In this document: in pieces, positions 1 to 39,633 of the stretch
How positions within the stretch are numbered: position 1 is the stretch's first letter
Layout of the letters: every line of letters starts with the position of its first letter
Assembly (NCBI GenBank): GCA_017883235.1
Contig: JADGNY010000058.1
Span: forward strand, 1-39,633
From: Thermoanaerobaculia bacterium
GTDB taxonomy: Bacteria; Acidobacteriota; Thermoanaerobaculia; Gp7-AA8
DNA: 39,633 nucleotides
Direction of reading: 5' to 3'
Notes under the pieces: generated by a model
Seen by the model: only the letters and a program-made list of their open reading frames with translations
Database searches by the model: none
What the model was told of the DNA's origin: nothing
Made by a program: the position numbers and the translations under genes

Positions 1-439
1 TTCGCACGAGTGTGCCGGAATCTCGCTCACGCATCGCCCTGATCAAGGTCCCTCACTCCCGCGATCACCGTTCCTCCGGTTGCGTGGTGGATCGGTGTCC
101 TCGAAGACGTTCGTTTCGCCGTTTTCCACAACCAATAACCAGCGACGCACACATCGAGTGCACACGAACATGTGCACTCTTCACTCGCGGTCGCCGACGA
201 CACTACCCAATCCCTCCACGAATTACGTTTTCCACAGGTTTCGAGGCATCCTCTGCGAAACGGTGAGAAATGCGGGCTAGCACCCACAGACAAGAGTGTC
301 TGTGCCACATTAGCTTCCACACGACTCCTCACTTCTGCCAATACCGGCGGCCAATGTGGCACAGACACTCTTGTCTGTGCCCCGGCCGGAGCCGCCGCCG
401 TTGGTTGTTTGCGTTCTCGAACTGGCACAAACAAATATC
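1..439. other. Non-coding leader with no supportable gene
   Basis: This stretch lies beyond the stop codon of the minus-strand oxygenase-like gene. Several overlapping frames are open, but none has a recognisable ribosome binding site, domain or conserved motif, and they compete with one another on both strands. The only structured element is the inverted repeat at 285-379, listed separately. The first 280 bases show nothing I can assign. Confidence 0.5.
285..379. repeat. Perfect 27-bp inverted repeat (palindromic element)
   Basis: The left arm at 285-311 and the right arm at 353-379 are exact reverse complements over 27 bases, with a 41-base loop. The arm core reads GAGTGTCTGTGCCACATT. As RNA this would be a very stable hairpin downstream of the minus-strand oxygenase-like gene, so it could act as a terminator or RNA stabiliser. 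No T-tract follows it. It belongs to the set of unrelated intergenic palindromes scattered through this window. Confidence 0.85.
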
Positions 440-1195
440 TCACCACATCGGCTTCTCCGGAGGCGGATCGAAATCGAACGATCCCAGCAACAGCCACCGC
501 CGCGCCTCCGCCTCCCGCCCGGCCCGCCCGACCAGCGGCGTGGTGTAGTGCCAGAAGGGGAGGCGGTAGACGGCGATGCCGCTGCGGCCGTTGACGTCGT
601 GGCTGGCGGAGAGGAAGCCGCGCTCTTCGTAGACGAGCTGCTGCGAGCGGACGGCGTCGTTGGAGAACATGATGTGGAGGTCGACGAAGCCGTTGCGTGA
701 CCCGGGACTCTCGGGATGATGATCGTTGTGCGGTCCGCTGTAGTCACCCTGCTCGTAGCAGATCACCTGCCGTCCCCCGGTCCCCCGTTCCACCGGCTTG
801 CCGACCACGGCCTCGGCGAATTCGTGGAACGATTCGGAGCGCATCATCTGCGCCAGTCCGATCCCGCGCGCGGCATCGAGCGCCTGCGACTTGCGCGAAT
901 TGAGCGTGGCGGTCTTCACGCGCACCGTTTTCCGCAGCGAGTCGGAGTAGTTCTTCTTCATCGACGCAATCCATTCACGCGGGATCGGCGTCTCCATCCG
1001 GCGGATGACCGGATACATGGCCCGGTCGAGCAGCTCGATGCATCGCCGTGCCACGCGGTCGTCGATCAGGTCGTCGAAGACCACGATCGGCGTGGCCCGT
1101 TTCGTGCGAAAGACATCGAGTCGCGGCGGGTCGGCGATCAGACGCTGGCCACGCTTGTTGAGGAGGTCGGCGAATTCAGACGGAAAGCTGTCCAT
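440..1195 (-). CDS. 2OG-Fe(II) oxygenase-like protein
   Basis: This 251-residue protein has the layout expected of a 2-oxoglutarate/Fe(II)-dependent oxygenase double-stranded beta-helix. A His-x-Asp pair lies in GPHNDHHPES near residue 160, a distal His lies in PFWHYTTPL near residue 215, and an Arg about 17 residues later (RRWLLLG) could bind the 2-oxoglutarate carboxylate. The first 100 residues are not recognisable. There is no signal peptide, so it is probably cytoplasmic. The ATG at 1195 diverges from the marR-yceI pair, so the MarR-type operator at 1212-1231 also lies immediately upstream of this gene and may regulate it. The substrate is unknown. The family call rests on motif spacing only. 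Confidence 0.6.
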   Translation of the reverse strand: MDSFPSEFADLLNKRGQRLIADPPRLDVFRTKRATPIVVFDDLIDDRVARRCIELLDRAMYPVIRRMETPIPREWIASMKKNYSDSLRKTVRVKTATLNSRKSQALDAARGIGLAQMMRSESFHEFAEAVVGKPVERGTGGRQVICYEQGDYSGPHNDHHPESPGSRNGFVDLHIMFSNDAVRSQQLVYEERGFLSASHDVNGRSGIAVYRLPFWHYTTPLVGRAGREAEARRWLLLGSFDFDPPPEKPMW

Positions 1196-1211
1196 GACAC
1201 CCGCAATTCTA

Positions 1212-1231
1212 AGTTACTTGACCAATCAACT
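1212..1231. promoter_or_regulatory. MarR-type palindromic operator
   Basis: The sequence has the symmetric form AGTTnnTTGnnCAAnnAACT, with seven matched pairs in two half-site blocks. This is the shape and length typical of MarR-family operators. It overlaps the -35 element of the downstream promoter and sits directly before a marR-like gene, so autorepression is the natural inference. It also lies in front of the divergent oxygenase-like gene. Confidence 0.7.
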
Positions 1232-1246
1232 AATGAGCGGTAATGT
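1218..1246 (+). promoter_or_regulatory. Sigma70-type promoter of the marR-yceI pair
   Basis: TTGACC at 1218-1223 and TAATGT at 1241-1246 are separated by exactly 17 bases. Transcription would begin around 1252-1254, which coincides with the in-frame GTG at 1254, so the message may be leaderless. The -35 hexamer lies inside the palindromic operator. Confidence 0.6.
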
Positions 1247-1253
1247 ACCGCCC

Positions 1254-1754
1254 GTGACTCGCGACATCCTTCACGAACTAAAGCAGAACAAGCCCTTCCC
1301 GTCGAAGGCGCAGGAGGCGGCCGTGGCCCTGCTCCGGACCGCGGACGTGTTGCGCCGGATCATCGGCACCGTCGTCGAGCCGAACGGGATCACCACGCAG
1401 CAGTACAACGTCCTGCGCATCCTGCGCGGCGCGGGGGAGCGGGGACTGCCGACGCTGGAGATCGCCGAGCGGATGATCGAGTCGGCGCCCGGCATCACCC
1501 GCCTCATCGACCGGCTGGAGACGAAGAAGCTGGTGGCGCGCGAGCGCTGCCTCACTGACCGGCGCCAGGTCTTCTGCCACATCACGGCGTCGGGATTGTC
1601 GCTCCTGACTTCTCTCGACAGGCCGATCCTCGACGCCACCAACACCGCCCTTGGCATTCTGAAAAAAACCGAGCTCACGAGCCTCATCGATCTTCTCGAC
1701 AGGACCCGCGAGCACAGCAACGAGCAGTTCATCGAAAGGAGACGTTCCCAATGA
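1254..1754 (+). CDS. MarR-family transcriptional regulator
   Basis: This is a winged-helix repressor of about 166 residues. The core reads TTQQYNVLRILRGAG (first helices), then PTLEIAERM and the recognition region ITRLIDRLETKKLVARE, then the wing CLTDRRQVFCHITASG, and a C-terminal dimerisation helix. I chose GTG 1254 because the promoter -10 (1241-1246) would place the transcript start there and because the protein then begins directly with the family-like TRDILHELKQ. In-frame ATGs at 1233 and 1194 are alternatives, but both lie upstream of the predicted transcript start. The stop overlaps the yceI start as ATGA, so the two are co-translated. Probable autorepressor and regulator of the YceI-family gene; the ligand is unknown. 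Confidence 0.88.
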   Translation: MTRDILHELKQNKPFPSKAQEAAVALLRTADVLRRIIGTVVEPNGITTQQYNVLRILRGAGERGLPTLEIAERMIESAPGITRLIDRLETKKLVARERCLTDRRQVFCHITASGLSLLTSLDRPILDATNTALGILKKTELTSLIDLLDRTREHSNEQFIERRRSQ

Positions 1755-2335
1755 AGTTCCGTACTCTCGCAGTCGCAGCATTCCTCGTCACCGCGTCGTC
1801 ACTCTTCGCCGACACGTTCAACGTCGACAAGGTTCATTCCGAGGCCAACTTCCAGGTGCGCCACATGATGAGCAAGGTCAGCGGCAAGTTTGACGACTTT
1901 AGCGGCAAGATCAACATCGACCGCGCCAATCCGTCCGCCTCATCGGTCGAGTTCACCATCAAGACGGCCTCGATCGACACCAGCAACGCCGATCGCGACA
2001 AGGATCTCCGCAGCGCCAATTTCTTCGACGTCGAGAAGAATCCCGAGATCACGTTCAAGAGCTCGAAGGTCGTCCCCTCGAAGAAGAAGGACGTGTACGA
2101 CGTCACCGGCGACCTGACCATGCACGGTGTGACGAAGCACGTCACGCTCCCGGTCGAATCCACCGGCTTTGGCAAGGATCCGTGGGGCGGCGAGCGCGCC
2201 GGCTTCTCCCTGACCACGACCGTCAACCGGAAGGACTACGGCATCAACTGGAACAAAGCCCTCGACAACGGCGGCGTCCTTCTGGGCGACGACGTGACGA
2301 TCAACATCAACCTCGAGGCGGTGAAGGCGAAGTAA
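1751..2335 (+). CDS. YceI-family secreted lipid-binding protein
   Basis: The 194-residue protein opens with a Sec signal peptide (MKFRTLAVAAFLVTASSLFA, cleavage after residue 20). The mature part shows the YceI lipocalin-like beta-barrel pattern: an early VDKVHSEANFQVRHMMSKV, a central block in which an SANFFDVEKNPEITFKSSK segment follows repeated Asp/Asn residues, then GDLTMHGVTKHVTLPVE and a C-terminal KDYGINWN. YceI proteins bind isoprenoid or other long-chain amphiphiles in the periplasm. AAAGGAG (1735-1741) is a good ribosome binding site. It overlaps the marR stop by four bases, and MarR-YceI pairing is common, which suggests induction by a small hydrophobic effector. Length is normal for the family. 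Confidence 0.92.
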   Translation: MKFRTLAVAAFLVTASSLFADTFNVDKVHSEANFQVRHMMSKVSGKFDDFSGKINIDRANPSASSVEFTIKTASIDTSNADRDKDLRSANFFDVEKNPEITFKSSKVVPSKKKDVYDVTGDLTMHGVTKHVTLPVESTGFGKDPWGGERAGFSLTTTVNRKDYGINWNKALDNGGVLLGDDVTININLEAVKAK

Positions 2336-2388
2336 AGGTTGCAGGGTTGCAGGGGACGTAATACTCAGCAACCCAGCTACCTGGTGTC

Positions 2389-2608
2389 GCGCCTCTCAAT
2401 TCACTGTCATCCTGAGCCGCCGGAGCCGCGTAATCGCGAAGCGATTGCGCGGCGCAGGACGGTCGAAGGACCCCCAAGTTGTATCCCGGTTGGGCGGCGG
2501 AATGTCGACATTCCGCCGCCCTTCCCTGGTTTCGATCTGGGGGTCCTTCGGCGCGCTCTGCCCCTCCGGGGCTGCCGCCGCCTCAGGATGACAGTGAATG
2601 AGAGGCGC
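2389..2608. repeat. Nested palindromic element, 220 bp
   Basis: The outer arms at 2389-2416 and 2582-2608 match as reverse complements over about 27 bases with a single one-base indel. An inner pair at 2464-2476 and 2538-2550 (CGAAGGACCCCCA and its complement) is perfect. The centre at 2492-2521 is a perfect 30-bp palindrome around AATGTCGACATT. The unit fills most of the convergent gap between yceI and the metallopeptidase gene. The whole could fold into a long cruciform or serve as a bidirectional terminator. The CTGTCATCCTGAG core resembles repeats that are dispersed in many genomes. Confidence 0.85.
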
Positions 2609-2632
2609 TCAACTCCGGACTTCAATCTTGCC

Positions 2633-4675
2633 CTACCGCCCCACCACCCCCACCGCCCTCTCCGTCGCCGCCAACAGCGCCTCAGGTCCCACCGGTGCGC
2701 CGGTAGCGTTCTTCATCCAGAGATCGGGGGTCACGCTTCCCATCCGGGCCATGCGTTCGAACTCGCTGCCGATGGCGCCGGCCTTCTTCATCTGCTCCTC
2801 GATCTGGAAGGCGATCATGTGGCCGATCGGGTAGTCGGGGAGATAGAGGAACGAGTCCACCATGTGCGCGTAGACGCCGAGGAGCGTCTCGTCGCGCAGA
2901 TGGAACACGGGAGCGTAGTAGTGGTTCCAGACATCCCGGGAAATCTGCACCACCGCCTCCTTCAGCTCCGCCGGAGTCGCATTTGGATGGTCGTACATCC
3001 AGTGCCACATCCCCATGTCGACCAGCGCCACGCCGGCGATCTCGTAGGCGCCCCAGAACTCGTTCAGCGTCTTCAGCGCGTCGCTCTCGGGCGACGGTTT
3101 GGCCAGCCCGAGCAACTCCAGATCGCGGTTCTGGAAGACGAACGCCAGCGCCTCGGTGAAGGCGGTGTTGGGAACGCCGGCGAGCAGCGTGTGATCGACG
3201 AGGTTCAGCGAGAACGTCTGCTCGACGTTGTGCCCCATCTCGTGCACGGCGATGTTGTAGCCCTTGTAGTCCATCCCGTCGGCGCCGACGCGCGTCCGGA
3301 GATGGGGATGGTCGGCGCGGCGGCCGGCGGGCATGGCGTGCCCCGATCCCCGCGCCGGATCGACGATGATGTTGTCCGCCAGCATCTTGGCCCGCTCCTC
3401 GGAAAAACCGAGCTCGCGGAACAGGCGCGGCATGTCGGCGTGATACGCCTCCGCGGTCGGATACTTCTTGCGCGTGATGCCGTCGAGTTGCGCGTCAGTA
3501 AAACTACCGCGCGGCCGGAAGCCGTTGTACCAGATGTCGAACGGCTCCAGCGGGCGGCCGAGACGTTTCTCGATCAACGCCGCCACGCGCGGTGCCAGCG
3601 GCGACGAGACGATCTGTTCCAGCATCGCCTTCACCCGCGCCTCCGGCAGCTCGCGCTCCTCGTCGAACTTCCGCGCGATCAGCGTCGGCGCGGTCGGTGA
3701 GTACGGATCGGCGAGCTTCGATGCGCGGAAGACCTTGAGGATCGTCGCGTACCGCGCGTTGGCCTCATGAATGGGCGCCTGCGGCGTGTAGTTGTCCGCA
3801 TCCTTCACGGCGGCCGGTTTGACGGCGTTCGTGGCCGGATTCCAGTCGACGTTCGGGTTATCGACCACGTCGTTCGGGATCGACTGATCGACGATCCGCT
3901 CCATCACCCGCTGGATGGTCCGCTGTTTGGCCAGGCCCGGCTTCCCTTCGCTGTACTCGGCCTTGATCTCGTCGCGCAGGTTCCAGTGCTCGAGCAGGCG
4001 CATCTTCGCCGGGAAGAGCCGCGCGCCGGCGTCGTCGACCAGGTGATGCATCCAGATGTTGTAGGTGGCCACGAACTGCGACGCCTCGCCCCCCGCTTTG
4101 GCGATGGCCAGGTTCACGTCCGCCGGCACGCGCCGCGAGAAGCGCTGCGCCAGCCGGGCCTCGGCCCACTGCCGCCGCGACCAGGAGTTGCCGTCTGTCA
4201 GTCTCTGTTCGAGCGTCGTCAGCGGAAAGTTGAGGAGGACGACGAAGGCCAGCTTGTTGGCGAAGAGGTCGTCGTTCAGATGCGCCGAGGGGTCGTAGCC
4301 GGCCATGATCTCGTCGAAGGGGTAGATCGGCCCGATGTTGAGATCCGACTGGCGCCGCAGCTCGCGGCCGATCTCGAGCATGTGCCCGTCGAGCTGCTCG
4401 AAGGCAAACTCCATCCGGCCGAAGAGGGCGTCGAGCGTCTTCGCCTCTCCCGCGAAGTTCGTCCTGGCAAACTCTGCGAACGCCGCCGCATCACCATCTT
4501 CGGCGCGCCAGAAGCCGGCGATCTGCTTCACACCGCGCGTTGCCTGCGCACGCTGTGCTTCGCCGTTTTTCGCGATCAGCTCGTTCGTAACGGTATCGAC
4601 GGGAAGAGTCATCTGGGAAAACGCGCTTCCGGCGATCGCCAGAGCGATCGCGGCCATGAAAAAGGTTCGTGACAC
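2633..4675 (-). CDS. Secreted gluzincin-type zinc metallopeptidase (M3-like)
   Basis: This protein of about 680 residues is probably exported. The start at GTG 4675 is preceded by AAAGGAG five bases upstream and is followed at once by the hydrophobic signal peptide FFMAAIALAIAGSAFSQ. The catalytic motif HEMGH (AVHEMGHNVEQ, near residue 478) supplies two zinc ligands and the general base. FTEALAF, about 35 residues later, supplies a plausible third Glu ligand as in gluzincins. The rest is mostly helical and acidic, consistent with an M3-like oligopeptidase fold, but the canonical M3 motif with a His three residues after HExxH is missing. An earlier in-frame start at 4732 would place polar residues before the signal peptide and lacks a ribosome binding site. 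It is divergent from folE. Substrate unknown. Confidence 0.75.
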   Translation of the reverse strand: MSRTFFMAAIALAIAGSAFSQMTLPVDTVTNELIAKNGEAQRAQATRGVKQIAGFWRAEDGDAAAFAEFARTNFAGEAKTLDALFGRMEFAFEQLDGHMLEIGRELRRQSDLNIGPIYPFDEIMAGYDPSAHLNDDLFANKLAFVVLLNFPLTTLEQRLTDGNSWSRRQWAEARLAQRFSRRVPADVNLAIAKAGGEASQFVATYNIWMHHLVDDAGARLFPAKMRLLEHWNLRDEIKAEYSEGKPGLAKQRTIQRVMERIVDQSIPNDVVDNPNVDWNPATNAVKPAAVKDADNYTPQAPIHEANARYATILKVFRASKLADPYSPTAPTLIARKFDEERELPEARVKAMLEQIVSSPLAPRVAALIEKRLGRPLEPFDIWYNGFRPRGSFTDAQLDGITRKKYPTAEAYHADMPRLFRELGFSEERAKMLADNIIVDPARGSGHAMPAGRRADHPHLRTRVGADGMDYKGYNIAVHEMGHNVEQTFSLNLVDHTLLAGVPNTAFTEALAFVFQNRDLELLGLAKPSPESDALKTLNEFWGAYEIAGVALVDMGMWHWMYDHPNATPAELKEAVVQISRDVWNHYYAPVFHLRDETLLGVYAHMVDSFLYLPDYPIGHMIAFQIEEQMKKAGAIGSEFERMARMGSVTPDLWMKNATGAPVGPEALLAATERAVGVVGR

Positions 4676-4706
4676 AGGAGCTCCTTTCGCTGCATGAGAG
4701 GCGGTA

Positions 4707-4744
4707 AGCATAGTGATCATCAGTTTATGCAAGCAAACACTTGC
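4707..4744 (-). promoter_or_regulatory. Putative promoter with inverted-repeat operator before the metallopeptidase gene
   Basis: On the minus strand TTGCTT (4731-4736) and TATGCT (4707-4712) are 18 bases apart, upstream of the metallopeptidase GTG. A short inverted repeat GCAAG-N6-CTTGC (4729-4733 and 4740-4744) covers the -35 element. It may be a repressor site shared with divergent folE. The hexamers are only moderate matches. Confidence 0.35.
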
Positions 4745-4799
4745 TTAATCTCCTCGCACGTGACATTCTCCGGATGCATTCAACGAGGAGGAGACATCC

Positions 4800-5384
4800 A
4801 TGCAGCAATCCACCCGCCGCGAGGTGCTCGAGTTTCCGGCTGAGCACGCGGCTTCCGATGCGGTCACGACGATTCTCAGGTTCATCGGCGAAGACCCGTC
4901 GCGCGACGGTCTCGTCGACACACCGGCGCGCGTGCTCAAGGCCTGGCGCGAGATGACGTCCGGCTATGACGACGATCCCGCCGAGATCCTGTCGCGCACC
5001 TTCGACGAGACCAGCGATGAGATGGTCGTTCTCCGCGGCATCGGTTTTCACTCCACCTGCGAGCACCACCTGCTGCCGTTCTACGGCCAGGTGAGCGTCG
5101 GCTATCTGCCGGGGAAGGTGGTCGGAATCAGCAAGCTGGCCCGGCTGGTCGACTGTTTCGGCCGGCGGCTGCAGATCCAGGAGCGGTTGACGCGGCAGAT
5201 CGCCGAGTCGATCGAAGCGCATCTCGAGGCTCGCGGCGTCGGTGTCATCGTAAGGGCGCATCACCTTTGCATGGGATGTCGCGGGGTACGGCAACAGACG
5301 ACGGAGATGGTGACCTCGTCGATGCTGGGTACGCTGCGCAGCGACCCCATGGCGCGCGCCGAGTTTCTGCGGCTTACGGAGTAA
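4800..5384 (+). CDS. folE: GTP cyclohydrolase I
   Basis: FolE converts GTP to 7,8-dihydroneopterin triphosphate, the first step of tetrahydrofolate and pterin synthesis. The 194-residue length is typical. Zinc and active-site residues are visible in [14 protein letters not shown] (Cys and His ligands), and the later [12 protein letters not shown] supplies the second zinc Cys. [14 protein letters not shown] and [14 protein letters not shown] are the family signature. The ATG at 4800 follows GAGGAGGAGA about seven bases upstream. The stop is two bases from the next gene, so the Rieske/FAD gene is probably co-transcribed. A folP gene lies about 30 kb away in the window. All expected catalytic residues are present. 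Confidence 0.96.
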
Positions 5385-5386
5385 CC

Positions 5387-6919
5387 ATGGATCTTAAATC
5401 AGGTATCGCTATCGAGGAAATCGCCGACGGCGGCATGCTGTCCGGCGACGTGGAGGGCGAGGCAGTCGTGCTCGTCCGGCAGGGGAAGGAAGTCTTTGCC
5501 GTCGGCGCGGAATGCACGCACTACCACGGCCCGCTGGCCGAGGGCATCGTCAGCGGTGAGTCGATCCGCTGTCCATGGCATCACGCCTGTTTCGATCTGC
5601 GGACCGGCGCACCGAGCGCCCCGGCGTTGAATCCGATCCCGGTGTGGAACGTCGAGCAGCGCGATGGGCGGGTCTTCGTGACCACGAAACGCGACATTCC
5701 GCCGCCGGCTCGGGCGAAGACGCCCATCGCCTCGGTCGGGATCGTCGGTGCCGGACCAGCCGGCAACGCCGCCGCGGAGATGCTGCGGAGCGAAGGATTC
5801 GCCGGAGCGATCACGATGATCGGCGCGGAAGAGACCGTTCCCATCGATCGGCCGAATCTCTCGAAGGAGTATCTCGCTGGTACCGCCCCCGAGAAGTGGA
5901 TGCCGCTGCGCGACGCTGACTACTATCGCGGCCAGAACATCGAAGTCCTCACCGGCCGCCGGGCCATGCAGCTCGACACCAGAACGAAGACCCTCACGCT
6001 CGACGACAGATCGAAGCGGACCTTCGACGCTATCCTCATCGCCACCGGTTCCGAGCCGGTGCGCCTCTCGCCTCCCGGCGCAGGCCGCGTCCACGTCCTG
6101 CGCACGCTGCGCGACAGCCGCGCCATCATCGCCCTTGCCGAAAAGAGCACTGCCAAGGGAAAGCGCGCGGTCGTCCTCGGCGCCAGTTTCATCGGCCTCG
6201 AAGTGGCCGCGTCGCTGCGCGCGCGCGAGGTCGACGTCACCGTCGTCGCCCCGGACGAGGTCCCGCTGGGGAAGCCGATGGGCGTCGAGGTCGGCGCCTT
6301 CATCCGCCGTCTCCATGAGCAGCACGGCGTTCATTTCCGCCTCGGCACGACCGTGGCCACCTTCGAAGGCGACCGCGTCGTCCTCGCGACAGGGGAACCG
6401 ATCCCCGCCGACTTCATCGTCGCCGGCGTCGGCGTCCGCCCGAACACCCAGCTCGCCCAGTCTGCCCAGCCTGACGCCCTGACGGTCGACAACGGCATCG
6501 TCGTCGACGAGTTCCTCGAGACTGCCGTCCCCGGCATCTTCGCCGCCGGCGACGTCGCCCACTACCCCGACAGCTTCACTGGAAACAAAATCCGCGTGGA
6601 GCACTGGGTCGCCGCCGGCCGCCAGGGCCAGACCGCCGCCCGCAACATCCTCGGCCGCCGCACCCCCCACACCGCGCCGCCGTTCTTCTGGAGCGCCCAC
6701 TACGACGTCACCATCGCCTACGTCGGCCACGCCGCCGGCTTCGACCGCGTCGAGATCCACGGCTCCCTCGACGACCGCCGCGCCCTGGCCGCCTATCACG
6801 CCGGCCCCCACCTCACCGCCATTGCCGCCATCGGCCTCGACCGCGAGTCGCTCCTGATCGAGAAGGCGATGGAGGAGGGGGACCGCAACGCGATCGACGC
6901 GGTGATCGCGCGGATCTAA
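5387..6919 (+). CDS. Rieske-domain FAD/NAD(P)H oxidoreductase (AIF-like)
   Basis: This 510-residue two-domain enzyme starts with a Rieske [2Fe-2S] domain whose ligands are Cys43-x-His45 in AECTHYHG and Cys62-x-x-His65 in RCPWHH. A pyridine-nucleotide-disulfide reductase module follows: FAD-binding GIVGAGPAGNAAAEML near residue 120, the NAD(P)-binding VVLGASFIGLEVAASL near residue 260, and the second FAD motif GIFAAGDVAHYP near residue 385. This architecture matches AIFM3/Nfrl-type proteins and ferredoxin reductases for Rieske-type electron transfer. The ATG at 5387 has GGAG six bases upstream inside the end of folE; earlier in-frame starts would lie in the folE reading region. No signal peptide is visible, so it is probably cytoplasmic. 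The electron acceptor is unknown. Confidence 0.9.
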   Translation: MDLKSGIAIEEIADGGMLSGDVEGEAVVLVRQGKEVFAVGAECTHYHGPLAEGIVSGESIRCPWHHACFDLRTGAPSAPALNPIPVWNVEQRDGRVFVTTKRDIPPPARAKTPIASVGIVGAGPAGNAAAEMLRSEGFAGAITMIGAEETVPIDRPNLSKEYLAGTAPEKWMPLRDADYYRGQNIEVLTGRRAMQLDTRTKTLTLDDRSKRTFDAILIATGSEPVRLSPPGAGRVHVLRTLRDSRAIIALAEKSTAKGKRAVVLGASFIGLEVAASLRAREVDVTVVAPDEVPLGKPMGVEVGAFIRRLHEQHGVHFRLGTTVATFEGDRVVLATGEPIPADFIVAGVGVRPNTQLAQSAQPDALTVDNGIVVDEFLETAVPGIFAAGDVAHYPDSFTGNKIRVEHWVAAGRQGQTAARNILGRRTPHTAPPFFWSAHYDVTIAYVGHAAGFDRVEIHGSLDDRRALAAYHAGPHLTAIAAIGLDRESLLIEKAMEEGDRNAIDAVIARI

Positions 6920-6921
6920 AC

Positions 6922-6970
6922 CGGAGCGCTGGCGTCTCGCCGGCTGGCTCGGCGGCGTCTCGCCGCTGAG
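6922..6970. repeat. Half copy of the CGGAGCGCTGGCGTCTCGCC repeat family
   Basis: This sequence begins two bases after the stop codon of the Rieske/FAD gene. It matches the arms of the inverted repeats at 35382-35535 and 37811-37946 and the half copy at 38839. Only one arm is present here, so it cannot fold like the full elements. Confidence 0.8.
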
Positions 6971-7105
6971 GGTTACCGAGCATGTATGGTCACTGGCGGG
7001 CGGTGGCGGTCGCGTCGGAGAATCATTCTGTTCAAGCCGCGATTCGCCCGTGCGCACGGTCACACGGCTCCCGCGCACGGTTACACGGCTGGTGCGCACG
7101 TGCTA

Positions 7106-7490
7106 CCAGTGGGGTACCCACCGTCCCCCAGTGGGGTACGCCCCGTCCCCCAGTGGGGTACGCACCGTCCCCTGGTGGGGTACGCCCCGTCCCCCAGTGG
7201 GGTACGCACCGTCCCCTGGTGGGGTACGCCCCGTCCCCCAGTGGGGTACGCCCCGTCCCCCAGTGGGGTACGCCCCGTCCCCCAGTGGGGTACGCCCCGT
7301 CCCCCAGTGGGGTACGCCCCGTCCCCCAGTGGGGTACACACCCGTCCCCCAGTGGGGTACACACCGTCCCCCAGTGGGGTACGCACCGTCCCCCAGTGGG
7401 GTACGCACCGTCCCCCAGTGGGGCACCCACCGTCCCCCAGTGGGGCACCCACCGTCCCCCAGTGGGGTACGCACCGTCCCCCAGTGGGTC
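7106..7490. repeat. 22-bp direct tandem repeat array, 17 full units plus a partial unit
   Basis: The unit is CCAGTGGGGTACGCCCCGTCC plus one C, repeated head to tail from 7106 to 7480, with a broken eighteenth unit at 7481. Unit 11 (7326-7348) is 23 bases long. Variants occur at fixed columns: CCAG/CTGG, GTACGC/GTACAC/GCACCC, and CCCCG/CACCG. There are no spacers, so this is not a CRISPR array. The unit contains the near-palindrome CCCCA-G-TGGGG. No stop trinucleotide occurs in any of the six phases, which makes every frame appear open across it; I see no evidence that it is translated. The flanks hold two further short repeat families at 7040-7100 and 7500-7575. Confidence 0.95.
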
Positions 7491-8160
7491 ACTACCTGTG
7501 TCGCAGCGCGACATCCCCCGCATCGCAGCGTGGGAGCCCCATGTAGCAGCGTGAGAGCCCCATGTCGCAACGCGACTACCCGCGACCCGCTCACACGGTG
7601 AGCCGGACCAGGAGTTCCAACGGCGCGCTCACGATCGCTCTCCCTTGACTCCTCCACCTCCGCCCTTCGACGACATCTCAGCCGATTCCGACCGGCCAGA
7701 ATTTCCGGAATTCCCCGGCCAGAACTTCCGGAACCGGCATCGCTCACGCGGTGAGCCGCCTCCTCACACGACGAGCCGTCCCGAGCGCACGGGGTGTCGG
7801 CCAGCACACGCGGCAAATCGACCGGATTGAAGGCGCAACCCGCACGCACGTCCAATCCAAACCAGAATGCGTCGATCGACGTCCTCGGTGCGTTCGACAA
7901 CGTCGCGCTCGCGGTTAACCAGCCGGCCGATGGCGTGCGTTAGCTGTACGACGACGCCAGCCGTTCGCAGGGTCGCATCTGGAAACCCACCTTCCTGAGG
8001 CGGTCTCTCATGGACGTTAAGTTGAAATTCCCAGATACCCCAACTACCCCTACGCTGCACTTCCCAGATGCCAGTTGGATATTCATCATCCCGACTGCTT
8101 CGTACATGGTCAGAATGGAGTCGACCGGAAATAGGAGCTAGACAGACGGGAGACAGTGGC
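7491..8160. other. Intergenic stretch with short degenerate repeats, no supportable gene
   Basis: The left part (7500-7575) carries imperfect copies of GCAGCGTGGGAGCCCCATGT. Around 7700-7735 a CCGGCCAGAA-TTCCGGAA motif is repeated twice. From about 7840 to 8160 the base composition becomes more AT-rich, leading into the orphan gene at 8161. An open frame on the minus strand (7764-8201) has no recognisable motif and overlaps the start of that gene, so I do not call it. Confidence 0.45.
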
Positions 8161-9045
8161 ATGGCCATTGAACATCGGTCTGCGGTAACATTGTCCGTCA
8201 TGTTGCAAGGCTACGACGTTCCACCGCAGCAGTTCAGACTCGGCTCACGCGATTCTGAGGAGCGATTTCGCAAGCGATGCCGGGGATTTTTTGAGGGCTC
8301 CGCGATTCTCGAGCGTGCGCTCGAACTTGCATTCAAGCGGGAGTTTGAAACCAGCGACAACGCAACGGCGATCATCTATTTCATCGGCAGCCGCTGCGAG
8401 GAAGACTTCCGCGAAATTGGGTTGCTTGCTGCTAACGGCCACGGATGGGGTGCGACTTCACACCTTCGCGGAATGTACGAGCGGGCTGTCGCGGCTGCTT
8501 ACCTTACTACCCATCCCGCAGAAGTCGATGCCTTTTGGGAATTCGACTTTGTGAGAAGGTGGCGTGCGGCACAGAAAATAAAGGAAACGTTTAACATTAA
8601 CGCCGAAGACGAAGCGAGACTAGCAGAGTTGAAGACTAAGTACGACGCCGTCGTAGATCAGTTTCGAGTATCGGCCTGCCCTAAGTGTCATACCACCCGT
8701 ATCAATGGCGCCTGGCACAAGCTCCACTTTGTCGCGCTGGCTGGAACGGTAGGTCAACTCGGTAGGCTCATCGTGCCCGCTTATTACATGCCCTTGGCGC
8801 AAGCTCACGGCACGTTCGCCTCCACTGCGTATCGCTTCGCCGAGAATCGCGATGGATCCTTCTTTATCGACCAAGCGGCAAGCGAAGACGAGGCGGCTCG
8901 CTCGTTCAGGTTTGCACATCTAATCATGCTTACGGTGCTGATGATTCAAAATGAACGTTTTGAAGTGCCGGAACTCGCCGAGGCGCTTGAGAATGCTTGG
9001 GAGCACTACAAGGTTGGATGGGGCTTTGCCGAATCGGCAGGCTAA
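8161..9045 (+). CDS. Hypothetical protein, possibly DUF5677-like
   Basis: This 294-residue soluble protein starts at ATG 8161 with GGGAGA about eight bases upstream. Its most family-like segment is HLRGMYERAVAAAYLTTHPA near residue 105, which resembles the central helix of DUF5677 proteins, helical proteins often found in accessory and defence-rich regions. A KCHTTRINGAWHKL segment and a later HGTFASTAYRF contain His residues that may be functional. No signal peptide or membrane segment is seen. Codon choice is more AT-rich than in the housekeeping genes, suggesting horizontal acquisition. It is followed 234 bases later by another orphan gene on the same strand. The family assignment is tentative and no function is claimed. 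Confidence 0.7.
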   Translation: MAIEHRSAVTLSVMLQGYDVPPQQFRLGSRDSEERFRKRCRGFFEGSAILERALELAFKREFETSDNATAIIYFIGSRCEEDFREIGLLAANGHGWGATSHLRGMYERAVAAAYLTTHPAEVDAFWEFDFVRRWRAAQKIKETFNINAEDEARLAELKTKYDAVVDQFRVSACPKCHTTRINGAWHKLHFVALAGTVGQLGRLIVPAYYMPLAQAHGTFASTAYRFAENRDGSFFIDQAASEDEAARSFRFAHLIMLTVLMIQNERFEVPELAEALENAWEHYKVGWGFAESAG

Positions 9046-9061
9046 CTCTTTGCAGGAGCCG

Positions 9062-9077
9062 ACGAACCGCGGTTCGT
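9062..9077. repeat. 16-bp perfect palindrome
   Basis: ACGAACCGCGGTTCGT is an exact palindrome 16 bases after the stop of the preceding gene. It may be part of a terminator or a protein-binding site. The rest of the 9046-9279 gap shows no gene. Confidence 0.6.
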
Positions 9078-9279
9078 TGTCACGGCCGCGGTCGCTTCGC
9101 GGCGCGTAGCCGTGGCGACGCCCCTCGTCGCGCCGCTGGAATGTGAATGCGGTTCGGGAGGATGACGCGAGGGCCAGGCCTTCGTTCTTTGCCGAACCTG
9201 GCTGTATGCTCTGGATTTCGTTGTCGCGCGAGTCGAAGCCGCGACGTTTCAGATACTTTTTCGCCATTGCGAGGTGGAG

Positions 9280-10077
9280 ATGCTCCAAACATCCGCTCTG
9301 CTCAGTCAGATCGATTGGAAAGTTATAGCGCAAGTCGTCTCGGGTGGGGTCGCGGGAGCGATGCTAACTTTCATACTAAATCAAACTGTCGCCCGCAAAA
9401 GGCTGGCCCAGATCAATGTCAGTGTTTCACGAACAGACTATTCGATTCCAGCGAACGATACTGATCTACGGTCGGTTGAGGTCTCATATGGGGGGCGAAC
9501 CTTCGAAAAGTTACTACTTTACGAATTTACAGTCCGAAATGTGTCAACACGTGCGACTAAGGTTACGCCGTTCCTTTTTCTGCTTCCGAGGGACACAGAG
9601 GTTGTTGATCGTAGTTGCACGATCTATCCGGTCCATCGGCCAGATCTCTGGGAAGAGCGACCTGGTGCAGCCGCGATATACTTCTGGGATCCGGGCGAGC
9701 TAATGAGAGACGATTATGCCGTGTTGCGCGTGTTGTTCACGCCGGCAACCAACGTCGAATGGAAGTTTCGCGGGGAGGACGATATTCGAGTTGTGTCCGA
9801 GGACGCCGAAATCGTCGCTGACTTACAAGCAGATACGCGTCTGATCACCGCTTGGGTGGCGCTTTTCCTAATCGTTGGAGTGCTTCCCTTTGGCTCGGCG
9901 CTCGTTCGCGGCCTTTTGATCTGGGCTTCGACTCCATTTCTCGTTAATCGGATCGCTCAATGGCGTGCTGCGCTGGATCGTCAGCGCCGGCGTCGCCCAG
10001 ATCTAAACGTCGCGATGCAAGACGTTAGCGTCGCGGGCGATCTCCTGATCGAGAACGGGCGTGCGAGAGAGCGCTAA
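9280..10077 (+). CDS. Hypothetical membrane-anchored protein
   Basis: This 265-residue protein is not recognised. An N-terminal hydrophobic segment (VVSGGVAGAMLTFILN, about residues 18-33) and a C-terminal one (AWVALFLIVGVLPFGSALV, about residues 190-208) bracket a soluble, beta-rich central domain. The tail after the second segment is strongly basic (RQRRRRPD). This suggests a protein anchored at both ends. The ATG at 9280 is preceded by GAGGTGGAG; a GTG two codons earlier is possible. The 3' end overlaps the convergent reading frame at 10003 by 75 bases, which is probably caused by read-through of that duplicated gene. Composition is more AT-rich than in core genes, which fits an accessory gene. 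Confidence 0.7.
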   Translation: MLQTSALLSQIDWKVIAQVVSGGVAGAMLTFILNQTVARKRLAQINVSVSRTDYSIPANDTDLRSVEVSYGGRTFEKLLLYEFTVRNVSTRATKVTPFLFLLPRDTEVVDRSCTIYPVHRPDLWEERPGAAAIYFWDPGELMRDDYAVLRVLFTPATNVEWKFRGEDDIRVVSEDAEIVADLQADTRLITAWVALFLIVGVLPFGSALVRGLLIWASTPFLVNRIAQWRAALDRQRRRRPDLNVAMQDVSVAGDLLIENGRARER

Positions 10078-10563
10078 CGCGACGGCAGATAAATTGGGTG
10101 TGGTGTTAGCCTGCGGCCACCGCAGCGCCGCGGTGAAACCCGGTATCGCTGTCGCCAGATACTCCGAGTTCGCGGACACGACATCTAGCAGCTCGCGCGC
10201 GAGGACGGCGTCGACCGACTTGCCGTCGCGGTCGGCGAGGCGTTCGAGGGCGAGGATCTCGAGGCGGGGGATGCGGACTTCCAGGTCGGCGAGGCGGAGG
10301 AGCTCGGGGATGGCGTCGGCAAGGTCGGCGCCGAGGGCTTCTTCGATCGATTCCTGGGACCAGAAGTCCATGCCGAAGGAGGCCAGCTCTCCCCACGACA
10401 GCATCAGGCCGTGAGGGGTGTCGACCCCTTCCAGCTCACCGACTTCCATCCATCCGAGGACATCGCGCACGGGAATGCAAAGGATCTCGGCGGAGTCGCG
10501 GACGGAGTAGATATCCTTCGGTTCGAGGAAGAGGCGGCGGATGTGCGTGGCGGCGTCGGTCAT
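10003..10563 (-). CDS. Putative DNA-binding partner of XRE regulator, copy 1 (extended)
   Basis: The first 150 residues closely match copy 2 at 12216-12671. The N-terminal part (LFLEPKDIYSVRDSAEILCI, then DVLGWMEVGELEG) reads like an excisionase/MerR-type helix-turn-helix with a wing. The C-terminal part (IPRLEILALERLADRDGKSV, then AVLARELLDVVSANSEYLA) is helical and amphipathic. Copy 2 ends right after ALRWPQ, but here the frame continues for about 35 residues into the 3' end of the neighbouring membrane gene, so the native stop was probably lost at the duplication junction near 10105. The ATG at 10563 has GAGGA six bases upstream; an in-frame GTG-type extension to 10632 would run through the promoter. 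It is divergent from xre copy 1. No function is known; it may be a regulator or antitoxin-like protein. Confidence 0.72.
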   Translation of the reverse strand: MTDAATHIRRLFLEPKDIYSVRDSAEILCIPVRDVLGWMEVGELEGVDTPHGLMLSWGELASFGMDFWSQESIEEALGADLADAIPELLRLADLEVRIPRLEILALERLADRDGKSVDAVLARELLDVVSANSEYLATAIPGFTAALRWPQANTTPNLSAVALALSRTPVLDQEIARDANVLHRDV

Positions 10564-10603
10564 GGCATTCCTCTCAATCGGTTGGATCACGATGGCATTT
10601 GCC

Positions 10604-10632
10604 ATTGTATATGGACTGTAGTACATTGTCAA
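10604..10632 (-). promoter_or_regulatory. Near-consensus sigma70 promoter of partner gene copy 1
   Basis: On the minus strand TTGACA (10627-10632, perfect -35) and TACAAT (10604-10609) are 17 bases apart. The start codon at 10563 lies about 35 bases downstream. The spacer contains the palindrome TGTAGTACA, a possible operator for the divergent XRE protein. The same arrangement is conserved in copy 2. Confidence 0.75.
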
Positions 10633-10662
10633 TAGTCAGGTAGAGGTGTGAAATGTCGATCT

Positions 10663-10908
10663 ATGGTTCGCGAAGCGGAGATTTTCGGTGAAGCGCTGAA
10701 GCGCTGGCGTCTGAAGCGCGGTCTGACTCAGGAAGGGCTGGCCCATGAAGCGGGGATCACCACCAGCTACGCCAGCCAGGTCGAGAACGGCAAGAAGGTT
10801 CCAAGCCTCACCGTGGTCCTGAAGCTGTGCCGTGCCTTGAACCTCACTCCGGGCGAGTTGCTCTCGGATTTCACTGCCGCCTCGATTAAGAGGCTGCGCT
10901 TCGACTGA
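10663..10908 (+). CDS. XRE-family helix-turn-helix regulator, copy 1
   Basis: This 81-residue protein consists almost entirely of a Cro/C1-type HTH domain: EALKRWRLKRGLTQEGLA (helices 1-2), GITTSYASQVENGKKVPS (recognition helix and turn), then LTVVLKLCRALNLTPGELL. The short C-terminal tail SIKRLRFD is shared with copy 2. About 11 of 81 residues differ between copies. The ATG at 10663 is the homologous start, but only a weak, distant GAGGTG precedes it. It diverges from the partner gene across a region holding a strong promoter for the partner, so repression of the partner, with or without autoregulation, is the natural inference. It could also be the regulatory half of an undescribed two-gene module. 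Confidence 0.88.
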   Translation: MVREAEIFGEALKRWRLKRGLTQEGLAHEAGITTSYASQVENGKKVPSLTVVLKLCRALNLTPGELLSDFTAASIKRLRFD

Positions 10909-10939
10909 ACGATGGGAACTCTCCGGAAGTGAAGGGTCG

Positions 10940-11383
10940 TTATGGTTTGCCCTTCAGAACTCGGGGGCGCGTACCGTAGCCCCACTCCTCGAGCAGACCA
11001 TTGCGGAAGGCCACGTACTCCTGATGGTGAGACTCAGTGAGGGTGACGTCGGGCACGCCGACTTTTCTCTCAACGTTCTCAGGTGCCTCCGAGGCCCAGT
11101 CGTCCCCCGTAATCATCAGCTGTTGAGAGTCGAAGTCATAGACCCAGACCTCCCACACGTCGTCGCCCAGTTGAAATTTCTGCGATGACTGGGGCTGCGG
11201 TTTCACCGGCGGTCCGAGCAAGGAGAGAGTTTTGATGTCCGGTGCAAGAAACTGCTCCGGTGTGACTCCGCGACGGAGGATGAAGCAGTCGCATTTGTTC
11301 AATTCCATGAATAACGAGGTCGAGCAGCCCGTAACGCTCAAGCCAACCAAGACAACGGCCAACGCAATGATGAATCGCCTCAC
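10940..11383 (-). CDS. Small lipoprotein, copy 1
   Basis: This 147-residue protein starts with a lipoprotein signal peptide: FIIALAVVLVGLSVTGC with lipobox VTGC and predicted lipidation at Cys19. The mature part contains CDCFILRRGVTPEQFLAP, LGDDVWEVWVYDFD and a C-terminal QEYVAFRNGLLEEWGYG. The pattern of a G-x-P turn, a W-x-V strand and a final F-x-NG-x-L strand resembles the small BamE/SmpA-type fold, but this is a weak impression. GTG 11383 has AGGAGG eight bases upstream. It converges on xre copy 1 and diverges from the glycosylase fragment. A close paralogue lies at 14543-14992, with four additional signal-region differences visible. Confidence 0.8.
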   Translation of the reverse strand: MRRFIIALAVVLVGLSVTGCSTSLFMELNKCDCFILRRGVTPEQFLAPDIKTLSLLGPPVKPQPQSSQKFQLGDDVWEVWVYDFDSQQLMITGDDWASEAPENVERKVGVPDVTLTESHHQEYVAFRNGLLEEWGYGTRPRVLKGKP

Positions 11384-11576
11384 TGGGGTGCCTCCTTTCA
11401 GGGTGCGAGCCCTGACGCAAGGACATGCGAGAGATGATCCACACAATTACGGTAGATTCCGGCCGCCGTGCCACCAGAAGTCTCCTCAATTGAGGACGGA
11501 ACGTCCCGGGGAACGGCCGGAGCAAGCCGGGTCAGGGCCGTCTCGCTCGTGACGTGACTACGTTTAGATTGTCCCC

Positions 11577-12101
11577 ATGCAGGACCTCTCCCTCGCCGAC
11601 GCCCGCGCCCTTCTCCTTGAGGCGCAGGGGCTCAACCGACCGGCAGCGAAACGCGCCACGAAGGACGGCGTGTACGCGGCGATCCGCCGCATGGGCGTGC
11701 TTCAGATCGACACGATCCACGTCGTCGCCCGAAGCCCTTATCTCGTTCTCTGGAACCGGCTCGGCGCGTATGACCCGGACTGGCTCGATGAGCTGCTGGC
11801 CGAGGGGAGGATCTTCGAGTATTGGGCGCACGAGGCGTCCTTTCTTCCGATCGAAGACTATCCGCTCTTCCGGCGGCGCATGCGCGAGACCGGGTCGCTC
11901 GGGTGGAAATACTCGCACGAGTGGATGGCGGAGAACCGCGCGACGGTGCGGAAGATCCGCGCCCATCTCCGCGCGCACGGTCCGGTGCGCGCCGCCGACT
12001 TCACGCGCGAAGAGGGAAAGGGCAGTGGCTGGTGGGGGTGGAAGCCGGAGAAGTGGGGGGAAAGCAGGGGTGTCAGGCCTTCGTTTTCTGGCAAGGCGTA
12101 A
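11577..12101 (+). pseudogene. Truncated AlkX/YcaQ-type DNA glycosylase, copy 1
   Basis: The first roughly 158 residues match the N-terminal winged-helix region of the intact 404-residue copy at 15221-16435, including MGVLQIDTIHVVARSPYLVL and EYWAHEASFLPIEDYPLF. Homology stops after WWGWKPEK, and the frame ends 16 residues later in unrelated sequence, giving 174 residues. The lost two thirds include the rest of the winged-helix repeats and the C-terminal beta-barrel. The catalytic QID motif is still present, but the fold is incomplete, so activity is unlikely. The break point (about 12050) is the right-hand junction of duplication copy I. The start ATG at 11577 matches that of the intact copy. 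Confidence 0.85.
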
Positions 12102-12215
12102 CTCATTGAAACGCGGGGTCTTCCAGTCGCCGATTTGAGCAGCTGAAAGCGACCAACAATTATTCGTATCCTCGAAGCAGCCCAACCATGACGGATCTCA
12201 CATGGGCCGTGCTAC

Positions 12216-12671
12216 TTATTGCGGCCAGCGAAGCGCTGCGGTGAAGCCCGGTATCGCCGTGGCCAGGTACTCCGAGTGAGCGGACACGACGTCCAGCAGT
12301 TCGCGCGCGAGGATGGTGTCGACTGACTTGCCGTCGCGGTCGGCGAGGTGTTCCAAGGCGAGGATCTCGAGGCGGGGGATGCGGACTTCCAGATCGGCGA
12401 GGCGGAGGAGCTCGGGGATGGCGTCGGCGAGGTCGGCGCCGAGGGCTTCTTCGATCGATTCCTGGGACCAGAAATCTATGCCGAAGGAGGCCAGCTCTCC
12501 CCACGACAGCATCACTCCGCGAGGAGTGTCGACCCCTTCCAGTTCACCGACTTCCATCCATCCGAGTACGTCCGGCAGGGGCATGCAGAGGATCTCGGCG
12601 GCATCGCGGGTGGAGTAAGTATCCTTCGGTTCGAGGAAGAGGCGGCGGATGTGCGTGGCGGCGTAGGTCAT
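12216..12671 (-). CDS. Putative DNA-binding partner of XRE regulator, copy 2
   Basis: This 151-residue protein is probably the native-length form of the family. It shares with copy 1 an N-terminal HTH-like half (LFLEPKDTYSTRDAAEILCM and DVLGWMEVGELEGVDTPRG) and a helical C-terminal half ending ALRWPQ. Acidic and basic residues alternate in GADLADAIPELLRLADLEVR. The ATG at 12671 follows AGGAGG by eight bases, a clear ribosome binding site. It is transcribed divergently from xre copy 2 from a near-consensus promoter. No catalytic residues or export signals are seen. It may be a transcription factor, or the protein neutralised or regulated by the XRE protein. I do not know its function. Confidence 0.8.
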   Translation of the reverse strand: MTYAATHIRRLFLEPKDTYSTRDAAEILCMPLPDVLGWMEVGELEGVDTPRGVMLSWGELASFGIDFWSQESIEEALGADLADAIPELLRLADLEVRIPRLEILALEHLADRDGKSVDTILARELLDVVSAHSEYLATAIPGFTAALRWPQ

Positions 12672-12733
12672 GGCATGATCCTCCTGTGCGCGATGCGGTT
12701 GCCGTGTTTGATCGTCGCAATCGTACTGTAACG

Positions 12734-12762
12734 ATAGTAGCAGGACGATAGCAGGTTGTCAA
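12734..12762 (-). promoter_or_regulatory. Near-consensus sigma70 promoter of partner gene copy 2
   Basis: On the minus strand TTGACA (12757-12762) and TACTAT (12734-12739) are 17 bases apart, matching the copy 1 layout. A direct repeat ACGATAG (12731-12737 and 12745-12751) covers the -10 and spacer and is a candidate XRE operator. Confidence 0.75.
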
Positions 12763-12793
12763 CATCGCGTGGCGAAGGTTGAATGTCTGACTG

Positions 12794-13039
12794 ATGGCTC
12801 GCGAGGCTGAGATTTTCGGTGCTGCGCTGAAACACTGGCGGGAGAAGCGAGGGCTAACTCAGGAAGGACTTGCCCATGCGGCGGGCATCACCACCAGTTA
12901 CGCCAGCCAGGTGGAGCGCGCGGAGAAGGTTCCGACTCTTACCGTGATCCTGAAGCTGTGCCGTGCCTTGAACCTCACGCCGGGCGAGTTGCTCTCGGAT
13001 TTCACTTCTGCCTCGATCAAGAGGCTGCGCTTCGACTGA
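12794..13039 (+). CDS. XRE-family helix-turn-helix regulator, copy 2
   Basis: This 81-residue Cro/C1-type regulator has ALKHWREKRGLTQEGLA, then GITTSYASQVERAEKVPT and ILKLCRALNLTPGELLSDF. The recognition-helix residues TTSYASQVE are identical to copy 1, so both proteins should read similar operators. Substitutions cluster just after the recognition helix (NGKK versus RAEK) and in helix 1. The ATG at 12794 is in the same place relative to the domain as in copy 1; the ribosome binding site is weak. It is divergent from partner copy 2. Confidence 0.88.
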   Translation: MAREAEIFGAALKHWREKRGLTQEGLAHAAGITTSYASQVERAEKVPTLTVILKLCRALNLTPGELLSDFTSASIKRLRFD

Positions 13040-13060
13040 CCGGGGGGCGTGAACTGTCGC

Positions 13061-13246
13061 TCAACGAGAGGCAACGTGGCGCATGCCGGGTTCCGGTGCG
13101 TTCGACGGAAGAGTTACGACGCCTTCGGAATCGTGCTTCTCACGCTCTCGGAGGTATTCGAAGAATGCGTGAATGCTTTCACCTGCTTGCTCTACAAGTT
13201 CTGCGCGAGCTGCACGAGTCTCTTCAACAATTGGATCTTCCCACAT
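13061..13246 (-). CDS. Small protein of the MWEDPIVEE type (orphan)
   Basis: This 61-residue protein begins MWEDPIVEETRAARAELVEQ, followed by SIHAFFEYLREREKHDSEG. The opening W-E-D-P-I-V-E-E with a downstream amphipathic helix is a pattern I recognise from small uncharacterised bacterial proteins, often beside PIN-type or other small toxins. The ATG at 13246 is preceded by GGGAG six bases upstream, which separates it from the longer open frame beginning at 13324. The gene ends 22 bases from the convergent xre 2 stop and lies inside the insertion unique to duplication copy II. It could be an antitoxin-like protein whose partner is lost. Confidence 0.6.
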   Translation of the reverse strand: MWEDPIVEETRAARAELVEQAGESIHAFFEYLREREKHDSEGVVTLPSNAPEPGMRHVASR

Positions 13247-13585
13247 CTGCTTCTCTCCCGATTTTAGCAAGCCCTCTGGCTCGAGGTAACAGAGTGTCGC
13301 CAAATTTTTCTGGCCGCGGGACAAGAGCGCCCCAATTCACAGGACGCGCGAGACGCAGACTCTTGCGGCGGCCGCCTCCGCGGCCGCACTTCCACATGGC
13401 CAACGATACCCCGCGCTCGCGCTACGCCGAGCACGGGGCTGCATTGTATGTGCGCGCCTCCGCGCGCAACGGGCCAAAACTCTTATCGAGCAATCAGAGC
13501 CTGGGCTGTTTGCCGTTTCGTACGACAAGCACCGTCGATGCGAACGAGGACTCGAGCGACTGGGCGGTGGTTGCGAGGCCACCTT

Positions 13586-13665
13586 CCTGGGACCGCGGGC
13601 GTCTCGCCCGCGAGTCTAGGCAGCATCCTGCTCGACGGGCGCGCGGGACGCACGCGCTCCCAGGG
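13586..13665. repeat. CCTGGGACCGCG palindromic repeat, copy A
   Basis: This 80-base element is nearly identical to 17925-18004. Both open with CCTGGGACCGCGGGCGTCTC and close with GGGACGCACGCGCTCCCAGG, and the ends are partly complementary. A third, interrupted copy frames 31179-31480. The rest of 13247-13754 has no convincing gene. Confidence 0.85.
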
Positions 13666-13754
13666 ACGCGCGCCGCTCCTCTGTGGTATACGACTCACAT
13701 CCGCCTCTTCGTCGCCGGCGCTGTCCACCGATCGGGCGGTACCGCTGAGGGGAC

Positions 13755-14201
13755 TCACGCCCACCGTGCCAGATCGAACGCGGGCAGTAGCGGGTTCAGG
13801 AACTGCACCCCCTCCACTCGATGTCCGTTCGTGAAGTCTTCGGTGAAGATCGTCGGTACCTGGTTCAGGCGCGCGGTGGCCCAGATCTGTGCGTCGAAGT
13901 AGCTGAGTTGGTGTTCATGAACCCCTCGGCCGGCCTCCAGAACAATCAGGCGGGTTTGATCGAAAACGGGAAGAGCATCGCTGAGAAGTGTCACCTGACG
14001 AATAGAGTCCTGCATCGTGAGGATTGGCCTCCGGCCGCGGGTCGTCGCGCTCAGAAACTCGCCGAGGATTTGCGCGCTGAGACGTCCAAGCCCGCTCGCC
14101 ATGAGAGTCTCGATGGCGCGCAGGGCTCTTTCGTACTTTACGGCCTCCGATGGCTGGTGCGCGTAGACGAGAATGTTTGTGTCGATCAGGACTTCGTCCA
14201 T
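13755..14201 (-). CDS. PIN-domain ribonuclease toxin (VapC-like)
   Basis: This 148-residue PIN-domain protein is the probable toxin of a type II module. The acidic residues expected to hold Mg2+ are visible: Asp in DEVLIDTNILVYAHQ (near residue 7), Glu in SAQILGEFLSATTRG (near residue 50), Asp in LSYFDAQIWATA (near residue 102), and a final Asp in IFTEDFTNG. VapC-type PIN toxins cleave tRNA or rRNA. I chose ATG 14201 because the DTN motif should lie within the first 10 residues and upstream codons fall inside the antitoxin gene. It overlaps the antitoxin gene by 16 bases on the same strand, the usual antitoxin-first arrangement. It lies in the insertion in duplication copy II. Confidence 0.88.
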   Translation of the reverse strand: MDEVLIDTNILVYAHQPSEAVKYERALRAIETLMASGLGRLSAQILGEFLSATTRGRRPILTMQDSIRQVTLLSDALPVFDQTRLIVLEAGRGVHEHQLSYFDAQIWATARLNQVPTIFTEDFTNGHRVEGVQFLNPLLPAFDLARWA

Positions 14202-14467
14202 CGACTGATCCGATCGCCGTAGAGAGACTCCCGTGTCCACCCGCGGCCTCGGGGAGCTCTATCGAGGGAGGCACCGAGCGCACGCATGAAACCGAGAGCC
14301 TTCCGGGCGGCAGCCTCATCGACCTCCCGCCTGCGGACAACGGCGACGGTCTCGACGCCGTCCAACGCCTCACGAATGATCTCGGCTTCTGTCACGCCAC
14401 GTTGTCTGGCGCGGCGTTTCAGCATGCGCTCGTGACGCGGTTCGATATAGACCTGTTTCCGAATCAT
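14186..14467 (-). CDS. Ribbon-helix-helix antitoxin (VapB-like)
   Basis: This 93-residue protein begins MIRKQVYIEPRHERMLKR, a typical beta-strand plus helix A of a ribbon-helix-helix DNA-binding domain, and GVTEAEIIREALDGVE forms helix B. The C-terminal half (EVDEAAARKALGFMRAL and a Trp/Arg-rich end) would wrap the PIN toxin. The start at 14467 is chosen because the RHH strand begins there. An in-frame upstream Met is possible, and a TATACT box lies about 35 bases upstream. It precedes and overlaps the PIN gene, so it is probably co-transcribed and autoregulated. Confidence 0.8.
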   Translation of the reverse strand: MIRKQVYIEPRHERMLKRRARQRGVTEAEIIREALDGVETVAVVRRREVDEAAARKALGFMRALGASLDRAPRGRGWTRESLYGDRISRWTKS

Positions 14468-14542
14468 CGCTGACTGCCACTTAACGTACATCGCAGTATA
14501 CATCGCTCACGAAGTTCGTATCTCGTCGCGCTTCGCGCTCAA

Positions 14543-14992
14543 CTACCGGCTATCGTTCGTAAAGCCTCCGGAGTGACGGTCGTTTGTCCTTCTGTTCAGA
14601 GCTCCGGGGAGCGAGCCTCGGCCCCACGACTCGAGACGACCATTGCGGAAGGCCACGTACTCCTGATGGCCCCACCCCGAAGAGATGTTCATGCCTAGTT
14701 GGGAACGCCAGTCGCCCCCGTTTACATATGCAGAAGGGTCGAACTGATAGACCCACACCTCCCACACGTCGTCGCCGAGCTGAAAGATCTGCGATGACTG
14801 CGGCTGAGGTTTACGGGACGGCCCGAGCCAGGAGTGCGTCTTGCTGTCCGGTCCCGCAAACTGCTCTGGTGTGACTCCTGGTCGGAGCGTGAAGCAGTTG
14901 CATTGGCTCAGTTCCATCAATGACCACGACGAGCAGCCCGTAACGCTCAGGCCAACCAATACGGCGGTCAACGCAATGATGAATCGCTTCAT
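14543..14992 (-). CDS. Small lipoprotein, copy 2
   Basis: This 149-residue paralogue of 10940-11383 has the signal peptide MKRFIIALTAVLVGLSVTGC, lipobox VTGC and predicted lipid-modified Cys20. It shares CNCFTLRPGVTPEQFAGP, LGDDVWEVWVYQFD and QEYVAFRNGRLESWGRG with copy 1, but the middle is shorter and the last 20 residues differ. The ATG at 14992 follows AGGAGG. It diverges from intact alkX and lies just downstream of the inserted TA pair. Probably anchored in the inner or outer membrane, possibly BamE-like in fold. Function unknown. Confidence 0.8.
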   Translation of the reverse strand: MKRFIIALTAVLVGLSVTGCSSWSLMELSQCNCFTLRPGVTPEQFAGPDSKTHSWLGPSRKPQPQSSQIFQLGDDVWEVWVYQFDPSAYVNGGDWRSQLGMNISSGWGHQEYVAFRNGRLESWGRGSLPGALNRRTNDRHSGGFTNDSR

Positions 14993-15114
14993 TGGATGCC
15001 TCCTTTCAGGGTGCCAGCACTGACGCAAGGACATGCGAGAGTTGATCCACACAATCCCCATAGATTCCGGCCGCCGTGCCACCAGAAGTCTCCTCAATGG
15101 AGGACGGAATGTCA

Positions 15115-15219
15115 GCGTTGGGGGTCAGGTCGAAAGTCGAAAGTGCCGGCGCAGGGGCTATCGTATCTGGGACATCCAGGCCCGCCGGCACTTTCGACTT
15201 TCGACCTGACCCCCAACGC
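15115..15219. repeat. Perfect 37-bp inverted repeat abutting the alkX start
   Basis: The arms at 15115-15151 and 15183-15219 are exact reverse complements over 37 bases, with a 31-base loop. Each arm contains an internal direct repeat TCGAAAG. The right arm ends one base before the ATG at 15221, so the region that should contain the ribosome binding site is buried in the stem. Copy I of the duplication has no such element at the homologous position, so it is an insertion after duplication. Confidence 0.93.
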
Positions 15220-15220
15220 C

Positions 15221-16435
15221 ATGCAGAACCTCTCCCTCGCCGACGCCCGTGCTCTTCTCCTGACGGCGCAGGGGCTCGACCGCGTGGGGGTGACGCGTGC
15301 CACCAAGGACCGCGTGCGTGCGGCGATCCGCCGCATGGGCGCGCTCCAGATCGACACGATCCACGTCGTCGCACGCAGCCCGTATCTCGTCCTCTGGAGC
15401 CGGCTCGGCGCGTACGATCCGGCATGGCTCGACGAGCTGCTGGCCGAGGGGAGGATCTTCGAGTATTGGGCGCACGAGGCCTCCTTCCTCCCGATCGAAG
15501 ACTATCCCCTCTTCCGCCGCCGCATGCGCGAGACCGGGTCGCTCGGGTGGAAATACTCGCACGAGTGGATGACGGAGAACCGCCAGACGGTGCGGAAGAT
15601 CCGGGCTCACCTCCGCGCGCACGGCCCGGTGCGCGCCGCCGACTTCACGCGCGCGGACGGAAACGGCGGCGGCTGGTGGGGCTGGAAGCCGGAGAAGCGC
15701 GCCCTCGAATACCTCTTCAGCGCCGGTGAGCTCATGATCGCGCGGCGGGAGCGCTTCCAGCGGGTGTACGACCTGCGCGAGCGCGTTCTCCCCGGATGGA
15801 ACGACGCCCGCCTCCCCTCCGCCGCGGTGACGCACCGTACGCTCGTGGCCAACGCTGTGCGCGCGCTCGGCGTGGCCACCGCCCGCTGGGCCGCGGACTA
15901 TTACCGCATGACCCTCGCCGAGACGGCGGCCGCGATCGAGTCGCTCGTCCGTGACGGCGAGCTCCTTCCGGCGCGCATCGAGAGCGTGGCCGGCGACGCC
16001 TTCCTCCATCGGGGCCATCGCCCGACGCTGGCCGCCATCCGGCGCGGCCGCCGTCCCTCGCACACGACCCTCCTCTCGCCCTTCGATCCGGTGGTCTGGG
16101 ACCGGAAGCGCGCTCTGGCGCTCTTCGGGTTCGACTACCGCATCGAGTGCTACACGCCGGCGCCGAAGCGGCGCTACGGCTACTTCACCCTCCCGATCCT
16201 CGTCGGCGACCGCCTCGTCGGCCGCCTCGACGCCAAGGCCCATCGCGTCGCCGGCGTCTTCGAGGTGAAATCGCTCCATATCGAGGAAGGCATCGTCCTC
16301 GACGACGCGCTCGCGGAGAGGATCGCCGGCGCGATCGAAGCCTGCGCGGCATGGCACGGCACCCCACGCGTCCGGCTGGGGCGCGTCGTGCCGCGGGAGG
16401 CTGCGGCGATGCTGCGCCGCGCGAAAATTCTTTAA
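15221..16435 (+). CDS. AlkX/YcaQ-type DNA glycosylase (HTH_42 family), intact copy
   Basis: This 404-residue protein covers the full HTH_42 family: N-terminal winged-helix modules (MQNLSLADARALLLTAQG, then MGALQIDTIHVVARSPYLVL and EYWAHEASFLPIEDYPLF), a central helical part, and a C-terminal beta-rich domain (TTLLSPFDPVVWDRKRALAL, FDYRIECYTPAPKRRYGYFT, GDRLVGRLDAKAHR). E. coli YcaQ (AlkX) is a glycosylase that unhooks interstrand crosslinks and excises bulky alkylated bases; its class carries a Q-x-D active-site motif, seen here as Gln43-Ile-Asp45. The ATG at 15221 matches the start of the truncated copy, but no free ribosome binding site is visible because of the hairpin immediately upstream. 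It lies divergent from lipoprotein copy 2. Likely a DNA-repair enzyme in the cytoplasm. Confidence 0.9.
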   Translation: MQNLSLADARALLLTAQGLDRVGVTRATKDRVRAAIRRMGALQIDTIHVVARSPYLVLWSRLGAYDPAWLDELLAEGRIFEYWAHEASFLPIEDYPLFRRRMRETGSLGWKYSHEWMTENRQTVRKIRAHLRAHGPVRAADFTRADGNGGGWWGWKPEKRALEYLFSAGELMIARRERFQRVYDLRERVLPGWNDARLPSAAVTHRTLVANAVRALGVATARWAADYYRMTLAETAAAIESLVRDGELLPARIESVAGDAFLHRGHRPTLAAIRRGRRPSHTTLLSPFDPVVWDRKRALALFGFDYRIECYTPAPKRRYGYFTLPILVGDRLVGRLDAKAHRVAGVFEVKSLHIEEGIVLDDALAERIAGAIEACAAWHGTPRVRLGRVVPREAAAMLRRAKIL

Positions 16436-16921
16436 CCATAGAAGCACAGCGCGACTTGGCCGTAACCAAAACATGGATGCCGGCGAGGGCGAGGCAAGCA
16501 CCGCCTCCTCATCCGCCTTCGGCACCTTCGACTCGCTTCGCTCGCTCAGGGCAGGCTCTTCTCCCCCAGCTGAAAAGCGCTGGGGGAGAAGGGCTCTCGA
16601 TGTAGGGAAGCGCAAGCTCTTGTTCTCCGGGGCGGCCGCACGGTTTTGGAAGAAATCTTCGCGTCGCGCGCAGAAATCAGTGGTTAGTATTACAGAGGAA
16701 ACAGAGAGCAAGGATGAAATCTGAAGGATGAAGGATGCGCTGTTTGATTCATCCTTCCGCCTTCATCCTTTGATCTCTGTGTCCTCTGTGCCTCTGTGGT
16801 GGAATCGTCTTTAGCAGGCAGATCGGCATCCTCCTCCATTGTTGCGCATGAACGTCCCGAAGAGTATACTTACGGCATTGAGGACCGCGGAGGTTGAGCA
16901 GCCCGCCCAGGGGACTCGATC
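16436..16921. other. Intergenic stretch with two hairpin repeats
   Basis: No gene is supported here. A hairpin at 16558-16591 has perfect 13-bp arms (CTTCTCCCCCAGC and complement) and an 8-base loop. A second imperfect hairpin at 16701-16780 pairs ACAGAG...CAAGGATGAA with TTCATCCTTTG...CTCTGT. A CTCTGTG motif repeats three times at 16775-16799. These look like dispersed intergenic repeats; the first could terminate alkX transcription, although no T-tract follows. Confidence 0.6.
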
Positions 16922-17494
16922 ATGTACACGATCACGAACATCGTAACCGGTGTCATCGCGAGCCTTGTCGCTTGGGTGATCACTCTGGTCGTTGACCGTT
17001 ATGTCAACCGGAAGGGCACCAGAATCAGTCGTCCCTGGTGGGCCTCTCCTCTCAGACTCCTTATCTTAATCGTCGTTCTCATACCATCGTCAATGTGGTT
17101 GTCGCGCGAACAACCTCAGTTGTCCATGTTGCCGACGCCAATCGTGGCATCGTATTCTCAGAATGGTGGCTTGCGTGTGATTGGCGACTTTGCCGGCAGA
17201 GACGGTGCCTCTATCTATTTGCTGGCGCATCCTTCAGGAGGTAGCAATCAGGTTGAGGTTTGGACCGTTGTGACGGAAGTGATCGAGATCAATAAGGACC
17301 GGTGGCGCGCCCGTATTAATTTCTCTCCGCTAGGAGGGAAAGTGAACCCCGGGGATACGTACGCTGTCGTCGGCATGATGACCAGGATGCCTGTTAAAGT
17401 TGGGTTTCAATTTAGTTCTGCCGAGCTGAGTGCCTCGAAGGCCACGCTGACGGAAGTTCTGGACGTTACAATAAAGGAGGTCACCGATGAATAA
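16922..17494 (+). CDS. Hypothetical membrane protein
   Basis: This 190-residue protein has two N-terminal membrane segments, IVTGVIASLVAWVITLVV (about residues 7-24) and PLRLLILIVVLIPSSMWL (about residues 43-60), separated by a basic loop. The C-terminal 125 residues should be exported and read as a beta-sandwich (IYLLAHPSGGSNQVEVWTVV, GDTYAVVGMMTRMP). No family is recognised. It overlaps the following lipoprotein gene by eight bases, so the two are probably one operon. Codon use is AT-richer than in the flanking core genes. The ribosome binding site before ATG 16922 is weak. Confidence 0.75.
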   Translation: MYTITNIVTGVIASLVAWVITLVVDRYVNRKGTRISRPWWASPLRLLILIVVLIPSSMWLSREQPQLSMLPTPIVASYSQNGGLRVIGDFAGRDGASIYLLAHPSGGSNQVEVWTVVTEVIEINKDRWRARINFSPLGGKVNPGDTYAVVGMMTRMPVKVGFQFSSAELSASKATLTEVLDVTIKEVTDE

Positions 17495-17906
17495 GTACTT
17501 TCCTCGATTCGTCATGGGTTTGGTCTTGTTGGTTTCCCTGGTCGCAATCGCAACCTGCCGCAAGGAGCCGACGCCCGTTCAAGTTGGCTACAAATCCGTC
17601 GGCGGCCACTTGAATCTGGACGTGAAAGTGACTGACCTTAAGGAATCCAAGTCCTATGTTCTAAGCTTGAATGGCAAAGTCGGCCAGGACGGCAACGATA
17701 GCCTTAAACATTTTGGAGTATACGGACCTCAGGGGGTCTACGACTTTGATACGGTAAGTACAGACCAGCAGGGCAACCTGTTGTACCAGGGAGGTGTCGC
17801 GCTGCCTGATGGCAAGTACGACGTAACCTTCCTCATAAAAGACAAAGATGCCGACTATAAGCCGATCATAGTACGCGATCACTGGCGGTTTGAGATCACA
17901 AACTAA
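17487..17906 (+). CDS. Hypothetical exported lipoprotein
   Basis: This 139-residue protein has a membrane-targeting signal, FVMGLVLLVSLVAIATC, ending at Cys24, which is likely lipidated although the lipobox is imperfect. The mature domain is beta-rich (VGGHLNLDVKVTDLKESKSY, then VALPDGKYDVTFLIKDKDAD) and looks like a small immunoglobulin-type sandwich. AAAGGAGG at 17473-17480 is a strong ribosome binding site. It is translationally coupled to the upstream membrane-protein gene by an eight-base overlap, suggesting that the two products act together at the envelope. Function unknown. Confidence 0.75.
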   Translation: MNKYFPRFVMGLVLLVSLVAIATCRKEPTPVQVGYKSVGGHLNLDVKVTDLKESKSYVLSLNGKVGQDGNDSLKHFGVYGPQGVYDFDTVSTDQQGNLLYQGGVALPDGKYDVTFLIKDKDADYKPIIVRDHWRFEITN

Positions 17907-17924
17907 CGGTTGTGAGCTCGCCTC

Positions 17925-18004
17925 CCTGGGACCGCGGGCGTCTCGCCCGCGATTCTTGGCAGCATCCTGCTCGACGGGCGCGCGGGACGCACGCGCTCCC
18001 AGGG
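17925..18004. repeat. CCTGGGACCGCG palindromic repeat, copy B
   Basis: This is nearly identical over 80 bases to copy A at 13586-13665. It lies in the convergent gap between the lipoprotein gene and hrpB, where it could act as a bidirectional terminator. Confidence 0.85.
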
Positions 18005-18034
18005 GCGTCTGCGCCTCTGTGGCGAAGTACTGTG

Positions 18035-20209
18035 TCACGGCCTTCTCTTCGTCCGATGCGTCGCCGGTGCCGTCCACGGATCCTCGGGCCAGGGATGCTT
18101 TGGGTACCGTCCGCGCAACTCCTTCCGCACCTCCTGATATGCGCCGTTCCAGAAGCCGCGAAGATCCTGCGTGATCTGCACTGGACGTCCGCCGGGAGAG
18201 AGGAGGGCGAAGGTGACCGGCGTTCGCCGCGGGCCGAGGCGGGGAGATTCGGCGAGGCCGAACAGCTCCTGCAGCTTGGCGGAGGCGACGACGGAGCCGT
18301 CGTCGCGATACTCCAGTCGGGCGGTGCGGCCGCTTGGGAGAGTGATGGTCAACGGTGCAAGCTCGTCGAGGCGGCGTCGGAGAGGAAACGGCAGCTCGAT
18401 CGAAACCTCGTCGAGGCTTCGTTTGCCGGCGACGGCGGTGGCGATCGACGCGGGCCAATCGACGTCGAGCTGTGCAAAGGCGACGCGCCGGACGAGCAGC
18501 TCATCGGGCGTCGCGTGCTCCGCCAGAATCCGTTCCGCCTCGGCCTGTTGCGGGGCGACGTTCTGCTCGTGGAGCAGGATTGCGCCGTACCAGCTTCGCT
18601 CGACGGCGCGGACTCGGTGGCCGTCAAGATGATGCAGTGTCTCGCGCCGCGTTGGAACGAGCCACTCACGCTCCACGACGCGTGCGTTGCGCACCAGATC
18701 GCCGGTGATCTCAAGGATGACCAGAAACTCTCCGTTGCCGTCGTCGATCTCGCGAGCCAACGTGGCGCCGGTGCCCGATGAGAGCAACAGCCGCGGCGAT
18801 TTCGGCTCGCGGCGTTGTCCGACGCGGTCGGAATAGCCGGCCAGCAACGCCCGCCGCAGCGTGGCGTCGTCGACCTTCCGGCGGTAATGATCGCCGAGGA
18901 GGCGGCGGGCGATTGTGGATAACTCGCGGGTCTCGGCGGGCGCGCCGCCGCTGAGCTGCACGGCGATGGCGATCGCATCATCGTCCCCGTGTGCGTCGAG
19001 AACGATCCGGGCCAGCCGCGGATGGAGCGGGAAAGCGCGGAGCCGTTCGTGGTCAGCGGTTGCTCCGATAGACGCCAGCAATGCCAGCCCCGCCTCGATC
19101 CGCTCCTCCGGCGGACGCTCGAACCAGGCGAACGTTCGCGGGTCGCCGCCCCAGGCGATGATGTCGAGCAGCGGCGCGCCGAGGTCGACGCGGCGGATGT
19201 CGGGCTCGCGGTGGGAGCGGAGGATGTCGCGGGCATCCCAGAGCCGGATGGCGTGTCCGGGCCGCGTCCGGCCTGCCCGTCCGGTGCGCTGGTCTGCTGA
19301 ATCGGCGCTGATGCGTTCGACGTTCAGATGATCGACCGCCGTATCGGGATCGAAGCGCAGCACCTTGTGGACGCCGGAGTCGATGACGTCGGTGACCCCT
19401 TCCACCGTCAGCGACGTCTCGGCGATGTTCGTCGCCAGAATCACCTTGCGACGCTCCGCCGGAGCCAGCGCGCGCTCCTGCGCGTCGACGTCGAGCGCGC
19501 CGTGGAGCGGCAGCACGAGCGCATCGACATTTCCTAACTCGCCGCGCGCCCGTTCGATCTCGCGCATCCCTGGCAGAAAACAGAGGATATCCCCCTCGGC
19601 GTTGCCCAGCCGGTCGCGAACGGCTTCGGCCATGGTCACGCCGGGCCGGTAGTGGATGTCGACAGGAAAGAGCCTGGCGCCGACGTCGAAGACGCGCGCG
19701 CCGCCGAGGAAGCGCGCGACCTCGTCGGCGGCGATTGTGGCCGACATCACCACGACCGCCAGATCGTCGCGCGAATCCATGGCCTGCTTCGCCAGCGCCA
19801 GCGCCACGTCGGCATGGATGCTCCGCTCGTGAAACTCGTCGAGGATGACGACGTCGAAGTCGCTGAGCAGCGGATCGCTTTGCAGCCGCGCGGTGAGGAT
19901 TCCCTCGGTGGCAACGAGGAGCCGCGTGCGGTCGGAAAACTTCCGCTCGAAGCGGATCTGCCAGCCGATCTCGCCGCCGATCGTCCAGCCGCGCTCCGAG
20001 GCGATCCTCCGCGCCAGCGCCCGCGCCGCCACCCGGCGCGGCTGCAGAAGGATCGTGCGTCCGATCGCCGCCAGGGCCGGCGGGATGCGCGTCGTCTTCC
20101 CCGATCCCGGCGGCGCGACGATCACCGCGCTGCGCTGCGCGCGGACGTGGGCGACGATTTCATCGACGTGCGCGTCGATCGGGAGCGGTGTTTGCAACAC
20201 TAAGGGCAT
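18035..20209 (-). CDS. hrpB: ATP-dependent helicase HrpB
   Basis: HrpB is a DExH-box superfamily 2 helicase of unsettled function. The 724-residue protein shows Walker A VAPPGSGKTT (residues 31-40), motif Ia LLQPRRVAARALARRI, motif II ILDEFHERS near residue 130, motif III VVMSATI, then LATNIAETSLTVEGVTDVID and motif VI QRTGRAGRTRPG. The HrpB-specific C-terminal domain ends in PVQITQDLRGFWNGAYQEVR, a strong family signature. The length is slightly short of the usual 800 or so. The ATG at 20209 is followed by the expected PIDAHVDEIV; the 20227 alternative extends into the divergent gene. Its start codon is one base away from the start of the opposite-strand small gene. Confidence 0.95.
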   Translation of the reverse strand: MPLVLQTPLPIDAHVDEIVAHVRAQRSAVIVAPPGSGKTTRIPPALAAIGRTILLQPRRVAARALARRIASERGWTIGGEIGWQIRFERKFSDRTRLLVATEGILTARLQSDPLLSDFDVVILDEFHERSIHADVALALAKQAMDSRDDLAVVVMSATIAADEVARFLGGARVFDVGARLFPVDIHYRPGVTMAEAVRDRLGNAEGDILCFLPGMREIERARGELGNVDALVLPLHGALDVDAQERALAPAERRKVILATNIAETSLTVEGVTDVIDSGVHKVLRFDPDTAVDHLNVERISADSADQRTGRAGRTRPGHAIRLWDARDILRSHREPDIRRVDLGAPLLDIIAWGGDPRTFAWFERPPEERIEAGLALLASIGATADHERLRAFPLHPRLARIVLDAHGDDDAIAIAVQLSGGAPAETRELSTIARRLLGDHYRRKVDDATLRRALLAGYSDRVGQRREPKSPRLLLSSGTGATLAREIDDGNGEFLVILEITGDLVRNARVVEREWLVPTRRETLHHLDGHRVRAVERSWYGAILLHEQNVAPQQAEAERILAEHATPDELLVRRVAFAQLDVDWPASIATAVAGKRSLDEVSIELPFPLRRRLDELAPLTITLPSGRTARLEYRDDGSVVASAKLQELFGLAESPRLGPRRTPVTFALLSPGGRPVQITQDLRGFWNGAYQEVRKELRGRYPKHPWPEDPWTAPATHRTKRRP

Positions 20210-20210
20210 T

Positions 20211-20435
20211 ATGGCGACGAAACGCAACGACGACGATATCGACTACACCCCGGAAGGCTCCACCCCGCCGCACGAGAAAAACGATCCGACGAACGAGGGT
20301 TACGACGAAGCCGCCCACAGCGGCGGCGCGTACGGCGTCAAGGAAGGGGAGGGCGGCGTCTTCGGCACCACCGGCGGCGGTACGTACGGCGAGGGGCTGC
20401 ACGAAGAGGATCGGGAGGCGGTGGACAAAGAATAG
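20211..20435 (+). CDS. Small acidic hydrophilic protein
   Basis: This 74-residue, Gly/Asp/Glu-rich protein has no hydrophobic core and no cysteine: MATKRNDDDIDYTPEGS, then GGAYGVKEGEGGVFGTTGGG and HEEDREAVDKE. Codon third positions are strongly GC-biased like genuine local genes, which supports real coding. Composition resembles hydrophilins and stress-protective disordered proteins, but this is a guess. The ATG at 20211 lies one base from the hrpB start, so its promoter and any ribosome binding site would fall within hrpB coding sequence, or the mRNA is leaderless. A GC-rich imperfect hairpin at 20465-20512 may terminate it. Confidence 0.65.
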   Translation: MATKRNDDDIDYTPEGSTPPHEKNDPTNEGYDEAAHSGGAYGVKEGEGGVFGTTGGGTYGEGLHEEDREAVDKE

Positions 20436-20514
20436 TGACAGCCGGCTCAGCCATTCGAAAGCGATCAGTTGGCGGCTCGGCCAGCGACCGATCAGCCGAG
20501 CTGATCAACCACGC

Positions 20515-20543
20515 TGGTCGCGGTTTTGAATCCCGTCAGCCAC
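20515..20543 (+). other. tRNA-His 3'-end-like remnant (possible attachment site)
   Basis: The sequence TGGTCG-CGGTTTTGAATCCCGTCAGCCAC looks like the T-arm and 3' acceptor strand of tRNA-His, whose bacterial form ends in GGTTCGAATCCC..CAGCCAC. The T-loop reads TTTGAAT rather than TTCGAAT, and no 5' acceptor, D-arm or anticodon arm lies upstream, so this is not a functional tRNA. It overlaps the last codons of the orphan gene at 20536-22068. It could be an att remnant of an integrated element. No integrase gene is visible. Confidence 0.35.
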
Positions 20544-22068
20544 GGCCCTTGATCGAACTTGTTGGTACGGCGAAAACCAGAACGCTTCGGACTTGGGAGC
20601 GTTGTGGTGCGACGAGGATAACGTCCGACCATTCGGTCTGACCAGTCTTCGCGTAGTCTTCCTCGTCTTCCTCGATTTCCTGCATCAGTGCCCGGTTCAG
20701 CGGCCACTGCTTCATACCGCCCGAATAGGGATAGTCGCGACTCTCGGTACTGGCGTGCTCTCTCTCGACCATTGAATGTGTGAACGCGAGCACTTTGTGC
20801 AGCAGAGCTTCGTTCGAGTAGATGTAGCGGCCATCTGCCTCCTTCGGATTGACGATGGAAAAGACGTCGAAACCTTCGTCGAGAACCATCGCGTCGAGAC
20901 ACCCGAAAAAGTCGAACATGATTCGTGTGATGCCCTCGAGCGTGTTGCCGACCCGGCCCGAAAGGCCGCCTGACGAAAGGCAGACAATGTTGCCGTTTGG
21001 TGTATCCGCCACCGGCTGAAGCCCGAGGACGCCGAAAGGGTAGACGTTGTGCGGGAAAAAGATTTCCACGCGATCATGCGCCGTGTCGTCGAGATATCGG
21101 CGGAACTCACCACGGCGGGTCGGCGAGTCGGTCGTCTCTCGAAAATGCTCCTCAGTCAGCTTCTTCTGGACGTCTTCCCACTGCACACGCACGCGCGCGT
21201 CGATATCCAGGTTGATGATGACTGGAGACGAGAGGGCCGCACGTCGTTCATTGAGATTTCCGAATAGCTGATATTCGCCGAGGTTGATCTTGCGTACCTG
21301 CGCGTCACCATACGCGCCGCTTGCCGCGACTTCGGGTAGATCAAACACGTGACGAACGTCGTGAAAGCGGTCGATGGTGTTGGCCAGCGACAACTCGATT
21401 CCGCGCTCCACGATGAATTTTCCGGACAGCGCGAACTCTACCAGCGGCGCGACATCTTTGATGCGGCGGTGGTAGTCCAATTTCTCAAACGCGCGTTCGT
21501 GTTCGATGGCGGCAGCGGGATCGTGCAACTTCAATGCGTGGTTCTTTCCCGATTCATGGACCCGGATGTCGAGGAACTCGTAACGCTTCCCACAGGCGAG
21601 GGCCGCTTCCTTAGTCCATTTGACGAGGCATCGATAAATTCGCGAATTGATCGGCTCGTGCGACCCTCCGCTCAACAACGCGCAGAGGTCAGTACGTTGT
21701 GGATGTGCGGGCGATCCCCGGACGTAGGCGATGTGCCACGGGTTCATCGTGAGGTCACCGTTGCTTTGGGCGGCGATAATTGTCCAACCCTCATGAGATT
21801 GAACGAATCGTTTCAAATGGTGATAGATCGTCCAGGTTCCCGCGCGCTGCAGAAGGCCATCGGTGGTCGTGGAAGCCGGCTCGCATGGGATGTCAAGCTG
21901 GTTGCACACCCCTTCTACCGAATGCGGGTCCTGCATCCGCGGAGAGGTAATCCCGTCCCGCTGGATGCCGGGCCCATGCTCGAAGGCATCGGTGACGGAG
22001 AGGAACAGCTCTTCCTCTATTTCATCCATCACAAAGAACCCGATGTTGAACCGTGCGCTTTTAGACAT
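20536..22068 (-). CDS. Orphan 510-residue protein with a phosphodiester-glycosidase-like region
   Basis: This large soluble protein is not confidently recognised. Residues 350-430 contain GNIVCLSSGGLSGRVGNTLE followed by FGCLDAMVLDEGFDVF, which resembles the end of NAGPA/DUF2233 phosphodiester-glycosidase domains (a glycine-rich strand, a helix, then Gly-Cys-x-x-Ala-x-x-Leu-Asp-Gly-Gly), but the second Gly is replaced by Glu. The N-terminal half has no assignment and contains several His and Cys residues. The ATG at 22068 has GGAG close upstream and a TATAAT box at 22097-22102. Composition is AT-richer than in hrpB. It stands alone, convergent with the small acidic gene, and ends in a tRNA-like remnant, all suggesting an acquired gene. 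Confidence 0.75.
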   Translation of the reverse strand: MSKSARFNIGFFVMDEIEEELFLSVTDAFEHGPGIQRDGITSPRMQDPHSVEGVCNQLDIPCEPASTTTDGLLQRAGTWTIYHHLKRFVQSHEGWTIIAAQSNGDLTMNPWHIAYVRGSPAHPQRTDLCALLSGGSHEPINSRIYRCLVKWTKEAALACGKRYEFLDIRVHESGKNHALKLHDPAAAIEHERAFEKLDYHRRIKDVAPLVEFALSGKFIVERGIELSLANTIDRFHDVRHVFDLPEVAASGAYGDAQVRKINLGEYQLFGNLNERRAALSSPVIINLDIDARVRVQWEDVQKKLTEEHFRETTDSPTRRGEFRRYLDDTAHDRVEIFFPHNVYPFGVLGLQPVADTPNGNIVCLSSGGLSGRVGNTLEGITRIMFDFFGCLDAMVLDEGFDVFSIVNPKEADGRYIYSNEALLHKVLAFTHSMVEREHASTESRDYPYSGGMKQWPLNRALMQEIEEDEEDYAKTGQTEWSDVILVAPQRSQVRSVLVFAVPTSSIKGRG

Positions 22069-22096
22069 CGCTCCGCCGGATTTAGGGATTTAAGCG

Positions 22097-22102
22097 ATTA
22101 TA
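22097..22102 (-). promoter_or_regulatory. Consensus -10 box upstream of the orphan gene
   Basis: The minus strand reads TATAAT exactly, 28 bases upstream of the ATG at 22068. No good -35 element lies 16-18 bases further upstream. Confidence 0.45.
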
Positions 22103-22152
22103 CAGCCAAGCGGAGTGATATCGCTCATCAAATCTCGTCGGGAGACAACCAC

Positions 22153-22170
22153 TCGTACCGGCCGGTACGA
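22153..22170. repeat. 18-bp perfect palindrome
   Basis: TCGTACCGGCCGGTACGA is exactly self-complementary. It lies about 85 bases upstream of the orphan gene and about 175 bases downstream of the DUF421 gene, both on the minus strand. It could be an operator or a remnant repeat. The rest of 22069-22342 shows only short GCGGTCT repeats near 22266-22306. Confidence 0.6.
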
Positions 22171-22342
22171 CGCAGCACGCGCTGAAATCCATTTCCGTCG
22201 TGATCGTCGATTCATAGCAATCAGTCGACCAGAAGTGATGGATGCTGGCGGCGCTGTCAGAGTCCGTCTTGCGGTCTTGCGGTCTCGGGGTTGTGCGGTC
22301 TCAGAGTATCGAGCTCTCGACGGCGACAACCCCCAGGCCGCG

Positions 22343-22927
22343 CTAGGTTTGTCGCGCCATCTTCTCCTCCATCGCCGCGACCTGCGCGCTCAGCGCCTCG
22401 AGACGCTGCATCAGCTCCGTGTGGCGCACCACGTCCGCCGGCGGCGATTTCGGCTTGAGGCTGAAGGCACCGCCCGGTTCGAGAATGCAGGTCTCGATGT
22501 CGTGAATGCCTTCGAAGCCTTGCCGGCGAATGACGCTCTGCAGCTCGGCGGTCGTGAGCAGCTCCTTGGCCATCTCGCTCTTGCGCAGGTGGCCCTCCTT
22601 GATGAGGATGGACGGTTTCCCCTCCATCAACTGGTCGAGCCGGCGATGACGGAAGAGGAATCTCACGACGATGTAGTTCGTCACCAGCAGGATGAGGGCG
22701 CCCACCATCCCGCCGGCGACGGAGTTGTCTTCGCCGATGATGGCGTTCTGCACCGTGTTCGACAGCGACAGCAGCACCACGAGGTCAAACGGGTTGAGCT
22801 GCGCCAGCTCGCGCTTGCCGAAGACGCGCAGCAGCACCACCAGGAAGGCGTAGACGAGGATCGGCCGGATGATCTTCTCGAGAAGTGGGACTGGCAGGGT
22901 GAAGAGATGTGCAGTGATTTCGTGCAT
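22343..22927 (-). CDS. DUF421/YetF-family membrane protein
   Basis: This protein of about 194 residues has three membrane segments: IIRPILVYAFLVVLLRVFG, DLVVLLSLSNTVQNAII and GALILLVTNYIVVRFLF. The cytoplasmic YetF domain follows, with the family hallmark GKRELAQLNPFDLVVLLSLS and GKPSILIKEGHLRKSEMAKE, then LQSVIRRQGFEGIHDIETCI. The last 25 residues form a short coiled coil (RLEALSAQVAAMEEKM). The family is widespread and its biochemical role is unresolved. The ATG at 22927 is preferred; a GTG at 22942 would add five residues. It diverges from the MazG-like gene 19 bases away, so the two share a promoter region. Confidence 0.9.
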   Translation of the reverse strand: MHEITAHLFTLPVPLLEKIIRPILVYAFLVVLLRVFGKRELAQLNPFDLVVLLSLSNTVQNAIIGEDNSVAGGMVGALILLVTNYIVVRFLFRHRRLDQLMEGKPSILIKEGHLRKSEMAKELLTTAELQSVIRRQGFEGIHDIETCILEPGGAFSLKPKSPPADVVRHTELMQRLEALSAQVAAMEEKMARQT

Positions 22928-22946
22928 GGAACTATGATGCACCTCA

Positions 22947-23348
22947 ATGAGTCTTGACGATCCATTTGACCAGGTCGCGGAGTTCCACCGCCGTTTCGGC
23001 CATCCCGTCGCGGACCGCCCGCAGCTCCTGAAATCGCCGCGTTCGGACGTCCGCGTGGCCTGGATGCGCGAGGAGATCGACGAGTTCGTCGAGTCGAAAG
23101 ACGTGGTCGATCAGGCCGACGCCATGATCGATCTGATTTACTTCGCCCTCGGCACGCTCGTCGAGATGGGCGTCCGCCCCGGTCCTCTCTTCGACATCGT
23201 CCACGGCGCGAACATGGCCAAGCTCTGGCCCGACGGCGCGCCGCGCGTGCGCGAGGACGGCAAGACCATCAAGCCGCCGACCTGGCGCGATCCCTTCGAG
23301 GCGCTGCGTGCCGAGATCGAGCGCCAATCAGGCGACGAGAGCGGCTAA
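22947..23348 (+). CDS. MazG-like nucleotide pyrophosphohydrolase
   Basis: This 133-residue protein belongs to the all-alpha NTP pyrophosphatase group (MazG/phosphoribosyl-ATP pyrophosphohydrolase-like). The metal-binding pattern is visible: WMREEIDEF supplies the first Glu pair, and DVVDQADAMIDLIYFALGTL supplies the paired acidic residues of the second helix. VHGANMAKLWPDGAPRVRED and KTIKPPTWRDP form the C-terminal part typical of the subfamily. Such enzymes hydrolyse nucleoside triphosphates or related phosphoanhydrides, often for nucleotide-pool sanitation. The ATG at 22947 is divergent from the DUF421 gene. The 3' end overlaps the convergent hisN-like gene by 21 bases. Confidence 0.85.
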   Translation: MSLDDPFDQVAEFHRRFGHPVADRPQLLKSPRSDVRVAWMREEIDEFVESKDVVDQADAMIDLIYFALGTLVEMGVRPGPLFDIVHGANMAKLWPDGAPRVREDGKTIKPPTWRDPFEALRAEIERQSGDESG

Positions 23349-24074
23349 TACAGCATCGTGCAGCAGTCCGTTCGTCGACAAGGCGCTGCCGCCGTCGGCG
23401 CGCCGCTCGCCGTCCAGGTTCGTGAATCGTCCGCCGGCCTCTTCGACGATCACCTGGACCGCAGCCAGATCCCAGTGCGCGACCTCCGGTTCGACGGCGA
23501 TCTCCGCCGCCCCCTCGGCCACAAGCATGTGCGACCAGAAATCGCCGAATCCTCGAGTTCTCTCACAGCGCCGTATCAAATTGAGGAAGCGTTTGCCGAG
23601 GCCGAATCGCTCGAAGCCGGGAACGTCGTCGTAGCAGAGCTGCGCGGCATCGATCGAATCGACCGCGGAGACATGGATCGCGCGCCCGTTGCAGAACGCC
23701 CCTTCGCCGCGCGACGCCCACCACCGCCGCCCGAGGGCCGGCGCGGAGATGACGCCGACCTCGCCGTCGAGCGCGATGAGCGTCCCGAAGACCGGAATGC
23801 CGCGCACATAGTTCTTCGTGGCATCGATCGGATCGATGATCCACCGCCGCCCCTTGCCGGCCTGCACGCCGAGCTCCTCGCCGAGGATGCCATCGTCCGG
23901 CCGCTCGCGCCCGATCTGCTCCCGAATGGCCCGCTCCACCGCTTCATCCGCCTCGGAGACCGGCGTCCTATCGCTCTTCGTCCGCACGCGCAGCGTCGCC
24001 GACTGGAAGTAGTGCATCGTGATCGCGTCCGCCGCATCAGCGAGCGAGAGCGCGAGACGGAGATCGTCGTTCAT
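23328..24074 (-). CDS. hisN: Inositol-monophosphatase-family phosphatase, HisN-like
   Basis: This 248-residue metal-dependent phosphatase shows the full motif set of the family: Glu66-Glu67 in GILGEELGV, Asp81-Pro-Ile-Asp84 in IIDPIDATKNYVRG, and the distal Asp in EPEVAHWDLAAVQVIVEEAG. The closest pattern is histidinol-phosphate phosphatase of the IMPase type (HisN), which dephosphorylates L-histidinol phosphate; inositol-1-phosphatase or CysQ-like activity cannot be excluded. The ATG at 24074 gives the family-typical N-terminus. It overlaps the MazG-like gene tail to tail by 21 bases. No other histidine biosynthesis genes are in the window. Confidence 0.85.
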   Translation of the reverse strand: MNDDLRLALSLADAADAITMHYFQSATLRVRTKSDRTPVSEADEAVERAIREQIGRERPDDGILGEELGVQAGKGRRWIIDPIDATKNYVRGIPVFGTLIALDGEVGVISAPALGRRWWASRGEGAFCNGRAIHVSAVDSIDAAQLCYDDVPGFERFGLGKRFLNLIRRCERTRGFGDFWSHMLVAEGAAEIAVEPEVAHWDLAAVQVIVEEAGGRFTNLDGERRADGGSALSTNGLLHDAVLAALVA

Positions 24075-24101
24075 GACCGCGAGAGTAACGCACCCTCGCG
24101 G

Positions 24102-25748
24102 TCAGGAAGAGGGTTTCTTACGGAAGGTGAGCGTGACGATCTGGGGCGTATCGCCGACGATGACAGTCGCTGGCGCCTGGGCGGGATGACCGGCCTTCAG
24201 TGCCATCATTTCGTCAGCGGTACGGACCGGCCAGAACTCGTATAACCCGGCGGGCAATGATTCGAGATGTGCCCTTCCTTCGGCGTCCGTTCTTGGAGGC
24301 AACGCATGCAGCGTGATGAATCTGCCGAAGACCTCCGGCGGAATCCAGGTTCCGTTGACTCTGATCAGAAAATAGACATTGGAGATTGGCTCGCCGGTCG
24401 TGGCTTGGGAGACGACATCGAGGATGCCGCTTGGCCGGGGAACCCGGATCGTGACGTCGGACGACTGATCCGCGGCGATGGAGGTGAAACCAAACGAGCC
24501 CGACCTGGGAACGGCGAACGCGATTCCACTTCGTTCAGGCGGTATCGCTATGCGCCCAGTTTCGTCGGTGTGCTCGAGCAGCAGCATGCCTTCGGCGCTG
24601 GCGAGAAACATGTCCACACCGGCGAGAGGGGCGCCGGCATCGTCGAGCACAATGATGGACGGCCGTTCGCCAAGCGGATCCAGTGCGATCTCGCCCTCCC
24701 AGTCGGCATCGTCAGGGGTAATTTCAAAGGTCTGGACGCGATCGTATCGATACCCTTTGCGATAGGCGCGTAACGTGTGGTTACCTTCGCGGATCGCGGA
24801 GAATTCAAAGTGCCCTTCAGAATCTGTGCGCGTCCGCAGGCCATCGATACCGCCATCCGGGTCGGCGGTGCCGGTGATCGACACATCGACATCCGCGAGC
24901 GATTTCTGAGTCGAGGAATCGAAGACGTGGCCCTTCACGCGATGGGCGGGAACCTCGAAAGTCCATGAGATTGTGCCGGTGTCGCTACGCAGATGTGCGA
25001 CGCGTGCGAACGCTACTTTCCCTTTGTCGAGCAGAGATGCCCAGAAGTCATCTTCCTGCCATACCTCCACGCTGCTTTTGCCCGACTCGTCACAAGTAAC
25101 TGTGCCGCTCCATTCGAAATCGTGCGTCGAAAAACGGATCTTCGCGCCTGCCATCGGAGCTTTTCCTGACACCACGGAGAGGTTCAGCACGTCAGGCGTG
25201 ATAACGATCGGCAGTTCGAGGAGGTCTCCAGGCTTTGGCGATACCCTTTTTGCAATCTGCTGGAGAGGCCCCTCACCAGAGATCAACAGGAGGTAGTTAT
25301 CGGCGTCCAGACCGTCGACGAGAATGTCTGCCCGGCCGCGTGCGAACTGACCTTCACCGCGCTTCGAGGTCGTTTTTCCAGATACCGTGCGATAGAGCGT
25401 CCAATGAAGATCCTCGGAGCCGAAAGCCGGTGGCAAAACGGCGTGAATGCGTGCAGCCGACGAGAGGGCGATCTCTTTGAATGATACATCGCCCGGCACA
25501 TGCGGCAGATCGATGGATCGCTCTCCATGTCCAGGCGCCGCGACGATCAGCGAGGGTGGCCAAGGCGCTGCGATCTCAGCCCGAAACTGTCCGGTCTTTC
25601 CGGTTACCGCGATGCGTTTTCCGTTTGGAAGGGAGACCGACGCGCCAAAAACCGCTGCATGTGTCTTCGAATCGACAACCGAGCCTTTGACGACATGGAC
25701 CGGCACAGCAGTCGCCGCTGCGAGAAGCAGAGCCGCAAGGGCGAGCAT
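24102..25748 (-). CDS. Secreted carboxypeptidase-regulatory-like domain protein
   Basis: This 548-residue exported protein begins with the signal peptide MLALAALLLAAATAVPVHVV. It contains several CarboxypepD_reg-like beta-sandwich units: KGSVVDSKTHAAVFGASVSL (residues 20-40), KGHVFDSSTQKSLADVDVSI in the middle with GHFEFSAIREGNHTLRAYRK, and SIIVLDDAGAPLAGVDMFLA with GRIAIPPE after it. Such proteins are abundant in Acidobacteriota and usually serve as adhesive or structural envelope proteins; no catalytic motif is seen. The start overlaps the stop of the upstream Cys-rich gene (TAATG), so the two are translationally coupled. It is probably a periplasmic or surface protein. Confidence 0.82.
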   Translation of the reverse strand: MLALAALLLAAATAVPVHVVKGSVVDSKTHAAVFGASVSLPNGKRIAVTGKTGQFRAEIAAPWPPSLIVAAPGHGERSIDLPHVPGDVSFKEIALSSAARIHAVLPPAFGSEDLHWTLYRTVSGKTTSKRGEGQFARGRADILVDGLDADNYLLLISGEGPLQQIAKRVSPKPGDLLELPIVITPDVLNLSVVSGKAPMAGAKIRFSTHDFEWSGTVTCDESGKSSVEVWQEDDFWASLLDKGKVAFARVAHLRSDTGTISWTFEVPAHRVKGHVFDSSTQKSLADVDVSITGTADPDGGIDGLRTRTDSEGHFEFSAIREGNHTLRAYRKGYRYDRVQTFEITPDDADWEGEIALDPLGERPSIIVLDDAGAPLAGVDMFLASAEGMLLLEHTDETGRIAIPPERSGIAFAVPRSGSFGFTSIAADQSSDVTIRVPRPSGILDVVSQATTGEPISNVYFLIRVNGTWIPPEVFGRFITLHALPPRTDAEGRAHLESLPAGLYEFWPVRTADEMMALKAGHPAQAPATVIVGDTPQIVTLTFRKKPSS

Positions 25749-26110
25749 TACGAGTTCCTGGGATGCCGAAAGGTCTTACGTTTCACCGAGACGTCGACCA
25801 GTTGCCATTCCTCGCGAAGAGCTTTCGGCGGCACCATGCGAATCCAGAAATCTCTGAACTTTACGTCGGTACAATCATCTGCGTTGATGCAACCGCCAAG
25901 ACCGGTGTCGCAGAAGCCGGACATCCAGCAACCATTGCCGTAAGGGTCCGCGGTGCAACTCGAGTTGCCGTTCGTATTCGAGGTGTCGCAATAAGCGCAG
26001 TCGTCGGGTGGGAAGTAGCAATGGTAGGAAATGCAGTTGTTTTGCGCGAAGATAACGGCAGGAACGAAGAAGAACAGGAACGCGGCAAGAATCGTCAGGC
26101 GTTTGGCCAT
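25748..26110 (-). CDS. Small Cys-rich secreted protein
   Basis: This 120-residue protein has a clean signal peptide (LTILAAFLFFFVPAVIFAQ). Nine cysteines follow within about 50 residues (NNCISYHC, DDCAYCDT, SSCTADPYGNGC, GFCDTG, GGCINADDC), a spacing consistent with several disulfides. The last 40 residues are cysteine-free and basic. No family is recognised. The ATG at 26110 has GAGGTGG about four bases upstream. It is the first gene of a two-gene unit with the carboxypeptidase-regulatory-domain protein and overlaps it by one base, suggesting that the products work together outside the cytoplasm. The odd number of Cys leaves one unpaired or available for intermolecular bonding. Confidence 0.78.
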   Translation of the reverse strand: MAKRLTILAAFLFFFVPAVIFAQNNCISYHCYFPPDDCAYCDTSNTNGNSSCTADPYGNGCWMSGFCDTGLGGCINADDCTDVKFRDFWIRMVPPKALREEWQLVDVSVKRKTFRHPRNS

Positions 26111-26410
26111 AATCCACCTCTAGGCCAAATTATACGTCATTCGAGAATGACGTCACGATCTGCTTCACGTTTGACGCGGTTTGCTTTCCTCAATACGCCG
26201 TAGGCGCGGATAAGTTACTGCCGTCCCATCTCCCGTAGCTGCCGGAGTTGACTCCGTCTCGGTAGGACCCGGGAGCGACATTCCGCCGAGGCTGATCTCG
26301 ACCATGACCATGCCGCCAATGCGGCCAATGCGGCCGGCGTGGGCGGTGGTGGCGCAGACGGAGAAATCGTCGGTATCCAAAGTGAAATCGCTCTATCATT
26401 CGCCGCGCAA

Positions 26411-27880
26411 ATGCGCCGCATCGCTCTCCTCCTTCTCCTTGCCGCCGCCTCGGCGTCGGCACAGCAGCCGGTTCTTCGCTGGGGTGGGGACGCCGAGGGA
26501 GGCGCGCCGTCCGTCGAAGCGGATCCGAACGATCCGGCCATTCTGCGAGGCTTGGACGTCGAGGTCGCCGAGCAGATCGCCAAAGGCCTCGGACGCCGGC
26601 CGGAGTTTCATCAGGTCGAGTTCACCGACATCGATCAGTCGGTGCAGCGCGGCGACTTCGATATCGGCCTGAACGGCGTCGAGGACACGCCGGCACGGCG
26701 GCGGATGCTGGCGGCGACGATTCCCTATTTCGAGTTCCACGAAGTGCTGACGATGCGCATCGAGGATCGGGGGAAATTCTCGACCCTGGCCGCGCTGCGC
26801 GGACGCCGCGTCGGCACACTCGGCGGCACGATCGCCTATGAGCGCGTGCTGGCGGCGGAGAAGAGCGACGGTGTGATCTGCATCTCCTACGACGACGACG
26901 TCCATCCCTACGCCGACCTCCGTTCCGGCAGGCTCGACGCCGTGCTGCTCGACAACATCATCGCCGCCCGCTCGATGCGGCGCGTTCCCGGGCTTTACAC
27001 CGAGGAAAGGCCGGTGGCGACGAGCCACTACATCGGCGTCCTTGCTACCGGCAATACCAAGCTGCGCGATCAGATCAACGACGTCCTTCGCGCGCGGATG
27101 CGCGACGGGACGCTGGAACGGATCTATCGCAAGTGGGGGGTTTGGGATTCGTATCAGCCGGCGTTCTTTGCCGGCGTGTTGAATGCAGGCGTCAACGCGA
27201 AGAAGGCCGCCGAGGGCGGCGGCCCCGCGCAGAATCTCGACGTCGTCTTTCGCTACATCCCGGCACTCCTGCGCGCCTCGCTGATCACGATCGCGCTGTC
27301 GTGCCTAGCTATGGCCCTGGCGGTCGTCGTCGGCGTCTTTATTGCCAGTGGCCGCGTCTACGGCAGCGCGCCGGTGCGGGCATTGCTGACGATCTACGTC
27401 GAAGTCGTGCGCGGTACGCCGGTGTTGCTGCAGCTTTTCGTTCTCTACTACGGCCTCTCCTCCGTGATCAAGCTCCCTGCCTTCCTGGCCGCGCTCCTCG
27501 GCCTCGGGTTGAACTACGCGGCCTACGAGAGCGAGATCTATCGCGGCGCGCTCGAAGCGGTCGCGCGCGGGCAGCTCGAAGCCGCGCGCACACTGGGTCT
27601 GACCGAGGTGCAGGTGCTGCGGCTCGTGCGCGGGCCGCAGGCGTTTCGGATCGCCCTGGCGCCGATGACGAACGACTTCGTGTCGCTGCTGAAGGATTCG
27701 TCGCTCGTGTCGGTGATCACGGTCATCGAGCTGACGAAACAGACATCGATCTTCGCCGCGAACATCGGGAGCTGGGTGGTTCCGGGCATTCTCTGCGCGG
27801 CGCTCTATCTCGTGCTGTCGTTGCCGCTCTCCCGTCTGGCGGGACGGTTGGAGAACCGCTGGAAGGCGGCGACGGAATGA
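26411..27880 (+). CDS. Amino-acid ABC transporter: fused substrate-binding protein and permease
   Basis: This 489-residue fusion starts with a signal sequence (IALLLLLAAASASAQ). A family 3 solute-binding domain follows (LRGLDVEVAEQIAKGLGRRP, YADLRSGRLDAVLLDN, MRDGTLERIYRKWGVW, to about residue 255). A HisMQ-type permease follows, with membrane helices such as ITIALSCLAMALAVVVGVF and the EAA loop EAARTLGLTEVQVLRLVRGP near residue 400. It should import polar amino acids across the inner membrane. The ATG at 26411 is placed at the signal peptide. Binding protein and permease in one chain resemble GlnP-type transporters. It overlaps the ATPase gene by four bases (ATGA). Confidence 0.92.
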   Translation: MRRIALLLLLAAASASAQQPVLRWGGDAEGGAPSVEADPNDPAILRGLDVEVAEQIAKGLGRRPEFHQVEFTDIDQSVQRGDFDIGLNGVEDTPARRRMLAATIPYFEFHEVLTMRIEDRGKFSTLAALRGRRVGTLGGTIAYERVLAAEKSDGVICISYDDDVHPYADLRSGRLDAVLLDNIIAARSMRRVPGLYTEERPVATSHYIGVLATGNTKLRDQINDVLRARMRDGTLERIYRKWGVWDSYQPAFFAGVLNAGVNAKKAAEGGGPAQNLDVVFRYIPALLRASLITIALSCLAMALAVVVGVFIASGRVYGSAPVRALLTIYVEVVRGTPVLLQLFVLYYGLSSVIKLPAFLAALLGLGLNYAAYESEIYRGALEAVARGQLEAARTLGLTEVQVLRLVRGPQAFRIALAPMTNDFVSLLKDSSLVSVITVIELTKQTSIFAANIGSWVVPGILCAALYLVLSLPLSRLAGRLENRWKAATE

Positions 27881-28635
27881 GCGGCATCCTGTCGATTACG
27901 GACCTTCGGCTCCGGCGCGGCGAGCGGGAGATCCTCCGCGGGGTCAATGCCTCCGTCGCCTCGGGCGAGTTGGTGGCGCTGATGGGGCTTTCCGGCGGCG
28001 GAAAGACGACAGTGTTGCGCTGCGTCGCCGCGCTGGAGACGTTCGAGGACGGGGTCATCGACGTCGGCGGCGTCGTTCTCCGTCCCGGCCCGCCGCCGCC
28101 ACGCGCCACGATCCGCGATCTGCGGACGCGCGTCGGGATGGTGTTCCAACTCCACTACCTCTTCGAGCATCTCTCGGTGATGGAGAACGTCACCCTCGCG
28201 CCGGTGCAAGTAGCTCACAAGCCCCGCCCCGACGCCGAGCGGCGTGCTCTCGAGCTTCTGGAGACCCTCGGCGTCGCCCATCGCCGCAACGCTCTGCCGC
28301 GCGAGCTTTCCGGCGGCGAAGCGCAGCGCGTCGCCATCGCCCGGGCCATGGCCATGGAGCCGCCGCTGCTGCTGATGGACGAGCCGACCGCTTCGCTCGA
28401 CCCGGCCCGCCGCGGGGAGTTGGGCGAAACGCTGGTCCAGCTTACAGGGGCCGGCCGCACGCTCGTCGTCACAACGCACGACGACGACTTCGCCCGCGAC
28501 TTCGCCACGCGCGTCATCATCCTTGCGGAGGGGGAGGTCGTCGAGGAAGGCGATCCGCGGCAGGTGCTCACGAACCCGAAGCACGAGGCGACGAAGAGGC
28601 TGTTACAGTCGGCGCGGAGCGTTGCGGATGGTTAA
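27877..28635 (+). CDS. Amino-acid ABC transporter ATPase
   Basis: This 252-residue ATPase powers the upstream SBP-permease fusion. Walker A is GLSGGGKTT (near residue 37), the Q-loop MVFQLHYLFE, the signature LSGGEAQRVAIARAMA, Walker B LLLMDEPTASLDPA and the switch His VTTHDDDFA. It is typical of the GlnQ/HisP polar-amino-acid group in size and sequence. It starts inside the permease stop (ATGA) and overlaps the BrnT-like toxin gene at its 3' end by eight bases. Confidence 0.95.
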   Translation: MSGILSITDLRLRRGEREILRGVNASVASGELVALMGLSGGGKTTVLRCVAALETFEDGVIDVGGVVLRPGPPPPRATIRDLRTRVGMVFQLHYLFEHLSVMENVTLAPVQVAHKPRPDAERRALELLETLGVAHRRNALPRELSGGEAQRVAIARAMAMEPPLLLMDEPTASLDPARRGELGETLVQLTGAGRTLVVTTHDDDFARDFATRVIILAEGEVVEEGDPRQVLTNPKHEATKRLLQSARSVADG

Positions 28636-28876
28636 TTGGACGCGATTCGATCCGGATGACTACGAACTTGAGTTTGCCGAAGAGAAACTGGAAGCGCATG
28701 ATGTCTCGGTCGAGGAAGCGGCGGAGTGCCTGAACAGTAGGTTTCGGGTCAGGCGCAACAAGGCCTTCAGCGACAGGTATCGCATCTTCGGAAGGACTGA
28801 AGGTGGTCGTGCGTTGGAATTGGTAGTTCGTGTCGAGGGACGTCGTATTCGAGTCATCACGGGCTGGGACCTATGA
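28628..28876 (+). CDS. BrnT-like toxin
   Basis: This 82-residue protein matches the BrnT-family outline: an N-terminal helix with AEEKLEAHDVSVEEAAECLN, then DRYRIFGRTEGGRALELVV and the final strand RRIRVITGWDL. BrnT proteins are RelE-superfold ribonuclease toxins. The ATG at 28628 lies inside the last eight bases of the ABC ATPase gene, so it is translationally coupled to the transporter, an unusual place for a toxin. The next gene overlaps its stop as ATGA, the usual toxin-antitoxin linkage. Catalytic residues cannot be assigned with certainty by eye. Confidence 0.7.
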   Translation: MVNWTRFDPDDYELEFAEEKLEAHDVSVEEAAECLNSRFRVRRNKAFSDRYRIFGRTEGGRALELVVRVEGRRIRVITGWDL

Positions 28877-29052
28877 CAAAGCAAACGAAGCAGAAGACGC
28901 TGACCGAGGATGAGATCGACGAGATCGTGATCGCGCAGGTTGATGACGATGAGGCGTGGGAAGAAGAGTTTTCAGTGACCCCAGTCTCGCGCCCACATGC
29001 CGCCGTCGAGAATGAATCACCGCGTCATCAGAGCCATCGCAACCCGAGATAA
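28873..29052 (+). CDS. Small acidic antitoxin-like protein
   Basis: This 59-residue protein reads MTKQTKQKTLTEDEIDEIV followed by AQVDDDEAWEEEFSV, the acidic N-terminal pattern of antitoxins that often follow BrnT-like toxins. The C-terminal 25 residues are basic and His-rich and lack the ribbon-helix-helix domain of canonical BrnA, so the gene is either a short variant or a truncated antitoxin. The start overlaps the BrnT-like stop by four bases (ATGA). The gene ends 48 bases from the convergent VWFA-related gene. Confidence 0.6.
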   Translation: MTKQTKQKTLTEDEIDEIVIAQVDDDEAWEEEFSVTPVSRPHAAVENESPRHQSHRNPR

Positions 29053-29099
29053 CTGCCTCCTCGGTTGTGATCGGAATCACAAAAGTCGGCCGCTCCCCC

Positions 29100-31118
29100 C
29101 TACTGCATCGTTATCGGAACGCTGGACGTTTGCGATTCTCCGCCCCGCTTCTGCACGGTAACATTCATCGCCGCGTCCTTCGCCTCCACCGAATCGAGGC
29201 GGAAGACGAATAGCGCTCCATTGCTGCCGGTGCCCTTGGCGGCCATCGTCGCCCTCGGCATCGTGACGACGGAAAGATCGTCCGGGGCGGCGTTCTGTAC
29301 GAAGATGGCGAAGGTCCGCGGCTCGCCGCTTCGGATGCGCACGCCAGCCGACGGAATGAAGGGCTTTCCGGCGACGGCAAAGGGATAGGCCGCGTTCGTC
29401 CTGTCGTGCGAGCCCCCCTTGAGCATTAGCCAGCGCCCCGGCTCCTCGAAAAAGAGCGGCTGCGAGACGGCGAAGTCGTTCCCCTTCGGCACGACCACAT
29501 CGTTTCGGGCAAAGCCCCGCTTTCCCGTCTCGCCAAGAGTGACCAGACTCTTGATCGCGTAGTGGCCCGGCGGAAGGCTGAGTGTCGCGTAGTACTTGAC
29601 TCCGTTTTTCAGCGAACCGCCGAGCTTTGTCAGATCGAGGGTGGCACGTTGATAGATCGAGTCACCGACCACGCCGGTTTCGTCGAACGCATAGATGAAG
29701 ATGCCCAGCGTCGATGATTGACCGCCCGTTCCTGCCGCGATCAGATCCGGACCATTCACCTCGAGGATCACCGGTACCTGCGCCTTCGGGCCCGTGGTGG
29801 GAAACGCCGCCGCGAGCGCCGCGACATGAATCGCTTCCTGCGGGATGTCGTTGAGCACGACTTCGGCATTCGTCAGCGAACGCTCGATCCGGTTTTCTCC
29901 TCCCGGCTCGTAATAACCGGTGCGTGCCGAGACGCGTGCGCCAGGGACGTTCATGACGCGGACGTTCAGCGCGTGAAACTTTCCAGGCTGCTGCACAGGA
30001 GCCTGAAAACCGAGGATGTAGACCACTTCCTGTGACTTGAGTATGCGCCCGAAGTCCGAGGAGAGATCATTCGAATTCTGGAAGACCCTCCCACCGGTGG
30101 AGTCGGCGAGGAGGTGCAATCCTTCGTTCGATTGCGGGCTGACTCCTTTCCGCGGATCGAGGTTCGATCGCAGTCCGTGGATATCGACGGCGTCGAGGAT
30201 CACGTCGGATCGTTTCGCGGCATCCGTCAGCATGGTGAGCAATGAAATGCTCTTGGATGAGCCGTAACGATTGTCGTTGTCGACATTCCAGATCTGACCG
30301 CTCTCGACTGAGGCCTTCTCGAAGGCCTTATCCGACTGCCCTCCCGACGCCTCGCGCCCCTGTATGACTCGCGGGTCGAATCCCTCGGAGAGGAAAACGA
30401 CATGTTTCTGTCCGGAGACCGCGCGCAGCGCGGTGGCCATCCCTGTCAGCAGCGACACCTGGCGATCGATGTTCCCGCGGCTGTACTCGTCTTCCGAACG
30501 GGTGACTCCGCGGAGCATGTCTTTGAGCTCCTCGGTGACCCCCAACTTGTTGTTGTCGGTTCCGGGAAGATCGGGCAGATCGCTCATGGAATCGAGGGGA
30601 GATACGGCCGCGATCTGAAGAGGATCGAAGCCGCGAAACGACCGCGGATCTTCAATGGCCGCGACGATGAGCCGCCGATCGGTGGTGAACGCGCTCAGCA
30701 GACGGAAGCCGTGCCTGATGTCGATGGTGGCCACGCCGACGAGGTCGCGCGGCCCCACCATCGTCTTGAGGAAGTTGCCGGCGGCGGCCTGCGCGCGCGT
30801 CATCGTCTCCGGCGACGAGAAGCTCAGATCGAACAACAGCAGGAAATTGCGGCGCGCCACCGGGTTCAGTGGCGAGATCGCCGTGACCGATTCCGGCGAC
30901 GCGAAATCGACGACGTCGAAGGAACGGATCACGCGCGCTTTCCCTTGATCCAGCACCTCGAAATCCTTCCCCTGCAGTCCGCGGACCGGATTGCCGGCGC
31001 GGTCGACGACCGTTACCGGGACTTCGACGTAGCTGACGGTAATGGATTCTTTGACCTGGGCCGAAGCCGCTGCTGACAGCAGAAGAGTGATGGCCGCGTA
31101 GTAGGAAATGGTCCGCAT
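29100..31118 (-). CDS. VWFA-related Acidobacterial domain secreted protein
   Basis: This protein of about 672 residues has a signal peptide (ISYYAAITLLLSAAASAQ). The N-terminal region VSYVEVPVTVVDRAGNPVRG and GKDFEVLDQGKARVIRSFD is the hallmark of the VWFA-related Acidobacterial family. A von Willebrand A-like domain follows with the altered MIDAS region NFLLLFDLSFSS and VGVATIDIRHGFRLLSAFT. The C-terminal half is beta-rich. The family is strongly enriched in Acidobacteriota, and its members are exported proteins of unknown function. The ATG at 31118 is chosen next to the signal peptide; 31127 or 31136 would add three or six residues. Confidence 0.9.
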   Translation of the reverse strand: MRTISYYAAITLLLSAAASAQVKESITVSYVEVPVTVVDRAGNPVRGLQGKDFEVLDQGKARVIRSFDVVDFASPESVTAISPLNPVARRNFLLLFDLSFSSPETMTRAQAAAGNFLKTMVGPRDLVGVATIDIRHGFRLLSAFTTDRRLIVAAIEDPRSFRGFDPLQIAAVSPLDSMSDLPDLPGTDNNKLGVTEELKDMLRGVTRSEDEYSRGNIDRQVSLLTGMATALRAVSGQKHVVFLSEGFDPRVIQGREASGGQSDKAFEKASVESGQIWNVDNDNRYGSSKSISLLTMLTDAAKRSDVILDAVDIHGLRSNLDPRKGVSPQSNEGLHLLADSTGGRVFQNSNDLSSDFGRILKSQEVVYILGFQAPVQQPGKFHALNVRVMNVPGARVSARTGYYEPGGENRIERSLTNAEVVLNDIPQEAIHVAALAAAFPTTGPKAQVPVILEVNGPDLIAAGTGGQSSTLGIFIYAFDETGVVGDSIYQRATLDLTKLGGSLKNGVKYYATLSLPPGHYAIKSLVTLGETGKRGFARNDVVVPKGNDFAVSQPLFFEEPGRWLMLKGGSHDRTNAAYPFAVAGKPFIPSAGVRIRSGEPRTFAIFVQNAAPDDLSVVTMPRATMAAKGTGSNGALFVFRLDSVEAKDAAMNVTVQKRGGESQTSSVPITMQ

Positions 31119-31178
31119 GACCGTCATCGTACGCAAAGCAGCCCATCTTGCCTATGACGCTTAGAAAAACACAGACTG

Positions 31179-31480
31179 CCTGGGAGCGCGGGCGTCTCGC
31201 CCGCGCTTGCCGCGTTAGCGGCAACAAGACGGTAGCCAGGGGTGCGAGCGTTTTTTGCGAGCACCCCTGGTAAAGAGGTGTCGTGGTTGGTGCCGCGTCA
31301 GCGGCACTGGAGTAATCGGGGACTCCATCCAGTGCCGCTGACGCGGCACGCTTCAAGAGACAACGCAGACCAGGGGTGCTCGCAAAAAACGCTCGCACCC
31401 CTGGCTACCTTCTTGAGCCGCTATCGCGGCGTCGTAACGTCCAATCTCCACACGCGTGCGGGACGCACGCGGTCCCAGGG
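31179..31480. repeat. Nested palindromic elements before the TSUP gene
   Basis: The ends at 31179 (CCTGGGAGCGCGGGCGTCTC) and 31480 (GGGACGCACGCGGTCCCAGG) are the two halves of the CCTGGGA repeat family seen at 13586 and 17925. Inside lies a second element, 31231-31409, with perfect 41-bp arms (31231-31271 and 31369-31409). Each of those arms is itself a hairpin with CCAGGGGTGC ends. Inside that is a third pair with perfect 22-bp arms (31290-31311 and 31328-31349). The layers suggest successive insertion of palindromic elements into one another in the gap between two minus-strand genes. Confidence 0.9.
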
Positions 31481-31483
31481 GGG

Positions 31484-32257
31484 CTACCTCTTGAAGAACA
31501 GGGCGATCGCCATGGTCAGGCCGATCACTACGACCGCGCGGCGGACGAACGTGCGTCCGAGGCGCTTGGCCATGCGCGCGCCGAGGTAACCGCCGGCGGT
31601 TGAAGCGACGGCCATGATGCCGCCGTCCGTCCAGAGGATGGCGCGCGATGCGGCGAAGTAGATCACGGCGATGCCGTTGATGCAGATCGCCAGCAGGTTC
31701 TTGAGGCCATTCATCTCGTGCATGTCGGTCAGGCCGATCAGGCCGAGCGCGGCCAGCATCAGGATGCCCATGCCGGCGCCGAAGTAGCCGCCGTAGATGC
31801 CGACCAGAAACTGGAAGATGAAGACGAACGTCACCCAACCCGCCGTCGGCTTCTCGTGCGCCCGCGCCACCAGGCCGAGGCGGCGCGTGATCACTTCCTG
31901 CGCCGCCAGCAGCAGCGTTGCGCCGAGGATCAGGAATGGGACCAGACGCGTGAACGTCTCCGTCGAGGTGTGCATCAGCAGCACCGCGCCGGCCGCGCCG
32001 CCGGCGAAGGCGGGAATGGTCAGGAGCAGCAGCCAGCGCCGGATCTTCGCCAGGTCGTGCCGGTAGCCGACCATTGCCGAGAACGAGCCCGGCCAGAGCG
32101 CGAAACTGTTCGTGGCGTTGGCCACGACCGGATTTATGCCGATCCAGAGCAGTGCCGGAAACGAGATCAGCGTGCCGCCGCCGGCGATGGAGTTGATCGC
32201 GCCGGCCGCGAACGCGGCCAGGGCGATGACGGCGTAGTGCAGCAGAGGTTCCGTCAC
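31484..32257 (-). CDS. TSUP (TauE/SafE) family membrane transporter
   Basis: This 257-residue membrane protein has about eight hydrophobic segments. The N-terminal AFAAGAINSIAGGGTLISFP is the signature of the TSUP family, and the second repeat shows GIYGGYFGAGMGILMLAALG. Family members export or import sulfite, sulfonates and other organic anions; the substrate here is not predictable. The GTG start overlaps the glmM stop (GTGA), so it is translated from the same message. The gene ends next to the nested palindromic elements. Confidence 0.92.
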   Translation of the reverse strand: MTEPLLHYAVIALAAFAAGAINSIAGGGTLISFPALLWIGINPVVANATNSFALWPGSFSAMVGYRHDLAKIRRWLLLLTIPAFAGGAAGAVLLMHTSTETFTRLVPFLILGATLLLAAQEVITRRLGLVARAHEKPTAGWVTFVFIFQFLVGIYGGYFGAGMGILMLAALGLIGLTDMHEMNGLKNLLAICINGIAVIYFAASRAILWTDGGIMAVASTAGGYLGARMAKRLGRTFVRRAVVVIGLTMAIALFFKR

Positions 32258-33594
32258 GATTTCGGGATCTCGCCGGCGAGCACGTCCCGCAGCGACTCGG
32301 CGATGCGCCTGATCAGCACATCGTCCGGCCCCTCCACCATCACCCGCACTTTGTTCTCCGTCCCGGAGTAGCGGACCAGGATGCGGCCCTGCCCGTCGAG
32401 CTGCGACTGCGCGGCTGCGAGCGCGGCCTGGTACTTCGGCAGCGATTCCAGCGGCGGCTTCGATCCCACCGGCTGGTTGATGAGGAGTTGCGGCATCGGC
32501 GTGAAGGTGCGCAGCCGCGAGAAGGGCTGGCCGGCCCGCGCCAGCAGTTCGCCGAAGACGAGCGCGGTGTGGGTGCCGTCGCCGGTGGTGTGGACGGTCA
32601 GATCGATGATGTGGCCGGATTGCTCGCCGCCGAGGCTTGCACCGCAGGCGATCATCATCTCCAGAACGTACTTATCGCCGACGTTGGCGCGGCGGAGGTC
32701 GATACCGTCCTCGCGGAGCTGCCGCTCGAAACCGAAGTTCGACATGACCGTCGTGACGACGCAGCCGGCCTTCAACGCCCCGTCGCGCTTCAGTCGCTGC
32801 GCCCATAAATAGATGATCTCGTCGCCGTCGCGGATTTTCCCGGCATCGTCGACGAAGATGGCCCGGTCAGCGTCGCCGTCGAAGGCCACGCCGAAGTCCG
32901 CCTTCTCCGCCACCACCACATTCGCCAGCCCCTCGGGGTGCATGGCCCCGCACCCATCATTGATATTGCGCCCGTTCGGCCGGTCGTTGATCACCACCAC
33001 CTCGGCGCCGGCACGGCGGAAGACCTCCGGCGCGATGCGGAATGCCGCGCCGTTTCCGGCGTCGAGGACGACCTTGCGTCCGCGCAGCGCATCGGGAGCG
33101 ACGCCGTCGTCGAGAAAGCGCTCGTAGCGCTCGATCAGATCGGGGGAGTCATTCGGCGGTTCCCACGATGTCAGGACGCCGGACCACTGCACGCGTCCAA
33201 GATCTGTTTCGATCTCTTCCTCGACGGCATCCGGAACCTTCATCCCGTCGTGGCCGAAGATCTTCACACCGTTGTCCTCGAACGGATTGTGGGATGCCGA
33301 AATGGAGATTCCGGCGACGGCATCCGTGACGCGGCAAAGGTAGGCAACGCCGGGCGTTGGAATGACGCCGATGAATTGGGGAGCTCCGCCTTCGTGCGCG
33401 ATTCCGGCGATCAGCGCGCTGGCGATCTCGGGACCCGATTCGCGCGTGTCCATGCCGAGGAGGATTCGCGGCTTCGAGGATTGCGCCCGGAAGCGGCGGG
33501 CGAGAACGACACCGAGCTTGAACATCGTGCCCGGATCCAGCGGATACTGGTGGGCCTTTCCCCGGATGCCGTCAGTGCCGAAGAGAGTTCTCAT
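32254..33594 (-). CDS. glmM: Phosphoglucosamine mutase
   Basis: GlmM converts glucosamine-6-phosphate to glucosamine-1-phosphate for UDP-GlcNAc synthesis. The 446-residue length is standard. The N-terminus LFGTDGIRGKA, the phosphoserine loop ISISASHNPFEDNG (Ser101), the metal-binding GDADRAI and the C-terminal phosphate-binding LVRYSGTENKVRVMVEG are all intact. The ATG at 33594 overlaps the cdaR 3' end by 23 bases. The cdaA-cdaR-glmM order is well known and links c-di-AMP signalling to cell-wall precursor supply; GlmM binds and inhibits CdaA in studied Firmicutes. It is followed by an overlapping TSUP gene. Confidence 0.96.
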   Translation of the reverse strand: MRTLFGTDGIRGKAHQYPLDPGTMFKLGVVLARRFRAQSSKPRILLGMDTRESGPEIASALIAGIAHEGGAPQFIGVIPTPGVAYLCRVTDAVAGISISASHNPFEDNGVKIFGHDGMKVPDAVEEEIETDLGRVQWSGVLTSWEPPNDSPDLIERYERFLDDGVAPDALRGRKVVLDAGNGAAFRIAPEVFRRAGAEVVVINDRPNGRNINDGCGAMHPEGLANVVVAEKADFGVAFDGDADRAIFVDDAGKIRDGDEIIYLWAQRLKRDGALKAGCVVTTVMSNFGFERQLREDGIDLRRANVGDKYVLEMMIACGASLGGEQSGHIIDLTVHTTGDGTHTALVFGELLARAGQPFSRLRTFTPMPQLLINQPVGSKPPLESLPKYQAALAAAQSQLDGQGRILVRYSGTENKVRVMVEGPDDVLIRRIAESLRDVLAGEIPKS

Positions 33595-34330
33595 GCGTTC
33601 CTTTTGGTTTCTTCTTCTCCGGTACCGGCTTTTCTTCGGGAGCGCTCTCGGTGACTGTGTCCGTGGTCACGGTGGCCGGCGCGGCCGGGCCGATCTCGGG
33701 ACTGACGGGCACCGTGGCCTGCGTCGTCAGCGGCTCGACGATGCGGATCAGGGATGAATCGGAGACGACGGCCACGGTTTGCAGGAACGTGTCGGTGCGG
33801 CCGGTCATGATAATCCGTTCGGTGGCCACCTCCTCGACGTTCCTGATCTGCGAGGCGGGGCCGGAGATGAGGGCGTGGTCGGGGACCAGCGCGGGGTCGC
33901 CGGCCGAGTAGCCGGGCGGCGGCTGGCCGACCAGGAAGGGACGGATGGGGACGACTTTCTGGCGCAGCGCCTCGACGTGAAAGCGCAGCTTCGTCGGCTC
34001 CATCGAGACGACGTCGATCTGCGGCGGGACACTCATCGCCTGCGGTGTGAGCGTGATAACAGCGTCCCCCGGAGTGAGCCAGCTCACATCGAGGGTGACT
34101 TCGAGGTTCTGCGAGGAGAGCGAGCGGAGGTTCGAGACCCGGCCGCGGAGGCGGACGCTGACGGTGTCGGGGACCGGCGTAGTGATGGTGAGATTTCGCG
34201 GCATCCGCACGATCGACACCGGCGCCGCAAAGGCCCGCTCCGACACCGGCTCCCTCCGCGGCGCCGAAACGACGAACCAGAGGATGAACGCCAGAAACAC
34301 GCTCAGGATCTTGAGGGGGAGGTTGTTCAA
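33572..34330 (-). CDS. cdaR: YbbR-domain regulator CdaR
   Basis: This 252-residue protein has an N-terminal membrane anchor (LPLKILSVFLAFILWFVV) and YbbR-type repeats (PDTVSVRLRGRVSNLRSLSS, EVTLDVSWLTPGDAVITLTP), as in CdaR, the extracytoplasmic partner of CdaA. The Pro/Lys/Glu-rich tail is disordered. I start it at TTG 34330 because GGAGG lies six bases upstream and the membrane anchor follows directly; earlier in-frame codons up to 34564 run through GC-rich repeats. The ribosome binding site sits in the hairpin GCGCC-TCC-GGCGC (34334-34346). The gene overlaps glmM by 23 bases. Confidence 0.88.
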   Translation of the reverse strand: MNNLPLKILSVFLAFILWFVVSAPRREPVSERAFAAPVSIVRMPRNLTITTPVPDTVSVRLRGRVSNLRSLSSQNLEVTLDVSWLTPGDAVITLTPQAMSVPPQIDVVSMEPTKLRFHVEALRQKVVPIRPFLVGQPPPGYSAGDPALVPDHALISGPASQIRNVEEVATERIIMTGRTDTFLQTVAVVSDSSLIRIVEPLTTQATVPVSPEIGPAAPATVTTDTVTESAPEEKPVPEKKKPKGTHENSLRH

Positions 34331-34589
34331 ACTGCGCCTCCGGCGCGTTGTCTGCGGCTGTGCCGCGTTGTCTGCGCCTTTGGCGCGTTGTCTGCGGCGC
34401 GGCCGCGTGGCCGGTGGCTGCGCGTTGTCCGCGTTCCTGACAGGTTGTTTGCGGCTTTGCCGCGGCGTCCGTGAAGACTCGCCGAGATTAAGCGTTCTTC
34501 TCCACGCGGCCGCGCCGCAAACAACGCGGCGAAGCCGCAGACAACGCGCCAACGGCGCAGACAACGCGACGGAGCCGCAGATTCAACCA
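34331..34589. repeat. GTTGTCTGCG repeat cluster with inverted halves between cdaA and cdaR
   Basis: The right side carries at least four copies of GCGTTGTCTGCG-like units, each followed by a mini-hairpin such as GCGCCTTTGGCGC. The left side of the minus strand carries the complementary CAGACAACGC units, so the whole 259 bases form a large imperfect palindrome. It separates cdaA from cdaR, which are normally adjacent. The terminal GCGCCTCCGGCGC hairpin provides the cdaR ribosome binding site. Confidence 0.8.
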
Positions 34590-35363
34590 TCACTTCCTCA
34601 TCGCCCTCAACCTCTCATGCATCAACTGCAGGAGTTGCTCGCGGTCGAGATTTTCATGCAGCACGCCCTCGGTCGCGGCGGCGATCGAGCCATTCTCCTC
34701 CGAGATCACCAGCACGAGGGCATCGCTGTCTTCGGAGAGGCCGAGGGCGGCGCGGTGGCGCGTGCCGTGGGCGAGCTTCGGATCGGCGGACGTCGTCAGC
34801 GGCAGAAAGGCGCCGGCGGCGACGATACGGTTGCCGCGGATGATGGCCGCACCGTCGTGGAGCGGCCCGCCGGGGACGAAGATGCTGATCAGCAGCTCCT
34901 CTGAGACGATCGCGTCGACCGGCTTGGCCGACTCCGTGTACATGCGCAGGCTCTGCGCGCGCTCGATGGCGATGAGCGCGCCGATGCGGTGCGCCGAGAG
35001 CACCGCCGTCGCGCCGGCGATGGCCTCGAACGGCACCGGTGTGGTGACGCTGGCCACGAGCGACAGCAACGGATTCGATGCCATCCGCGCCAGCGCGCGG
35101 CGGATCTCGGCCTGGAACAGCACGATCACCGCGAACGGCAGGTAGAAGAGGATCTCCCGCGAGATCGCCTCCAGCGCCGGCAGATCGAACGCCCGTGCCA
35201 CGAAGAACGAGCTCCCGAGGACCACCAGCCCGATCGACACCTGCATCGCCCGCGTCCCGCGGATCAGCGCTAGGATGCTGTAGATGACGAAAGCGACGAT
35301 GGTGACGTCGATCGCATCGCGCCATGTGAACTGGAGGGAGAGGAGCCGGTCGTACCAGTTCAT
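34590..35363 (-). CDS. cdaA: Diadenylate cyclase CdaA
   Basis: CdaA makes c-di-AMP from two ATP. The 257-residue protein has three N-terminal membrane helices (VTIVAFVIYSILALI, VSIGLVVLGSSFFVA, ILFYLPFAVIVLFQ) and the cytosolic DAC domain with both catalytic motifs: PLHDGAAII (Asp170-Gly-Ala) and GTRHRAALGLSE (Arg202-His-Arg). The ATG at 35363 follows GGAGG by six bases; that site lies in the hairpin GCGCC-TCC-GGCGC at 35367-35379. It is upstream of cdaR and glmM on the same strand, the conserved order, but separated from cdaR by repeats. Confidence 0.96.
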   Translation of the reverse strand: MNWYDRLLSLQFTWRDAIDVTIVAFVIYSILALIRGTRAMQVSIGLVVLGSSFFVARAFDLPALEAISREILFYLPFAVIVLFQAEIRRALARMASNPLLSLVASVTTPVPFEAIAGATAVLSAHRIGALIAIERAQSLRMYTESAKPVDAIVSEELLISIFVPGGPLHDGAAIIRGNRIVAAGAFLPLTTSADPKLAHGTRHRAALGLSEDSDALVLVISEENGSIAAATEGVLHENLDREQLLQLMHERLRAMRK

Positions 35364-35381
35364 ACGGCGCCTCCGGCGCAA

Positions 35382-35535
35382 CGGAGCGCTGGCGTCTCGC
35401 CGGCTGGCCCGGGGGCGTCTCGCCCCCGGTCTGACAGGACTCCATACAGTTGCGTGAACCTCCTCAGCGGCGAGACCCTTCGGCTCCGCTCAGGGCAGGC
35501 TCTGCTGGGCCAGCCGGCGAGACGCCAGCGCTCCG
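35382..35535. repeat. Perfect 29-bp inverted repeat, CGGAGCGCTGG family
   Basis: The arms at 35382-35410 and 35507-35535 are exact reverse complements. They belong to the family also seen at 6922, 37811-37946 and 38839. The element fills the gap between folP and cdaA. The loop contains a further GGGGGCGTCTCGCCCCC hairpin. Confidence 0.92.
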
Positions 35536-35547
35536 GCCGCGGCGCAG

Positions 35548-36423
35548 TCATCGCCGGGCCTCGATCGCCAACAGCACCTTCAGAAAATCGACCGTGGCAC
35601 GCACATCGTGTACCCGTACGATCGCCGCGCCGGCGCGTTGCGCGGCGGCGACCGTGGCCAGGGAGCCGAAGGCCCGGTCGGGGCCGGAGGGGCGGCCGGT
35701 GAGGTGGCCGATGAAGGCCTTGCGCGAGGCGCCGATGACGACCGGGCCGAGCGCCGTCAGCTCGTGCGCACGCGCCAGCAGCTCCAGGTTCTGATCGAAC
35801 GTCTTGGCGAAACCGATCCCGGGATCGATCAGGATTTTCCCGGGATCGACCCCGGCTTCGACGGCATCGTCGATCATCGACGACAGCTCGCGGCCGACGT
35901 CGGTCACCACGTCGTCATAAACGGCGAATTGCTGCATCGTGGCCGGCTCGCCGCGCATGTGCATCAGGATCACCGGCACGCCGGTTTTGGCGACCACCGC
36001 GGCCATCCCCGCCGAGTAACGCATTGCACTCACATCATTGACGAGGTCCGCCCCCGCCCCGATGGCCTCCTCCGCCACCGCCGCGTTGCGTGTGTCGATC
36101 GAAATCGGAACCGCGCTCCGGCGGCGGATCTGTTCGATCACAGGCAACACGCGGTCGAATTCGACTTGCGCCGCGAGAGGTTCCGCGCCGGGCCGCGTCG
36201 ACTCCCCGCCGATGTCGATGATCGCCGCTCCGTCCTCCTCCATCTGCAGCGCGGCATGGACGGCTTTCGACTGGTCGAAGTGGACGCCGCCGTCGGAGAA
36301 GGAGTCGGGCGTGATGTTGAGGATGCCCATCACCGCGGGACGAGCTTTTAACTGCTCAATGTTGAATGTTGAACGTTGAATGTTGAATGTTGAATGAATG
36401 ACCACGGCAGCCCGCCTTTTCAT
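35548..36423 (-). CDS. folP: Dihydropteroate synthase
   Basis: FolP joins pterin pyrophosphate and p-aminobenzoate in folate synthesis. The signature VMGILNITPDSFSDGG, then IIDIGGESTRPGA, PISIDTRNAAVAEEAI, GADLVNDVSAMRY, VILMHMRGEP, ILIDPGIGFAKT and VIGASRKAFIG cover the whole TIM barrel. The open frame begins at ATG 36423, giving 291 residues, but the first 25 or so codons lie in an inserted TGTTGAA repeat and have no ribosome binding site. A shorter form from GTG 36333, just before MGILN, would still contain the barrel, as in mycobacterial FolP with its short N-terminus. It lies between murA and cdaA in the minus-strand cluster. Confidence 0.92.
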   Translation of the reverse strand: MKRRAAVVIHSTFNIQRSTFNIEQLKARPAVMGILNITPDSFSDGGVHFDQSKAVHAALQMEEDGAAIIDIGGESTRPGAEPLAAQVEFDRVLPVIEQIRRRSAVPISIDTRNAAVAEEAIGAGADLVNDVSAMRYSAGMAAVVAKTGVPVILMHMRGEPATMQQFAVYDDVVTDVGRELSSMIDDAVEAGVDPGKILIDPGIGFAKTFDQNLELLARAHELTALGPVVIGASRKAFIGHLTGRPSGPDRAFGSLATVAAAQRAGAAIVRVHDVRATVDFLKVLLAIEARR

Positions 36424-36460
36424 TCAACATTGAACATTGAACATTGAACGTTCAACATTT
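36358..36460. repeat. Imperfect inverted repeat of TGTTGAA tandem units at the 5' end of folP
   Basis: The left side holds five or six copies of TGTTGAA/CGTTGAA units; the right side holds the complementary TTCAACA/TTCAATGT units, with about 35 bases between. The arms pair over roughly 38 bases with scattered mismatches. It spans the upstream region and the probable start of folP. Confidence 0.8.
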
Positions 36461-36492
36461 CCGCATCCCTGTCGAGTCAACGAGACGTTCTC

Positions 36493-37782
36493 TCACGAAT
36501 CCCTCTCTCTCCGTATCCGTGCCCCTAGCGGATTCAATCGTTCCTCGATCCGCTCGTACCCGCGGTCGATCTGATGAATGTTGTGGATCACGCTCTCCCC
36601 CTTGGCGCACAACGCCGCCAGCAGCAGCGCCATGCCGGCGCGGATGTCGGGGCTGGAGATCTCGGCGCCGCTGAGCCGGTTGCCGCCGACGATGATGGCA
36701 CGGTGCGGGTCGCAGAGGATGATGCGCGCTCCCATCTGGATCAGTTTGTCGGTGAAGAAGAGTCTCGACTCGAACATTTTCTCGAAGATCATCACCGTCC
36801 CCTCGGCCTGCGTGGCGATGACGATCATGATCGACAGCAGATCGGCGGGGAAGAGCGGCCACGGTCCGTCGTCGATCTTCGGCACGGCCGCGCCGATGTC
36901 GTAGCGGACGCGTAGCACCTGGTCCTTCGGAACGCGGATGTCCTGCCCTTCCACCTTGATCTCGAGGCCGAGCTTTTCGAGCATGTAACGCACCGCGTAC
37001 ATGTGATGCGGCACCGCGTCCTCGATCACCAGCTCGCTGCGCGTCACCGCGGCCAGGCCGATGTAGGAGCCGACTTCGATATGGTCGCTGGGGATGTGAA
37101 ACTCGCCGCCGTGCAGCGACTCCACGCCGCGGATGCGCAGCGAATTCGTGGCGATCCCTTCGATCTGCGCGCCGAGGAGGTTGAGAAAGCGGCAGAGATC
37201 CTGAACGTGCGGCTCGGCGGCGGCGTTGTAAATCACTGTCTCCCCCTCGGCGAGGACCGCGGCCATGACGGCGTTCTCGGTGGCCGTCACCGACGCCTCA
37301 TCGAGAAACATATTCGTCCCGCGCAGCGCGCGTACCGACATGCGGTACTCCTGCGCCGAGACTTCGATCTGCGCGCCGAGCGCTTCCAGCGCCAGAAGGT
37401 GGGTATCGACGCGCCGCCGGCCGATGGCGTCGCCGCCCGGCTTGGCGATGTTGGCCACCCCACAGCGGGCCAGCAGCGGCCCGGCCAGCAGGATCGACGC
37501 GCGGATCTTGCGCGAGAGATCGGGATCAGGATTGGAGTTGCAGTCGCCCTTGGCGTGAATACGGACGACGTTCGGCTCGACCTTCTCGACCGATGTCCCG
37601 ATCCCTTCCATGATCTGAAGCATGACCCGGACGTCCTGAATATCCGGCAGATTGCGCAGAACGATGGCGTCGTCGGTGAGCAGACACGCCGCCAGGATCG
37701 GCAGCGCCGCGTTCTTGTTCCCCCCCGGCCGGATGCGCCCTTCAAGACGGCGTCCACCTTCGACGATGAATCGTTCCATCAT
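36493..37782 (-). CDS. murA: UDP-N-acetylglucosamine 1-carboxyvinyltransferase (Cys-to-Asp form)
   Basis: MurA transfers enolpyruvate from PEP to UDP-GlcNAc, the first committed step of peptidoglycan synthesis. The 429-residue protein has RIRPGGNKNAALPILAACLL at the N-terminus with the catalytic Lys-Asn, RKIRASILLAGPLLARCG in the middle, and SDHIEVGSYIGLAAV plus DRGYERIEERLNPLGARI later. In the PEP-binding loop the sequence is KPGGDAIGRR, so the usual catalytic Cys is Asp118. Such Asp forms (for example mycobacterial MurA) are active and not alkylated by fosfomycin. Start at ATG 37782 or 37779; the ribosome binding site is weak. It is the most upstream gene of the minus-strand cluster. Confidence 0.93.
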   Translation of the reverse strand: MMERFIVEGGRRLEGRIRPGGNKNAALPILAACLLTDDAIVLRNLPDIQDVRVMLQIMEGIGTSVEKVEPNVVRIHAKGDCNSNPDPDLSRKIRASILLAGPLLARCGVANIAKPGGDAIGRRRVDTHLLALEALGAQIEVSAQEYRMSVRALRGTNMFLDEASVTATENAVMAAVLAEGETVIYNAAAEPHVQDLCRFLNLLGAQIEGIATNSLRIRGVESLHGGEFHIPSDHIEVGSYIGLAAVTRSELVIEDAVPHHMYAVRYMLEKLGLEIKVEGQDIRVPKDQVLRVRYDIGAAVPKIDDGPWPLFPADLLSIMIVIATQAEGTVMIFEKMFESRLFFTDKLIQMGARIILCDPHRAIIVGGNRLSGAEISSPDIRAGMALLLAALCAKGESVIHNIHQIDRGYERIEERLNPLGARIRRERDS

Positions 37783-37810
37783 GTGGCAGGGGATTGTATG
37801 CGGTTGGCAA

Positions 37811-37946
37811 CCGGAGCGCTGGCGTCTCGCCGGCTGGCTCGGCGGCGTCTCGCCGCCGATCTGGCAAGACTCCGAACATTCGCTGCTAACCCTCCGACCA
37901 GCGGCGAGACGCCGCTGGGCCAGCCGGCGAGACGCCAGCGCTCCGG
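37811..37946. repeat. Inverted repeat, CGGAGCGCTGG family (full copy)
   Basis: The left arm begins CCGGAGCGCTGGCGTCTCGC at 37811 and the right arm ends GCGAGACGCCAGCGCTCCGG at 37946. Complementarity extends about 46 bases inward with a few mismatches. It lies in the divergent gap between murA and the metallo-beta-lactamase-fold gene, so it may influence both promoters. Confidence 0.9.
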
Positions 37947-37972
37947 GGTTACACCCTGCTACCATAACCTCC

Positions 37973-38809
37973 GTGATCGTCGCCCCTCTCTCCTCCGGCA
38001 GCGCGGGTAATTCCTACTACTTCGAGAGCGACGGTACCTCCATCCTGGTCGATGCCGGACTGGGGCCGCGCGAGACGCGCAAACGGCTGGAACAGGTCGG
38101 CAAGACCATCGAGAGCGTGCAGGCCATCGTCATCACCCACGAGCACTACGACCACATCCGCGGCGCGAGCGCGATCGGACGCAAGTACGGCATCCCGATC
38201 TACCTGACCCAGGGGACGCTCGACCACAGCAGCATCGACCGCGAGGTGATCAAGACCATCGTCTTTCCGAACGATTCGACGTTCACCATCGGCGAGCTGA
38301 ACGTCCACGCCCGCCGCACGCTGCACGATGCCGCCGATCCGGCCTGTTTCGTGATCGAGGCCCGCGACGGTACCCGCGTCGGCGTCGCCAGCGACCTCGG
38401 GCACGCCGACGCGCCGGTGATCCGCCACCTCTCCGACTGCGACGGCCTTTTCTTCGAGGCCAACCACGACCTGGACATGCTGCGGCTCGGCAGCTACCCC
38501 TGGTCGCTCAAGCGGCGGATCATGTCCCGCTTCGGCCACCTCTCGAATGACGATTCGATGTCGGCCGTGCAGCGGATGATCGGCGCCGACCTGAAGAACC
38601 TCTGCCTGATCCACCTCTCCGAGCGCAACAACCACGAGTCGATCGTCCGCGATATGGCCGGCCGGCTGTTGTCGCGCCTCGGCGTCACCACCCAGCTCGA
38701 GCTGTCGATCGCCAAACAGTTCGAAGCAACAGGCGTCTACGAGATCTCCCGCCGCCGCCCCACCCGCCCCCGCCTCCCTGCGTTGAATACGCAGATGGCG
38801 CTGTTTTAG
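37973..38809 (+). CDS. Metallo-beta-lactamase-fold hydrolase (YycJ/WalJ-like)
   Basis: This 278-residue MBL-fold hydrolase shows the metal site His56-x-His58-x-Asp60-His61 in VITHEHYDHIRGA, the preceding GTSILVDAGLG strand and later GVASDLGHADAPVI and LCLIHLSERNNHES segments. The opening VAPLSSGSAGNSYYFE is characteristic of the YycJ/WalJ group, proposed to act on DNA ends or RNA in coordination with cell-wall stress signalling; the substrate is not established. GTG 37973 is chosen because the first beta strand starts there; it has no ribosome binding site and the gene may be leaderless. The last 20 residues are Arg/Pro-rich. It is divergent from murA. Confidence 0.9.
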   Translation: MIVAPLSSGSAGNSYYFESDGTSILVDAGLGPRETRKRLEQVGKTIESVQAIVITHEHYDHIRGASAIGRKYGIPIYLTQGTLDHSSIDREVIKTIVFPNDSTFTIGELNVHARRTLHDAADPACFVIEARDGTRVGVASDLGHADAPVIRHLSDCDGLFFEANHDLDMLRLGSYPWSLKRRIMSRFGHLSNDDSMSAVQRMIGADLKNLCLIHLSERNNHESIVRDMAGRLLSRLGVTTQLELSIAKQFEATGVYEISRRRPTRPRLPALNTQMALF

Positions 38810-38838
38810 GAGGGCGGTGCGAACGCGCGCAGCGCGCC

Positions 38839-38886
38839 CCGGAGCGCTGGCGTCTCGCCGGCTGGCCCGGCGGCGTCTCGCCGCCG
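38839..38886. repeat. Half copy of the CGGAGCGCTGG repeat family
   Basis: This single arm starts CCGGAGCGCTGGCGTCTCGC. Similarity to the 37811 copy continues past the arm through ACATTCGCTG-TAACCC (38906-38921), so it is a 3'-truncated copy of that element. Confidence 0.85.
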
Positions 38887-39138
38887 GTGTGACGAGAATC
38901 GAGACATTCGCTGTTAACCCGCTCACTTCCGCGCGCGGAACCACCCGTTGGCGGCGCCCCGGAGGCAATTCGCTGCCTTCTCGTTCGGAGGAACGATATT
39001 CACGCGAAGAGACGCGAAGACGAAGGATTCACGTGAGCTGATTTCTTCTCCGGCTGCCGTTTACTCCACCAGGGCAGGCTTTAGGCGCCTCCAGACAGGC
39101 TCTCCACCCACCTCAACAGGCTGTACGCCTCTAGGGGT

Positions 39139-39212
39139 AGGCTCTACGCCCACCCAAAGAAGCTGCCGGCCTCTGGTAGCAGGCTCTACGCCCACCCAAA
39201 GAGGCTCCCGGC
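39139..39212. repeat. 32-bp direct repeat pair
   Basis: AGGCTCTACGCCCACCCAAAG begins at 39139 and again at 39181; the copies agree over about 30 of 32 bases with a 42-base period. Weaker copies extend to both sides (39090-39260). Minus-strand open frames across it lack any start signal. The 38887-39458 stretch otherwise has no supportable gene. Confidence 0.75.
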
Positions 39213-39458
39213 TATTGTGGGTAGATCCCACGCCCACTCCCGCAGGCTGTAGGATCAGGAGGAGGGGGGCGATATCAGGATTGACCCACCTCAGAACGTC
39301 CAAGGTCCAAAGATCAACGCGTATGGCTTCAAGGCTTTAGCCTCACTCCTAGACTGCGTTGGCGGACTCGCAGAGTGTGTTTTTTGACTCGGTTCCGGGC
39401 CGCATTCTTCATGGGCCATCGGACTGGCGAGTCCGGCCTACGTTGCGGCGCACCCCCT

Positions 39459-39633
39459 GAGTCTGATCATAGACTCGTGGAGTCTGATCATAGACTCGTG
39501 GAGTCTGATCATAGACTCGTGGAGTCTGATCATGGACTCGTGGAGTCTGATCATAGACTCGTGGAGTCTGATCATAGACTCGTGGAGTCTGATCATGGAC
39601 TCGTGGAGTCTGATCATGGACTCGTGGAGTCTG
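39459..39633. repeat. 21-bp tandem repeat of palindromic units running off the window
   Basis: Eight full units of GAGTCTGATCATAGACTC plus GTG run from 39459 to 39626, and a ninth begins at 39627. Units 4, 7 and 8 read CATGG in place of CATAG. Each unit has complementary ends GAGTCT/AGACTC around a central GATC, so every unit is a small hairpin. The array is cut by the window edge, so its full length is unknown. Confidence 0.95.

Follow-up and report, generated by a model that had tools for sequence, protein, structure and literature searches.

Among the closest described counterparts of the locus analysed here are the controller (C) proteins of type II restriction-modification (R-M) systems, small XRE proteins of ~80 residues such as C.AhdI and C.BclI. 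Published C genes regulate themselves and are often leaderless; in EcoRV the promoters of C and M diverge and overlap (PMC4824078, PMC5333194). Other relevant families are the excisionase/BldC/MerR winged-helix proteins and the ribbon-helix-helix (RHH) regulators and antitoxins Arc, CopA(SO) and MatP. In the XRE-type type II toxin-antitoxin systems HigBA and HipBA, toxin and antitoxin are encoded in one operon.

The window, a 39,633-nucleotide stretch of DNA from an Acidobacteriota soil bacterium, contains two modules in which a gene for an XRE protein diverges from a gene for a partner protein, P. Their features are as follows.

10663 to 10908, plus strand: XRE copy 1, 81 aa, restriction-controller-like by similarity, HTH_3/HTH_31 in a family scan run on the protein minus its first residue
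12794 to 13039, plus strand: XRE copy 2, 81 aa, restriction-controller-like by similarity
10003 to 10563, minus strand: P copy 1, 186 aa, of which 10111-10563 is the homologous part and the rest a 35-residue extension
12216 to 12671, minus strand: P copy 2, 151 aa; probable excisionase-like winged helix plus RHH-like domain
10604 to 10632, minus strand: promoter toward P copy 1, TTGACA-N17-TACAAT; -35 box TTGACA at 10632-10627, -10 box TACAAT at 10609-10604
12734 to 12762, minus strand: promoter toward P copy 2, TTGACA-N17-TACTAT; -35 box at 12762-12757, -10 box TACTAT at 12739-12734
10617 to 10625, no strand: TGTAGTACA in the spacer of the P copy 1 promoter, candidate operator
12731 to 12751, no strand: two ACGATAG direct repeats, starting at 12731 and 12745 (14 bp apart), over the -10 box and spacer, candidate operator
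10112 to 12053, no strand: duplicated segment copy 1, with P, XRE, a lipoprotein-like gene and a truncated AlkZ-like gene
10940 to 11446, minus strand: lipoprotein-like gene within duplicated segment copy 1
11577 to 12101, plus strand: truncated AlkZ-like gene within duplicated segment copy 1
12220 to 15697, no strand: duplicated segment copy 2, consisting of 12220-13042 and 14566-15697, split by other genes at 13043-14565

The first-pass annotation had reported an 81-residue XRE protein divergent from a partner of about 151 residues, twice. The XRE length and the gene orientation are correct; the partner length holds for copy 2, and copy 1 has lost its stop codon and reads through to 186 aa. 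The two occurrences do not count separately. Comparison of the window with itself gives an 84% match between 10112-10911 and 12220-13042 and a 79% match between 10921-12053 and 14566-15697, and the two modules are the product of a single segmental tandem duplication, the second copy of which is broken by ~1.5 kb. In the window pair, P and XRE each have an omega of 0.18.

The module resembles the EcoRV-type layout in its shared divergent promoter region. In R-M systems the endonuclease gene lies behind C and the partner is a methyltransferase; here the divergent gene is P, and the gene directly behind each XRE lies on the opposite strand, with no restriction gene after XRE in the window. Nuclease genes are found behind XRE at some loci outside the window. 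The XRE protein itself is C protein-like by similarity. The best two PDB matches of its profile are C.AhdI (6.6e-18) and C.BclI (1.3e-15), the latter nearly level with the next, DdrO (2.3e-15); SinR, HigA and HipB are also matched, HigA and HipB more weakly. The identity of the recognition-helix residues reported in the first-pass annotation holds: TTSYASQVE, the presumed recognition helix, does not differ between the window copies. The proposed cross-talk between the copies through shared operators fares less well: the two genes are 78-98% identical between copies, and the intergenic region just 31-52%. We note that a shared recognition helix over unconserved intergenic regions also runs counter to the regulatory switch proposed below.

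P was said to belong to no nameable family, and a profile search with copy 2 bears this out, with no match in Pfam at E up to 1 or in NCBIfam at E up to 0.1. A PDB sequence search finds 2kfs as the best match to P, at only E 0.011, and nothing better than E 0.49 for its C-terminal half. The N-terminus (model residues 1-80, block pLDDT 78-93) is likely an excisionase/BldC-type winged helix, spanning residues ~11-70. The model aligns with Pukovnik Xis (Z 7.7, rmsd 1.7, 55 aligned) and BldC (Z 7.3, rmsd 1.6, 50 aligned), where Z below 8 can reflect a common arrangement, and the NCBIfam excisionase model TIGR01764 matches 5 of 27 P family members (best 3.4e-5); Foldseek, with a cut-off of E 0.001, finds nothing in the PDB for the P model. 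Residues ~92-135 probably form an RHH-like domain, judging by similarity. An RHH profile matches the C-terminus with a probability of 82.7 and E 9.5e-6; the controls give E 0.58 (reversed) and 0.017 (XRE), and none of 40 column shuffles does better than 0.04. Of the structural matches, 9 of the 13 structures listed for this region are RHH proteins (Z 2.8-4.6). The monomer model of the region has helices and no strand, at low confidence (pLDDT 67.1), and 15 Pfam families are hit by one or other of the 27 members (E up to 0.1), none of them an RHH model. P thus seems to be an undescribed two-domain DNA-binding protein, which differs from excisionases, BldC and MerR in its added RHH-like domain and from Arc, CopA(SO) and MatP in that this domain sits behind a winged helix.

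The likeness of the P N-terminus to Xis proteins raises the possibility that the module is the remnant of an integrative element, with XRE as immunity repressor, P as excisionase or directionality factor, and spread by the element. Two P genes of genome G016 (C6 and C14), which have no divergent XRE, fit this picture: each lies behind an HTH_26-like gene on the same strand, and a family search places an S24 peptidase gene further upstream of one, the other reading alike. We consider an element of this kind improbable. A search of 50,697 phage and 72,556 plasmid records yields no match to P copy 2, and none was confirmed in viral contigs searched with two P peptide patterns. By eye, no integrase is recognised beside the window modules; of the loci inspected, L155 has a recombinase-like gene close by, and L136 and L139 have transposase-like ones. 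An RHH-like domain is also unusual for an excisionase.

The near-consensus TTGACA promoter toward the partner, reported earlier for both copies, is present with 17-bp spacing in each, and the XRE start codon lies ~30 bp from the -35 box of the opposite gene. Across 32 P/XRE pairs, which are related copies and not independent, and of which the 30 from outside the window were selected for being divergent, at least 10 of 12 consensus positions toward P are reached in 16, against 0.1 expected; toward XRE, the same level is reached in none of the 32. The gap between the P and XRE matches is 103-157 bp. The TTGACA-N17 promoter is a family trait, beyond chance for the family, although 15 of 25 XRE-linked full-length P copies fall below 10/12. 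As to the short repeats held to suit XRE binding, TGTAGTACA and the two ACGATAG copies are indeed there, but the window's inverted repeats are within shuffle expectation: the top score is 5.5 in copy 1 and 3.75 in copy 2, and shuffling is expected to give a score of at least 5 in 5.6 of 32 regions. In contrast to R-M controllers, we found no family-wide C-box-like symmetric operator. No operator motif common to the 32 intergenic regions was seen, and palindromes are only mildly enriched (score of at least 6 in 6 of 32 regions versus 1.7 expected).

The host carries dozens of P copies, many of them broken. Its genome holds 46 P matches, many of which are fragments, and 30 XRE matches, with 16 facing P, 2 facing a P fragment and 12 having no P found adjacent. 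Matches to P occur in 8 of 396 genomes of the phylum, host included, five of them weak (E 9.8e-5 to 9.5e-4) and confined to the winged-helix part; absence in this survey is soft, because at most nine candidates were scored per genome. A set of 60 genomes gives matches in seven, host included, one of which (G040, E 9.6e-4) is taken as chance. The only P match in a Gemmatimonadaceae genome of 3.4 Mb lies on record L077 (JADGQR010000158.1, a 6.7 kb contig) and may reflect either transfer or misbinning. The module is expanded within one group of Acidobacteriota.

Such numbers could in principle arise mainly by near-neutral, repeat-driven expansion, in which ectopic recombination and conversion multiply P in a genome rich in repeats, and XRE stays with P by descent without a functional tie. 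The many fragments, the repeats inserted into P and the contigs ending inside P are in keeping with this, as is an omega often near or above 1 by a simple estimate for distant P copies, for which compressed dS at high GC is an unproven explanation. Many C-terminal P fragments begin at about residue 65-80; they were considered as RHH-only mini-proteins and rejected, several being repeat-interrupted P or run-ons from unrelated sequence. Expansion of this sort nevertheless appears quite improbable to us, given that the P promoter and its spacing recur across divergent copies and that close pairs are under purifying selection (omega 0.06-0.34 for P pairs with dS below 0.3, among the pairs listed).

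The association of P with XRE is near-fixed, a divergent XRE adjoining 25 of 32 full-length P copies in the host and its relatives. Homologues without an XRE neighbour, which the first-pass annotation had regarded as damaging to its proposal, account for the other seven; three are in the host, and of these L021 and L023b lack a start codon at the homologous position and L027 lacks the -35 box. Orphans of this type would suit a toxin-antitoxin system in which P inhibits growth, perhaps by DNA binding, with XRE as antitoxin or silencing repressor, and so would the high copy number and the many broken P genes. Like HigBA and HipBA, the module is multi-copy and places an antitoxin-size XRE beside a small gene. 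SymE-family genes, whose products may inhibit growth by binding DNA, follow P at three loci (G001:C51, G001:C237 and G016:C10), three of the four SymE matches of G001 adjoin P, in two loci, and PIN genes lie close to two modules and a Fic gene to one. Even so, a toxin role for P is unlikely. No toxin family is hit by the 27 P members, either in NCBIfam and Pfam (both to E 0.1) or in PHROGs (to E 0.001), the genes are divergent in both window modules instead of forming one operon, the host genome has no SymE match, and the P genes at G016:C6 and C14 have just the HTH_26-like gene upstream. Of the earlier proposal of an undescribed regulatory or toxin-antitoxin system, the second half is not supported, given the two apparent DNA-binding domains, the divergent genes and the origin of the double occurrence in one tandem duplication. 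The first is a fair reading because P copy 2 has no match in Pfam or NCBIfam and the family's association with XRE is near-fixed.

We lean, by a modest measure, toward a lineage-expanded divergent two-regulator switch, copied many times in one Acidobacteriota group. It is preferred to a classical toxin-antitoxin system because P seems to be a two-domain DNA binder lying mostly back-to-back with a controller-like repressor. P, a DNA-binding regulator with a likely excisionase/BldC-type winged helix and a probable RHH-like dimerising domain, would be driven by a strong promoter of sigma70 type lying between the two genes. The 81-residue restriction-controller-like XRE, with a presumably weak or leaderless start near the -35 box of P, would act as repressor, binding the shared region and holding P low. 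Loss or dilution of XRE would then release P, which may bind DNA targets of its own.

Defence genes are often found around the modules, which suggests that the modules, often in defence-rich plastic regions, may time the expression of neighbouring defence genes. XRE as the first gene of a defence operon was considered and rejected. In 31 XRE/P pairs, with genes called by mechanical prediction, the first gene within 350 bp behind XRE points the same way as XRE in 16 and the opposite way in 12, with no such gene in the other 3, and therefore shows no orientation bias. For several pairs, similarity is much higher in P than in its XRE or promoter, and XRE trees reject some P clades. A more elaborate version, which we regard as rather doubtful, is a mobile cassette that controls defence genes, in which a controller-like XRE governs a dedicated winged-helix-RHH P, and P, homogenised across the genome, serves as a homology anchor for exchanging XRE genes, operators and defence cargo. 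If true, the genome would hold many insulated switches sharing one conserved output protein.

P, with its excisionase-like winged helix and RHH-like domain, is an apparently undescribed partner in a C-protein-style divergent layout. With ~25 intact paralogous or related switches, several pairs of which keep the output protein near-constant as repressor and promoter vary, the family offers a natural test bed for the divergence of repressor-operator pairs, and the company of defence genes yields a testable prediction on the timing of defence expression.

The window, which is the whole of contig C83 in a 6.92 Mb genome of 246 contigs (G000), contains two divergent modules, each composed of an XRE protein and a partner protein, P.

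Modules and accompanying duplicated genes in the window
10003-10563, minus strand: P copy 1, 186 residues, stop codon lost
10663-10908, plus strand: XRE copy 1, divergent from P copy 1
12216-12671, minus strand: P copy 2, divergent from XRE copy 2
12794-13039, plus strand: XRE copy 2, divergent from P copy 2
10940-11446 and 14543-15097: duplicated lipoprotein-like gene pair, no Pfam match above its cut-off
11577-12101 (truncated) and 15224-16435 (full): AlkZ-like genes, each adjoining a lipoprotein-like gene

Both modules belong to a single tandem segmental duplication. In a self-comparison of the window, 10112-10911 pairs with 12220-13042 (84%) and 10921-12053 with 14566-15697 (79%). The segment also carries the lipoprotein-like gene and the AlkZ-like gene (PF06224), the latter truncated in copy 1, and its second copy is interrupted by 13043-14565, which holds a PIN-domain gene and a small gene. 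The first-pass annotation was right that the module occurs twice, but the two occurrences stem from one duplication and are therefore not independent evidence. Its partner length of about 151 residues fails for P copy 1, which has been extended by the stop loss. Within the second segment copy, at 13755-14503, the PIN-domain gene (PF01850) overlaps the small gene upstream. The latter reads as a ribbon-helix-helix (RHH) protein at a Pfam E-value of only 0.094, and together they read as a VapBC-like pair.

P copy 2 has no Pfam match and P copy 1 a single match, below cut-off. The view that the partner belongs to no nameable family thus holds for Pfam and copy 2, but the excisionase model TIGR01764 matches five of 27 P members (best 3.4e-5). 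The P copy 2 model (mean pLDDT 70.6, pTM 0.53) is confident only within residues 1-80, and Foldseek finds nothing for it at E 0.001 or better. When the candidates are realigned, Pukovnik Xis leads the list (Z 7.7, rmsd 1.7, 55 aligned), next to BldC (Z 7.3, rmsd 1.6, 50 aligned); both are winged-helix DNA binders. A profile built from 12 RHH segments of the same genome matches residues 92-135 (E 9.5e-6, probability 82.7). As controls, the reversed profile gives 0.58, XRE gives 0.017 and the lowest of 40 column shuffles is 0.04. The match recurs with the 15 more distant members taken alone (5.8e-6) and with the other 12 (9.6e-5). Modeled alone, the C-terminal half has a pLDDT of 67.1, and RHH proteins, which we take to include Arc, CopA(SO), MatP and CdbA, account for nine of the best 13 of 27 aligned chains, at weak Z scores of 2.8-4.6. 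XRE matches HTH_3 and HTH_31 in Pfam. Judged by a 25-member profile, it appears closest among solved structures to the restriction controllers C.AhdI (6.6e-18) and C.BclI (1.3e-15), with DdrO (2.3e-15) close behind the latter and HigA and HipB weaker.

The P copy 2 query yields 46 matches in its own genome, where a broken gene may count twice, and the XRE copy 2 query yields 30. Sixteen of these XRE matches face P and two a P fragment; beside the remaining 12 no P was found (contigs C79, C87, C26, C160, C204, C105:2700, C120:73885, C147, C38, C74, C8 and C27). P matches seven of 60 genomes, own genome counted and one taken as chance; five relatives carry 11, 8, 4, 1 and 1 matches. Across the phylum, eight of 396 genomes match (own genome counted), five of them weakly through the winged helix alone. 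The six named P loci are from Acidobacteriota bacterium CP_BM_ER_20 (four), Thermoanaerobaculia bacterium Chersky.9_17 (one) and a Gemmatimonadaceae contig (one). Phage and plasmid records give no match, and none is confirmed in viral contigs. Several contigs end inside P, and exact 99-mers are common to such ends (C96/C184, C18/C131, C78/C186), as would be expected if near-identical repeats had broken the assembly. The window's own end (39459-39633) is a tandem repeat near-identical to the start of module-bearing C156 (L013:1-110), and the two contigs may adjoin. Tandem repeats of ~66 bp at 7103-7488, open in several frames, recur in L021 next to a P copy. Repeats of 45-50 bp, dispersed and in either orientation (6919-6969, 35382-35434, 37809-37948, 38837-38888), also occur close to the P copies of L026, L029 and L040.

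The full-length P set comprises 32 profile-spanning copies without frameshift or internal stop, 15 from the own genome and 17 from elsewhere; copies at contig ends, frameshifted or fragmentary were excluded, except L025, whose final residues are cut off by the end of its contig. A divergent XRE lies opposite P in 25 of the 32. The survey thus bears out the association, although the original proposal named homologues without any XRE neighbor as evidence against it, and seven full-length copies are such homologues. In the own genome, XRE-less L021 and L023b have no start codon at the equivalent position (in L023b a TTG lies farther upstream) and L027 is missing its -35 box. Two XRE-less copies in relative G016 sit behind a same-strand HTH_26-like gene, just below its cut-off, and two in relative G002 are divergent family members. 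At L064:1-1436 and L067:2-1431, P comes after an HTH_26-like gene (both scanned, just below cut-off) and an S24 peptidase gene (a PF00717 match in L064, similar by reading in L067), all on one strand.

Promoters were scored against TTGACA-N16-18-TATAAT (maximum 12, expectation from dinucleotide shuffles) in a different set of 32 pairs, namely the 25 XRE-linked copies and seven broken or cut P copies that retain XRE, with hit-to-hit gaps of 103-157 bp. Start codons are uncertain in L031 and L063. Toward P, 16 pairs score at least 10/12 versus 0.1 expected, the copies being related and hence not 32 independent cases; toward XRE, none does. The near-consensus promoter first noticed in the window is therefore a family trait. 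In the full-length set, a 10/12 score is found for 10 of 25 XRE-linked and none of seven XRE-less copies. Inverted repeats scoring at least 6 are mildly enriched (six of 32 regions versus 1.7 expected), and no common motif among them is visible by eye. Between the two window modules, conservation is lowest in the intergenic region (31-52%).

Close P pairs look constrained: omega is 0.18 in the window pair and spans 0.06-0.34 among the listed pairs with dS below 0.3. Simple omega for distant copies is often near or above 1, which we tentatively put down to compression of dS at high GC. Across 26 pairs, distances in P and in XRE are correlated (r 0.51, reached by none of 2000 permutations). Some pairs are decoupled in P/XRE dS (L020-L034 0.23/1.20, L025-L026 0.13/0.83, L012-L013 0.38/1.28, L023-L073 0.25/1.25), in contrast to the window pair (0.27/0.46), L060-L061 (0.69/0.19) and L058-L075 (0.65/0.70). 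Identity jumps sharply at the P start codon (51 to 98% in L020-L034, 50 to 94% in L025-L026) and drops at the P stop wherever sequence extends past it. Eleven groups were examined on the XRE tree (67 columns, p values uncorrected for several tests), and five, including L025+L026, are already united there. L023+L073 (p 0.0055), L017+L020+L034 (p 0.003) and L020+L034 (p 0.044) are rejected or marginal, and L012+L013 (p 0.32), L023+L071+L073 (p 0.074) and L022+L023+L071+L073 (p 0.087) are not rejected. The simplest account of the decoupling is gene conversion of P, or XRE exchange. Separately, similar short repeats of TTTCTGG type break P genes at about residue 37 or 75 (L015 ~4102-4176, L011 ~2780-2815, L016 ~2450-2490), compatible with one old break that spread later.

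The PADLOC scan took in predicted genes lying no more than 6 kb from modules: all 126 from 17 own-genome regions (including XRE-less L161 and a P fragment at L160) and 109 of 111 from 15 regions in relatives, where two overlapping the module were dropped and XRE-less L141, L142, L144 and L145 were not used. Controls were 129 of 200 genes from the interiors of long contigs. Among the strongest matches near modules are DrmMII (2.7e-133), SoFic (3.7e-122), DpdJ (0), REase_I (0), PrrC (2.1e-138) and IetA (8.3e-68); in the controls, mad3 (1.6e-52) comes first and the next value is 3.6e-17. This comparison, made on 25 families per list rather than on gene counts and against long contig interiors, suggests that modules lie near defense genes. 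On the XRE side, and on the strand of XRE, relative G001 has a DUF6602/NucC-like nuclease, a TIR gene and IetA/IetS, and G016 has HsdR; the own genome has HerA on the opposite strand, and Vsr and Fic genes lie near other modules. XRE-side genes at L131, L133, L140 and L156 have no PADLOC match, the gene behind XRE shows no orientation bias (co-directional in 16, opposed in 12 and absent in 3 of 31 pairs), and no defense gene is recognized directly behind XRE in the window modules.

SymE-family genes follow P at G001:C51, G001:C237 and G016:C10. Those at C51 and C10 carry a P-like winged helix, their SymE matches falling below cut-off in single-protein Pfam scans; the own genome has no SymE match. 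At L143:10506-11297 and L132:2629-3417, the gene behind P combines a P-like winged helix with a SymE-like domain. A toxin-antitoxin function, the second half of the initial proposal of an undescribed regulatory or toxin-antitoxin system, is possible mainly because the XRE-less full-length copies in the own genome look unexpressed and because SymE genes accompany P elsewhere. The regulatory half fares better: the module is best read as a divergent switch, expanded in this lineage, that couples a controller-like repressor to an undescribed two-domain DNA-binding partner, for which we infer XRE binding, the sign of control and the targets of P.
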